A stretch of DNA of 64,000 bases from Dactylonectria macrodidyma (taxonomy: Eukaryota; Ascomycota; Sordariomycetes; Hypocreales; Nectriaceae). Positions 1-64,000 of this stretch are shown here, one piece after another. A model generated the notes under the pieces. The model was not told the origin of the DNA, did no database searches, and was given only the letters and a program-made list of their open reading frames with translations. Positions within the stretch are counted from its first letter, which is position 1. Each line of letters begins with the position of its first letter. A program made the translations under genes and the position numbers. The stretch is from positions 682,001 to 746,000 of the forward strand of contig JAGMUV010000012.1 in the NCBI GenBank assembly GCA_020744425.1. The letters run 5' to 3'.

Positions 1-1
1 T

Positions 2-211
2 TTTATGACTCTTGGTGAGACTCTAGCTAGTGGAGAAGCCATACCAGAAGAGGAGACTGAAAATATGCCTGTTGTGGTGGAAAGTGGCTATTCAGGCGAG
101 CAGGAGTCAGAATCGGAGGCTGGCTCGGTCATTAAGGTCAGAGAGGAAACCATACCCCATCAACCAACCACGCGATCGGGGCGGCTTATCAAAAGACCCA
201 GGATTCAATAG
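2..211 (+). CDS. C-terminal tail of a Fot1/pogo-type transposase (cut by window edge)
   Basis: The frame is open from the window edge to a TAG stop. It encodes an acidic stretch followed by a basic end (TTRSGRLIKRPR). The same layout, with an F-M-x-L-x-E-x-L-A-x-G-E-A-x-P signature followed by an acidic run and R-T-R-S-G-R, closes the complete pogo transposase at 51398-53162. I therefore read this as the last ~70 residues of a related DDE_1 transposase whose catalytic part lies outside the window. Whether the gene is intact cannot be judged. Confidence 0.7.
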   Translation, partial: FMTLGETLASGEAIPEEETENMPVVVESGYSGEQESESEAGSVIKVREETIPHQPTTRSGRLIKRPRIQ

Positions 212-364
212 ATATGTGCAATTATTATTTATAAGACGGACAATTTTGCGTATATCTATCATTTTAGTCAAGCTCTGTGTAAGTAAAGTTACTGATTTTT
301 AGTAGTGCTTTTTTTTTTTTGCGTAGCGAAAGGGTGGGGTTGGCGAAAGGGTGGTTGTGCATGG
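212..364. repeat. Probable 3' end of the pogo element, with a repeated 12-mer
   Basis: GCGAAAGGGTGG occurs twice in direct orientation (326-337 and 343-354). The tract ends at 364, next to a TA at 365-366, the target dinucleotide used by pogo elements. The other end of the element is outside the window, so the boundary is a guess from position and from the short gap to the end in the other pogo copies. Confidence 0.35.
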
Positions 365-366
365 TA

Positions 367-933
367 TCTAAAGTTTGATGAATGGAAAGTCTGATCGGTA
401 TGTCATCGTCATTCGCCGTCAATCAGAGTGTGCACATGAATGAGAAATTGTTTTGACTTTGTGTATTTTGTATCTAAGTAGTACAATTAAGCTCTGGCGC
501 CTTCGTCGATAGTTGTGAACACCCTACTTCTCCCCATCCTTGGCACTCACGCACAATTTCTTATGAACCCTGAAGCCCACTTTTTAGTGCTCTTCCCACA
601 GTACCTTTAGATGTGGTGAAATAGTTATTTCGATAACAATTGGGTCCATTCACGTCGAATCATCTCAACCATGCATGATTCGAAATGCGAGACGTTCTAG
701 GGTAGGACCCGAGCCACACCACGTGCTGATTGACGAAGCAGCGCCTTCTAGCACAACTTGCTGCAAACCATTTTACAACACTCAAGATTCAAACTTGGAA
801 TATATCACCAGAGGCGATGAAGGAAGTCGGAATAAGCCATATAAGCCATAGCCAGCTTCGTTCCTCAAGGCTCCTTTGCGCAAACCGCGACCGGTTTGCC
901 TCTCCTGTTGGAAGTGCGGCGCATTTCCACTCT
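367..933. other. Intergenic, no gene recognised
   Basis: Only short overlapping frames are present, without recognisable motifs. Nothing here can be supported as a gene. Confidence 0.5.
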
Positions 934-969
934 ATCTCCTTGAGTGCGCGAAGGCGCGCATTGGATGTA
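934..969 (+). repeat. Left arm of a 34-36 bp inverted repeat
   Basis: This stretch (beginning ATCTCCTTGAGTGCGCG) is the reverse complement of 3932-3965 apart from a 2-bp indel (an extra GC). The two arms flank the piggyBac element. They lie outside its candidate TTAA sites, so they may belong to an older host sequence rather than to the piggyBac ends. Confidence 0.75.
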
Positions 970-1016
970 TCGGACATGGATCTGATCCAATTAAAACCGC
1001 GAAAAAAATAGTGACA

Positions 1017-3734
1017 TTAGCTAACAGGCATTTCTTGCCTATGATAGAAGTACCAACATTTAGGCTTTTTACAAATAGCTACATTACAAGTCAGACAACC
1101 CCACATTGTTGACGTACCTATCTTCTTAGGGGCCCTTTGTCGGGCCCGGCTGTTGATGCTATTCGCATCTAGCTGTTGCAACGGGCCCTGTTTTCTAGAG
1201 CGTTGAACACTCTGACTTCTAGGGCCGATTTGAACACCCTGACAGGCCAGACATCGGGCCTTTTTTTTCCTATTGTCAAAGATATGCTCTTCAAACGGCG
1301 TGGTGGTGTTCCCAGCACGGTATCTTTGTCTGGATGAGCCTATCTGGCCATATGTCTTGAATATCTCGTCCACCAAAGCTTGTTGCCAACGGCTCTGTGA
1401 TCTATAGGGTGTCCAAGCCGGCTGGCCTTTTAGCTGCAAAAGGAAGCTATTAGCAAGGGCCGTTGCAAGGAGGAAGGACCACGTTAGAGCCCTAGCCGGG
1501 CCCGGCGTTGACGATGGTCGGAATGCATATTTGACCTTAAATGATCAGCTATATCAATAGCGTTCATTTTATCGTTATAGTGGGCAGCTATAGATGGAAG
1601 AGATAGCTGTAGGACGCTGTGGCTACCGAATTTCTGCTTGGTCGAACGGGTATACGGCTGTGTTGAATTGGGCCTCTTCCTTTTCCGTATGACCGTCTCA
1701 GGGCCTTTATAAACAGTGGATAAAAATAAGACTAGTGTGTTGGGCAGGGGGACAAGAACAACACCACCACCCAAAGTAACTGCTGCAATAGGGTAAGTGG
1801 ACGTGAGAAGGACAAGGACTAGCAAAACAAAACCAATAAAACGAAGGCTAGGGCTACAACAGTGAGCCTAGCTAAGAAGGGAATCAGGTAAACCAATTGA
1901 TCAAATAATTATCATCATAAAGACATCAATAAATCCATTCAAAAGTTCAAAATTCAGTGCAAAAGAAGGGCTTGATTCCTGTATCTAGGTCTGGGTTCTG
2001 TCAACCCTTTTATCTTGAGACCAATTGGCCCTCCCTTAAGAGGGGCCAATTGAGAACAACGGGTCCTAGCTACTGACCAATAAAAGGTCCTATCTCCAGC
2101 AGTTGTGGAGCCCTCAGCCCCGACACACTAGGGCGTTATCCTTCCATGCGATTTGGTTGACCTTAGAAGCCATTAGTAGGGCATTTCCTAGAGCCTGGTT
2201 TCCTAGAGCCATAGACCCGGATAGTCTTCCTACCTTATTATCAGGCGTAGGCCAGCTGCAGATCTGGCCCCAAGGCCACAGCCCCTTTCCCTTCTGTTGA
2301 ATAAGTGGCAAAAGGAAGCTCATGGAAGTAGCTTGAAAGGCTGATAAAATTGTCATCAAAGATGACAGTTGCCACCTATTGCCACAGGCTTAGCAAGCAG
2401 CTTCCAGTTGATTCCACATAGCACAGAAAAGGCATATAGAGCTTGCTCCAAAACCTCAAGCAGCAAGTGGGCACACACAAGTCACATACAACACATGAAT
2501 GCAAGCAATTCACTCTAACATTTAACACCTTCCTATCGTTTTCTTTTGCAATAACGATATCGCGATATAGCCCAGAGTTCGTACGGCAGGTCCCTGTGGC
2601 CCCGATGCCTAGGATTCTAAGGGCTTTGAAAAGGTCGGGCGATGAGAAGAGGTTGCCAAGGAAGATATGGTAGGTCCCTTCCGGCAGCTTATTTACTAGG
2701 GCAATAACAACAGCTTGAGTTGGGTTCAATGGCGGTAGCGTTGTTATTGGAGCATCTTCCATCATCTGGGTAGCTGTCTCTTCCAACGGCTCGTACAAGC
2801 CCTCAATATCTAGGGCTTCCTCGTCAGCTGAGTCGTCTGACGAAGACCTATATATGATATCGTCAGAATCCTCATCAGAGCCCTCGTCAGAGCCCTCGTC
2901 AGAGCCCTGACAAGGGCGGTTATCTGGGGCATTGTCCGGGGCCACAGCTACGGCCCGGGCCCTAGCTGTGGCTTCAACACCAATAGGGCCGTATTTTGGG
3001 CCGGGTTGGTGCCAATACCACTGCAGAAGATATCCATGAGTAGCTAGGGCCCACACCTTGAGCCCTGTAGGCGTTGGTTTTGTCTTGATCGTCACCTTAT
3101 GACGGGACCGTCCTTTAAAGCCGATGATCCCTTCGTCTACCCCAATAATACTACCAATTTCAACGAGGCGGACGGCTGTTTCCATCATATAATAGGACCA
3201 TTCATTGACCTTATTGAACGGGGCCGGCATAGCTATTTCAACGCAATCCGGATCGTAAATTCGTAGTCGTCTTTTCAGCAAGGAAAAACGGTCAAAGGTC
3301 ATAAGCTGTATAATTGGAAGATTAGGAACCCAATTATCTGCTGTTGAGGCCTTCCAATGGTCCTGATATCGATATTCCTTATGTAGGGTCATATATATCA
3401 AGATGCCTAGCCAGATATACACCTCTGCAACGGACGTTGGTTTCCAACGATTCTGACGATCATATCTGCCGGATTGAATAGCCGGGCCTGGACCCGGCTC
3501 TGGGGCCGGAGCCTCATTCGTATAGCGGACCCATTGTTCAACTAGCTGCTCAGGAAGAAATTGTTGAAATAGCTGTAGGGGCGTTGGTGGCAGTGGCTGC
3601 CGTACAAGGAAATCGCGGTCCGGGACGTTAAACGGTTCAAATTGGCTGCCTACGGCGTCTGTAGGTTTGATATCTGGTCTGTAGGTGCTATCGGCGTCTT
3701 GCTCACGGCGGCTCCTAGATACCTGTAGCTGCAT
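1017..3734 (-). pseudogene. piggyBac (DDE_Tnp_1_7) transposase, disrupted
   Basis: The frame starts at ATG 3734. Exon 1 (3734-2529, 402 codons) carries the DDE_Tnp_1_7 region, including the GVDEGIIGFKGR block and, at its end, NLFSSPDLF and TCRTNSGLYRD. Two introns fit well: 2528-2294 (GT...CAACAG) and 2233-2162 (72 bp, GTAGG...TAAG). Exon 3 reads NQIAWKDNAL, is interrupted by a 394-bp MITE, and resumes VLFLSTVYKG in the same frame. It then reads HYNDKMNAIDIADHLRS, a family block, and needs a -1/+2 frameshift near 1495 to reach the C-terminal cysteine-rich zinc domain (CLACQG ... WGCLTCNVAICKKPKCW). Repaired length would be about 670 aa, normal for the family. Two independent lesions make it non-functional here. 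Being a cut-and-paste enzyme, it would act in the nucleus on TTAA-flanked ends. Confidence 0.85.
1735..2128. mobile_element. 394-bp MITE inserted in the piggyBac transposase
   Basis: The insert is flanked by TA (1733-1734 and 2129-2130), or by the longer palindrome CTAG. It has short inverted ends (GTGTGTTGGGC on the left, GTGTGTCGGGG when the right is reversed). Removing it with one TA joins two exon parts in frame within a conserved piggyBac block. It has no coding capacity. TA duplication points to a Tc1/mariner or pogo-mobilised MITE. Near its centre (about 2020-2055) is a further imperfect palindrome around CCAATTGG. Confidence 0.8.
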
Positions 3735-3931
3735 TAGATATCTAGCTTCCTTATTGACCCGGCTGCTCCTGCCGCTGCTGCTGTGGCCGCCGCGGCGGCG
3801 TTGTTCAAGGCCTTTGACGCTAATTGGGGTCCATGTCTATGATGTAAGAAGTGGCTGAATTAGATACATAGAAAATTAGCTGTGGCGGCTTTTTAAGGTC
3901 CCTCAATGTATTGACGTTCTTGTGGGGCGGC

Positions 3932-3965
3932 TACATCCAATGCGCCTTCGCGCACTCAAGGAGAT
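3932..3965 (-). repeat. Right arm of the 34-36 bp inverted repeat
   Basis: Partner of 934-969. It ends immediately before the gag region of the gypsy element, so the junction between the two units lies at about 3966. Confidence 0.75.
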
Positions 3966-3982
3966 GCAACCCCGCCTACAGT

Positions 3983-6900
3983 ATGCAAGGGGTAATCGAT
4001 TCTCTACGTGCCTCGGCCGCGACGACAAATACAGAAGTGGAGGACCTCCAAACCCGCCTGGAAAATACGCTCATTACTAAGAGTGATGGAGACGCAACAA
4101 TCACCCGTTTGATGGCAGAAAACGAAGCATACCTAAAAGTTATCCAGTCAGGAGGAGCTTCACACCGCACACCAGAACACCCCGACCCTGAGGCCTTCAC
4201 TGGAGAGGACCCTGCCCTTCTGTCGAATTTCCTTCAGCAACTCGAACTGAAGCTCGAAATGAACAAGGATTGGTGGAATTCAGAAGCCCAACGTATGGGA
4301 TACGTCGTCTCATGCCTCAAAGGCAAAGCGCATGACCAAGTCAGCTACAATATTAAAGATGGGGTGGTTCTGTTCGACAACGTCAACGCCATAAAAAGCA
4401 TCCTTCAGTCAGCCTTCGGAGATATCGACTCTAAAGCCACCGCTCAACTCAAGATCTTTGACATGAAACAGGGCCATAGATCCCTTACGGTATTCCTTCC
4501 TGAATGGTATGCCATCGCTAAGCTCACCGAGTGGGATAGTGGGGCCCTCATTGCTCATCTCCGACGTGCTCTCCACGATAATATTACCTGGAGACTTTCT
4601 CTCACCAAGAGCAAAGATATGCCTACCGAACTCGCTCAATTTATGGACCTTGTCCGTACCTGCGATAACGAATGCCGCCAAGTCGATGCCAATTACTTCA
4701 AGAAGAATGCCAACAACTCAGCCAATCACACTGCCCATCTACAACCCACCACTACGACGCAGTTGACGACCTCTGACGGCGGGGACTCAATGGATTTGAG
4801 CGTCATCACCTGGGGGGCAGAAGACGTCGCCTCGGGTCGTAGACCCAAAACTGACGCGGAGAGAGCAGCACGCAAAGCCTATTGCACAGAGCATGGACTC
4901 TGCCATTGGTGCAGCTCGGACAAACATCGTTCCCTCAACTGTGACACCGCACCATGGAAGACGTAAAAAAGCGTAGTCTCCAACGGAAGTCGCCGTAGGA
5001 GACGCAAGAAAAAGGCCGACCTACAGCTCTCTTCTCTGGACACCAACCAAGCTCACTTGCTATTACCATGCACTCTGACTGAAGACAGTAATTCAAGCTC
5101 AATCAAAACCCACTCCATGCTTGACTCTGGTGCTACCGGAAAGGGATTTATAGACGAGTCCTTTGCGCACACAAACAATTTCACACTATACAAACTACGA
5201 ACTCGTCGCCGGCTGAACGTAGTCGATGGAAGACCTTCCTCGGCTGGCGATGTCACTCACGTAGCGAAACTTAACATGGACATCAAAGGACATAAGGAAA
5301 AGATGCTCTTCTACGTGACGAAGCTCGGGAAGTACGACATCATCCTCGGAAAGCCTTGGTTGACCGATCACAACCCTTACGTCAATTGGAGCGAGAATAT
5401 CGTAACCTTCAAATCCGATCACTGCCGAACGCACTGTTTGACGAAAGGATACCTCCAATTGCCAGTCGCCGGAACCTGCCCCCTGTCGATTTCAGCTACT
5501 ACGTCAATGCTTCCACGCCCACCACTTCCCCGGAGAGTTGGCGCAGCCGCGTTTCATTTCTTAGCTGAAAAACGTGATGTGGCTATATTCTCACTGTCAC
5601 TTTACGAGATTGACCGAAGACTGGCGGAACTCGGGGTAATCACCGAAGTGTCCACATTCGCAGAAGCCAGAACACCCCGATTCGATTCCGCACTCACCAA
5701 CATGCAAAAGATGGAGCGAGAGCTCCGATTTCAAGATAACCACTCCCCCCCTCAACACCAGAACCGACAAGACCTTCGAATCCGGAAAATGGCTGCCGAT
5801 ATGTACCTCTCAGGGGCATCACTGGAAGACATACGCAAAGCTCTCGAACCTAAAACCTTGATCGATCCAACAACAAAAGTCCCCCGTCACTACCATGAAT
5901 TTCTCAAAGTCTTTGACCAGTCTGAGGCAGATAAACTCCCCCCCCACCGAGACTGCGACCACGAAATTGAACTTCAACCTGGCACAACTCCACCCCATGG
6001 ACCTCTGTACGGGATGTCTGAAGACGAACTTCTCGTCCTTCGGAAATTCCTTCAGGAAAATCTTGACAAGGGTTTTATACGCGCTAGCACCTCACCAGCA
6101 GCCTCACCAGTGTTATTTGCGAAGAAACCAGGAGGGGGGCTTCGCTTTTGCGTGGACTACCGTGCGCTTAATGCCATAACCATCAAGAACCGATACCCAC
6201 TGCCATTAATCCAGGAGACCCTTTCCCAGCTAAGCCAAGCCAAATATTTCACCAAACTCGATGTTGTTGCAGCGTTTAATCGAATACGCATCAAGGAGGG
6301 TCAAGAGTGGATGACAGCATTCAACACAAGATATGGCCTCTTCGAAAGCATGGTGATGCCTTTTGGACTATCAAACGCCCCAGCTACTTTTCAAGCTCGA
6401 ATCAACGAAGTCTTACGCCCGTTCCTTGACAGATATTGCACCGCCTACATCGACGACATTCTCATCTATTCGAATGACCTCGCCTCCCACAGACTCCACG
6501 TCAAATCAGTACTCCAAGCACTCGAAGCTGCAGGCCTACAACTCGACGTCAAGAAATGCGAATTCGAGACCACCGAAGTGAAATATCTGGGCATGATCAT
6601 CTCAACCACTGGAGTACAAATGGACCCAGAAAAAGTCGACTGTCTCGTTAACTGGGAAGCCCCTGTCAACGTAAAAGATGTCCAAGCCTTCTTAGGCTTC
6701 TCAAATTTTTACAGACGATTCATCAAAGGATTTTCACGCATCGTACGACCACTTGTTGCCTTGACGCGGAAGCTCACCAAGTGGAACTGGACTCGATCTT
6801 GCCAGGAGGCATTCGATATGCTCAAAGACAGTTTCACTTCAGCCCCAATCCTCAGACACTTTGACCCCACAAGAGAAGTGTTTGTAGAATGCGATGCCTC

Positions 6901-9452
6901 CGATTTTGTGTCCTCAGGCATCCTCTCCCAGGAAGACGATCAGGGAGTACTGCACCCAGTGGCCTTCATGTCCAAGAAATACGACCCCGCCGAATGCAAC
7001 TACGAGATCTACGACAAAGAACTTTTAGCTATCGTACGCTGCTTTGAATGCTGGAGACCCGAACTTCAAGGCGCGCACCACCCGATTACAGTTATTACCG
7101 ACCATGCCAACCTTCGGTACTTCATGACGACCAAGCAACTCTCAAGACGCCAAGTCAGGTGGAGCGAATTCCTGTCGCAGTTTCAATTCGCTATCAAGTC
7201 GATACCAGGGAAAGAAAACGGAAAACCTGACTCACTCACACGGAGGTCGCAAGACTTACCAAAAGACGAAAATGACGACCGCATCCAGTACCAACAACAA
7301 TCCTTGCTTAAACCCCACAACATCGACCGTTCCGTGCAAGAACAAATGAGGCTTGACCCCGAGCTCTCAGAACTCTTTGCAAACCTCTGCTGGGAACAAG
7401 ATATTGCGCTTTGCCCCGCTATTCTCGACGACATTCAACCAGAACCAATCGACCACAAGATCACGAGACTCCTCGATAAAGGTTATGAAGATGACGAATG
7501 GTGGATGAAAATCAGGGACGAGATGCTCAAACCTCATGGCATCCCTCACTCAAAGGAAGTTTCCCTGTCGGAATGTGCGATACACGAAGGCCGATTATAT
7601 TTCAGAGAGAGACTATACGTACCCGAAGGCGAACTACGGACTCTTCTCACCCAACTCGCTCACGACAGCGTCGAATCAGGCCACCCCGGAAAAAACAAGC
7701 TATACGAACTCATCTCACGCTCTTATTGGTGGCCAAGGCTCAGCGCCGATACGAAACAATTCACTCGCAACTGCCACGGATGTCTGAGCAGGCTTTCTAT
7801 CCATATTCCATACTCCATACAGGCCCGTATGGAATATGGGATATGGAATGCACCTCGTATGGAAGCATATTCCATACGTATGGAATACAAAAAATGACGT
7901 CATCTCTCACACTGCCACTATCGTAAAGAATCAGGTTTGGGAGCTCTGCAATTCAGTAATTTTACAGTGGTTTGCCTGCTGTCGGCTGTAGACAGAGCTG
8001 AGATTGAAGTATGAAATAGCATAAACGATAGGCTTAGGATCACCCCTGAAACAGACTGTAATAGCGGGGATAATATTTTCCGGAATAATCCATTATTCCA
8101 TACGTATGGAATACGGACGGCCCGTATGGAATATGGAGTATGGAGTATGGAACATTCCATACTCCATCACTTATTCCATACGAGTATGGATAGAAAGCCT
8201 GTGTCTGAGAAACAAGACCTCCCGGTTGCGGTATCAGGGGACGCTGAAACCTCTCCCAATTCCCCTGCAAAGATGGAGAGACCTATCTGTTGACTTCATT
8301 GGCCCCATTCAACCTACGGCACGTGGATTCAACGCGATCATGGTCGTAGTTGACAGACTGTCAAAGGACAGGCATTTCACGCCCTGCAGGACCGACATGA
8401 AAGCACATGACTTGGCAATGCTCTTCGTACGAGATGTGTGGAAACTCCATGGACTACCTGACTCAATTGTCTCCGATAGAGGACCACTCTTCGTCTCGGA
8501 ATTCTGGAAAGCAGTCTGCCACCGTTTACAGACTAACATTGGCCTTTCTACAGCCCATCACCCAGAAACCGACGGCCAGACGGAAAATGCTAACTCATTC
8601 CTCGAACAATACCTTCGCCAGTACGTCAGCTTTGCTCAGGACGATTGGGATGAGTGGCTCCCATTGGCTGAATTCGCAGCTCGCAATGTTGTCAACGACT
8701 CAACGGGAATGTCACCTTTTTTTGCGAACACAGGCTACCACCCTCGAATGAGCTTTGGTCCCCCTCGAGCATCACCACGCGCAGCATCCAAAGACCTAGC
8801 AGAACGCTGCAAAGATGGCAACAACTTCGCCGCCAAGATGCAAGAGATCACTGACCTACTCCGGACTAACCTGCTCTCAGCTCAAGCATCCCAAGAGCAA
8901 TTCGCCAACGCAAATAGATCACCGGCGCCAGCGTATCGAGTTGGAGACATGGTGCTACTTAGCACACGCAACATCACTTCAGCCAGACCCATCCCAAAAC
9001 TAGATCACAAGTTCATTGGCCCTTTCCGAATCGAGCGCGTACTCAACGCTCACTCCTACCAACTAAAGTTACCACACGAATTGGACTCCATCCACAATTC
9101 ATTCCACACAAGCCTCCTGCGACCATCACCAAACGACCCGCTCCCCGGCCAACGCAACCCCCCGCCCCCGCCAATAACCCTAGATGCAAAGGGGGAGAAA
9201 CTTTGGGCGATTGAAGCAATACTGAACGCGAAGCGCACAAAACGGAAGGGCTTCCAGTACCATATTCTATGGAGAGGCTTTGATCCCAAGGAAGCAACAT
9301 GGGAACCACTGCACAACGTCGTCAACGCTCACATTGCCATCAAAGAGTTCGAGAAACGCTACAAAAACAAACCTAGACCCACGAAACAAGAAATGCAAAG
9401 CGCCCGCCTCCAGGCAAAACAAGACGTGGAAGAATCAGAAGAGATGGAATAA
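3983..9452 (+). pseudogene. gypsy Gag-Pol polyprotein (one internal stop, one MITE insertion)
   Basis: Gag (from ATG 3983) has a coiled-coil-like start and ends in a zinc knuckle (CHWCSSDKHRSLNC). A single TAA at 4964-4966 separates it from Pol, which continues in the same frame. Pol shows the protease DSGAT motif (about 5123), RT with YIDD (about 6447), RNase H (VECDASD, about 6885), and the integrase HHCC zinc finger, split by the MITE just before its end. The integrase core (DFIGP ... VSDRG ... TDGQTENAN) and a C-terminal chromodomain (about 9205-9380) follow. Removing the MITE and one copy of its 8-bp duplication restores the frame through integrase. The single TAA could be a readthrough signal or a C-to-T mutation of CAA. 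Apart from these lesions the frame is intact, which suggests recent activity. Confidence 0.88.
7789..8201. mobile_element. 413-bp hAT-type MITE inside gypsy integrase
   Basis: The 8-bp direct repeat TGTCTGAG flanks it (7781-7788 and 8202-8209). The ends are 17-bp perfect inverted repeats beginning CAGGCTTTCTATCC. An 8-bp duplication with CAG-starting ends is typical of hAT elements. The interior has many copies of short motifs such as TTCCATAC and GTATGGAAT, several forming palindromes (for example around 7873-7890 and 8094-8112). These may be transposase-binding subterminal repeats. It has no coding capacity. Confidence 0.92.
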
Positions 9453-9456
9453 GGGG

Positions 9457-9465
9457 GGACCATAT
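9457..9465 (+). repeat. Target site duplication, left copy (GGACCATAT)
   Basis: Identical to 14680-14688. Joining the two sides recreates the gypsy purine tract followed by the LTR start. Confidence 0.93.
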
Positions 9466-9489
9466 TTACCTCAGGCACTCAGACCCACT
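9466..9489 (+). repeat. Left 24-bp TIR of the DUF6589/RecQ element
   Basis: Perfect inverted match to 14656-14679. It is followed by a GC-rich short palindrome region (around 9490-9510) not shared with the other end. Confidence 0.92.
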
Positions 9490-9691
9490 GGGCGCGCTTA
9501 ACAGCGCGACGCCTTCCCTAAAGGGGTAATGGCTCCCAGAGGGCCTGAGCCCAAAACTTGAAATTTGTGTGGAATAATGCTTCGTCATCGTGACTACATC
9601 TACAAGACTGCGTATTATTGAGAACGTGCCACGCCGCCAGTTGAAAGCATCAACTCCCCTGAACGACGCCGCGATACCGGTAGTTCTTGGC

Positions 9692-12185
9692 ATGGATATC
9701 GACATGGAGCCGCCCACGTCACCTCTTTCCTCCCTCCCGGCGATGAGCAGCCCGCTAGCCTTCGTCGAACCCAATACATCTGCCCGACAGTCTGCACGCA
9801 GCAATGACGAAAAGCTGGAGCTAGCTATCAAATACATGCGAGATGACCTATACTTCAGCATTGGCGATTTTGTCAAAGCACTGTCGACAGCCAAAGGCGC
9901 AGCCAGTGGCAAGAGAAGAGCTGCATTTTCTAAGGCGGTATATGAGGATCCGGCGGTCTTGAAGATATATATGGGAGACAATGACTCGGCGGACGACAGC
10001 CAAGTATGTGCCCGCCATCGCCTCATCTCTCACCTTGATGTCGGGCGTGTCAACTTGCGGCGGGAGGTGAAGAAGCTATGCGAGATGCCACCCTTTCGCG
10101 CAACACAGCAAGCAGAAGCCGGCGCCATTACACGACTGAACATGGGCAAAGTCATCAAGGCTGCAGATGATAGTTGTCCGTTACTCATGAGCATTCTCCG
10201 TCCCGCAATGTTGCCATGGCATATCAATTCGGCTGGCAATGAAGAGCAGTATAGCCCACAACAAGGATGTCTGATCACTATACTGGCAGTGATGTGCCGC
10301 TCAATGCATCTGAAAGAGGCATCAGGTTTCCAGTTACAAATGGGTCTATACCTACACTCCAAAGGTGTCAAAAGAAGACAATTGGAAGCTCTGTGCCGGC
10401 TTGGGCTCTGCAGCTCTTACCAGACGGTTTTGCGCGCCGTAAAGAGACAGTCAGATGCAGCTGCCGGAGAAGTGACCTCGAGAGGACAGCAGCCAACAGC
10501 CGTCACTGCATACGACAACTTCGAGCAGATGGAACATGTCAAGGAGCAGCGAGTTGACAATGAAGACTCGTTTCGATCAGTTACTACTGGTCAGCTTATT
10601 TCTGGCATCGAAATGCCAGAAGGTGGACTGAAGCAGAGCATGCTGAACCAGTCGATAAAGCTGAGACTGACGGATATCATCTGCGCACCGGGAAATGAGA
10701 GAGATGCCGTGGAATTGGAGGTAAGAATCCAATTGCCTGTATTCTGTTCAAGTGGCTGATACCATAAAGTCATAGACTTCCCGATATCTTGTCTATGACG
10801 CTATAAAAAGTGCATTTCCGGATTGCATTGCCATGTCGAATCCTCCTTCAATGCCAGCGATTGATATCCTACCAAGACAGAAGACGAGTCATGTCTCTCT
10901 AGGGCCTATTCCACACGACGAGAGCACAAACTTGGGCAACCTGAATGTTCTAGCGAACATCTTCGAAGAGCAATACAAGCTGCCAGAAGACGTATTCCAG
11001 GAGCGGCTTTTCCTCATTTATGGCGACCAGAAGACGACTCAACGAATCAGAACAGTCAAGTCGCGTCGATCCAGATCTGCCCGGGCCGTCGACAGCTTGC
11101 AATGGGCACTACCGGTGCCAGCTCTCTTTCATTTGAGAATGAACTACCTCTACATGTTGAGCCGAGTGCATTTCGGTGCAGCAGGTGACGGCAGCAAAGC
11201 AACACTCTATTATGCCGCAAATCTCTGGATCCGCAAGGGCATACAGAAGAAGAAAGCGGACTTTTACTCGCTAGAACAGCTCGTCATCCACAGTTTTCAA
11301 GCTAGAATCTGTGCCATCATGTGGTCAACCCTTGCAGCTCTTGACCTTGGACGTACGGAGTCAGATATCAGGAATCTCCTCAGAAGCTATGATACAGTAC
11401 AATTCAACGAGCTTGTGGATAAAACCGTCGAGTCTTACATCTTCGACGCGCGATACACTGAAAATCTAGAGGTCAGGAATCACATACTCTTCCTCCAGCA
11501 GTCTCAGAATTACCTGACTATGAAACATGCTATCAAGCATGCTGACCTTGGTCTGCTTCTGCGTTCCATCCGGCGAAGTGCAGTCTATTTTCATGGATCC
11601 GGCCAGCACAAGTACGCATATGAAATGCTCTATTTCTTGCGTCTGACCACCACGGAAGCTGCGTCGCCAGAGCTTCAAAGAGCCGTAATGGCAAATGGCC
11701 TTGTGAACACAGCTGGCGCAGATGACAGCTGGTTTGAGACCGATAGACTGGTTGAGTTCCACAACGGCACGTTGAAAACGATATTTAAGGACCGCCGTGG
11801 TTCCGCCATCACCGTCAAATATCTCATGGAGAACTGTGCCCTGAATACGGAGTTTTTCAGGTCTCTGGCAGAAAATATGGAGTCCTTTCTGGACATGAGC
11901 CACAACGGCAAACATGCAGACAAGAGTGTTGCTCGCGACATTATTATCATGGCAGAAGCACTCACAGACAGTGGCTCCATTTCTGGCACGCAGCGCAGGC
12001 CAGTTAATCATGAAGCTATAGATTTGTTTGATGCTGCAGCTCCGAGGTTGGCTGGTCCAGCACTGGGCAAATTCAACCGGAAGGAGTGCATGGCTACGCA
12101 GAATGTTACGGCAGACGACTTCGACGCCGAGGAAGAAGCATTCGATGAAGCCGATCAGTTCTTTGATGGGTATGGGGATCTGTGA
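9692..12185 (+). CDS. DUF6589-like protein, candidate transposase
   Basis: Two exons, 9692-10720 and 10776-12185, are joined over a 55-bp intron (GTAAGA...CATAG), giving 812 aa from the first ATG. The frame is open upstream to 9590, so an extra 5' exon is possible. It resembles the fungal DUF6589 family, seen in the tract around YDNFEQ (D codon 10514-10516), the YGDQKTTQRI tract (D codon 11025-11027), the PVPALFHLRMNYLYMLSRVHFG block and RLVEFHNGTLKTIF (E codon 11754-11756). The acidic residues in YDN, GDQ and VEFHN are positioned like an RNase H-fold D-D-E set. That is inference; the family's activity is not known to me. The C-terminus is acidic. Uninterrupted coding and its place between TIRs suggest it mobilises this element. 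It ends 8 bp from the convergent helicase gene. Confidence 0.75.
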
Positions 12186-12193
12186 CGCGTATT

Positions 12194-14177
12194 CTACGAT
12201 CTGAAGACTTTCATCCTCTTCTGCTGTCTGTTCATCCATACTTGGTTATTGCCATCAATCTCACCCAGACGACGACGCCTTGGTGGATATCTTGCGTTCT
12301 TCGCAGCGATAGCTTCAGAGCACGTTCTCTTGATCAAATCTACAACTGAAGCTGCGTGCAACTCCCACTCCGACCAACGGGAACAAAGCAGCAACCCTAG
12401 AGTGTCGACAGAGTCTACGGAAGATGCTGCTTGTGATAGTTGGCGTACCGCTGGCATCGGCATGATCCAGTCTTCCTTCTCCCTTGAGTCCGTCGAGGAA
12501 AACAAGGTCCTAGCAGTCTCTTTCCTCCACTTCAGAAGAGCAACTCTCACAGCCTCGACAATATGTTTCTGCGATATCAGAATCTTCGGCTGCTGAAAGG
12601 CCCCTGTACCCTGGGAGACTGTCTTGTCACCTCGACAGAGAGAGCAGCATGACGATGCCCCGACCGGGTGCAAATATGAGATTGCATCTTCACCGAAGAA
12701 GGTGAGTATGCTCTTTCGAATACAGCTCTGATTATTGATTACGCCCAGCAGCTCTTGAGAGAGCCGGCTCTTCGGCGTATTCGGCTGCAGCGGCCCTTGA
12801 ACTTCATTCCTGGGCATGGATGCTGCAGTGCACCGCGGCTCCACGAACCAGATAAACTCTCCTCTGATGTCAGCCCCTCTAGCAGCTCGACCGGCCCGCT
12901 GCCATAGGGAGCAGAGTGTGGCCGGTTGTTTCCACTGAACGACAAGTCTGATGTCAGGATTATTGATGCCCATACCCATGGCATCTGTAGCCAAGATAAT
13001 GCGGTGTCTTGAGCTATCTTTGGCTCTTTGACAGTCAGGCTTCACAAACTCCTGCGAGATTGAAGTCTTATCAAAGTCTGCAAGCTCTGAGTGATATGCC
13101 TGGATTGCATTCCTTGCTGCCGTCTTGGAACAACCGGTCCTCATCAAAGCTGCCGTCAACAGAGCTTCTGCCGCCTCTAGCTCTGCAATGGAGTCAAAAT
13201 ACACCACAGTTTTGCAGATCTCCATGCAACACTGCCTGCTGTTGAATCCGTGGCCGAGCTGACCGTTCGACGGCTCCCTGATACCGAGAGAGATAAACCG
13301 TGCTGCACCCTGAATGTCGCCAAGAGCAAGAGCAGCACGAGCCTGGTTCGAGCTATACTCTACAACTGCATCCTTCACAGCCTGCTCTACCGGCTTGATC
13401 AGGAACTCAAGATCTTTGAAAGTGGCAGGAGGATGCTCTATCTGCTTCAACGAAATAAAAATATCCGGGCGATCAACAGAGCTACGCTGGATGTAGACGT
13501 TTGCGTCAAATCCACACAACTCACGCACCTTGGCCAAGGTTTGAGGATCCAGAGTTGCAGAGCATGCTAGCCACGGCACAGTGCCAGGAATGAGGCTCCT
13601 CAGCACAACCAGCTGGCTGTAATGCTTCCTGAATGACTCACCCCATTCCCACACAACATGTGCCTCATCTATGGCTACAAGTACAAGTTTGCTTCGAAAG
13701 GTTGGATCGTTGAGTATGGCTTTGAATCTTGCAGAAAGTACAATCTCAGGACCAACGAGGACGTGAGTATAGTCGCCTCTCTTGATACCGTCAAGCAACG
13801 CCTTTGAGTTTGTGCCTGCATTGAGGATGCATGGCTTGCAGCCTGGAATGCGAGATATTGCGGCAGCCTACATGGAATGAAGCAGGTAAATGATATGAGC
13901 AGCTTCCTGTGGCAGATGGCATGTCACTGACCTGGTCTTCTTGCAGAAGCATCAACGGCATGATCATGATGCAGATCCCTCCAGTCAGTGCTGGCACAGC
14001 CTGGAAGACAACACTCTTGCCCCATCCAGTAGGTGCAATCAAAATCAAGTCATCCTCTTCGACTACAAGCCTGCGAATTGCCTGAACCTGCTCCGCGCGG
14101 GGTCTGAAGCCCACTATACACTCAATTTTGGAACTCAACTGCACGTCATCCATGTGTTTGGCAGCAGTTTCCAACAT
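12194..14177 (-). CDS. RecQ-like DEAH helicase carried by the transposon
   Basis: Exon 1 (ATG 14177 to 13932; frame open to 14288) and exon 2 (13867-12194) flank a 64-bp intron (GTCAGT...CATGTAG). Total is about 640 aa. Superfamily 2 motifs are clear: motif I APTGWGKS, motif II DEAH (13658-13669) in VAIDEAHVVWEWG, motif III SATL, and motifs V-VI with TDAMGMGINNPDIR and QRAGRAARG. The order and the DEAH/WGxxFRxxY spacing are RecQ-type. A cysteine-bearing stretch follows (SSCCSLCRG), perhaps a reduced zinc domain. No HRDC domain is seen. RecQ helicases unwind DNA 3'-5' and act in recombination. Here the enzyme probably helps transposition or repair of the donor site (inference). The frame is intact. 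Confidence 0.88.
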
Positions 14178-14655
14178 CCTGCGATCCACAAGATGTCCAG
14201 CACCATCAATACGTGAATGTCGACTCGAACAAGGTTGGAAGGAGGAATTAAACTTCGCGTCTTTCTGTGCAGTCAGAATTGATGTCAATTAAACCAACGC
14301 GGATGAGGAAATTGAGGTACCAACGGGTCGTGGTCGCTTGCTGATGCTGGAGATTTCGCGACGCGACTGCCCTAGACGGCTACAACTCCACAACAACACG
14401 TCGTAAGGGAACCAAAGCTAGATCAATGGATATCTGGGGCTTGTAGGATCCTCCTGATATAATTATCTTATTGATTTGTGTTGAATTGAATCTTTTATGA
14501 CGTGATGTATTTGGTAGGGTTGGGAGTCGACCCAGCGAAACATTATGGTTACCGCAAAATTGTATGGGAGCGAAGCATCATCTCACCCAATTGCCAAGTT
14601 TTGGTCTCAGGCCCTCTCACAGAACCACGTGACCCGCGCGTCTGTTCGCTTAGTG

Positions 14656-14679
14656 AGTGGGTCTGAGTGCCTGAGGTAA
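14656..14679 (-). repeat. Right 24-bp TIR of the DUF6589/RecQ element
   Basis: Perfect inverted match to 9466-9489, followed directly by the right copy of the 9-bp duplication. Confidence 0.92.
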
Positions 14680-14688
14680 GGACCATAT
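14680..14688 (+). repeat. Target site duplication, right copy (GGACCATAT)
   Basis: Identical to 9457-9465. Its last T is also the first base of the gypsy 3' LTR. Confidence 0.93.
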
Positions 14689-14855
14689 GTGAGGGAATGG
14701 TCACGTGATTTTCAACGTTGTGAATAGTGTCATTTTATGAATTTTATGTAAATAGCTTTAAGTCAGAGCTTTCCTTAGGAATCTCTTTCTCTCCTCGTAA
14801 ACAATCATTTTGCCCAAGTCGCACTCGACCTCGTTCGTGCTCTTGTCCCGTCACA
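14688..14855 (+). repeat. 3' LTR of the gypsy element (168 bp)
   Basis: It begins TGTGA and ends TCACA, the inverted dinucleotide-type termini of LTRs, and lies just after the purine tract when the 5.2-kb insertion is removed. The next bases, CAAAT (14856-14860), match the uninterrupted hAT copy at the same site in 42892-45913. CAAAT is therefore the expected 5-bp target duplication. Confidence 0.8.
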
Positions 14856-14857
14856 CA

Positions 14858-17105
14858 AATCATCTATGGCGTGAGCACAAAACACCAGCACCAGAGGGAG
14901 AGAAAAAGAGCACAGCACAGCTCAAATCCGAAGGCGCACTGAAATCGAACCAGCCGACTATTGCCTCTGTTTTGAAACTGGACGTCAACAAGCCTGCGGA
15001 ACAGAATATCGCGAATAGCTTCATCTCACGCTTTGATAAGCAACACTTTCAGCGTATGCTAGTCGAGTTAATCGTCAGTAGCAACCAGTCATTTTCCTTC
15101 GCCGAGAACCCCATCCTCCGCGAAATCTTCGACTATTTGAGTCCCTCCGTTTCCATCCAACACGCCAACTTGACTGCCACGGCTGTCCGATATAAGATCA
15201 TTCAAGAGTATAACCGCCACAAGCAGACGGTTATCGAGGTGCTGAGGAACTCCCCTGGAGCCCTTCATATTTCATTTGATGGCTGGACGTCTCGAAATAA
15301 GCTTGTCCTCTACGGCATTGCTTGTTTTTTCAGAGACGAGAAGAATCGGCCATGCAAAATCATGATTGGAGTTCCAGAGGCTCATCGTCACTTCGGCTCA
15401 ACGATCGGTGGGGAGGTTCTCGACGTCCTACACACTCTTGGCGTGGGTCCAGAGAAGGTTGGCTATTTCACGCTCGACAATGCAGAAAACAACGATACTG
15501 CCATGGAGGTCATTGGTGCTGAACTTGGGTTCGATGGCCGACTGCGCCGAGGACGTTGTATTGGCCACACAATTAACTTGTCAGCCAAGGCGCTCTTATT
15601 TGGCAAAAACGCCGACGCGTTCGAGAAGCAATTGTCAGGCGCAGAAGCGTTATCTGATACTGAATACGCTCAATGGCGCAAAAAAGGACCAGTTGGCAAG
15701 TTACACAATTTCGTAGTTGATGTGCGTATTAGCCACCGGCTGATTTACTTGTTCAAGGAGGTCCAGAGGGTAAGCGGTTTAACTAAATCCTATTCGTCTC
15801 ATATTAACTCGGTATATCTAACAGGACGAAATTAATCGCGCCACCACCCTTAAACTCCAATCGAAGAAACCACTCAAGCTAATTATCGACAACGACACGC
15901 GTTGGCTGTCACAACTCTACATGATCCGCAGGGCTCTACGGTTGAAAACCTCTATCGAACTCCTACTGTTCAAGTATAAGGCGCAATGGGAGGACGAAAA
16001 TCGGTCTAAAAAGACTGGCCAAGTGACACAAGCCAAGTTGGCGAGAAAACCACGCATCCTCCGAGACGAGAATCAGCTAACGGACAAAGACTGGGAGGTT
16101 CTTTACCATTTGGAGGCTATTCTGACTGTTTTTGAGACCGTGGTAAAGACGCTTGAGGGTGATGGACACATCCGCAGGCGTAAGCAAGGCTGGACTGGCT
16201 CCTATGGCAATATCTGGGACGTGGTGCTTGGCTATGAGTTGCTGCTTAACACACTGGAAGAATATAAGCAGCTTGCTGCTGGTTTTCCTGATCCAGAGCA
16301 CTTCCGCATCGGAATCAACCTTGCTTGGGATAAGCTGGATGAATATTATCGGCGGCTGGACGAGACGCCCATCTACTATACGGCTATGGCGCTCCATCCA
16401 GCTTATCGTTGGGACTGGTTTGATGAAACGTGGGCTCATAAGCCTAGCTGGGTTGAAAAGGCAAAAGAGATGGTTGCCGACGTCTGGCTGTCCGATTACG
16501 CTCATCTCGAGGTTAGAACCAGCAGCAGCAGAGGCGACGACGAGCCACCGGCAAAAAGACCTCGGTTTTTCAACCCCTTCGAGAAGAACAGTCGTCTGCC
16601 GAACTCAAAACCAGCATACGCAGCAATTATTGTTGGTGACGAGTACCAAGCGTGGCAGACGGATCGTGAGGCCAGCGACGGCGACGTTCGTGATCCAATT
16701 GGTTACTGGATAACTAAGCAAAGCAGATATCCTCGGTTATCCAGGATGGCCTTGGACTTCCTGACGATCCAGCCGATGTCAGCCGAGTGTGAGAGGTTAT
16801 TTTCAGCCGCTGGCAAGATGGTCTCGGGGTTGCGTACGAACCTAGATGCTGAGATTATCGCCATTTGTCAAGTTTTACGCTCTTGGTACCGTGCTGGCCT
16901 TATCAAGGACCTGGATCCATTGCTTAAGTCACACCTTGAAAGCAAGCTGGATGCCGGCTGCGTGACTCTAAGCGAGGACGAGCTGGCACTTGCTGAGTCA
17001 AAATGGCTATTGGAGGGCGAGAACAGCGCCAGCGAGGTTGACGATTCATCACAGCAGCAACAGGTTGAAGAGTTAGTGTCAACGTCTGAAAGTGAGGCTG
17101 AATAG
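14858..17105 (+). pseudogene. hAT transposase copy 1, N-terminally truncated
   Basis: Exons 14858-15769 and 15825-17105 flank a 55-bp intron (GTAAGC...TAACAG), giving 730 residues. The fragment starts inside the zinc-finger region (HLWREH), then has hAT catalytic landmarks FDGWTSR and DNAENNDTAMEV. Later come CIGHTINLSAK and the C-terminal dimerisation block (YPRLSRMALDFLTIQPMSAECERLFSAAGKMV). Compared with copy 2 it lacks 79 N-terminal codons but has TAT where copy 2 has a TAG stop. The acidic serine/glutamine-rich tail ends at TAG 17103-17105. It would have been a nuclear cut-and-paste transposase with 8-bp target duplications. It is inactive through 5' truncation. Confidence 0.9.
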
Positions 17106-17285
17106 GCACCGACGAGGTTGTGAAGAGCCTCAAAGATCCACTATAAATCCACTTATAAATCCACGTGTGTACATCCATTCCACTCCGGTCGAAAGTGTGC
17201 TACATCCACTTTGTAATTGCCTAAAAATGGTCCATCCACTCTACTTGGCCCAAAAGTGGAGTGGATGTAGTGGTTCCGACCCTTG
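14858..17285 (+). mobile_element. hAT element copy 1, 5' end replaced by the gypsy LTR
   Basis: The sequence is nearly identical to the complete copy at 42892-45913 (opposite strand). The 3' terminal inverted repeat ends ...GACCCTTG at 17285, preceded by many ATCCACT motifs. The left end and the first 79 codons are missing because the gypsy element inserted there and its left side was lost. The flank to the right (17286 onward) is coding tail of another hAT. Confidence 0.85.
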
Positions 17286-17477
17286 GCCAAAATGGTAGAG
17301 GCATGTGAGTGCATTAAAAGCTGGATAAGTGTTCCAAAGGGAAAAAGCAGGCCGCTTCTTGCAGGGGTGTTTAGGGGAGCGGATGATATCGACGCGGCTG
17401 TAAGGATACTCCAAGAAGATATAGAGATGGGCAAGGGGGAAGAAAGCGATGGCGAGCCTAGCGAATTGGAAGAATAG
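17286..17477 (+). pseudogene. Coding tail of another hAT transposase
   Basis: The frame starts where hAT copy 1 ends. It reads KMVEACECIKSWISVPKG, the helix that follows the hAT dimerisation domain in many fungal copies, and then an acidic tail ending at TAG. The upstream part was separated by insertion of hAT copy 1. Family assignment rests only on this short block and its position. Confidence 0.5.
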
Positions 17478-17962
17478 GTAGGCAGGCAATGCCAGACATC
17501 TTTGAGGTGCCTAGTGGTAAGGGGTCTTGATACATGCACCATCGATGGTGCAAATATCCTCACGTGACTCGTGCACCACCGGTGGTGCAACTATCATCCG
17601 TTATGTAAGGCCACGTTGGCCCTATTGAAAAGTGTCGCATATCACCGCTAGGTTCGTGCGACTGGGTATGAGACGTGGCTCATACTTTGGGGTCGTGTAT
17701 CCGGTTTCACATCCAACTTGTCGCATCAAGGATTCCAATCCAAACGACATGAGCTTAAATAGCTCTGCCCGAACACATGGCTGTTCAATTTCTTTTGTTC
17801 TTTAGATAATTCTCATCAATTGACTGGCGCCATCAATGATCCCTGTGGAGCTAATTGTCTGACAAAAAGGGACAACTAGCATACTACAAATTGACCCCCC
17901 AATTCAACGGTCAACAGCTTCTGCGGTATCAATCCAACTTACCGTGCCTTTCTTCTGCTAAG

Positions 17963-20683
17963 ATGAACCCAATTGACACCTCCCTTCGCTTCCCTGATGA
18001 CGTCCTTCCTCCTGAAGGCCAATTCAACTCACTAGAGGAACTACGTACAGCAATCAATGCTTGGGCAGCACCACGAGGCTATGCCTTCGTGATCGGAAGA
18101 TCGAGGAAGACTCCCAATGGAAGAAGTACAGTTCACTTCAACTGTGACCGTGGAGGAGGGCGTACTCCTTCCCTCAATCCCTCGAAGAAGAAGCAGCGGG
18201 ATACTACAACACGACGTACAGGATGCCTCTTCTCTGTCACAGCAAAGGAAAGCTTGTGCAAGACTGTATGGAGTCTGAGGCATCGTCCTGGGGCTGGCTT
18301 TGATCAACACAATCATGAACCAAGCTTCAGCCAACTAGCACATCCAACGCTTCGTCAACTATCCGGTCCAGAGGAATCAACTGTCCATCAACTCGCTAAT
18401 GCCGGCATTGCGCCAAGGGAGATCAGATCCTATTTACGCATGAACTCGGATACACTTGCTACACAGAGAGATATCTACAATTGTATTGCACGGGGCAAAC
18501 GGGAGCTTGCTAAAGGTCAAAGCCATATGCATGCCCTTGCTGACCACCTCGAGAGCGAGGGCTTCTGGAGTCAGATTCACCTTGACGAGAGTGGCAGAGT
18601 TACAGCAGTGTTATTTGCACATCCGAAGTCACTGGGATACCTCAAATTATATCCCGAGGTGCTTCTATTGGACTGTACATATAAGACTAATAAGTACAAG
18701 ATGCCTCTTCTGGATATAGTTGGTGTTGATGCTTGTCATCGATCCTTCTGTATTGCATTTGCGTTCCTTAGTGGTGAGGAAGAGGATGACTTTATCTGGG
18801 CTCTTGGCCGGTTACGGAGTGTATATGAGCTTTGTGGAGCAGCCCTTCCATCTGTGATACTTACAGATCGCTGCCTTGCTTGTATGAATGCTGTTTCCTC
18901 TTGTTTCCCCGAGTCAAGCTCGATGCTATGCTTATGGCACATCAACAAGGCAGTTCTGACCCATTGTATGCCTGCATTCACTCGAGATAAACCCGAAGCC
19001 CAAGGGCAGAAAGACTGGAAGGAGTTCTATGGCTCTTGGCATGAGATTGTAGCCTCAACGACTGAGGATATCTACAACGAGAGGCTTGAGAAGTTCAAGA
19101 AGCGTTACATCCCTGACTACATCAACGAGGTGGGCTATATTATAGAGACCTGGCTGGATCCCTATAAGCAGAGGTTTGTCAAGGCGTGGGTTAACCAATA
19201 CCTTCACTTTGAGCAATATGTTACATCACGGTGCGAGGGTATTCATAAGCTCTGTGACGGGAGCGTCTGGAGTGCTGGACCCAGGGTGGGGTCGATACGT
19301 AACTAGGACGCACAGGGCAGGCCACAGGGACTATCAACGCGTCTGCGCGTCCACGCGCCTGCCCGCTTTCTCTTTCCTCTTCATCGTAGTATTCTCGCAA
19401 TACAGTGGCATTACCTCTTGAGTTGATCTCATCCGGCCCGTGACAAGCTCGTCAAATCTCATATGAACAACAACTCGCAAGTTGACCTCTTCGAGGCCTG
19501 GAGGATCATCAAGCTCGTTCTAGTAAACCAGCTTACCGAGCTCGAAGCAAACCAGGCTAAGCAGCATACCAGTGTACCTCTTCAGCTATCTGGGGTATTG
19601 TACGGCAATATCCGTGGTTGGATCTCGCATGAAGCCCTACGGAAGGTTGAGGCTCAACGGGAACGACTATTGAACGAACTTCCTGCGTGTACAGGGGCCT
19701 TCTCTAGGACCCTCAGTCTGCCTTGTGCTCACACCCTTCAGCCTTTACTGGTGCAGAGTCAGCCCCTTCAACTACATCATTTCCATTCACATTGGCATCT
19801 CCAACGCTCAGGAACCCCCCGGCTTATTATTGAGCCTCACAAGCAGTTTGATCGTCTAGCAGCTCGTTCAACTCTGCCACCAACAAGCACACAACGTGAG
19901 CCTTGTGCATTTGAAGCTGTTGAGAAAGCAGCACAACCAAAGGCACCACCGAAGTGTTCGAGATGTGGTGTACAAGGCCACACTAGGAAATCTAAAGCAT
20001 GCCCCTTACGTTACGAAGAGCTATTGCAGGCTCCTGCCCAAACCTCTACGACGACGCGTACAACAACACATACATCTACTCGCTCTGTAACTCGCTCACT
20101 GTCCCCGTTATCCCCATCAGGAGACTCTGTGGTATCTGAGATTATAGCATACACAACGACACATACGACAACACACACAACAACTCGTGTGCTATCTCCA
20201 CCAGCAACCAGGCCAGCAACTGTCACTGCAGCAGTGCCCGCATTACGACCTGATGACCCCCGTGCTATCTACCAACGATACAAAGAAGCACGAGAGGCCT
20301 GGTATGCTACATTGGATCGGGGAGCTGTCAAGACCAATCAACAATACCGGAAGGCCAAGGGTCTGCCTACACGCTACTCCAAAACAGAGTATAACTGGTG
20401 CCTTGACTACAAGCGAATGGGGCCTCATTGCAAGATAGGAAATAGCTTCAGAGACTGGACTACAGAGGAGAAGATGAGTTATCTTGATTGGGATAGGGCT
20501 GAGAACGAGCGGGTTGAACAGAATGTAGGGATAGAGATGGCGAAGCAGCCTTTCTCAGGGCGGCGAGGCATGCGAGATATCTGGGATGCTGCGGAAAGAG
20601 ATCTCGAATTACAGGAGGAATGGTACGGAGGTGGGAACCCCGCCCCCCCAACTAACATTTACAAGAGTGACAGGAAATTGTGA
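17963..20683 (+). pseudogene. MULE transposase, interrupted by a solo LTR
   Basis: From ATG 17963 (an open upstream stretch to 17855 lacks an ATG) the product has an N-terminal FAR1-like zinc domain (CDRGG ... RTGCLFSV ... HNHEPS). The MULE catalytic domain follows, with D in LLLDCTYKTNKYKMPLL and D in LTDRCLACMNAV. Then come LCLWHINKAVL and SRCEGIHKL. There a 193-bp LTR plus a 5-bp duplication is inserted and brings a stop at 19304-19306. Skipping 19253-19450 joins IHKL to VKSHMNNNSQVDLFE in frame. The remainder has a SWIM-like CxH (LPCAH), a CCHC knuckle (CSRCGVQGHTRKSKAC) and a Thr-rich linker. Without the insert it would be 840 aa and otherwise intact. Confidence 0.9.
19253..19445. repeat. 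Solo LTR (193 bp) in the MULE transposase
   Basis: It begins TGTGACGGG and ends CCCGTGACA, with AGCTC duplicated on both sides (19248-19252 and 19446-19450). These are features of an LTR left after recombination of a retroelement. It is not similar in sequence to the gypsy LTR at 14688-14855 beyond the termini. Confidence 0.9.
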
Positions 20684-21037
20684 TTTCTATATATCATTAG
20701 AAAGAGAAAGAAAATGTAAATCTACGAGAATAGTTATGGTGACCCAATGGCTTGATTCAACAACGTTGTAGCTGAGTTCACATGTAGGGTTGAGCAGGCT
20801 TAGTAGTCACTCATACGATAACCGCAGGAATAGCAACAACAACACGATATTGCATTTATTAGCCTATTCTGCTGTATCACTGCGTTAGATGCTGTTTCTG
20901 TAGATAGAAAAGAGATATCCCTTGCACACACATGATGCCTCTTACATAACGGATGATAGTTGCACCACCGGTGGTGCACGAGTCACGTGAGGATATTTGC
21001 ACCATCGATGGTGCATGTATCAAGACCCAGTGGTAAG

Positions 21038-21207
21038 GTGTACATCGGCTCCGAGCTTGCCAAAGAAAGGGGGGAAAAACAAAGGAATTAGATATTGATT
21101 CATATGAAACTGAAACCGGTTTCATATGAAACCGAAACTATACTGGCGTCCGGTTTCATGAAACTGAAACTCACCCCAGTTTCAGTTTCATAGCGTGTCT
21201 ATGCAGC
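21038..21207. repeat. Subterminal repeat cluster of a hAT relic (GAAACTGAAAC type)
   Basis: Between 21100 and 21195 the motif GAAACTGAAAC or its complement occurs repeatedly, with TTTCATATGAAAC palindromes. It follows the 3' side of the hAT tail at 17286-17477 once the MULE is removed, so it is probably that element's terminal region. Confidence 0.5.
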
Positions 21208-21516
21208 ACTGCTCTAGAGTGGTGGTGTCGCATTGAACAACGACGGCAGTTTCCACGCCTTAGCCGTATGGCCATCGATATACTCTCGATAAGTCCTCAG
21301 TCGGCAGAGCCAGAAAGGACCTTCTCAGGCGCTCGTAGGACCGCATCATGGGACCGGCTCTCGATGACGTGCGAGCGGCTGCAGGAAGTTGAGTGTCTCG
21401 GCAACTGGATGCGGAATGGGCATATTATCGGGACTCGGCACGGTGGACTGGGGCTGGTATGCGATCCGGACATTGCTAATGATGATATTGATATAGAAAT
21501 TAGTGATATTGAATAG
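21208..21516 (+). pseudogene. hAT transposase C-terminal fragment
   Basis: The open frame reads EWWCRIEQRRQFPRLSRMAIDILSISPQSAEPERTFSGARR, shown here by its key residues: WW, PRLS, the SAEPERTFS block and a following hydrophobic helix. It ends with an acidic tail. This is the hAT dimerisation region of a family distinct from hAT copies 1 and 2. No catalytic part remains upstream, where the GAAACTG repeat cluster begins. Confidence 0.75.
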
Positions 21517-21589
21517 CGCGGCGATTTTCTGCACTTCAATACCAGATTCTTATCACCAACTTCCTATTTGGGAAGCTGCGATGTCACAT

Positions 21590-21716
21590 GATCATTATAT
21601 GTGAGTTGACTCATGAGTCTGAGTTAAACTCATGAGTGAGTTAGGGCTAGGCCGTAACTCATATGAGTGAGTTAAAAGGGTCGAAACTCATGAGTTAACT
21701 CAAATGCCCAGGTATG
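21590..21716. repeat. Palindromic ACTCATGAGT cluster, likely hAT terminus
   Basis: ACTCATGAGT and close variants (ACTCATATGAGT) occur at least five times in about 110 bp after the hAT fragment. The tract ends with AACTCAAATGCCCAGG, which reversed starts CCTGGGCATTTGAG, plausible for a hAT end. No partner end was found. Confidence 0.45.
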
Positions 21717-22403
21717 TCTCCAGCTGATCACTCATCACCAGCTGATCACTCATCACCTTTGTCGGCTTTAGCTGGTTCTCCATGAACGCATCCAGAGTCT
21801 CTCCCGCATTTGCTTCTGCTCGCTCATGAGATGGCTCGACGTTTCCTGGAGCATCGTCGGGAGAATCTTCTGGATCAGCGACCCGTTGCTACCCACGGCG
21901 CTTTGCGTCGCCTGCTGCAATCCTCCGACCCCATCGCTGGCGTCATTTTCACTCACTTCCGCTTGCTCAGAACCGGCCTTCTTGGACGTTCCGGGCCTGC
22001 TTGTGATCGCTTGCAGGTTCTCCTGCAGTCTCGCTCTCGGTTTCATACCTAGGTCTCTAGGACCGACGCGTGGCGGCCACCGATTCCCCACACTTGACCA
22101 GGATTTCCTCGACGGTCGCGTCCATTTCGTGAGGACACGCCCAACGGCAGTGCCGACGTCTACGCTCACCAGCGAGAAGAAAGAGTGTAAAGAGTGTCAA
22201 GAGTGCAAAGAGCCCCAATCCGAACAATCTGGGGGCTGGCATGGTTCAATGCAAGGGTGGACATGATGAGTAAGCTGTCAATTCAATCCAATGCGAGGCG
22301 AACTTGATGTATTGAATTGATCGCTAGCCTGGCCCGAGTAATTCTGAGATATCTAAGCTGAATAGAAATTGGATACTCGTTCTATGAGCCTTCTCGAGAC
22401 TCT
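21717..22403. other. No recognisable gene
   Basis: Minus-strand frames at 21768-22169 and 22057-22242 overlap in different frames. One contains a single hydrophobic stretch (FGLGLFALLTLFTLFLLA) followed by basic residues. They might be pieces of one degraded gene, but I cannot name it. Confidence 0.3.
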
Positions 22404-23700
22404 TCACACATTAAGGACGCACCATTGCGATAGTTCATCCCCTACTGACTCACCATACAGCCAGTGCAGATCTGGTTGTTCCCCTGAGTTCCAGTACTGC
22501 CCCTCAGGGAGCTGCTCTCGCTCATGTTGTGGGAGTCGACTGTTGCCCAATTGCAACGTCAATGTCTTGACTTTCTCGATTCTTTCTCTCCGAACTTTCT
22601 CCCAGTATGCCAGACCGTCCCCTAGTAAATCAAATGAAGACAGACCGGAGAGCAGTACTGCCAAAGTGAAGGCGTCCTCGATTGCCTGACAAGCACCTTG
22701 GCCCCCCGTTGGCGGTATCGCGTGAGCAGCATCCCCAATAAGAGCGACCCTCTTGCCTCTGGAAATCCAGCTTGGAAGACTAGGAAGGGCATAATAGGGC
22801 CATATAGAAATGGCATCATAGCGCGCATCCTCCAATGAGTACTGTACCAAATCTTGCCATTCACCCATGCCCTCCTTCAACAAGTTACGTAACTTGTGTT
22901 CATCAGTGGCTAAACTCATCCATCCGGCCTTGTCCTGTTCTGGATATCCAAACTGCGTGGCCACGACGATCTCCGACCCATCAAAGCTTTGTGGCAACAT
23001 GAGGAGAGGCCTATTCCTCCCGACAAAGATGGCTGGAAGAGATTGCCTTATGTTAACTGGCAGCGACAATGAATTCTGCTGTATCACTGCGCTAATGGCA
23101 AGCTGACCTGAATACTCGGGGTTGTACTCGGGACAGATATAGTTTCGCACAGCGGAATGGATGCCGTCCGCACCGATAAGTATGCTTGCGTGTCCGACAG
23201 AGCCATCACTAAACTGGAATGTCATGCCTGCTTCGTTCTCATGTATGACGTTGGATATTTGCTTCTCGAAGTGAATCGGGATTGCCCGCTCCCTAGCAAG
23301 ATTTTTGAGCTCCGCGATGACTGTTTCTCGATGGATCCTGATGGCATGGAAGCCGTACTGCGCTTCGCTACCCATCAAGAAACGGTCTATAGTCTGACCC
23401 GCAAAATCTTTGAAATGTATTGTATCGAAGTTGTAGCCTTTGGTTCTGATTTGTGTGAACAAACCTATCTCGTCAAGGATACGAATCGCGTTGGGCGCAA
23501 GCATCAACGCGCCGGGCTTTGGTACGTCACTGGGCCGTAGCTCGTATATAGCGCAAGAGATAGATCTTTGCTGCAACAGCAGAGCAAGAGTGAGCCCCTA
23601 GCGCCATCAATCAGTAAAGCATTTTCAGAGCAGGCATATATCTGTCACAAACCGCAATACCCGCTCCAGCAATTGCAATGTGTACTTTATCGCTGTTCAT
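22404..23700 (-). CDS. FAD-dependent monooxygenase (UbiH/salicylate hydroxylase type)
   Basis: Exon 1 (23700-23653) gives MNSDKVHIAIAGAGIA. A 55-bp intron (GTTTGT...GCTAG) follows, and exon 2 (23597-22404) starts GLTLALLLQQ. The splice therefore completes the Rossmann FAD motif GAGIAG. Other landmarks are the conserved R (AIRIHRETV), the DG motif (IGADGIHSAVR) and the second FAD site (VALIGDAAHAIPPTGGQGACQAIED). The total of 413 aa is usual for the family. Such flavoproteins hydroxylate aromatic or other small substrates using NAD(P)H and O2, and are often secondary-metabolism or catabolic enzymes. The substrate cannot be inferred, since no other pathway gene lies beside it. No lesion is visible, so it is one of the few intact host genes here. 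Confidence 0.9.
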
Positions 23701-25284
23701 TGCGATGAAGCGTAATGTTGTTTCAGGTTCGTCAAGTATAATAGTTTTGCGGCGGTCCAAGTCAGGAATTTTGACAGTAAAGGGTAAAAACTACGCTCCA
23801 CAACGGGGAAGTGATACGCATTCCGTCGTATGGCTGCCTCGGTGCTGCGTGATTGAATTTTGAAGATGTCGTGCTGATGGCTGCTCTGAACTTATAAGCG
23901 TTTGCAAAGTCACACGTCATTATACATACTGAATTGTGTCCAAGAATGATACGCAACTAACCGAGGTTAAAGCACATGCAGGAGAGTCAACCTAGAAGGC
24001 ATCGTGCTGAATGATACTGAACCAGGCTAGCCCATGAAATCCCTGGCTCAAAAAGCAGGCTAAGTTAACCCAATAACAGAAGCAGAATTAGTGCGGCTAG
24101 GTAATAGTGCTGAGTAAACAACACGCTTGCGCGAAATGCAACCCAGCGGCCCATTTCTTGGCGGACTTTTCTCCGTAGTAGGTATCAAACACGCATATTG
24201 CCAGGTACCCACGAACGTATTGGCTCCCCACAGCGAACTGTACGTGTAAGTTGCTTGTCTTTCGAGGTGTACCCACAGCTCTCTCGCGTCTGTACACGTG
24301 GGTCCACGCTGCGGAGAGATAGTATTTAACCGAAGTCCAAAGCTCGTTCTGTGTCGGATTTTTCCGGCATTAACCGCCTTCGGCCACCCTGTTAGCATTA
24401 TTTGCGTCTAAATTGTTGACCTGCGATCCACACGGGGTCGATGCTTCCACATGTCTGGTACAGTCTACGTTGTATGGGACCTACATCGTAGCGTTACTTT
24501 AGCAGCCCTCCTGTGTACATATCAAGATCCTGGAAAGGCAAACTCATCGAATGGGAATTTCACTTTCTTGAGACTCTTCAGCCCGACTCACAGGTACTCC
24601 TACCTGCGACTGCTAGTGCCTTGCTATCGCTCTTCAACTGATCGTTCTGCCTGCCCCGCTCTGCCCATCACTAAATTTGCAGAGCTGTACAGCGAACAAA
24701 AGGCAATAAGAGTGAGGCAAACGGCGGACACGAGGAAAGCAAGGATGCTCATTTCTGGGAGGCTGGCTCGTCGTTCCAACCGCTCGAAGCTTGCAGGTCC
24801 TTAATCCATGTTACGTAGGGGCTAAGCCTTGTGCGCTATTTATTGTACTGGATAATTACACTTTAACCTGTTTAGGAGACATCCCGCGACCCTGCCCAAT
24901 CTGCTAGGCTGAGCTGCTAGTGTTGATGTGTGTTATATGGGATGCAGGGCGGGCACAACGTTCTCACCATCTGGAACCCTGAATCTGCAAACTCCAAAGT
25001 ATTAACAATCAATTGACCTCAATTCTAACCCATCACAGTAAAGTAGAGTCATAACAGATTAACATAACGCGATCAGGTGGATCCAGACATAACAGACTAT
25101 CATAACGCCATCTGCAGGACGCTATAAGAGACCAACGTCAGTGGGCTCATTTAGTTAAAAATTAAGAGGTTCCAGTGCAGCTTGATATGTCGCATTACCA
25201 GCTGAGGCAGAAGGGAATGCGCACTCCACTGGTGCTGTTGCTAATAATGGTTTATGGCCTGAATGTGGCATTGCCATTGAACTA
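23701..25284. other. Intergenic, no gene recognised
   Basis: About 1.6 kb with only short frames of ordinary composition. It would contain the promoter of the monooxygenase on its left side. No convincing repeat was found. Confidence 0.5.
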
Positions 25285-27161
25285 AGTCAGCGCACCCATT
25301 AGATGACCAGGGGCTTAGCTGGACGCCCCACTTATACAATGACCAAAATCCTCATTCAACTTCACTTATATATAAAATAACAACCAAGAGGTCTAATTAG
25401 TCCATTTCAACTGATTTTTTATAAAATAACTAATGAATTTTCTAAATATCAAAAAACTAGCCAATAAAAACAAAGGAAAAACGAGCTATTCTGAATCTTC
25501 AACCTCAGGCGTTTTTATTCGCCTTCTTGCCCTCTTGACATTCTGGATGTTAGAAAATTCCTTATTTGGGTCTTTATAAACCCTTCCTCTCTTCTTAGCC
25601 TTTGATTGGCTTGAATTTCGGTCTTGGACTAGAATTCTGTCTTCTAATTGGGCGTTGTGTAAGTGAAGGTTATCATAACCCCGGTCAATAGCCCGAAATA
25701 GCTGCCTTGTGGTTGGGCTCTTGAGAAGTTCCTTCTTTTTAGAATGGACTAATAAAGCAACGTCTCTCGAAGTCTTAGGGGTTGTAAAAGGGCTGATTTC
25801 AGACCTCTGATTCGTCTTTGGAGAAATGGGGGCTCCTAATTGGACCGTAATTGAGTCCTTAGGATCCTCAATAACGAATTTGCTACCCATTGGCTTTGAG
25901 ATGTTAATTGGCCACAACCCGGCTCCTTTCCAACCCGAACGGATATTTCGAGTAGTAATAGCCTTCTTCCTAGCCTGAAAATAGCATTTTAGAAAGTCTT
26001 CCTTCCTAGTTAGGCCGGCATCAGTAATAGGATTGGCTAGCAGTAAAGCAGCCCGATATGCAGCTTTAAGTGGCCCAAAGACTGATATATCAAGAGGCTG
26101 AAGAACGTGGCTTGTGTGAGGTGGTAAATAGAGTAAATGGACTCTATTGGTCACACAAATACGCATAAAATCAGGCGTTATGTGTGATCCATGCCCATCT
26201 AGGATAAGAAGCCGCTTTTCATTGGCCCGGGCAGGCTTTGAGCCCGGAAGAAAGACTTCCTGCAGCCACGCAAGCCCAATTTCGTTATTAGTCCATCCCT
26301 TTTTAGATGATGTAAATCTCCAATTGGTCAGAAAGTCCAATTCCTCAGGAAACCATTGGTGCTGGACGTCTTTGCCTTTGAAGACGACCAATGGGTCAAG
26401 GCACCTTCCCGTTGCAGAAATAACCTCAAGAATAGATATCCAGTTAAGGTTTTGCGGCTGTTTCTTAATCGTTGATTGAAGCTCTGATTGGCCAACCACA
26501 AGCCCGTTAGATCCGGGCCCTTGGAAGACTCCAATTTCGTCAAGATTCCAACGGTTGCGTTGAGGGATCGATGCGACCTCTGGTTGGCCCAATAGATCAA
26601 AGAACCCGCCAATAGCAGCCGGATTTGCTCCATTTATCCTTTTCCGGTCGATTCCCTTTCCTTTGAGCGTTTTTATTCGCGGGTTGCGGCGCAGGAAGCC
26701 CTTCATCCAGTGTTTTCCGAGTCGTTGGTTGGTGCCGCTTTGGCCTAACAAGGAAATCGCCAACTTCCGGATCTGGCTATGCGTCAACGCCATGCCGAGC
26801 TTATCTTGAAAGATGAGCCAATCAGTGAGCTGGTCTTCCTGATATTTGGAAAGCACCTGACGCCATTCGTGGGCTTCATTGCGGCTAGGTACGCCATTTA
26901 TCTTGCTGTGTAGGGTTGATTTGGGGACTCCGCGCTGACTGGCTGCTTTTCGTATTGATACGCCATTTCTCACATCCTGAATGGCTAGTTCAAGGTCTTC
27001 TTGGGTGTATTTAGGCATAAAAAATAAGGTTATAAGGTTGAATTGACGAATTGAGTGTTATTGAAGGAAGAAACGCGTGTGGCTAGAGACGCGTTGTGGT
27101 TGACGCGGCTGTAAGTGGGGCGTCCAGCTAAGCCCCTGGTCATCTAACGGGTGCACTGACT
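25285..27161 (-). mobile_element. Fot1/pogo-type transposon (1877 bp), apparently intact
   Basis: TIRs of about 50 bp with two mismatches (AGTCAG[C/T]GCACCC..., 25285-25334 and 27112-27161) are flanked by TA on both sides (25283-25284 and 27162-27163). A single uninterrupted transposase frame lies inside. Size and layout match Fot1-like elements. Confidence 0.95.
25486..27018 (-). CDS. pogo/Fot1 transposase (HTH_psq, CENP-B HTH, DDE_1), 510 aa
   Basis: The product starts MPKYTQEDLELAIQDV, an N-terminal psq-type helix-turn-helix (RKAASQRGVPKSTLH). A CENP-B-type HTH follows around residues 60-130 (QLTDWLIFQDKLGMALTHSQIRKLA). The DDE_1 catalytic domain has the three acidic residues in NLDEIGV, LILDGHGSH and LQPLDISVFGPLK. 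The tail is basic with an acidic end. Full family length and no internal stop make it a plausible active enzyme, cutting at the element's TIRs and inserting at TA. Confidence 0.95.
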   Translation of the reverse strand: MPKYTQEDLELAIQDVRNGVSIRKAASQRGVPKSTLHSKINGVPSRNEAHEWRQVLSKYQEDQLTDWLIFQDKLGMALTHSQIRKLAISLLGQSGTNQRLGKHWMKGFLRRNPRIKTLKGKGIDRKRINGANPAAIGGFFDLLGQPEVASIPQRNRWNLDEIGVFQGPGSNGLVVGQSELQSTIKKQPQNLNWISILEVISATGRCLDPLVVFKGKDVQHQWFPEELDFLTNWRFTSSKKGWTNNEIGLAWLQEVFLPGSKPARANEKRLLILDGHGSHITPDFMRICVTNRVHLLYLPPHTSHVLQPLDISVFGPLKAAYRAALLLANPITDAGLTRKEDFLKCYFQARKKAITTRNIRSGWKGAGLWPINISKPMGSKFVIEDPKDSITVQLGAPISPKTNQRSEISPFTTPKTSRDVALLVHSKKKELLKSPTTRQLFRAIDRGYDNLHLHNAQLEDRILVQDRNSSQSKAKKRGRVYKDPNKEFSNIQNVKRARRRIKTPEVEDSE

Positions 27162-27163
27162 TA

Positions 27164-27950
27164 GTGTAACCCAGATTTCCCCAACTTAATCACAATGTAT
27201 TTCTAGGCATCTGTTTAACCATTTCGCTCGCCTATTGAACAGGGTGGGTGTAAGACTCGGAGCTGCCATGCCGCCTGAGTTTGGGTTGGAGTTTGAAGTC
27301 GAGGCGATTGGCAACAGCGGTCGGTATATCAATGTTGCCTAACAGTCAGAGAACTTTGACGGGTTGGTAGGTTGCTTTGATGACTTTGGCTCTTCACTGA
27401 AGTTACCTGCGCCTCACATCGTTGGCGATGAAGCCGAGTTATTTATATGCCCGAAGAGATTCGCAGCGCCTTAAATCAAAGACAGACTTCACTAGTGGAA
27501 TGATGATGATCCATCTTGGGCATAATTAAATTTGCCGTGGCGAAGCAATATTACACGATTAATTAAATCCGAATCAACGACCGCTGCTCGAACAAGATAT
27601 TTTTGTTGCAGTCAATAAAGTCCTGCGAACTGGGCAAGAGAGGAAATCACTTGAGGGCATCGCCGAAACAATCTAAAACGCCGATGCTGTAAGTCCGATA
27701 GTAATTCCAAATTTAGCCAGATTGGGATGGTGGTCTTCGGGAAATGGCGCCGAAACAGGTTAGTTTTGAGCCATGCATCGGACTTAACGCTTGACCCATC
27801 GCCACAAAATCTTATTGGAACCCACCACCTTATCGGCCATGCTCAGCCACCCACCAAGCACGAAATACATACCGGTACAAGTCGGGAAAGGAACTTAAAG
27901 ATCTCGATGCATCACGAGCATCAACTGATTACGTCCGTAGATGTGCCAGG
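27164..27950. other. Intergenic, upstream region of the Zn2Cys6 gene
   Basis: No frame with recognisable motifs. It presumably held the promoter of the following regulator gene. Confidence 0.5.
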
Positions 27951-29317
27951 ATGGTTGGAGTTCCCGGCAGATCGAAGGCCTGCCTTAATTGCCGTGCGAG
28001 GAAACTTAAGGTGAGCAATACAACAGAATTTTGCTGGAACGCCACTGACGACATCCTATACAAGTGTGGGCTCGAGAAGCCGTATTGTGCCCGATGCACA
28101 AGGAACGGACGAGCATGTGGCGGCTATGAACGGCCGCGTATATCTTTGTCCATCGACTTCAACAGGCCGGCACACTGACACAGACGACGTCGCCGTCGCC
28201 GTCGCCGGCTGCAGTTTCCGGGAGGCCACATCGCTGGAGCATCTACGTGCCGCCTCCCGGGGACGATCCAGTCCCTATCCCGAAGTCACCAGACTTGAAG
28301 ATACACGAGCAGAGACAGCTCATCGCTCGATTCATAGACGACTTTTGCCCCAAGCTAGATCCAACCCTTAATGCATGCGAACGCCTGCATCACTACTGGG
28401 TCTACGTTCTGCCGCAGATTCATAGCACCGTCGACTTGCTTGACCGGGCCATGTTGACCCTTTCGGCCGCGTTTCTCGGGCGAATGGTGGGTGATGAGCG
28501 TTTGCGGAAGCTATCCATGGTTATGTACGGGCACGCTATCAGTGATTTGTCCAGAGTCATGTCGGTAGCGAACTTTTGCCCCAATGACGCCGTTCTGGCA
28601 GCAATCATGTGTCTGGGAATGTCCGAAGTAAGTGATATTTGCGTGCCCGGGCCCGCTACTCTTTAATTGGTTGGTAGAGAACTCAGCAAGGACTAACATG
28701 ACTTGAAATCTAGATTTACTCTCCACCTTCGCGGGCTGCAGTAGATCACGGCTGGGTCAGCCATAACAAAGGCGGGGGAGAGTTGCTTAAAGCGCGCGGA
28801 GCGAGCGTTCTGCAGAGTCGACTCGGCATGGGCCTCTTCCTCCACTTCCGAGTCACTGGCCTTTGGACTCAACTTGTCTTTGACGCATCAATTCTGCTTC
28901 AGAGTCAGCCCGGCAACCAGGCCTGCAAAAGCGTGCCTTTCCCATTTGCCGACCGGGGTCTGCGGAGCATTTCCCAAATCGCGAGCGAGAACTCCCTTTA
29001 CGATATGCTAATCGAGCGACTGGTGGATATACCCGGATTGCTGCACGACGTCAATGCCCTGTCTGGGCGTCGTGGTAATGCGATGCTGTTGAGGAACATC
29101 GCTCGACAGGTTTTCTTAAGGGCAGTGACTATTGCGGAGAAGTTACGCAACTGGCTCGCTGGCTTCTCATCAAAATACGTCTTGCCGTACACATGGACTA
29201 TCCCAGCCTCGGAGACAGCCTCCCCATGCCCCGCTAATAGCGACGTGTTTCCGCTGCGTTTCCAGTTCCCGAATTTACTAGCGGCACAGTCCTTGATTCA
29301 TTATTGGGCGGCCATGG
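27951..29317 (+). pseudogene. Zn(II)2Cys6 transcription factor, frameshifted and cut by a hAT
   Basis: Exon 1 (27951-28010) gives the start of the zinc cluster (CLNCRARKLK). The intron 28011-28064 follows, and exon 2 continues CGLEKPYCARCTRNGRACGGYERP, completing Cys6. The frame then runs into TGA at 28176-28178. A two-base insertion (an extra TA near 28139-28142) explains this, because the other frame reads on as FVHRLQQAG... and into the regulator domain (28247 onward). Another intron (28628-28713) joins SE to IYSPPSRAAVDHGW, a typical fungal-specific TF block with HVNG-like SHNKGGGELLKARG. Coding stops at HYWAAM, where the hAT at 29318 begins. The remaining C-terminus is not found on the far side. 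It was probably a nuclear regulator; its target is unknown. Confidence 0.82.
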
Positions 29318-32300
29318 CAGGGTTGGAAATCGATCGATCGATTACAGGCCCTGATCGATCGATATCGTATCGATCAAACGTTCAATCGATCGATTTGATC
29401 GTCGATTGCCACATGCACCAAGGGTGTCCCGGGTAGGTAGCGGTGGTGCGGACCATTCTATCACTAGACGCGTCGCCGCGTCGACCGCGACGCGAGACAC
29501 GTCTCGAAGAAGGCGTCGGGCGAGCGGCCAATTCAGGGGTAGAGAACTCCCTGCGCTTGCGCGATGGTCCTTAGCTGCTGGTCCTCCGCTCTGCTCAATC
29601 GACTTCACAAAACAACCTGTCCAAGTCGACCTCAAAGGTTGGACCCTTACCAGCCTCACAGCATTCGATTTGGTCTCTGCATTCTTTGCGGGGCATTTGC
29701 CATCGCCATGGACTCGTTCGATGAAGAGGTAGAGGATATCGCCTTAACGCCGCCGCCGCCCTCCGAGCCGTTAACCAGTTCGGCCTCGACGAAATCTGCA
29801 CCCAGCAGGTTTCCAGACTATGAGGCTTAGACGACCGATAAATTCAAGCGTTTCCCCGGTTTCACGATATGTCACGACCCTTCTCGAGAGCGGACATGGT
29901 GGTGGCAATTCGGATTCAGAATGAAGGACAACAGGTCGCAACCCCACAAGATCGTATGGATATGCGAGAGATGCTTCCTCCGTAACAGGCTGAAGACTAC
30001 ACATTATGTCTTTATCGCTTCCACTGCAGGAGGCATTGTCCGGCACCTGAGCAGGGAGCATAAGGTCGTGGTTTGTGCCATCTCTCCGCGCCCTGTCTCG
30101 CGTCGCTCGATGATGCGCGCTAACTTGTCAGCCGCCTTCTAGACAAAGGGCAGGCCCAGCTGCCGGTGCAGAACGGAACCTACTTGATATGCTTCACGCC
30201 GACCCAACGAACCCTCGAGACCAGACCCTTCTCGGCAATCTGCATACGTTATTCGATCCGAAGATGAATCAATTGCTCCTGCTCGACTGGCTTACACACG
30301 ATAACCTTCCGTTCAACCTCGTAAACTCTGACCGTTTCAGACGACTCCTTCTCTACAACAATCCGTCTCTTCAGGAAGGCCAGATACCAACAGGCAAGAC
30401 GCTTGTGAATCTGCTATCGAACGAGTACGAACGAGCCCTTGGTCCCCTTCGCACGGTCCTTCAAAATGCAAGAAGTATGATTCATTTTACTTTCGATGGC
30501 TGGACTTCTCGACAAAACACGTCATTCCTTGGCATCAACGCCCACTTTATCGACCGAGATTGGAAACAATGGAGAATCCTTTTGGCTCTGCCAGCCCTCA
30601 GGAAACGTCATACTGGAGCCGCGCTGGCGGATGAAGTTGCAGATACAATATGCACGTTTGGTCTTGAAGACAAGTACCGGCCCGCGCGTCAACTCTTGCA
30701 CTGGCCGGCAAACTGACAGTATTACTCCGTTTCAGAATAGGATACTTCACACTTGACAACGCTACGAACAATGATACGGCAATGGAAGCGCTTGCTGCCG
30801 AGTTCGATTTCGACAAACATGAGCGTCGCATTCGCTGTGGCCCTCATTTTCTGAATCTGACAGTTCGAGCTATGATGTACGGGAGCAAACGAGACAATTT
30901 CGACGAGCTGCTTGCTCACTGGGGCGATAAGGACTTCATGACCGAAGAGGAGCAACGCCAGTTGTCTGACGCTATCAACGAGCTGGCGACCGACGACGAG
31001 TTCGGTGTGCCGAGTATGGAGGAAGACTTCGAGCTCGAAATAGGCGTTGAAGAGGGCGAGAACCAGTACCCAGTCCCCGAGACGATTAACGCCGAGGAAG
31101 TGGACAAGTACCGCAAGTTTGGGCCGTTTGGTAAGCTACACAATATTGGCATTGCTCTTCGAACGAGCAGTCAACTTCTCGAGGACTTTTATGAAGCTCA
31201 ACGGCAAACCGCCCCGACCGAACCTGTCCTTGCTTGGGTTCAAAACGTCTGCACTCGCTGGCAATCCGATGAGGCAATGGCCTCACGCGCTCTGCTGAAA
31301 CGTGCAGCTTTGAACAGGATGCTGTCCACCATCGAAGAACGATGGCTTAGCGAAGGCGGCAAAGAGCGAGACAAATCGGCTATACTGAAAGATAAGCTTT
31401 CGCTTGAGGAATGGAAGGTTGTTGCCGCGATTCAGAAGGTCCTTCAACCGTTCAAGGTTGCCTCAAAGCAACTCCAGGGTGAAGGTGTTGCTGGTCTCCG
31501 CTCAACCGCAGGAGGATTCGATGAGTACTTCCAGGTGGTGGAGATGCTCCTTGACCATCTCGAGCTTGCAGTTCAAGGAGTGGTAATCGAAGAGAATGAC
31601 GACCAGATGATGGAAGAGATTCAATTGTTCGATGATATGGATCCGAAAACCCGGCGGCTTTTGAAGATTTACATCAAGCTCGCGTGGAAGAAGTTAAACG
31701 ACTATTATGGCAAGCTGACCTCGACCGCATACGTAGCGGCAGTCGTGTTTCACCCTTGCAAGAAATGGCGAGCTCTAGAGCGGCTTTGGAACCAACTCCC
31801 GTCTCGCCAAACCTCAGAATGGAAGAAGACGTATGAGAAGAGCTTAAGAGGAGTATGGGAAGAGAGGTACAAGAGCATGGCTCGCGAGGCAGCTTGCAAT
31901 GCCGCTTCAGCAATCGGGAGCAATAGTGGTTTGGACTACATTGAGCGTCGACTGGCATTTAGTCGGTCATTGACTTGTCCTAACTCCGAAGGGCGACAAA
32001 GCAAACGACCAAGGCAGTCAATCGAGTCGCCGGAACAGGACGAGCTGGACCAGTATCTATCTGAGCCACCGGTGGATAACATGGCATACAAAGCAGATCC
32101 GGTTGCTTGGTGGAGGGACGTCGGCGTTGTGCGCTTTCCCCGGCTGTCTTATATGGCTGTTGACTTTCTTACTATCCCCTCGACTTCAGCAGAAACGGAG
32201 AGAGAGTTCAGTAGTTGCGGGAGGATGGTAACACCACTCAGATCTCGCCTACGACGGCATGTTGTGGCCATGGCTCAATGCCTTCGTTCCTGGAGTAAAG

Positions 32301-32550
32301 CTGGCATTTATCAGCCGAATCTTCCTCTTGGTCTTCTCGAAGGTGACAATTGGAGGCAAGTTCTTCAAGTGGTTGGCAGAATCACAGTAGATATGGATAA
32401 GGAGGACCGGCCTTAATCGATTTGATCGTCGATCGATATCGATCGACTGAGAGGGCCGCTCGATCGATATCGATCGATCAGATGCGTTGATCGATATAAA
32501 TCGATCGATCAGGGCTCAGAATCGATCTATACGATCGATTTCCAAGCCTG
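29318..32550 (+). mobile_element. hAT element with ATCGAT-rich ends (about 3.2 kb)
   Basis: Both ends show the same inverted order: CAGG[G/C]TTGGAAATCGATCG, a GATCGATT block, then GCCCTGATCGATCGAT. The last 80-130 bp on each side are packed with ATCGAT palindromes. The transposase lies between. No 8-bp duplication is visible (GGCCATGG on the left, CGTTAGTG on the right), so one flank may have been rearranged or the ends are set wrongly by a few bases. Confidence 0.8.
29708..32416 (+). pseudogene. hAT transposase with one in-frame stop
   Basis: Three exons fit: 29708-30064, 30132-30673 and 30736-32416, with introns of 67 and 62 bp, the first ending GCTAACTTGTCAG. Together they give 859 aa. 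A TAG at 29828-29830 interrupts the first exon after 40 codons. Downstream the frame continues with a BED-like zinc finger ([10 protein letters not shown] ... HLSREH), FDGWTSRQN and [30 protein letters not shown] and the C-terminal dimerisation block ([19 protein letters not shown] ... [12 protein letters not shown]) follow. Apart from the TAG (perhaps from CAG) the gene is complete, so loss of function could be recent. Initiation after the TAG would still keep the zinc finger only from an internal Met (29921). Confidence 0.85.
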
Positions 32551-32943
32551 CGTTAGTGATGGTGTAGCGTTCACGCTGACCGTGAAGCTATTCACGATGG
32601 TTGTGATCCTTGCCCTTGATATCCTCCAACAGTAAGCGAAGGTCTCCGGAGCTTGACAAGTAGCGTGGCAGCTACTCATGACGGACCTCGATTTACTGAC
32701 AGCTCCCAATTGTTCTACGGTCTGTCATCTAACTTTGCCTTCCTTTAGCAAATATTTCTGTCTATCTTGTTGCAAAGACTATCCAGTGTGGCAGGGAGTG
32801 AATAAAGTGACAATAGACTTGACATTTTCAGGCAGAGGAGGAAAGTGGCGGCTCGCTTATCAACCACGGTATTTGAATCGATGTCAGTTTTAAAACTAGC
32901 ATAACAAAGGAAACAAGCTAAATCGAGGACCGGGCGATATAGC
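32551..32943. other. Intergenic, includes a dispersed repeat copy
   Basis: About 32556-32622 (read on the minus strand) closely matches 49799-49857 on the plus strand, with roughly five mismatches over about 58 bp. The shared text includes GGATCACAACCATCGTGAAT. The rest shows nothing recognisable. Confidence 0.55.
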
Positions 32944-32959
32944 AGATGTGATCAATACG

Positions 32960-35600
32960 TTACTCAAATGGCCACCAAGGCACCTGGCCAGTGTTAGACC
33001 CCTCGAAAACTTCATAGGGGAAGTTCAGGTCATCATCCGCGTCGCCGCCATTCGCAGATTCGTTTGTAGTCTCACCCGGCCGCAGTGCATGTGCCTCCTC
33101 TATTGGGAAGGATGGGAAGCCGAAATCTTCAATCCGGCCTAAGTTGGTGTCGGTGTCTGCCCTGAATAATGATTCGAAGTGTAGGCCGGGAGCTGGATCA
33201 CTCTTCAAGGCCGCAACACCGATGGACTCGGCACCGTCTAGGTACATGTCGAGTCCGAATGGTGGCATGCCTAGATCGATCCATATGTCATCCAGCGTCG
33301 GGCTAGCACCGGGGTTATTCGCTGACAATTCAGAGCTGGAAAGGCCGGGGGGTTCGACGGTGCCCCGCGACACCTCCATCTCAAGTGTGAGTCGTTGCCG
33401 GGGTGCGTCCAGATCGAAGCCAATGCACCCGTTTGTGCGGGTGTCGTGCAAACCCGGTATCACGAGCGGCCCTAGTTGTGCCAGGCTTTCACCTACACCG
33501 CCTCCCTCTCCCTCTCCCTCTCCCCTCGCAACGAACCCTGAATCCGATGGCAGCCCAAGTCGTCTCAGCTCGGCGGCGCGGTGATGGGCCACGCTGCCGG
33601 CTAGTTCCAACAGGGCGCTGCGCATTGGGTGGTTCTGTGCGTGCGCCTCTGCCCCAACCTCAGCGATGGCGCGCTGAACAAGGCGCCATCCGAGCTCGCA
33701 CATCGGCCCCCAAGCGTGTTTGTGGAGCTGGGAGAGGAGGGCTGTCATGGCGTGCCACTGTACGTTGTCGCGGAGCGTCCACGCCCACTTTCGTGTAATT
33801 GGCTGTGTTTGGAGCTGAGCGACATAATGCAGGCTGGCGACCGCGGTCAGGAAGATCTCATCTCTCTTCTTTTGAGTGACGGTTGGTATTCTATCCTCAC
33901 CTTCATTCCCTATATCTGTGGCAGCACCAGTGGTAGTGGCAGTGGCAGTGGCAGTGGTGGTTGGTGATGGGGATGGAGACGAGTCACTCCTGGGCGAGTG
34001 TTCAACCACATACTCCACCAAGCCCCAAGCAGAAACCGACACGCTGTCCATAGTCTGTATGTAGACGTGCAGAGGATCGTTACCGCCAATATGTTTATAA
34101 AAGGTTCGGATCAGCCTCTCTCTCACTTCCTCCAGCATACGTCTCCTTTCCCTTCTGCCACCGGCGTCTGGATGTGCTGCCATGGACATCCGCATCCGCC
34201 GTGTATAGCGCCACATTTCACACTGCATTATGCAGTATGTTGCGTTGGTGAAGCCATCTTTGGCGGGTGGCAGCTTCGACATGTCGGGCTGCAAGTCCGC
34301 GTCATCGAGGTTGATGGGATCGCGTGTATCGAACAGGCCGGGCGAAATTCCCGACTCGAATACTTGGCAGTCGCCAACACGAGCGTCTAGGAAGCAAATG
34401 CTCCACCACAAGCGACGGCGCATCTCAGCCTCAAAGGGTGAGATGTTGGCAAAGTGCGCGCTGTCACGGTGTAGGCCCATTGAGAGCGCTGTGCGCAGCA
34501 GCAACCCGGCCAACGTCCAGATCGCCCGCGGGCCGTCGCACTGTTCAACCGTGTGTAGATAGATTGTGAAAGCTTGAACGACGCGGATGTCGGTTGTGTG
34601 GAGCACGCCTGTCCGCGAGAGAGCTTGCTCTGTCCCAAGTGTCAGGCGGGATAGTAGCCTGCCTTTGCCATCGTTGAAGGTCTCTGTGATCTGGCACGCA
34701 TGGTTGGTCAATGAGAGTCCTCTCGATGCTTTGCTCTGTGTGACGTATCACTCACTCACCTCCTCATCACTCAGAGAATTTACAGCTGCTAGAGAAATAG
34801 CGAACATTAACGCCTCCATGCTTGGAGTCATAGAGCCGAATCGACCTGACCGGAGCCTGTTAGTACTTTCATATGACAATAAATCACCACAGCAAATCAT
34901 GACCAACTAGAGATTTACCTTTCGATTCCTTGATAGACTCGCTCATCGTTGGCACGTGTAAAACCTTGATGAAAGGGTCGACATTCTCCAGGAACACGAG
35001 CCATATAAATGGAACTTGTGACGGCAGCGGTTGCAGATTCTGGTTCCCTCTAATTTCATGGCCCCAGAAGAAAGGCGCCCGCTCAGTCGATGAATCAAGC
35101 CGCGGCGCAATGCACCCGTTGCTACCATTCTTGTTGTAATATTGGCCATCGAGCGACTTTTGGATGTGCTTCACTTCATCGCAGATGGCTGTCCACAATG
35201 TGTTCCTAATATATAGACTTTGATTGTTGTGTATGACCAAGTGGTCCAATTGCCGTACGAATTTCGGCATATCTGCGAAAGATGTAAATTACTCACTTGC
35301 AGTGTTGGTGTTTCCAGCGCCCATCTGATCGGTAGTTGCACGAGCTGAAGAATTGGTAGCGGTTCTGCTACCATCTTCCTCTTGGAGCTGCGAGCTTAGC
35401 TCGGAAATGATGCCCTCGAGGTGACGCAGGCGGCCCAGCAATTCAGCCTTGTTCTGGAGGTTGGGTGAAGAGGGATCGTATCTCCGCGATGGCATCCGCC
35501 CAGATACAGGGAATGAGCATATGAGACCGCCTCTGGAGCAGTGAGAACATGGCTGCCGCCTGTCGCAGCGGACTTTTCGCCAGACTTCTCAACAAGCAGT
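32960..35600 (-). CDS. Fungal-specific Zn2Cys6 transcription factor, 5' part degenerate
   Basis: The largest exon (to stop at 32960) carries the fungal_trans domain. Landmarks are LGTEQALSRTGVLHTTDIRVVQAFTIYL, LLLRTALSMGLHRDSAHF and EMRRRLWWSICFLDARVGD. Upstream exons read NMPKFVRQLDHLVIHNNQSLYI and GRFGSMTPSMEALMFAISLAAVNSLSDEE. Two introns end plausibly (…GGTCAG and …CGTGCCAG). A third gap near 35270-35294 is only 24 nt, too short for a normal intron. The second half of the zinc cluster is readable at 35515-35600 (RKVRCDRRQPCSHCSRGGLIC), followed by MPSRRYD. The first cysteine pair is spoiled by an in-frame TGA and no start is found. It may be a pseudogene or have an unseen 5' exon. The C-terminus is acidic, ending WWPFE. 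Confidence 0.72.
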
Positions 35601-35639
35601 AGGTAGGTAGGTTTTTATTCGCCCGGGGGGACACACCCC

Positions 35640-36137
35640 AGAGGGCCTATGCACTAAGCTGTTTCCGTTTCGTACAGAGCTTGCATAATCACCCGAAGCC
35701 CAACAATTTTCACTTTGAATGACTGATCCAATCTGGTGTGTATGCCATGACAGGCCTGCTTGAAGGCCAATTTCTCCAAGTGTTCAGCATCCTATCCTCA
35801 GCAGCTGAAGCACGGTCTGCCAAAATGAGACTGTATGTTAGTAGGATTCGATCTGAATAGTTAGTGTGTCTGAGGCGTCTTATTCATGTCAAGCCTCCCT
35901 GTTGCAATGGCGAATTTGATCGTCGCCCGTACTGCCTGCATGTTTGGCGCCCATTTGTCACCGTCGGATGCTGACTTTCCTCCCAAGAAGAACGAGAGGT
36001 TTCCCATCTTTGTTCGTGAGCATTTCAGTCATCACGTGAGGCAACCCCAATAAAACTATCCCCTTTCCACCCATTCCACATCGAAGTTATTAGTCAGCAT
36101 CCATATCCACGCCATATTCACAAATGTGTCGTGGAGT
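35640..36137. other. No recognisable gene
   Basis: No motif-bearing frame. The sequence just before 36138 may be remains of the transporter whose C-terminus follows. Confidence 0.4.
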
Positions 36138-36458
36138 GTCGTGGATTTGAACCCTGGAGCCCGAAGCAAGGGCATGGCGCTGGCTACATGTTCAAACTGG
36201 ATGTTCAACTTTGTGATTGGCATGTCAGCGCCGGACGCCTTCGCGGGCATTGGGGGTTACTACTATGTAATCATCGCGGGATTTTGTCTTATTTCAGTCG
36301 CACTGGCGTACTTCTTTTACGTCGAGACTGCGAACCATACACTTGAGGAAATCGCGCTGGCGTTTGGAGACAAGGCCTTCGCAGCCGATGATGAGACCGT
36401 TGTGGCGACGGCGCATCTCGGCCGTGAGACTGAGGAGAGAAAGTCGGCGCTGGTTTGA
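36138..36458 (+). pseudogene. C-terminal fragment of an MFS sugar transporter
   Basis: From PGARSKGMALATCSNWMFNF onward, this is the conserved region from TM10 to the cytoplasmic tail of fungal sugar porters (Pfam Sugar_tr). It includes the YYYVIIAG helix and the VETANHTLEEI motif that follows TM12. About 105 residues remain, where the family has about 500. No upstream frame encodes TM1-TM9, so this is a relic. Confidence 0.85.
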
Positions 36459-37068
36459 AGTGAAGATACCGTGGTGTATGTGATGATGCGGGGCATCGGC
36501 GTTCGGCGTCAGCACATCGCGCAGCCGCAAAGTTCGAAGCAATACATAGTCCTGGCCGGTATACCGACCAAGTTAAACTCTTTTGTCGCTTCTGCAGCTA
36601 AGATGATCCCTGCCGGAGGCTTGGAGGTACTAATGCGACATCCCGTTGGCCTTATCAACGATGAAGTAAACCGCTAGTTACGGTGGGTGTCATTTAGTAT
36701 TGATCCAAAATCCCGTATTGCACTAGTCACTCAGGGATAGAGCTAAGCACATGAAGGTCTTGTTGCACGCTGCTTTAAACCATCAACTTAGAAGCACGCT
36801 TCCTTCATACAGCACACATTGTAACGGTCTCAAGGTAGTGTATTGCAACTAGCTAGGCCACTCTACAGAGTATACCAAACTTAAGGAAAGAAGAGGAAAG
36901 AAGAAGAGAAAGAGAGTAGAGGAGGTCCATCCATAAATATACTCGTCATGGTGGCTAAAAGGTAAAAAGTGGGCCACGAAAGGCCGAGGGTTCCCGAGGC
37001 CACCTACGGGCACAGCCTGTTACACACATCAACCGCCATCTGCCTACTAAGATGTAAATTTTAATTAA
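36459..37068. other. Intergenic
   Basis: No gene recognised. There is a purine-rich tract around 36880-36930. Confidence 0.5.
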
Positions 37069-37839
37069 GGCAATTGATAGGGACGCATCACGAATTGATA
37101 GGGGCGCATCCGCTTTAGGGACGCGCCAGGTTTGCAGCCTCTGATTCGTCAGCCACTTTTCTGTTAGTGCGGGCAGAATTCTGCCGAGGCTCCCGAAGTA
37201 CCTCGAGCTTGGCTCTCAATCTAAATGAGCGGATGATCCACCATGAGTCTCTTAACTATCAACCACCAGGTCTTTTATCATACTCCAGTCTGAGTCACCT
37301 TTCAGCTCAGAGAGCAATTCAAGACGTCGAACTCGAAGCCCCAGTCCTAGCTGCGAATCGCGTTCCCGAAAACGACAGCGGCAGAGCCGATAAGTTAGTT
37401 TCAGCCCACCATTTCTCGCGGATAGACCTCGTTCAGCGAGCAGCAACGGAACAAGTATCGGCCAATACTACGGAGTCGGCGACGGAGATGCAATCGCAAA
37501 CCTCTTCGCATCTTATCCACAGACCTTTACGACCGCTCCACGGCCCCATGGGTCGCAAGGGCTTCGTAGGTAGCTACTCTTAATGGAATCGTTCTGATTC
37601 TGTATCGTAAATAATACTGAGTTAGCACCTGAACGCGACCTGTTCTAGGGAGGATTGGCTTGACGTAGTTGCTTCTGGGCTGGGAAGAACTAGGCTTGTT
37701 AAGAGAGCTGGCTTCACCGCCTTCACGGGGAAGTATTTATGGGTCTGGAAAATTTGGCCCAATCAGATGTTATAAAAGCTGGCGCGTCCCTAAGGCGGAT
37801 GCGCCCCTATCAATTCGTGATGCGTCCCTATCAATTGCC
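37069..37839. mobile_element. 771-bp non-autonomous TIR element
   Basis: Inverted ends of about 60 bp with a single mismatch (37069-37129 and 37779-37839) begin GGCAATTGATAGGGACGC. Each end contains a near-duplicate of AATTGATAGGG[A/G]CGCATC. No flanking duplication is obvious. The interior has no recognisable gene. It is likely a MITE mobilised by another element. Confidence 0.82.
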
Positions 37840-37929
37840 ATACATATATAGGCTCATATCTGAATTGTTTGATCTGATAAAATTCCGTATCTGATTTGAT
37901 CTAATTGATCTGATTGATATATCTGATTG
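37840..37929. repeat. AT-rich tract with repeated ATCTGAT
   Basis: Short imperfect repeats of ATCTGAT/ATTGATCTG lie between the TIR element and the end of the RTA1 gene. It may be part of the gene's 3' region. Confidence 0.4.
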
Positions 37930-39018
37930 TTAATCTAATCTGACGGCAGCGCTGATCTCGCTCTTCGTCGACTTGCCCTTGCGACTACGCAGGAACCACA
38001 GTCCCTTGAGCCCACCGTCCTCAAGCTCGAATAGCTCCTTCATGCAAAATGCCGGGTGGAAGATATTGAGCACCCAAACGGCCACGACGATGAGCACGCC
38101 CTCGAAGCCGATAAACATGCCCTGGTCGCCCATGATGGGTCCCTCCCAGCCCTCAGACAGCTCAGCGACGCGGAAGGCACTACGCCAGAGGATACAGAAG
38201 GTGGCGAGGCCCAGCGCGGCGAGGCAGGCCTTGAAGCGGCGCGAGTTGCGGACGCGCACGAGTTCGGGCCGCTGGTCAAGCGCGCTGTCGCCGAGCGCCC
38301 GGTGGCGCCGGACGGTGCGCAGGGCGAAGTCGGTGGAGGCGAGGATGAAGCCTACGATGGTTATGACCTGGAAGGCGAGGCCGGCGATCATGATGTTGGA
38401 GCCGGCGTCGGGGGATTCCTTGTTGTGGGAGGCGACGGAGGCCATGCCGCCGCCGAGGGCTTGGAGAATGAGGGAGATGACGTCGCAAGGGATGAACTGT
38501 TTGGTTTGTGATGTTAGCAGGGGTTTCTGGTAGAAACTCTTGGTGTGATAGAAAATACTCACAATTCGAGTGTAATACTCCGGAGGCAATCTCGAATTCT
38601 CCGGCCCGAACGCCGAGACAATCCGGCGCAGACACAGATAGATGCCGGCAGCCATAAAGGCCGGCCCAATAGTCAGACAGCAAATCTGAATAAGGAAGCC
38701 ATTCTCACTCCAGGGGTTGTCGGCGCTCATGATACGGCCGGCATATCCGAGGACCTCGCAGATGAGGCCAAGCAGGATGGCGACGTTGAAGGCGGTGCTA
38801 TAGCGGGTGACGATCCAAGTGACGATGTAGCCGATCATAGAGGCGCCAAAGACGGCTAGAAAAGCCGCGTTGGGCGCCATGTCGACGCGGTACTGGTAGT
38901 AGTCGGGAACATCGGCACACACGGTCTCGTCCGGGTGGTTTAGACAGTACAAGCCTGGGCCGCCGCCGTTGACCCAGGTTGCGTTGTTGCCGTCCCAGGT
39001 ATCGGACTGGATGCTCAT
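37930..39018 (-). CDS. RTA1-family membrane protein (lipid-translocating exporter type)
   Basis: Exon 1 (39018-38563) and exon 2 (38496-37930) flank a 66-bp intron (GTGAGT...CTAAC...AAACAG), giving 340 aa. The ORF also reads through the intron, but splicing joins YYTRI to FIPCDVISLILQALGG, the RTA1 signature. About seven hydrophobic segments occur, starting AAFLAVFGASMIGYIVTW. FRVAELSEGWEGP and the HPAF motif near TM7 are also typical. The short N-terminus is likely extracellular with a possible N-glycosylation site. RTA1/Rsb1-type proteins are linked to resistance to toxic lipids and sterol analogues; the specific substrate is unknown. The gene is divergent to the ABCB gene starting at 40829 and looks intact. 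Confidence 0.92.
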   Translation of the reverse strand: MSIQSDTWDGNNATWVNGGGPGLYCLNHPDETVCADVPDYYQYRVDMAPNAAFLAVFGASMIGYIVTWIVTRYSTAFNVAILLGLICEVLGYAGRIMSADNPWSENGFLIQICCLTIGPAFMAAGIYLCLRRIVSAFGPENSRLPPEYYTRIVSIFYHTKSFYQKPLLTSQTKQFIPCDVISLILQALGGGMASVASHNKESPDAGSNIMIAGLAFQVITIVGFILASTDFALRTVRRHRALGDSALDQRPELVRVRNSRRFKACLAALGLATFCILWRSAFRVAELSEGWEGPIMGDQGMFIGFEGVLIVVAVWVLNIFHPAFCMKELFELEDGGLKGLWFLRSRKGKSTKSEISAAVRLD

Positions 39019-40828
39019 GGTTGCGTGGATGGTGGACTTTGGTTGGAGTTTCTGTCTGCACGCAGTATGTCTCGATGAACCAGAACTAACTCCAGGAACA
39101 AGAAGAAGTAGAGGAATAAGACGGCTACTAATACTAATTCCAAGATGAGAAGAAAGGCAGACAACGGGGCTGAGGAGAGGGGAATAACAAAACGAAAGCC
39201 CAAAATACGCCTGCCTACGCAGTACGAAATACGACAACCACGTCAACAACATGTAACCAAAGCCGAGAAAAATACGCCACGAAACGGGCAATTATCCAAT
39301 AAGTTTTCAATACCGAATAACCTCCTCCCGGAGCCGGAGTCGGGAAGTCGAGTTATCCCCTTGGCTCCGGTCCTGTGTCTGGGACCGGGGTGCCGCGAGG
39401 CCGAGTTTTGTTGCGCCGAGAGCCTTGACGATCAAGCTAAAGATGTCAGCTTGCAGGCGCTAAGGAGTGTTGTTGTGGGACGAGATTGGGCGCAGTACGG
39501 AAGGATGAAGTAAAGATGGGATCCAACGCTGAGGCCCCAGTTTCAGAAGCTTGTACATATTGTATGGTACGATGGCTTGGGGTAGTGAGATGGGATATGA
39601 ATGATACTCCATCGGTTCCAAGTGCCCCGTTGATATTTCAGAATCCCAGCCATCATGACAACCAACGACCGGTGTTCCATGACGACGTACACCTTGTTAC
39701 CGAGATCAGTACCTGAACAACCTTGCGCCCAGGATCAGGCTGTGCAGACATGACCCACACGACGTGTCTCATCCATTCATCTTACCCTCCCCTACGAGGC
39801 ATTGGACGTGAAGCATGCATCAACAAGAATCGCCTAGAGTTATATCTAACAACCCAGGCGTCAGCACTGCCCTACGAATACACCACTGAAGTCGTCCAGT
39901 TACACTTGCCCAGCCCTACACATGAACCCATAAGCACCTAGACTCTTTCACAGCCCCCCGGCAGTTTGTTCATGTTGTGGTAGCAAGGGCAGATGAGATT
40001 GATAAGCGAGTTCTCTTGTTTGGCCTATCCATGATCCCTGTATGGATCAATCCTTGAACTCTAATTCCTGACCCAATATTTCCACGCTTGAAGCTCATTT
40101 GCTAGCTCAGGACTGCGGGTTTCTCGAGCTCCGCTCCCTCGTAGGGTGTGAAATCCATCCCGCTGCACCTTGGAGGCGGAAGGCGGATCCCGCGCGTTCC
40201 GTAGGCGGCGTCATCTCATCAACGTCATGTAAGTCACTTCTCAAAACTCCATCCCACATCTCGGGGTCCGACCTTCGCGTTTTCCGTGTCTCTCGTTGCG
40301 ATCCTACTGGAACCTGCTGCCTTTTTTTTTTTCATTTGTTCGGGGCCCGCGGACGTCCGTGGGACCGGAGCCGGGTTGGATTAGATTGATTCAACTGTCG
40401 GCTCTATTTTCCTCCGGGGCGTGACCATGTACTGCAGTTGTCCTTTATTCCTCCTTTTCCCCGTCGGGCAACAATCAATTATTCTCAAGTCCTTGATATC
40501 CACAATCATCGTCTGTCTCTCATTTACTATGTAAGCCAAGGACATTAGACGTCCTACTGATGGTATGTGGGCAGATAGATGCCCCCACCCGGGAAGCGCT
40601 AGGCAAAAGGTTCAGCTCAGCTTTCAAACGGCTTAATTAGCGCCTGGCCAAGTGAAGACCGAAATGGGTGGCTTGGTACTTATTTAATTACATGGAGCCG
40701 TTTCCTCGCATCTGCCCGTATTCGTCGTGTTGCGTGATAAAAACCATGGCTAGCTGAGACGCATATGCTCTTCCTTTCTCCATCTGCTTCTTGTTCTCGT
40801 CGTGCTCCATCTTTGCCAAACATTCGGG
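39019..40828. promoter_or_regulatory. Shared intergenic region between RTA1 and ABCB genes
   Basis: The two genes diverge from this 1.8-kb region, so it should hold both promoters. It has pyrimidine-rich tracts near 40430-40520. No specific binding site can be claimed. Confidence 0.4.
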
Positions 40829-42891
40829 ATGATTGTGCAGAAACAAGAGCAGCAGAAGCCGCGCGAGAAGATGCTGAGTGAAGGCAACTCGGGGTTCGGC
40901 TCGACTAATCAGCAGCCCAAGATGCAAGTCGATGACGATGTCACTGGTGAACAAAATGATGGAGATGGTGGAGGTGACGGAAAGGATGAGAAAAAGGACT
41001 CGGGCTTCAAGTATTACTTGGTGAGTTTTTTTTACTCATTTGTTTTGGTTCTGTGCTTCGTTTTGCGCCTTGTCCCCAGATATAAGCAACAAACGACGAT
41101 TCCTTATTTCTCTAAGTCTGTGCTTGGGAACTATAACGTCATCTTGCTTCGATGAGCGAAGCTGAACTGCACATACTTGACAGCCCCCATCTTGCAACGG
41201 AAGCAGAGTCGCTCCCTTTGAAGCTATTAGCTATCTACTTTCGCACATGCATCCTTTCCATAATGCTGACGAGTCTGCTCTGCAGCGCGTCTTTACGTAT
41301 AACGACCTCCGGGGATGGATCCTCAACGTCGTCGCCTTTGTCGCCATGATCGCTGCCGGCACTTTGCTGCCCATTATGGACATTATATTTGGCAAATTCA
41401 TCAACGCCTTCAACGACTTTGTCAATGGGAAGCTGTCCCCGGCAGGCTACCGGTCTGAGGTGGGCAAGTATAGGTACGCCTTGGCTTTTCTTACGCTTAT
41501 CTTCAACGACTTGCGCGAGAACCAACTCCTCTCTAGTCTGTACTTTGTCTATCTCTTTGTGGCCAAGTTTGTCTTGACGTATCTTTGGACAGTAAGCAGA
41601 CCCTCGTTGTTGTTACTTTGCAGGATGTTCAATGTTGTCTAACCCAGTCCCCGTCTCCTTGCAGATGCTCGTCTCAATAGCCGCCATCAGGACGACCATG
41701 GCTCTTCGCATCGACTTCGTCCAGCAGACTCTCCGCCAGGAAGTTTCCTTCTTCGACTCTCCCTCGTCGTCCATCTCAGGCCAGATCACCACTAACGGAA
41801 ACCTCATCAACCACGGCATCTCCGAGAGGCTCGGCCTCATCATCACGGGCCTGTCGACCTTCATTACCGCCTTCATCGTCGCCTTCGCCGTGCAGTGGAA
41901 GCTGACCCTGATCGTGGTCTGCATCGTCCCCGTCAACATCATCGTCACCGTGGTCTGCGTTGTCTTCGACATCGGCTACGAGTACGCCTTGTTTGACATC
42001 TACTCGCGCTCGGGCTCCCTGGCCGAGGAGGCCTTCGCGACAATCCGGACGGCCCACGCGTTCTGGGACTTTCCCAAGTTGTCGAAGCGGTTCACGTCTA
42101 TTCTTGACGAGGCGAGCAAGATCGGTACGAAGAAGTCGTTGGTTTATGCTATTCTCTTCCCCACGGAGTTCTTCTGCATCTTTTCTGGATATGGCTTGGC
42201 CTTTTGGCAGGGTATTAGGATGTATTCGACGGGAGAGATCACCCAGCCCGGTACAGTCGTGACGTGAGCGAGCCTTTCATTCTGTCTAATCATCCATTGC
42301 ATCTACTAACGGCATTCCATACCCAGCGTCATCTTTGCAGTGCTCGTCGCAGCTACCGCCCTCACTCAGATCGCGCCCCAGACCATCGCCATCTCCAAAG
42401 CAAGTGCTGCCGCCCAGGAGATGTTCCAGATGATCGACCGCGAGTCCAAGATCGACTCGCTCTCCGAAGAGGGAGAGAGGATCCCAAACTTTCGAGGAGA
42501 TATCCAGCTCCGCGGTGTCCGCTTCGCGTATCCGTCACGTCCGGATGTTCCTGTTCTCCACGGGCTTGACCTGGACATCCCGGCGGACAAAACGACCGCT
42601 CTCGTCGGCGCCAGTGGATCTGGGAAGAGTACCATCTTTGGTCTGTTGGAAAGATGGTACGAGCTGAGTGATGGTTCGATCACGCTGGATGGTCATTCCG
42701 TTGAGAAACTAAACTTGAAATGGCTGAGAACCAACATTAGAATGGTCCAGCAGGTATGTTCAAGATGATGAGCTGATGGTCCAAAGATTCAAACATTTTC
42801 TGACATGACCTCTAGGAGCCAACCCTTTTCAGCGGCAGTATCTTCCAGAACGTCGTCGACGGCCTCACAGGGACTGACATGGCGAACTTGC
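40829..42891 (+). pseudogene. ABCB-type ABC transporter, cut by hAT copy 2
   Basis: Exons are 40829-41020, 41286-41473, 41537-41591, 41665-42263, 42327-42753 and 42816-42891 (broken). Exons 2-5 have exactly the lengths of those in the complete paralogue at 56098-60751 (188, 55, 599, 427 nt). The product has the acidic N-terminus, first transmembrane domain and NBD1 with Walker A (GASGSGKST) and the Q-loop. It ends at GTDMANL where the hAT begins. The ABC signature, Walker B, second TMD and NBD2 are absent, and none is found after the hAT. It encodes at most a half-domain and cannot work as a transporter. Confidence 0.9.
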
Positions 42892-45800
42892 CAAGGGTCG
42901 GAACCACTACATCCACTCCACTTTTGGGCCAAGTAGAGTGGATGGACCATTTTTAGGCAATTACAAAGTGGATGTAGCACACTTTCGACCGGAGTGGAAT
43001 GGATGTACACACGTGGATTTATAAGTGGATTTATAGTGGATCTTTGAGGCTCTTCACAACCTCGTCGGTGCCTATTCAGCCTCACTTTCAGACGTTGACA
43101 CTAACTCTTCAACCTGTTGCTGCTGTGATGAATCGTCAACCTCGCTGGCGCTGTTCTCGCCCTCCAATAGCCATTTTGACTCAGCAAGTGCCAGCTCGTC
43201 CTCGCTTAGAGTCACGCAGCCGGCATCCAGCTTGCTTTCAAGGTGTGACTTAAGCAATGGATCCAGGTCCTTGATAAGGCCAGCACGGTACCAAGAGCGT
43301 AAAACTTGACAAATGGCGATAATCTCAGCATCTAGGTTCGTACGCAACCCCGAGACCATCTTGCCAGCGGCTGAAAATAACCTCTCACACTCGGCTGACA
43401 TCGGCTGGATCGTCAGGAAGTCCAAGGCCATCCTGGATAACCGAGGATATCTGCTTTGCTTAGTTATCCAGTAACCAATTGGATCACGAACGTCGCCGTC
43501 GCTGGCCTCACGATCCGTCTGCCACGCTTGGTACTCGTCACCAACAATAATTGCTGCGTATGCTGGTTTTGAGTTCGGCAGACGACTGTTCTTCTCGAAG
43601 GGGTTGAAAAACCGAGGTCTTTTTGCCGGTGGCTCGTCGTCGCCTCTGCTGCTGCTGGTTCTAACCTCGAGATGAGCGTAATCGGACAGCCAGACGTCGG
43701 CAACCATCTCTTTTGCCTTTTCAACCCAGCTGGGCTTATGAGCCCACGTTTCATCAAACCAGTCCCAACGATAAGCTGGATGGAGCGCCATAGCCGTATA
43801 GTAGATGGGCGTCTCATCCAGCCGCCGATAATATTCATCCAGCTTATCCCAAGCAAGGTTGATTCCGATGCGGAAGTGCTCCGGATCAGGAAAATCAGCA
43901 GCAAGCTGCTTATATTCTTCCAATGTGTTAAGCAGCAACTCCTAGCCAAGCACCACGTCCCAGATATTGCCATAGGAGCCAGTCCAGCCTTGCTTACGCC
44001 TGCGGATGTGTCCATCACCCTCAAGCGTCTTTACCACGGTCTCAAAAACAGTCAGAATAGCCTCCAAATGGTAAAGAACCTCCCAGTCTTTGTCCGTTAG
44101 CTGATTCTCGTCTCGGAGGATGCGTGGATTTTTCGCCAACTTGGCTTGTGTCACTTGGCCAGTCTTTTTAGACCGATTTTCGTCCTCCCACTGCGCCCTA
44201 TACTTGATCAGTAGGAGTTCGACAGAGGTTTTCAACCGTAGAGCCCTGCGGATCATGTAGAGTTATGACAGCCAACGCGTGTCGTTATCGATAATTAGCT
44301 TGAGTGGTTTCTTCGATTGGAGTTTAAGGGTGGTGGCGCGATTAATTTCGTCCTGTTAGATATACCGAGTTAATATGAGACGAATAGGATTTAGTTAAAC
44401 CGCTTACCCTCTGGACCTCCTTGAACAAGTAAATCAGCCGGTGGCTAATACGCACATCAACTACGATATTGTGTAACTTGCCAACTGGTCCTTTTTTGCG
44501 CCATTGAGCGTATTCAGTATCAGATAACGCTTCTGCGCCTGACAATTGCTTCTCGAACGCGTCGGCGTTTTTGCCAAATAAGAGCGCCTTGGCTGATAAG
44601 TTAATTGTGTGGCCAATACAACGTCCTCGGCGCAGTCGGCCATCAAACCCAAGTTCAGCACCAATGACCTCCATAGCAGTATCGTTGTTTTCTGCATTGT
44701 CAAGCGTGAAATAGCCAACCTTCTCTGGACCCACGCCAAGAGTGTGTAGGACGTCGAGAACCTCCCCACCGATCGTTGAGCCGAAGTGACGATGAGCCTC
44801 TGGAACTCCAATCATGATTTTGCATGGCCGATTCTTCTCGTCTCTGAAAAAACAAGCAATGCCATAGAGGGCAAGCTTATTTCGAGACGTCCAGCCATCA
44901 AATGAAATATGAAGGGCTCCAGGGGAGTTCCTCAGCACCTCGATAACCGTCTGCTTGTGGCGGTTATACTCTTGAATGATCTTATATCGGACAGCCGTGG
45001 CAGTCAAATTGGCGTGTTGGATGGAAACGGAGGGATTCAAATAGTCGAAGATTTCGCGGAGGATGGGGTTCTCGGCGAAGGAAAAGGACTGGTTGCTACT
45101 GACGATTAACTCGACTAGCATACGCTGAAAGTGTTGCTTATCAAAGCGTGAGATGAAGCTATTCGCGATATTCTGTTCCGCAGGCTTGTTGACGTCCAGT
45201 TTCAAAACAGAGGCAATAGTTAGCTGGTTCGATTTCAGTGCGCCTTCGGATTTGAGCTGTGCTGTGCTCTTTTTCTCTCCCTCTGGTGCTGGTGTTTTGT
45301 GCTCACGCCATAGATGATTTGCCGCGTTCTGGAGACCTGGAGAGGTAAAACTCGCGATAATGGGACGATTTCTGAGGATACAGTCCTTGCAAGCCCATTT
45401 GCGTAAGCCATGACGTTGAATATCATAGCCAAAGTCCCACAGCCAAGAGCTAGTATCACGAGCGCGTTCTGACCAATTCCAGCCTCTGAAATGGCGAAAA
45501 AGACGGTCTTCGAGCTGCTGCTGTTGGCCTGGTTGGCCTGGCTGGTTGGCTGACATCAAATTTTTTTTGGGGCAAAAACAAAGCAGGAAATCTGTAGAAA
45601 ACGCGCTCAATAGGGGTAGTTTCTCGTCGAATGTTATTAGATTAGCTGTAGGGGTGATCAACCTCGGCTAACTCGGGTCCAGGTACCTCGATTTAATAGG
45701 CAGTCATATACAAAAATAAGTACTATGAACCATATAGGGTCAGGGAATATCCCACTGTACCTAAATCCACCTAAATCCACTCCATTACATCCACTTTCGT

Positions 45801-45913
45801 GTCCAAGTGTAGTGGATTATTACGTAATCTGAGCGCCGACAAGTGGATGTAATAGAGATGGGCCACTTATATGTGGTCCACGTGGATTTACAGTGTAGTG
45901 TGTTCGAGCCTTG
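42892..45913 (-). mobile_element. hAT element copy 2 (about 3.0 kb)
   Basis: The ends are CAAGGGTCGGAAC (from 42892) and, reversed, CAAGGCTCGAACAC (to 45913). Subterminal ATCCACT motifs are numerous on both sides. Eight-base flanks differ (GAACTTGC on the left, TGCCTAGC on the right), and only the left side is ABC-transporter sequence. The copy therefore sits at a rearrangement point or lost one flank. Confidence 0.85.
43072..45556 (-). pseudogene. hAT transposase copy 2 with one nonsense codon
   Basis: Exon 1 (45556-44408) and exon 2 (44352-43072) flank a 55-bp intron, giving 809 aa if the stop at 43941-43939 (TAG, TAT in copy 1) is ignored. The upstream frame is open to 45661, but MSANQPGQPG at 45556 is the likelier start. 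Domains are a BED-like zinc finger (WACKDC ... HLWREH), FDGWTSRNK and DNAENNDTAME. The C-terminal dimerisation block (MALDFLTIQPMSAECERLFS) lies after the TAG, so the truncated product would lack it. It supplies the complete sequence that shows where the gypsy LTR interrupted copy 1. Confidence 0.9.
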
Positions 45914-46226
45914 TGCCTAGCACAACAGGAGCCGTTGGAAGAGTGCCTTGAGGAATTGGCGTTTGAGGAATCGGCGTGCCCAGAACTATGCCCAGAACTA
46001 CTGTTGGCAGGCTAAGGGTAGGAGTGATAGGGGGAGGTCCCTCTACCGCGCTTGGGGTAGATGGACCTAGGCAGTCCCTGGAGTACGGGCGCCAGACCAC
46101 GGAATAAAGCAGGCATGGCAGGAGGCTGTGAGCCGTTTACAGACGCGAGCGTTGGCGCAGTCCGCCTTGGAGGCGTCAGGTTAGCTAGAGAATCGGTCCT
46201 TTTCGTGGCTCTGCGTGGCGATAGTC
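45914..46226. other. No recognisable gene
   Basis: The minus-strand frame at 45888-46245 may continue the cysteine-bearing frame below after a frameshift. No family was recognised. Confidence 0.35.
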
Positions 46227-46415
46227 TCAAGGCGATATTCCGCATGGCGGCAACGGCGGCTCGGATCCGGCTTCCCGTTCCCTTCGGCGTGCCTTACAGC
46301 TAGCACACTCGCCTGTAAACTTCGTAGGGTCCTTGACGCTTCGAAATTCGACTTCGGGCAGGTCTTGCTGGCAGGTACGGCAGTTTCGAACTGCCTGGGG
46401 TATATCGCCCTCCAT
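46227..46415 (-). CDS. Small cysteine-bearing ORF, function unknown
   Basis: The 62-aa frame contains two CxxC pairs (CRTCQQDLPEVEF ... CASCKARRRE) spaced like a zinc ribbon. Such short N-terminal zinc modules occur in several fungal repeat-encoded proteins, but I cannot assign a family. The neighbouring minus-strand frames suggest a longer degraded gene broken by frameshifts. Confidence 0.3.
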   Translation of the reverse strand: MEGDIPQAVRNCRTCQQDLPEVEFRSVKDPTKFTGECASCKARRREREAGSEPPLPPCGISP

Positions 46416-47787
46416 CTCGTATATATATCCACCTCTTACCCACCTAGACTGCTGGATATCGCTCGGGCAAGGAGGCTTCGCGACGGCTCACGTCCAGTAC
46501 CATGATAAATCTCGATAGAGAGGTTGTCTTTGAGGTAGTTAAATCAGGTCTGAATCATCAGGGAGGAAACTGCACTGCTTCCCGGAGGCAGGGTAACCGG
46601 GGAATCTTGAGAGGTAGGCCCGATGCGGGAGGTGATATGTGAACCTAGATACCGTTAGCAACCTGGTGGGTTTGATAGATTCGACGGAACAGGGAAGCAG
46701 CCGCCACGTAGGTTAGTGAAAGGATTGCATTGAAGAAAAGAAGAACCTGAAAGCTCTTGGAGAGCTTGCCAAGCTAGCTAATTACCTGGTCAACGCTCAG
46801 GGGTTTGTGCGGCTTCATTTGGTGGCGTTATCAGCGGACCAATTCGTGCGCGAGTTGAGTACAGGCCAGGCCAATTAGCCAATCAGAGGAGGTTTTATGC
46901 TCAATTCTTTCTGACTGAGTAAAACGCCCTTCGGGCTGAATTATAAATAGGGTGTTAAGACAGATATCACATGCTAGCAGGTTTCAGCCTAGTCAAAAAG
47001 CGTTAACAGGTTTCCCAAAGCAAGATCTGCAGAGTAGTGTAAATGAGGCAAGCAGCGACATGCAGGCTGACAGAGGCCATACTAAGCTTTTTTTTGGCCC
47101 TGGTAAGTTACTTCCTGGACAGAAGACGTACCCCCCAGTGCCCACTTTTCTCCCTGACACGGCAGTGGCCTATTAAACAAGTCCCCGGTTTATCCTGTCG
47201 CCCCATTCACCCACATCGCTCATACTTGCGGGGAACCCTGTGAGTTTGGGGCTGAAGGTGATTTGCCAGAGACATGGTCTAGCATACTGCAGTAACCAGG
47301 GTTCCCCAGCAGCGCGCTTCTGGAATATTCCGCTGCGTCATCCACGGCTGTTTAGCCCCCTGCGTCCCAACCAGAACACCCGCGAACCATGACTCCAGAG
47401 CCTTTTCTCTGTATGCATCCTCACAGACCAAGCTCGCGCGGCAGAGGAGACTTTCCCACAGACTTCCCAGCAGACTAAGACCGGGCGTCCGCTCGGAGTT
47501 CCACACCTCGTCACCCTGGCCTTCCCTTTCTAGCTAGAACATCCAGACGAGCTGGTCGGCGGAGATGGACTCCGACTCTGACAGACCTCGTAACTCCGAG
47601 ATTCCCTACAACTCCAGTATCTGACAGTCTTGGACGATCTTCTATGTAGTATCGAGTATAAAAGACCAGTCTCATGTGCTTGGTGTTGAAATATTTAAGT
47701 GGTCATCTCGCTCACATCTTGCTCAAAGTCTCATAGTCCATCACATTCAGCTCCCTTTCCAAGCCGCTTGTGGCAGAACCGTTGATC
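46416..47787. other. Intergenic, no gene recognised
   Basis: About 1.4 kb without motif-bearing frames. The right part (about 47600-47787) should include the promoter and leader of the MFS gene. Confidence 0.45.
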
Positions 47788-49410
47788 ATGGCCGACGCTA
47801 AAGAACCGCAGCCTGTCGAACAGGGTGAGCTTTCAGCAAATGAGAAGCCCACTGATGTGCACCATGAATGCATCCAATTACTCGCCGACTTACCCAATCC
47901 GGACGCTGAAAAAGCGACGAGGAACGAGCTGAAATTGTACAACTCCTCTCGTGTGCTCATTTTACGCCATTGTGTATTTGCTAATAGTGGCCTCTAGGAC
48001 CGCAAACTCATGTGGAAGGTCGATCTTTGGCTCATCCCCTGGCTCGCCCTGCTATACCTCCTCTCGTTCCTCGATCGAACTAATATTGGCAATGCTCGCC
48101 TTGCCGGCATGGAGCTCGACCTTGGCATGTCTGGAACTGACTACAACCTTTCTTTGACCATCTTCTTCATCAGCTATGCCGTCTTCGAGCCCCTTACGAA
48201 TGCCCTCTTAAAACGGCTTACGCCCCGGATCTTCTTTACTAGCATCATTGTTGGCTGGGGTACGATCATGACGCTCATGGGTCTTGTGACGAACTTTCGT
48301 GGCCCCCTCGCTGCACGCTGGTTTCTCGGCATTGCAGAGGCCGGTCTATTCCCCGGTAAAGAGTCCTGCATTCCCTCCCTTCAGGCAACAACTAACCAGT
48401 CATTTGTGCACCAGGTGTAAACTACTACCTCTCTTGCTGGCACAAGGGGTCGGAGATCGGTGTGAGGCTTGCCTTATTCTTCTCCGCAGCCGCCCTCGCT
48501 GGTTCTTTCGGCGGTCTGCTCGCTGCTGCCATCGCCCCAGATGGACGGCATCGGCGGTAAGCCAGGCTGGGCATGGATCTTCATTATTGAAGGTCTCGCT
48601 ACTGCCTTTGTGGGCGTCTTCTGCTGGTGGATGGTGTTCGATTGGCCTGAAAACGCTCGCTTTCTATCCCCCGATGATCGAGTTCGAGTCCAGCGTCGTA
48701 TCATCTCCGATAGGCAGGGTCGGACTGCCGAAGACTTTGATAAGCGACACATCTATGAGGCTCTAAAGGACTGTAAGACGTACGGCTGCCTCGTCCCTCT
48801 CTATGCCTTCTCGCTCTTCCTCCCCACCATCCTCGGAGGCATGGGGTACCAGGGAACCCACGCACAACTTATGAGCGTTGCTCCATATGCAGCTGCTGCA
48901 ACGGTCACTGTCGCCGTCGGCTTTCTTGCGGATAGAACCCGCTGGCGTGGATACCTCAATATGGTTACCGTCACTATAGGCATTGTCGGTTTCCTTATGC
49001 TAATATCCACGTCGAATCCCAAAGTGCAGTATGCTGGAACTTTCTTCGGAGCCATTGGCATCTATCCCACGATCCCCAATACCCTGTCCTGGATCGTGAA
49101 TAACACCGAGGGCTCGCTGAAGCGTGCTGTCGTCCTTGGTCTGGTTGTTGGATGGGGAAACCTAAACGGCGTCGTATCGTCTAATATCTACCTAGTCAAG
49201 CAGGCTCCTCGGTTTTGGACAGGTCACAGTGTGGTGCTTGGGTATCAGGTTGTATTCCTTCTTGGCGCCTCTATTTTTATGCATTTCGCTCTGGCGAGAC
49301 AGAACAAGCTCCAGAGAGAGGGCAAGATGGACGAGAAGTGGGATGCCATGACGGAAGAGCAGAGATGGGTTGCTGGTGACAGGCGACCCGACTTCACCTA
49401 TACGATTTAG
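47788..49410 (+). pseudogene. Dal5-type MFS transporter (allantoate permease family), one-base frameshift
   Basis: Exons are 47788-47952, 47998-48355 and 48415-49410, with introns of 45 and 59 bp. The product has 12 predicted membrane helices, LIPWLALLYLLSFLDRTNIGNA (TM1 signature), FISYAVFEP and RWFLGIAEAGLFPG followed by VNYYLSCWHKGSE. Helices from TM7 on are complete to DFTYTI. In exon 3 the frame changes at 48535-48538, where four Cs occur: GLLAAAIA must pass to QMDGIGGKPGWAW, which needs three. Removing one base gives 505 aa, the normal family size. Dal5-type carriers take up organic anions such as allantoate, ureidosuccinate or nicotinate at the plasma membrane. The substrate here is unknown. 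If the extra C is a sequencing error, the gene is intact. Confidence 0.88.
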
Positions 49411-50488
49411 TCGGGTGGAAAGGGGGCGATTGAGTCAGAGGAGTCTGATTCTTTGAACTCAACGTAGCTACACCTGTTAGAACCCCCCATACCTTGAGAT
49501 AAATTGAGGCTCTGCACCCACGTTGCTACACTTGCGACACAGTGCAGTGATTGTACGATGTCGGCGTTTTCGATATCCAAATGCGAGTCTGCTAAGCAAC
49601 GCCATAAAAAGCCCTTGCAAGAGGTCGAGGATCTAAGCTGTGTGAGCCCCGTGTCAGACTTCGTAATGCTGACCGATTCACTTGGACTCCGGAGGACAGC
49701 CAAGCCCGCCCAAGCGTTCACCTCACCTTCGTATTTATTAATGTAGTTTAGTGGCCGCAGTTTCGAAAGAGACCACGCTGCCATTGGGATCCTCTCTGTC
49801 AAGAGCAAGGATCACAACCATCGTGAATAGCTTTACGGTCAACTTGAACGCCACACCAGTCAGGCACGGGGATGGTTCAGAGCCGGACGTCAGGAATATG
49901 GACGTCAAGTTTAGAGTGTAAGGATGTCAGGAATACGGACGTCAGGTTTAGGGATGTCAGGTATGGGAACGTCCTTTTTGTGAGCTCATTGTACTGCGGG
50001 GCATAGCCTGCATCAATGCTTCAGATTCACAAAGCTAAATTTTGTTTTTTTGGAGAGAATACCAGGGCGTTGGGGGGGCTTTGAAACGTATTCACCAACT
50101 TTCTCCTTCGTGGAGGTACTCGCGGCCATGCCCCTGTGGCAAAGAATCATCAGGCACCAACTCTGCCACGCGTCAATCTGCTAAACGTGGGATTCAGTGT
50201 TTGATTGGTCTCTTGTAGTTGCCCAAAACTGTGTTATTTTGACTTTGTGACAGCAGCAACCCGCCCTTGGTGGAGCGGACAGCCTATTGATAGATAGTAG
50301 TTGCCCCGGGTAGATACAGGGCTCTTGTTCTTGCATAATAGGAACAGGCGGGAATTCTTCTTACCTTCTCCACTCCCCTAACTTAAGGATATGTTATATC
50401 CTGTCTCCAAAGACTGGAGACCCGGTCTGGAGTGAATGAAAGGCCTTTTGTAGGCGGGATTTGGGGTTTTTAACGTCGTCTTTCACTT
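49411..50488. other. Intergenic with short repeats
   Basis: It contains the second copy of the dispersed repeat (49799-49857). Between 49886 and 49972 there is a cluster of imperfect direct repeats built on GGACGTCAGG and GGTTTAGGGATGTCAGG. No gene recognised. Confidence 0.5.
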
Positions 50489-50749
50489 GTATCCCTTTGC
50501 GTGGCATAAGGGCACACTTGGCCTTGGCGACCCACGGAGGCCCGGGAGATCAACGGTACGCTAATTAACCTTGAAAAGCTGCGTAGCTATGGGCAGTAGT
50601 ATGTACTGTAAAGTATATCTCTAAAAGGTGCAACTTCTATTCCCACCTAAAATAGGTGGGCGCAGAGGTACCTTCCATTTATGCCATTTTTGTTGGTCTT
50701 GATCCCCGTCACTAGCGCAAGTGTGCCCTTATGCCACTCAAAGGGATAC
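50489..50749. mobile_element. 261-bp MITE with 32-bp TIRs
   Basis: 50489-50520 (GTATCCCTTTGCGTGGC...) and 50718-50749 are inverted copies with one mismatch. The short non-coding core fits a MITE. No target duplication is evident. Confidence 0.75.
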
Positions 50750-50959
50750 CGGTAGAACCTTCGAGAACCACCAAAGTTCATGCCTCTGGCCGGATTACTC
50801 CTACGGCTCGTGGATCAGCCCGGCTCACTCTCCAATGCGGCCAAAGATACCTGCACGTTGACGTCATGGAATGCCCTTTTCCAGACCTCGTGTTAAAAAC
50901 AACAACGGTCGGTACTCGACACCCTCCTTTTCAAGCAAGGGTTTAATTGCCTGTATTGC

Positions 50960-51060
50960 AGGGGCATACCATCCACCACCACTTAAAGAATCACCCCACT
51001 TAAAGCATAGCCCCATACAAAATCTAATATTTGATGCACATAGAAACCAAGTACCTATGT
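50960..51060. repeat. Diverged pogo-like terminal repeat
   Basis: The stretch resembles the left TIR of the adjacent pogo element (CCATC..., ACCAC.CTTAA, CCCATACAAAATC) but with many changes. It may be the end of an older relative into or beside which the pogo at 51094 inserted. Confidence 0.4.
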
Positions 51061-51093
51061 CCGTTAGAAATGAAATCACTCCGGGGTTCTATA

Positions 51094-53319
51094 CCATCTG
51101 GCACCACCTAATGGACACCCCCACCTAATGCATCACCAAAATTTTGACCCTCCCATACAAAATCCAATTTTTCAATTGCACCGCATTCAGCCAGAAATAA
51201 AGGTACCCTCAAACTAAGGCCTGTACTATATTGATTTTTTCATGAAATTTAGTATCGGCCTAACTTTTTCCCGTCCCGCCTCGTAGCCTGGTTCTCTAGC
51301 CGTTTGAAGTTTTTCGCATTTCACCTCATCCACCCGAGGCGACTCCATCCACTCAAGCCGAATTTTCACCTAAGTTGCTGTCGGAACTCCTTCTGCAATG
51401 GTTCATCGTAATTACACCGAAGATGACGTAGCTGAGGCTATATTCGATATCACTGATAGAGGCCTCTCACAGATAGGAGCGGCCGAGAAACGTGGAGTGC
51501 CTCGGTCAACCATTTCTAGAAGACTTTCCGGTCAAGCGAGCAGGAATGAACGTGTCCAGGCCCACCAGCGTATTTCAAAGAGCCAAGAGGAGATCCTCGT
51601 TCGTTGGGTGCTGCGACAAGAGTCTCTGGGCTATGCTCCCTCGCACAGCCAACTCCGCGCCTGTGTCGAGGCCCTCCTTCAACAACAAGGCGATAACAAG
51701 CCATTGGGTAAAAACTGGACCACCAGGTTCATCAAACGACACTCAAAACTGTCTACCAAGCTTGGAAAACGTCAGGAAGCCGCCAGATTTGACGGGTTTA
51801 CACCAAAGGCGGTCAATTGGTACTTCGATATCCGGGAGACGGAATACGGCTGGATCAAGCCTGAGAACACGGTTAACGTGGACGAGGGCGGCATAATGGC
51901 GGGTTTCGGTAAGTCCTCTATAAGTTCCCTATGGGGTTTTATAGGGCATAACTAATTGGTTGTCCATAAGGCTTGGACAGCCTCGTAATCGGGAGTTCCG
52001 ACCCGAAGAAGAAGGCGTTATTAAAAGGCGTCCAGTCGCGCACATGGACCTCGTTTATTGAGGCTGTTACTGCAACTGGCCGTGCTTTGAAACCGGGAAC
52101 TATATTTAAAGGAAAAGAGCTGCAGAAGCAGTGGTTTCTTCACGAATTCGAATTAATAGCGGACTGGCACTACATCACATCCCCGAACGGCTGGACCGAC
52201 AACCATATAGCTCTCGAGTGGTTGAAGGACGTTTATCTACCTCAAACGGAGCCTCGTGATGCGTCGGATGCGAGACTTATTATCCTTGACGGTCACGGGA
52301 GCCATGCGCAGGTGAGCCTTTTGGTGTTTTCGCCGCGGAGTCACCCTCTATGGGGTCGCTAACGAGCAGTCAGGACACGTGGATGGCGACGTGCTTTCTG
52401 AACAACGTCTACTGCTGTTACCTACTAGCACATTGTTCCCATGGTTTGCAACCGTTAGATAATGGAATTTTTAATGTTATCAAAGGTGCGTATCGGAAAG
52501 AACTCCAAAAGCTGGCTAGTTTGACCGATTCTGCGCCAGTTAACAAAGTCAACTTTATTCGGGCATACGCAAAAGCTAGGGAGGCGGGCATGAGGAAGGA
52601 TATTATCTTATCCGGCTGGAGATTTACTGGAAATTGGCCTATCAACCGTCACAAAGCTCTAACACATCCGGAAATTCAACCGGACAAAGAAAAACTGCTG
52701 GAACAGTTCAAGACGCCGAGCCCTCCTCAACTGCACTCAGATGATACGCCGAAAACGAGCCGGCAAGTGAGGGATATGGCCAACCACCGAAGTCGTCCGA
52801 CCAGGCGGAAGTACAGTAAGATCGAAAAGGGGTTGGAAGCTTTACAGATGAAGGTGGCCGTTCAGAACGCGCGGATTACTGGCCTCGAAGAGCAGATGGC
52901 CCAGGTGCGGCGAGGGAAGAAAAGAAAGGCGGTACCGAACCCGAACCGACGATTCATGGCTCTAGCGGAGGCTCTAGCGGCTGGAGAAGCTTTTCCTGAC
53001 TCAAAGAAGGCAGAAACAGAGGTGGATGTGGATGAGGAGGTTGAGTCGGTGATTGAGGTAGGTGTCGGGTTAGAGGACGAAAGTGAGGAATTTATGGTCG
53101 TAACAAAGCACTGCCAGCGCACACGCAGCGGTCGGGAGGTCAAAAAACCACGCAGAGAGTAAAATTTGATCAAATTTCTAGAAACCTTCTCCAAAGCATC
53201 ATTTATTAATTGAGGATTGGGCCTGTTTTTGTGGACATCAAAAATTGGATTTTGTATGGGAGGGTCAAAATTTTGGTGATGCATTAGGTGGGGGTGTCCA
53301 TTAGGTGGTGCCAGATGGG
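51094..53319 (+). mobile_element. Fot1/pogo-type transposon (2226 bp) with intron-containing transposase
   Basis: TIRs of 79 bp (51094-51172 and 53241-53319; start CCATCTGGCACCACC) are nearly perfect apart from a one-base difference at the tip. TA lies on both sides (51092-51093 and 53320-53321). The transposase is complete. The right flank is LINE reverse-transcriptase sequence. Confidence 0.92.
51398..53162 (+). CDS. pogo-type transposase, 546 aa, two introns
   Basis: Exons 51398-51908, 51971-52311 and 52374-53162 are separated by two 62-bp introns and join in frame throughout. The N-terminus (MVHRNYTEDDVAEAIFDI) is a psq-like HTH (GAAEKRGVPRSTISRRLSG). The CENP-B HTH (LVRWVLRQESLGYAPSHSQLR) follows, then DDE_1 with catalytic acids in NVDEGGI, ILDGHGSHA and LQPLDNGIFN. 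The last differs from the usual HTSHVLQPLD by HCSHGLQPLD. The tail has a coiled-coil-like stretch and ends RTRSGREVKKP. The related pogo copies here have no introns, so the introns are a difference of this lineage. No lesion is seen. Confidence 0.92.
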
Positions 53320-53320
53320 T

Positions 53321-53521
53321 AATCCATGTCGCTGCTAGTTGCAATGCTTGGTTCGGGATGCCATCAGGGCCGGGGGCCTTGAGCGGCGAGGCTTCTTGTA
53401 TGGCTCTCTCCACTTCTTGTTCTGTAATGGGCGGCATCGTTATCCGGTCCGGGTATGTCGCGTCTTCGATGTCGCCAATCTCTGCTTCTGGTGGGGAGGG
53501 AAAGAATGCAGAAGCGGTCAT
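53321..53521 (-). pseudogene. LINE (non-LTR) reverse transcriptase fragment
   Basis: The frame reads PPITEQEVERAIQEASPLKAP followed by GPDGIPNQAL, the conserved start of the reverse-transcriptase domain of Tad-type fungal LINEs. It stops at the pogo insertion point (53320). The expected continuation is not clear on the other side of the pogo. It is a relic. Confidence 0.8.
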
Positions 53522-53598
53522 AAATCCAAGAAAAACCTGCGCTAGTCCACGTTGGGAGCATCGCCATTATGCAGTTCTCAGCCCTATTCCGTCACATA

Positions 53599-55538
53599 AG
53601 TCGCCCACCCTAGTTATGGCCCACCCCTGGCTTTGGCCCACCCCAAAAACGCGCTCCGCCGCACGCGTCAGATCCGCGCTACCACCTACAATAAATTGTT
53701 AAAAATCGGATTTTTCACCAATTGACTTACTTTCTTTTGTATTTTCCTCTCCGTGTTCGAAATGCCTGAATATACAGAGCAGGACCTACAAAACGCCATC
53801 GTGGACGTCAGGAATGGTGTTGCCGTCAGGGCCGCTGCCACACGCCATGGAGTACCAAGAGGAACACTTCGCGCCCGCCTTAATGGTGCCCAACCTCAAC
53901 GTACGGCACACGACGACCAGCAGCGGCTCACAGCCAATCAGGAAGAACATCTTAAGCAATGGATTTTGCGGCAGGAGGCCCTCGGTTACGCGCCAACACA
54001 CGCACAAGTGCGAGCAATCGCTAGCAGCGTGCTTAAACAACAAGGTGACCACAAGCCCCTAGGGAGGAAGTGGTCCAGTCACTTCGTGGAGCGCCATTTA
54101 GCCGTCAAGACAAAGTTAGGCCGTCGAACTGACTGGAAACGTATAAATGCGGCCACTCCGGATAATATCAGGCACTTGTTCAACCTATACGAGACTGTGA
54201 GCTGGATCCCTCCCCGGCGGAGGTACAACGCCGACGAGGGCGGCATTATGGAGGGCCAAGGCATTAACGGGCTTGTTATCGGCTCCTCGCAGGAGAATCC
54301 TAACGCGGTACCAGTCAAAACGATAAATGCTCGGACTTGGACGTCTATTGTGGAGTGCATCTCGGCGCTCGGGGTCGCTTTGAACCCCCTGGTCATCTTC
54401 AAGGCCAAAAGTATCCAAGAACAATGGTTCAAGAAGGATTTCCTAGCTAAGCATCCTGGCTGGCATGTTACCTTTTCGGAAAACGGGTGGACAAGCAATG
54501 ATATTGCTGTCGAGTGGCTAGGGAAGGTGTTTTTACCCCAAACGCAACCTGAGAACCCAGCCGATAGTCGCCTACTTATCGTCGACGGTCACGGCAGTCA
54601 TACCTCGGACGAATTTATGACTATGTGTTACCTAAACAACGTTCACTTACTCTTTTTCCCTGCTCATACTTCCCATGTCCTCCAACCCTTGGATCTCGGC
54701 TGCTTTTCCAGTTTAAAAACGGCCTATCGTAGGCTAGTTGGCGAGCATACGGCTTTGACAGATACGACAAAGGTTGGAAAGGCAAACTTTCTCGAATTTT
54801 ATGCGAAAGCTCGAGAAATTGGTCTTCGAAAGGAAAACGTTCAATCCGGGTGGAAGGCGACAGGCTTATACCCTAAAAACGTAGCCAAACCTCTAAATTC
54901 TCGATGGGTCGTGGTGGCTAAACGGCCAGCTATACCACTACGTGTCACCTCGGATATTTCAACACCAAAACGCGGCGGCGACGTCGTAAAGCTATTTGCT
55001 GAGAAGAGCGGCTCTCCCACTTCACGACTGTCTATTCGAAAAGCCGCTGCGGCGTTGGATAAGGTTGCGATGGAGGTTATACTAAGGGACCGTGAGATCG
55101 AACGCTTGCGGGTGCAACTCGCCCAGGCAAAACCGGCTAAACGTCGCAAAATCGTCCAAGATCCGAACGAGCGCTTTGCAAGCCTTGCGCAGATACTTGC
55201 ACAAGCTAATCGAGAGCCTCAACAACGTGTTCGGAAGGCAAGAAATGCGGTACAAGAGGTCATTATCGTGGGGGGGGAGAGTAGCTCTGAGTCGGAAGAG
55301 GAGCCGGCACTGGCTCGACGGTCGGGACGCAATCGGCGACCAACAAAACGCTATATGGAGCGAGATTCAAGTGCAGACGAAGAAAGCGACTAAAGAGCGC
55401 CAAATGCGATTTTCCTTGTATTTTTACCATTTAATTTGACTTTGTTGCGACCTAGTTACGTCGATGTACCAGTTGTGCGATGTAGGCTAAATAGAGCGGG
55501 CCAAAGCCAGGGGTGGGCCAAAACTAGGGTGGGCGACT
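53599..55538 (+). mobile_element. Fot1/pogo-type transposon (1940 bp), apparently intact
   Basis: TIRs of about 41 bp with one mismatch (start AGTCGCCCACCCTAG, at 53599 and ending at 55538) are flanked by TA (53597-53598 and 55539-55540). It contains one complete transposase frame. Confidence 0.95.
53762..55393 (+). CDS. pogo-type transposase, 543 aa
   Basis: Starting MPEYTEQDLQNAIVDV, it has the psq HTH (RAAATRHGVPRGTLRARL) and the CENP-B HTH (LKQWILRQEALGYAPTHAQVR). The DDE_1 triad lies in YNADEGGIM, LIVDGHGSH and LQPLDLGCF. An acidic Ser-rich C-terminal end follows ARRSGRNRRP. It is uninterrupted and of full length, so it could be active. It differs clearly from the two other complete pogo transposases in the window and has its own TIR sequence. 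Confidence 0.95.
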   Translation: MPEYTEQDLQNAIVDVRNGVAVRAAATRHGVPRGTLRARLNGAQPQRTAHDDQQRLTANQEEHLKQWILRQEALGYAPTHAQVRAIASSVLKQQGDHKPLGRKWSSHFVERHLAVKTKLGRRTDWKRINAATPDNIRHLFNLYETVSWIPPRRRYNADEGGIMEGQGINGLVIGSSQENPNAVPVKTINARTWTSIVECISALGVALNPLVIFKAKSIQEQWFKKDFLAKHPGWHVTFSENGWTSNDIAVEWLGKVFLPQTQPENPADSRLLIVDGHGSHTSDEFMTMCYLNNVHLLFFPAHTSHVLQPLDLGCFSSLKTAYRRLVGEHTALTDTTKVGKANFLEFYAKAREIGLRKENVQSGWKATGLYPKNVAKPLNSRWVVVAKRPAIPLRVTSDISTPKRGGDVVKLFAEKSGSPTSRLSIRKAAAALDKVAMEVILRDREIERLRVQLAQAKPAKRRKIVQDPNERFASLAQILAQANREPQQRVRKARNAVQEVIIVGGESSSESEEEPALARRSGRNRRPTKRYMERDSSADEESD

Positions 55539-55540
55539 TA

Positions 55541-56097
55541 CTGTCATCTCTCCCTAGTCTTCATCGTTTCCTTGAAAAAAATTGCCCAATTACATTGCTG
55601 ACCCGTTTTCTTTTGAGGTCAAGCGCCTCGTGGATGCTGGCAAGCTCAAGGGCGGTGATGTGAAGATCTTGGCCTAGGCGTGCTGTAATGACGGCATGAT
55701 GGAGGTGACAAAATAGAGGGCGACAGGACAGCGAGAGGCACTGTCCTGGGCTGCCGCAAGTTTTCCATATAGATGAAGCATTGTAGTCATGGAAAAGTGA
55801 GAGCGGGTGCACACTAGACGGCGCATATGCTGGCCATGAGTCAACTGGTGGTAGACATGATGATACATACGAACCACCCAGAGCACTGCGACTTGTTGCA
55901 ATGTGATTCTCATGTGATGCTCATGTATTGCACAGGCAGATCTTGATTAATCACAGTGTCTTAAAACGCCACCTTCTTTGCTGCAGATGCGAATTCCTGG
56001 CTATGTAATGCTAGAAACCCAGCGTAGTATCCCCATTTCTACTTTCTACGGCCCCCTTTATGCATGTTGACCCTCCTCTAGTTCTGTTCGCCTCCTG
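55541..56097. other. Intergenic, no gene recognised
   Basis: Short frames only. The part next to the pogo may be further LINE relic, but no motif supports it. Confidence 0.4.
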
Positions 56098-59000
56098 TTA
56101 AGCCTCTCTATCTAGAGACTGCCCCAAGACCATCTCGTAATACAAACCTCGTCTGGCCACCAACTCCTCATGCGTCCCCATCTGCACCACCCGTCCCCCA
56201 GCAAACACCACAATGACGTCGGCGTCCCGGATCGTACTGAGCCGATGCGCAACCGCCACCGTCGTGCGGCCCTGGGCGGCTCGATCCAGCGCCTCCTTGA
56301 CGACCTTTTCCGACTCCGTGTCCAGCGCGCTGGTGGCCTCGTCCAAGAGCAGCAAGCGCGGGCACCGGATCAGTGCACGCGCGATGGCGATGCGCTGCCG
56401 CTGGCCGCCCGACAGCGAGAGGCCTTGGTTGCCGCAGGGCGTGTTGAGGCCCTCGGGGAGAGACGCGACGAAGTCGTAGATGTTGGCCTGCTTGAGGCAG
56501 TCGATGATGGCGTCGTCGCCGGGGGTGCCGGTTTCGACGCCGAGCGAGATGTTGTCGCGGATAGAGCCTTGGTACAGGACAGGCTCTTGCTGAACGAGGG
56601 CCATGCCGCGGCGGTAGAGACGCCGGTCTTGGGTCTTGACGTCCTGGCCATCTGATCTGAGCTCGCCCGTTGTCGGATCGTAGAACCTCTCGAGCAGCGC
56701 GATCATCGTCGACTTCCCACAGCCGGATGCGCCAACCAAGGCAACCATCTTCCCCGACTCTATCTTGATGTCGATGTCCCGAAGGACTTGCAACTTGGGC
56801 CGACGGGGATACGCAAACCCCACGGCGTCACATATCACCTCGGGGCCATTTCCTGAATCTGTCTTCTCGGATGAAGTACTCGAGACGTCGGTGTTGTCCC
56901 CCCCGTCATCGTGGAGCACAACCTGCCTCCGGAGTTGGAGGATGTAGTTGATAGCAGTGCGCGCCTTGCTGACACTTGTCGAGTACTGGAAGAACACGGC
57001 AGCCGACTCGCCAGAGAATACAACACCGATGAAGATGATGTAAAACTGCTCAGTGGTGTACTCACCCGTCGAGACTAGACGCCCGCCATACCTATCGAGC
57101 CACGTTAGTATCTTGACCATCTACTTTATGGTGCTTCCCCATGGGAAACATGCTTACCAGAAGCCGAGCGCCATGGCAAGGAGCGAGGCCGACTGGCTGA
57201 GCGCGTAGAATAGCATTTTCCAACCCAAGCTTGCGATGGCTTCATTCGCCAGCCCCTCCAGCGCCGAGCTGTACCTCTCGATGACAGCCCCCTCCAGCGC
57301 CAGCGAAGAAACGGTCCTGATGCCCAGGACGGCTTCCAACGCGAGGCTGCTGCTCTCGGCGAACCGCGCCGCCGTGTCGACGTCGAACTTGTACTCGAGG
57401 CGCACCCGCACGTAGCCGCTGAGGAGGAGCACAGGGAGGGCGCCGAAGACGAGCGTCAGGCCCAGCTTCCAGCCGTACGCAATCGCGAGGATGGCGCTGG
57501 ACAAGACGGTGACAATGTTGATCAGGATTAGCGCCACATTCATTGAGAGCAGCTCCTGGAGGCTAGTCGGCTCTGTAGATAGTCTGGAAACGAGCGAGCC
57601 GGTGCCATGGTCTGGGTCATCAAAGAAAGTCATGTCTTGACGGAGCGTGTTGTTGAATATCTCACCGCGGTAGACCTTCATGGCATGCTGGTGCAAGACA
57701 GGTCAGTATGTCGTTATGCAGCACCAGAGTTATCTCTCTGAGATGGAAATACACCCACCTGGCCGATATTATTAGCTACCCACCCGCCTGCAGCATAAAG
57801 CATCGCGTTGGCAAGGGCAACGACGAAGAACATGAGCGAGTAGAAGTTGCCCTTTTCAACATCCACAGTTGTAAACGCATCCATGGTCCTTGAAAATAAG
57901 ATGGCGATGGCAGGATATGTTAGCCCTACCATGAATGTTAGCAGTCCTTTCTGACTTCAAAGTCGGCGTTACCAACCTCCAAGTAGTGATATCAGGACGA
58001 GAACAACACCATTCGGCCACCACATAGACTTCTGTTCCTTGACCATGATAAAAAGACACTTGAGAAGCCCATAATCTGTAGTGTTCTCGTTAGAGACGTC
58101 GTGCGTTGCATGTGCTGAGGCATGAGATATGACCGTCTCGAGGCGAGTAAGTGGCCCGTCCTTGTCAGCCTCAGCCTCCTCATGCGGAACGACGCCGCCA
58201 TGTCCAAGATCCTGCAGCCTGACCAGCCTCGAGTAAGCTCCACCAAAGTCAATCAGATCGTTGTGCGAGCCTTGCTCGATGACTGCGCCTTTGGCCATTA
58301 CGATGATGTTGTCGGCATCCCGGATGGTGGACAGCCGATGCGCAATAACGATCATGGTGCGGCCCTTGGCAACGTTGTTCAAGGCTCGCTGCACGATCTT
58401 TTCTGCGTTGGGGTCTAGGGCACTGGTGGCTTCATCGAGCATCAAGACCTTGGGGTTGGAGATGATGCTTCGAGCAATGACCACCCGCTGCTTCTGGCCT
58501 CCAGAGAGGGAGGCACCACGCTCTCCGATGACCGTATCGTATCCCTTCAACAGAGGTGAGGGACACATTCAGATGGGAGACAGGTGTGTACAAACATTAG
58601 GGAGGCGTTCGATAAAATCGTGAGCGAATGCTGCCTCGCAGGCTGTGATAACTAGTTCCCGCCGCTCATCCTCTGGCAAATTCGCTAGGTCGGTTCCTGT
58701 GAGGCCGTCGGCGACGTTCTGGAAGATACTGCCACTAAAAAGGGTTGGCTCCTGGTGGTTTCGTTAGGGGGAAAATATGAAAGCATCAACTCATCCTCAT
58801 CTCCATACCTGTTGGACCATTCGGATGTTGGTTCGCAGCCACTTCAAGTTCAATTTCTCCACAGCATGACCGTCCAGAGTGATTGAACCTTCGCCGGTTT
58901 GGTACCATCGTTCCAGGAGACCAAAGATCGTACTCTTGCCGGAACCGCTAGAACCAACGAACGCCGTCGTTTTCTCAGCTGGAATATCCAAGTCAAGCCC

Positions 59001-60751
59001 TTGGAGGACAGAAATATCAGGCCGCGACGGATACGCGAAGCTAACACCACGAAGTCTGATGTCTCCTAGGAAGTTTGGTATCGTTTCTCCTTCTTCAGAG
59101 AGCGAATCGATTTTGGACTCGCGATCAATCATTTGAAACATCTCCTGGGCAGCAGCAGTTGCTTTGGAGAGAGCGATGGTCTGCGGCGCGATCTGCGTCA
59201 GGGCCGTCGCAGCGACCAGCAGTGCAAAGATGACCCTTCATATGGAAAAGTGTTAGCAGACGCAATAGACAAGACAGTGCGAAGGACACCTACGTCACGA
59301 CTGTGCCGGGCTGCGTAATCTCTCCTGTCGAATACATCCGAATGCCCTGCCAGAAAGCCAAACCATATCCAGAAAAAATACAGAAGAACTCGGTAGGGAA
59401 AAGAATGGCGTAGACTAAAGACTTCTTTGCGCCAATCTTTCCCGCGTCGTCGAGAATAGACGTGAACCGCTTAGACAACTTGGGAAAGGCCCAGAAGGCA
59501 TGGGCTGTCCGAATCGTAGCGAAGGCCTCCTCGGCGAGCGAGCCCGAGCGCGAATAGATGTCGAACATGGCGTACTCGTAGCCAATGTCGATGGCGACGC
59601 AGACCATGGTGACGACTATATTGACGGGGACGATGCAGACGACAATCAAGGTCAGTTTCCACTGCACTGCAAATGCGACGATGAAGGCGGCGAAGAAGGT
59701 CGACAGGCCTGCAATGATGAGGCCGAGCCTCTCGGAGATGCCGTGGTTGATGAGGTTCCCATTGGTAGTTATCTGGCCCGAGACGGACGACGAGGGAGAG
59801 TCAAAGAAGGACATTTCCTGGCGGAGAGTCTGCCGGACAAAGTCAATGCGGAGGGCCTTGGTAGTCCTGATGGCAGCCAAGGAGATGAGCATCTGCAGGT
59901 AGGCGGAAGCCAAATTAGACAGGTGCCGAGGGAGAAGAGTATCGAAAGCTTACTTACTGTCCAGATATACGTCAAGGCGAACTTGGCAATGAAGAGATAG
60001 ATGAAGTATAGACTGGGAAGGAGTCAGCTCTCACGTCAAACCATTCAAGATCGGCAAAGGAGGAGCCAAGACGTACCTGTATTTGCCCACCTCGGACCGA
60101 TAGCCTGCCGGAGACAGCTTCCCGTTGACAAAGTCGTTGAATGCGTTGATGAACTCGCCAAAGACGATGTCCATAATCGGCAGCACTGTGCCCGCAGCCA
60201 CCATGGCGACCATGGCGAGGGCGTTGAAGATCCATCCTCGAAGGTCGTTGTATGTGAAGACGCGCTGCAGAGCAAAGTCGTCAGCATTGAGACATGAGTG
60301 GAGATGATATATTGGCTTGTAGCTTCAGAAAGGATATGGCTCTGTTTCTGCCACAAGGTTATCATGTCCATGTACATCGGCTTCAAGTAGGGAGGCAAAA
60401 ACACCCAAAATACGAAGGCACAATCATTGTACCCGGGTACATGAAGAAGCAAGGGATGCCTGCTGTTGCTTATAATCTGAAGTCACAGCACACGACAAAG
60501 TAAAGTGCGAACAAACTCACCAAGTAATACTTAAAGCCCGACTCCTTCTTTTTCTCCTTTGCTTCGCGTCCATCATTTTCATCTTGCTGTACCGGGACAG
60601 CATAGCTGTTGAGTTGCGTCTCAGGCTGCTGCTGCTGCTTCTGCTGCTCAGTCGAGCAGGATCCAGAGTTGCCATTGCTCGATACGTCTTCGGCCGGCTG
60701 CTGTGCATCGTGTAGCAACTTCTCTTGTTGCCCTGGGTGTTGCACAGCCAT
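56098..60751 (-). CDS. ABCB (MDR-type) full-size ABC transporter, 1304 aa
   Basis: Ten exons fit: 60751-60521, 60264-60077, 60012-59958, 59892-59294, 59235-58809, 58751-58596, 58544-57977, 57925-57759, 57687-57158 and 57091-56098. They total 3915 nt with no frame break. Order is TMD1-NBD1-TMD2-NBD2. NBD1 has Walker A GSSGSGKST, signature LSGGQKQR and Walker B VLMLDEATSALD. NBD2 has GASGCGKST, LSGGQRQR and LLLLDEATSALD, with H-loops AHRLSTIRDAD in both. The N-terminus is Gln-rich and hydrophilic. Such pumps export lipophilic compounds across the plasma membrane. The truncated paralogue at 40829-42891 shares intron positions. It is divergent to the RTA1 gene at 62470. Confidence 0.95.
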
Positions 60752-62469
60752 CTTAGGTGTTTGACAAGACGTCAATGCCAGATGATAGATGCGAGTGCAG
60801 ACAGAGAAACAAGAGTCAGTGCAGCTCAGCCAGCCATGTCTTTATATCGCAGCAACACGATGAATACGATGAAATGCGAGCAGTCGTGCCTGGGAATCAA
60901 CCACGTTAGGGAATCAACCACTACCAAGCCGCCCATATCCGTCTTACTACTAGGTATGTACTTGACCTACAACGTACTACGTAGTAGTAGAGATGCAGTC
61001 AGGCAGGGGAAACAATTTAGGCTAAAGTGAAGCGGCATCTCTTGGCCTCACACTTTTCCCCATTTGCTCTTCGGGGTGGGGACGCATCCGCCCACATACC
61101 CCAGTCCCGAAAACGAGAACCCTTGGTCGAACTTGGTCGAGACAAGAGAGAAAAGGACGTACGATGCCGATTGATGAGAAGGGGTGGAATGAATCAACGA
61201 CTGCCTGATGACGAAAGGAGGCGCATCAAGCTAATGCCTGTATCAAATCAAACAGGGCAAGTGTCATCCCGCTACTTCTACCCCTTCTGTTCTGTTCCTT
61301 CCCCTTAATTCAGCCCATCCCGACCCGGCTCCGCCCTTTTCGCCCCGCCTCACCCGGGCTCCACGGGCCCCGAACAGCTGCGCAAAAGGCAGGAGCAACG
61401 GCGCGCGCAAAACCCTCTCTCCCGGCCGCCATTCGCCTTTCCGCGCCATCCGCTACAAAACTGAAAAAGGAGGAAAAAAACTCGCAATTGAGACACATTC
61501 AAACTCGGAGCAGTCCTCCGTCTTGCTCCAACCTCTAGCGCTTATCCAAGCTTGCTCTTTTCTTGTCCTCGCCTTCCTTCCCCCGCAATTGCCACATGGA
61601 GCAAACGGCGAGTCTCGGCACCGCGCCGCCTGAGTCCGCGGGCTCCGACGACCCTACACGTAGAGCTGGGAGTTGGTTCGCGCCCCTTGTGTCATCTGCA
61701 CGGCACTGTTCAGGTCCAGTTCAGGTGTCCTTCTCGATGGGCTGCATGGCCCGACATCCTCTTGGCTTGGCCAGGTTTGATCTGCCGTCGATCGTTGCTC
61801 GCGTCATGGTTGGAGCTGGTCGCTGTCAGCCTTGATACCATCACTTACACCGTCATGACATACCGTCACGATACACCGTCACACATACTGCACACATGCT
61901 ACACACGTACACAGAGCAACATGGGCTGAGCATCTGTGTCTAGTTTATTTTTGCGACTTAATGCCCCCCACCCGATGGCCAGCTGTCCACGGACATGGGC
62001 ACGGGCCCCCGAAACGGAGACGGAGCTTCCAGACCGATGTCAGCTCCGGCCCCGGCCCGGCGATGTTCATTGTGACAACTTCGCCGTCGTCCGAATTGTC
62101 CTCGAATCCTCTCTCCGTGTAATATGTACGCGTCATCCCCTTTTCGACTTGCGAGCCACCCACAATCTTGTATTTCGCCATATACGCCATAGCCTTCGGG
62201 CGGCGGGGCGTTTAAGCTCGTATCGTGTGTGCATAGCCAGCCTGGGGTCCCAAGGATCCGGGAAGTCTCTTTGGGCCTATATAGGGACATCTAGGCGCGC
62301 ACTCATCTGCACACTGCTGCCATCTCATACAACGCACACCTGCCGCTTACCCCGTCCCACCCAAAACAAGCGGCACACACCATTAGAAGCATCAAGCCCT
62401 TGCACTACTTCTGCTCAAATAGTACGCATCGGAAGCCCGAAAAGAAGACTCACGCCAGCTACCGGCACC
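60752..62469. promoter_or_regulatory. Shared intergenic region between ABCB and RTA1 genes
   Basis: This 1.7-kb region lies between divergent starts. It is C/T-rich near 61260-61420 and 61560-61620, as in fungal core promoters. Small frames inside lack motifs. No specific site can be claimed. Confidence 0.4.
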
Positions 62470-63280
62470 ATGTCTTCCTCCCTTCCCGACGGCCTAGTTA
62501 GCTTCGGCCCCGATGCCAACTGCACTCTCGATCTTTGCCCACTGGAAGCCAGCATGCTGGGATACCAGCCCAACATCCCCTCGACCATCGTCTTCATATC
62601 TGTCTTCGGCTTGTCGATGCTTCTGCACACGCTTCAAGGCACACGGAAGAAGACGTGGGGATTCATGGTCAGCATGATCAGCGGGTGCATCCTGGAGATC
62701 GTTGGACATGTTGGCCGCATAATCATCCACAACAACCCGTTTGACTTTATTGGGTTTCTCTTGCAGATTAGTACGTGCAAACCTCTCACGATGTACCAAG
62801 GGATGCTGAAGAGCCGAACTGAGGGATAGGAGGAGAGGTAGATGGCTAATGCGCTTATAGTTTGCATTACTGTCGCCCCGGTCTTCTTTTGCTCGGCCAT
62901 CTACGTCCTCCTTTCGCAAGTGTACGCCCTCTTGGCCCCCTCGCGATACTTCATATTGGTGTCCTTCTTCGACGAGGCCTTCCCGCTAACACTCTGTTCA
63001 CCATAGCATCAACTTCATCGACCCCTCTATCTCCCGCTTCAAGCCCCAGCTCTTCTACTGGATCTTTATTCCATGCGATATCGTTTCCCTCATCCTGCAA
63101 GCTGTTGGTGGCGCCCTGTCGTCCGTTGGGACAGACCACGCCGCCGTCGAGGTGGGCGAGAACATCTCCCTCGTCGGCCTGATTTTCCAAGTCGTCACAC
63201 TGGTCGTCTTCGCCGCTTTATTCGCAGACTATGTCGTCACAGCAGCACGCTCGCCGAGCCGGGGCCGTCTTAACAAGTAG
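62470..63280 (+). CDS. RTA1-family membrane protein, C-terminally short (211 aa)
   Basis: Exons 62470-62770, 62861-62921 and 63007-63280 are joined across introns of 90 and 85 bp. It reads the RTA1 landmarks GCILEIVGHVGRIIIHNNPF, ICITVAPVFFCSAIYVLLSQ and FYWIFIPCDIVSLILQAVGG, about five membrane segments. It stops after AARSPSRGRLNK. The family usually continues with two more helices and the RVAE-EGW motif, absent here. A GTAC/ACGT repeat follows the stop. It is either a truncated gene or has a further exon after an unseen intron. It is clearly divergent in sequence from the RTA1 at 37930-39018. Confidence 0.8.
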
Positions 63281-63289
63281 GGATGCACT

Positions 63290-63371
63290 TTCTTGTACAC
63301 GTACGTACGTACGTACTGTATTTTAGCCGCTGTACGTACGTACAACTTTATTGTACGTACAAGTACGTACC
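63290..63371. repeat. TACG microsatellite-like cluster
   Basis: Runs of (ACGT)n appear four times within 80 bp (around 63299, 63333, 63354 and 63363), many self-complementary. It lies right after the shortened RTA1 gene. Confidence 0.8.
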
Positions 63372-63442
63372 ATACAAATTCCCCCCTTCCATTTTAGGCA
63401 ATACTGGTAGTAGGGTTCTCACGGTCACGGTTTTCTGCCATC

Positions 63443-64000
63443 CTAGCCCCCAACCTCGGATTCCACCTCAGTGCTAACCCCTAATATATCACCCGTCGAC
63501 TGTAACACACCCTCCCACTCAAAATCTCCATTGGTCGAGGCCATCACACCATCCATCCAGACCTTCTTGCCCTGCGCATTCACAAACAACTCCAGATATG
63601 AATCTTCGAGTTCTAGCCAGTCCTTCTCCTCAAGATCCGCCTAGCGCTTTTTATGGGCATACTTCTGATCCTTAAGGCGATCTAATACGCGGTCGTTCAT
63701 AAAAATGAAGGCCTGCATGTCAGCGTGCATGGGCGTAAGGCGATTCCGAGCTTTCGTGTGTATGAAACTAATAGCAGAGAAACTTCGTTCCGAGGGTACG
63801 GAGTTCGCAAGCGTGTTCATTACCTTCACAGCCACTCTAGCCAGAATCGAGCCCTGGTTGAGGAGGCACTGCCACGCCATTGCTGGCTTGAAGCCATCGT
63901 CGTATACAGCGCTATGCTTATTAAACAAGCCGTCTGGGCCGCCTGTACGCATTCGGAAGTGTGTGAATTCGGAAAGGGCACGGTGGTATTCGTCGTCATT
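63443..64000 (-). pseudogene. hAT transposase C-terminal part with a nonsense codon, runs off the window
   Basis: From the window edge the frame reads NDDEYHRALSEFTHFRMR, then the hAT dimerisation block (LANSVPSERSFSAISFIHTKARNRL, here given by its core SERSFSAISF) to KDQKYAHKKR and a TAG at 63643-63641. The frame stays open after the TAG for 65 more codons (ADLEEKDWLELEDSYLELF...) to a TAG at 63445-63443. The first TAG is therefore probably a mutation of a longer gene. It belongs to a hAT subfamily different from the others in the window. Confidence 0.75.

Follow-up and report, generated by a model that had tools for sequence, protein, structure and literature searches.

A recently active two-gene DNA transposon, probably of the AcademH type, with a DUF6589 protein and a RecQ-type helicase in Dactylonectria macrodidyma

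The 64,000-nucleotide stretch of the Dactylonectria macrodidyma genome that was analysed here (the window) contains an element of 5,214 bp that we consider, with a probability of roughly three in four, to be a recently active two-gene DNA transposon of the AcademH type, i.e. a member of the Academ superfamily. With terminal inverted repeats (TIRs), a target site duplication (TSD) and empty sites, the element is by its sequence features a DDE/D DNA transposon (class II, TIR). One of its two genes encodes a protein of the Pfam family DUF6589 (PF20231), a family of unknown function that consists of hypothetical fungal proteins in the databases and that now gains a likely function, very probably that of a transposase. 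The other gene encodes a RecQ-type SF2 helicase. The features, in window coordinates, are as follows:

9457..9465, strand., left TSD GGACCATAT (from sequence and script)
9466..14679, strand., whole element (5,214 bp), inserted where purine tract and LTR of a gypsy element meet
9466..9489, strand +, left 24-bp TIR TTACCTCAGGCACTCAGACCCACT (from sequence and script)
9692..10720, strand +, DUF6589 gene (inferred DDE transposase), exon 1, from the first ATG at 9692; predicted catalytic D275, codon at 10514
10721..10775, strand +, DUF6589 gene, inferred intron of 55 bp, GT..AG, phase 0 (from sequence)
10776..12185, strand +, DUF6589 gene, exon 2, with predicted catalytic D427 (11025) and E670 (11754); PF20231, E 1.3e-72
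12194..13867, strand -, RecQ-type SF2 helicase gene, exon 2 (Helicase_C), from domain and structure-relative matches
13868..13931, strand -, helicase gene, inferred intron of 64 bp (from splice signals and frame)
13932..14177, strand -, helicase gene, exon 1, from the first ATG of the long frame (14177); Walker A GWGKS recognized by eye
14656..14679, strand -, right 24-bp TIR, TTACCTCAGGCACTCAGACCCACT inverted (from sequence and script)
14680..14688, strand., right TSD GGACCATAT (from sequence and script)

The span of the unit was read from the sequence and confirmed by script, and its two TIRs match each other with 0 mismatches. When window positions 6001-18000 were scanned for any 14-bp inverted ends (at most one mismatch) with an exact 9-bp flanking repeat, one pair was found, versus none in 200 first-order Markov sequences derived from the same region. 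Joined to each other, the flanks of the element match continuously at no fewer than 11 other places of the 77.3-Mb genome, at ten of them across all 204 bases and at one across bases 2-204; since the scoring covered 40 of 107 candidates, the true count may be higher. The LTR start, near base 109 of the query, is where many more matches begin. Six of the eleven places were aligned, and in all six the 9-mer occurs singly and without the element, exactly in two cases and with one base changed in four. An earlier note on this DNA had described a 5214-bp unit with perfect 24-bp TIRs and an exact 9-bp TSD, whose flanks rejoin into a gypsy purine tract and LTR; both descriptions hold, the second by way of the uninterrupted gypsy places, and the empty sites that it proposed to look for exist as paralogous gypsy copies.

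The 24-bp end has 40 matches in the genome with up to 3 mismatches, versus none for the reversed control pattern, and PF20231 is found at 22 places. Apart from one on contig C56, all of these DUF6589 loci were read, 20 in addition to that of the window, together with smaller pieces around other ends. In all 11 long elements compared, which represent several subfamilies, both ends begin with TTACCTCAG. A scan with the window's own end sequence gave 16 end pairs of the window subfamily, nine of which have an exact TSD (six of 9 bp, three of 8 bp) and two an imperfect one (L012, L035), while no TSD was found at the remaining five (L013, L027, L037, L043, L052). The ends of L043 and L052 lie merely about 93 bp apart. 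For the other subfamilies, the scan covered a selected set, solely ends already with an exact 8- to 10-bp duplication (L010, L014-L016, L019, L021, L028), and within this set the TSD is 9 bp long in L014 and L015 and 8 bp in L010, L016, L019, L021 (twice) and L028, that of L010 being alternatively readable as 10 bp. Altogether, 9-bp TSDs flank the window element and seven other end pairs, and 8-bp TSDs flank nine end pairs. Among the 14 near-complete copies, eight have inverted ends with an exact TSD, L012 has an imperfect TSD and L013 none, and for L009, L017, L018 and L020 no end pair with an exact 8- to 10-bp duplication was found. The boundaries of most other copies are the same as those in the window, where the earlier note had named differing boundaries as evidence against its unit.

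The element is complete, and it has moved recently. L011 and L012 occupy two sites and do not differ anywhere along 5,314 bp; between L014 and L015, the identity is 99.98% and the 9-bp TSDs differ. In three derivatives of 739-742 bp, what remains is 210 bp from one end and about 530 bp from the other; L040 and L027 are likewise products of internal deletion. Internally deleted derivatives are typical of incompletely repaired cut-and-paste elements such as P and Ac/Ds, and the derivatives found here suggest a cut-and-paste movement with subsequent incomplete gap repair. A copy-out process is the other possible mode of movement.

The DUF6589 gene has two exons and begins at 9692 or 9704. Counted from the first ATG, it has 812 codons, but as two other copies have ACG at this position, 9704 is the likelier start. 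The introns of both genes of the element were deduced solely from splice signals and frame. For DUF6589, no convincing match among solved structures came from a sequence profile search (best E 0.17). In the fold comparison of two DUF6589 models that are 20% identical to each other, DDE transposases and RAG ranked above all else, the closest solved folds being those of hAT (Hermes), the P element, ISCth4 (IS256 family), Tn5 and RAG1/Transib, at 7-13% identity; Foldseek without a second aligner gave weak matches. We know of no RecQ gene in any of these systems. The conserved D, D and E residues lie in the models at the positions that are expected for a DDE triad, E670 being the predicted choice out of three invariant glutamates. 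By prediction only, DUF6589 is an RNase H-fold enzyme with D, D and E, and it is very probably the transposase of the element. The statement of the earlier note that the unit carries no known transposase is thus right for the Pfam label but not otherwise, since the models rank DDE transposases and RAG highest, and its conditional suggestion that DUF6589 might be the transposase gains support from the same models.

Homologues of the DUF6589 protein, which are known as proteins alone, occur in Fusarium, Metarhizium, Geoglossum, Marasmius and Dendrothele and hence in Ascomycota and Basidiomycota. The homology searches scored the 7,991-7,997 candidates that have the most words in common with the query, and among the candidates scored the best match is from Fusarium solani (92%). 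This match weakly suggests a host from the Nectriaceae, given that mobile elements may pass between species. A second search gave eight proteins, all from basidiomycetes and six of them from Marasmius species other than Marasmius oreades. In viral contigs and in the genomes of 84,980 prokaryote species, no relatives were confirmed (118 and 91 pattern matches).

In case of the helicase, the Pfam domain Helicase_C is recognized above its cut-off (E 6e-10), and DEAD (in each exon) and RecQ_Zn_bind are below theirs. Among solved structures, a RecQ helicase is the best match (E 2.7e-34), and the closest set comprises RecQ, WRN, BLM and RECQ5. The closest named database relatives are fungal, with Ilyonectria robusta first (90%) among the candidates scored. 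Compared with two relatives, the window copy lacks about 100 bp immediately upstream of the helicase frame, about 80 of them in one block near 14305, and because of this extra sequence in the relatives the gene may have a different 5' end in the window copy; the helicase core is present. A nuclease domain was not found in the two genes by Pfam search.

The two genes are arranged convergently (tail-to-tail) in all 14 near-complete copies. Among the remaining seven loci that were read, the RecQ-type gene is present in L026 and L028 and missing from L022-L025 and L027, which are truncated or deleted copies. In their main segments, the two proteins lose similarity to the window copy in parallel, with identities of 94, 63, 54-56 and 34-35% for DUF6589 and of 95, 64, 45-46 and 31-35% for the helicase. 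Neither gene has internal stops in the window copy, L011 and L013, and pairwise dN/dS among these three is 0.21-0.28 for both genes, which thus look to be under purifying selection. The pair of open DUF6589-like and RecQ-like frames that had been claimed from the letters was recovered, with matches to PF20231 and Helicase_C, and its co-occurrence in other copies, proposed as a check, was found.

Could the element nevertheless be mobilized in trans by another transposase, with both genes as mere passengers? Short derivatives without intact genes also bear duplications, and the ends are therefore apparently usable in trans. Such a passenger role is extremely improbable, however, as the gene pair is constant, together with matching ends, even between subfamilies with as little as 34% identity, as both genes appear to be under purifying selection, and as the models of DUF6589 resemble DDE transposases. 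Repeated RecQ-type genes are also known from fungal telomere-linked RecQ helicase genes, but these are subtelomeric according to the available part of PMC4522978, whereas the helicase gene of the window lies within a TIR element and distant from the contig end. Among metagenome hits to DUF6589 and the helicase, there are three pairs of contigs that are equal in size and source (4,878; 4,877; 5,085). These pairs hint at a DUF6589-helicase linkage elsewhere, and we do not use them as evidence, because a fourth equal pair (1,974) is too short for both genes.

AcademH, for which Kojima 2020 (Mob DNA 11:15) is reportedly the source, is the best home for the element by gene content, host range and, less clearly, duplication length, the comparison being one of descriptions. 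As stated in the accessible text of PMC10045372, AcademH generates TSDs of 9 or 10 bp and AcademX of 3 or 4 bp, a difference that is tied to the encoded helicase and nuclease, respectively. In the accessible text of PMC10799480, the domains given for AcademH, KolobokH or Helitron include DEAD and Helicase_C, and AcademH is said to range over Basidiomycota, Ascomycota and Mucoromycota. The window element and AcademH thus have in common a helicase (DEAD, Helicase_C), a 9-bp TSD and an occurrence in Ascomycota and Basidiomycota, whereas AcademX, the other Academ lineage, differs from the window element by its nuclease and its 3- or 4-bp TSD. The earlier note knew of no named superfamily with this gene pair; a reading by which none fits is not supported in view of the AcademH descriptions in these portions of the two papers (helicase, 9- or 10-bp TSD), and the proposal of a new transposon type is probably wrong, as an AcademH with helicase, TSD class and fungal range is already in print. 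Widespread putative nonautonomous Academ insertions are reported for Marasmius oreades in the accessible part of PMC8290104, and together with the above-mentioned six of eight DUF6589 homologues from Marasmius they point to Academ as circumstantial evidence. The retrieved parts of PMC12210899, PMC9970103, PMC12730594, PMC10294476, PMC11075540 and PMC9004415 do not decide the classification.

The main departure from the published AcademH description is the 8-bp duplications, which occur in these elements besides those of 9 bp, in a comparison that sets descriptions side by side. It is this departure on which a different classification could build, namely that of a separate DDE superfamily in which the DUF6589-RecQ elements share with Academ nothing but the RNase H fold and obtained their RecQ-type helicase independently. 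No mention of the term “DUF6589” was found in the literature searched, and PF20231 is the sole precomputed Pfam domain in all 49 homologous proteins retrieved, which would agree with such a separation. The term “PF20231” is absent from the matches listed in a search for “PF20231” or “Academ”. AcademH, as far as the accessible text describes it, has the same gene content, TSD class and fungal range, and we therefore regard a separate origin as rather unlikely. The same holds for the idea that an unclassified fungal DDE superfamily is defined by TTACCTCAG ends, 8-/9-bp TSDs and a RecQ-type helicase as obligate partner, which we consider doubtful. If the elements are not Academ, they constitute a new superfamily.

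What other known systems come into question? KolobokH, a Kolobok lineage with a RecQ helicase that is so far found in fungi only, is likewise a fungal DDE transposon, and in a red-alga Kolobok the RecQ gene is on the complementary strand, as in the window element (PMC9587614, accessible text). According to the same text, however, KolobokH has its helicase on the downstream side of the transposase domain, versus a convergent gene in the window element. The Kolobok TSD is the 4-bp TTAA, which is none of the duplications read here. KolobokH is contradicted in two defining features and is a very improbable assignment. It carries between the second D and the E the C/DxxH signature, which according to PMC9587614 is common to hAT, P, MuDR, Kolobok and Dada. 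This signature is absent from the DUF6589 sequences, none of which has C or D at position -3 of any of the seven conserved-H columns, and its absence also separates the window element from hAT and P. For a Mutator-like element (MULE), the 9-bp TSD alone would fit, as MuDR has TSDs of 4-10 bp (PMC10045372, accessible text), but the C/DxxH signature is again missing.

Returning to the AcademH reading, the element probably works like a DDE cut-and-paste transposon. Its DUF6589 transposase would be an RNase-H-fold DDE enzyme in which, according to the models, a long helical insertion separates the fifth strand from the E-bearing helix. This enzyme would recognize the TTACCTCAG ends, possibly together with CTCAG/CTGAG motifs just inside, would excise the element and would then join it to the target DNA with a stagger of 8 or 9 bp. 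The RecQ-type helicase could take part in this reaction or in the associated repair, where it would unwind the ends, intermediates of strand transfer or the donor site after breakage. With intact, recently mobile copies and matched empty sites in one genome, there is now a setting for studying what a helicase does in DNA transposition. As for the CTCAG/CTGAG motifs, which may be binding sites, the terminal 500 bp contain 5 to 7 of them, versus 0.5 to 2.1 expected for an even distribution (11 elements counted). Part of these terminal motifs fall within the inverted repeats.

At the family locus L021, a 6,039-bp element with an 8-bp duplication of its own is enclosed by another pair of such ends, which has a different 8-bp duplication; the locus is a nested insertion. 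Other frames are found within another copy of the family:

C32:318823-330846, family copy with ends 12,024 bp apart (L044, L045, L053, L054)

The ends of this copy are flanked by the exact 9-bp duplication CGTGCTAAG, both genes (DUF6589 and helicase) are present only as pieces, and the interior contains other, mobile-element-like frames; judged by eye, one of these looks like a LINE and another like a transposase of the pogo type.

Family copies may also have taken part in exchanges, as the flanks of two copies suggest:

C19:273371-278699, family copy (L013)
C8:386985-387726, family copy (L037)

The target-site duplication is absent from the flanks of both end pairs, and over the 14 bases read, reverse-complementing the left flank of L037 gives the right flank of L013; in view of these two features, it is possible that copies on different contigs have exchanged. 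Two single ends also share flanking sequence:

C19:36449, single end of the family (L023)
C51:114693, single end of the family (L046)

Common to their flanks is AGTCTAGA. There may have been a rearrangement at the element. The flanks look as though the two halves of one duplication sat on separate contigs.

One copy is poor in G+C:

C77:118100-128099, family copy whose ends are intact and flanked by an 8-bp duplication (L028)

It is stop-ridden, its G+C content is 24%, and both predicted catalytic D residues of DUF6589 are changed to N, which is the pattern of repeat-induced point mutation.

Other putative mobile DNA lies near the window element:

window 14801-15835, 344-codon frame beginning about 110 bp past the LTR start
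window 7789-8201, short unit of 413 bp with CAGGCTTTCTATCC ends and the 8-bp duplication TGTCTGAG

By eye, the frame looks like a hAT transposase; a Pfam match at 0.001 was sought for it and not found. The short unit, which looks like a short element of the hAT type, overlaps the start of a frame (window 8025-9452) that encodes an integrase core and a chromodomain, and units with the same ends are present at L025 (413 bp) and L018 (818 bp).
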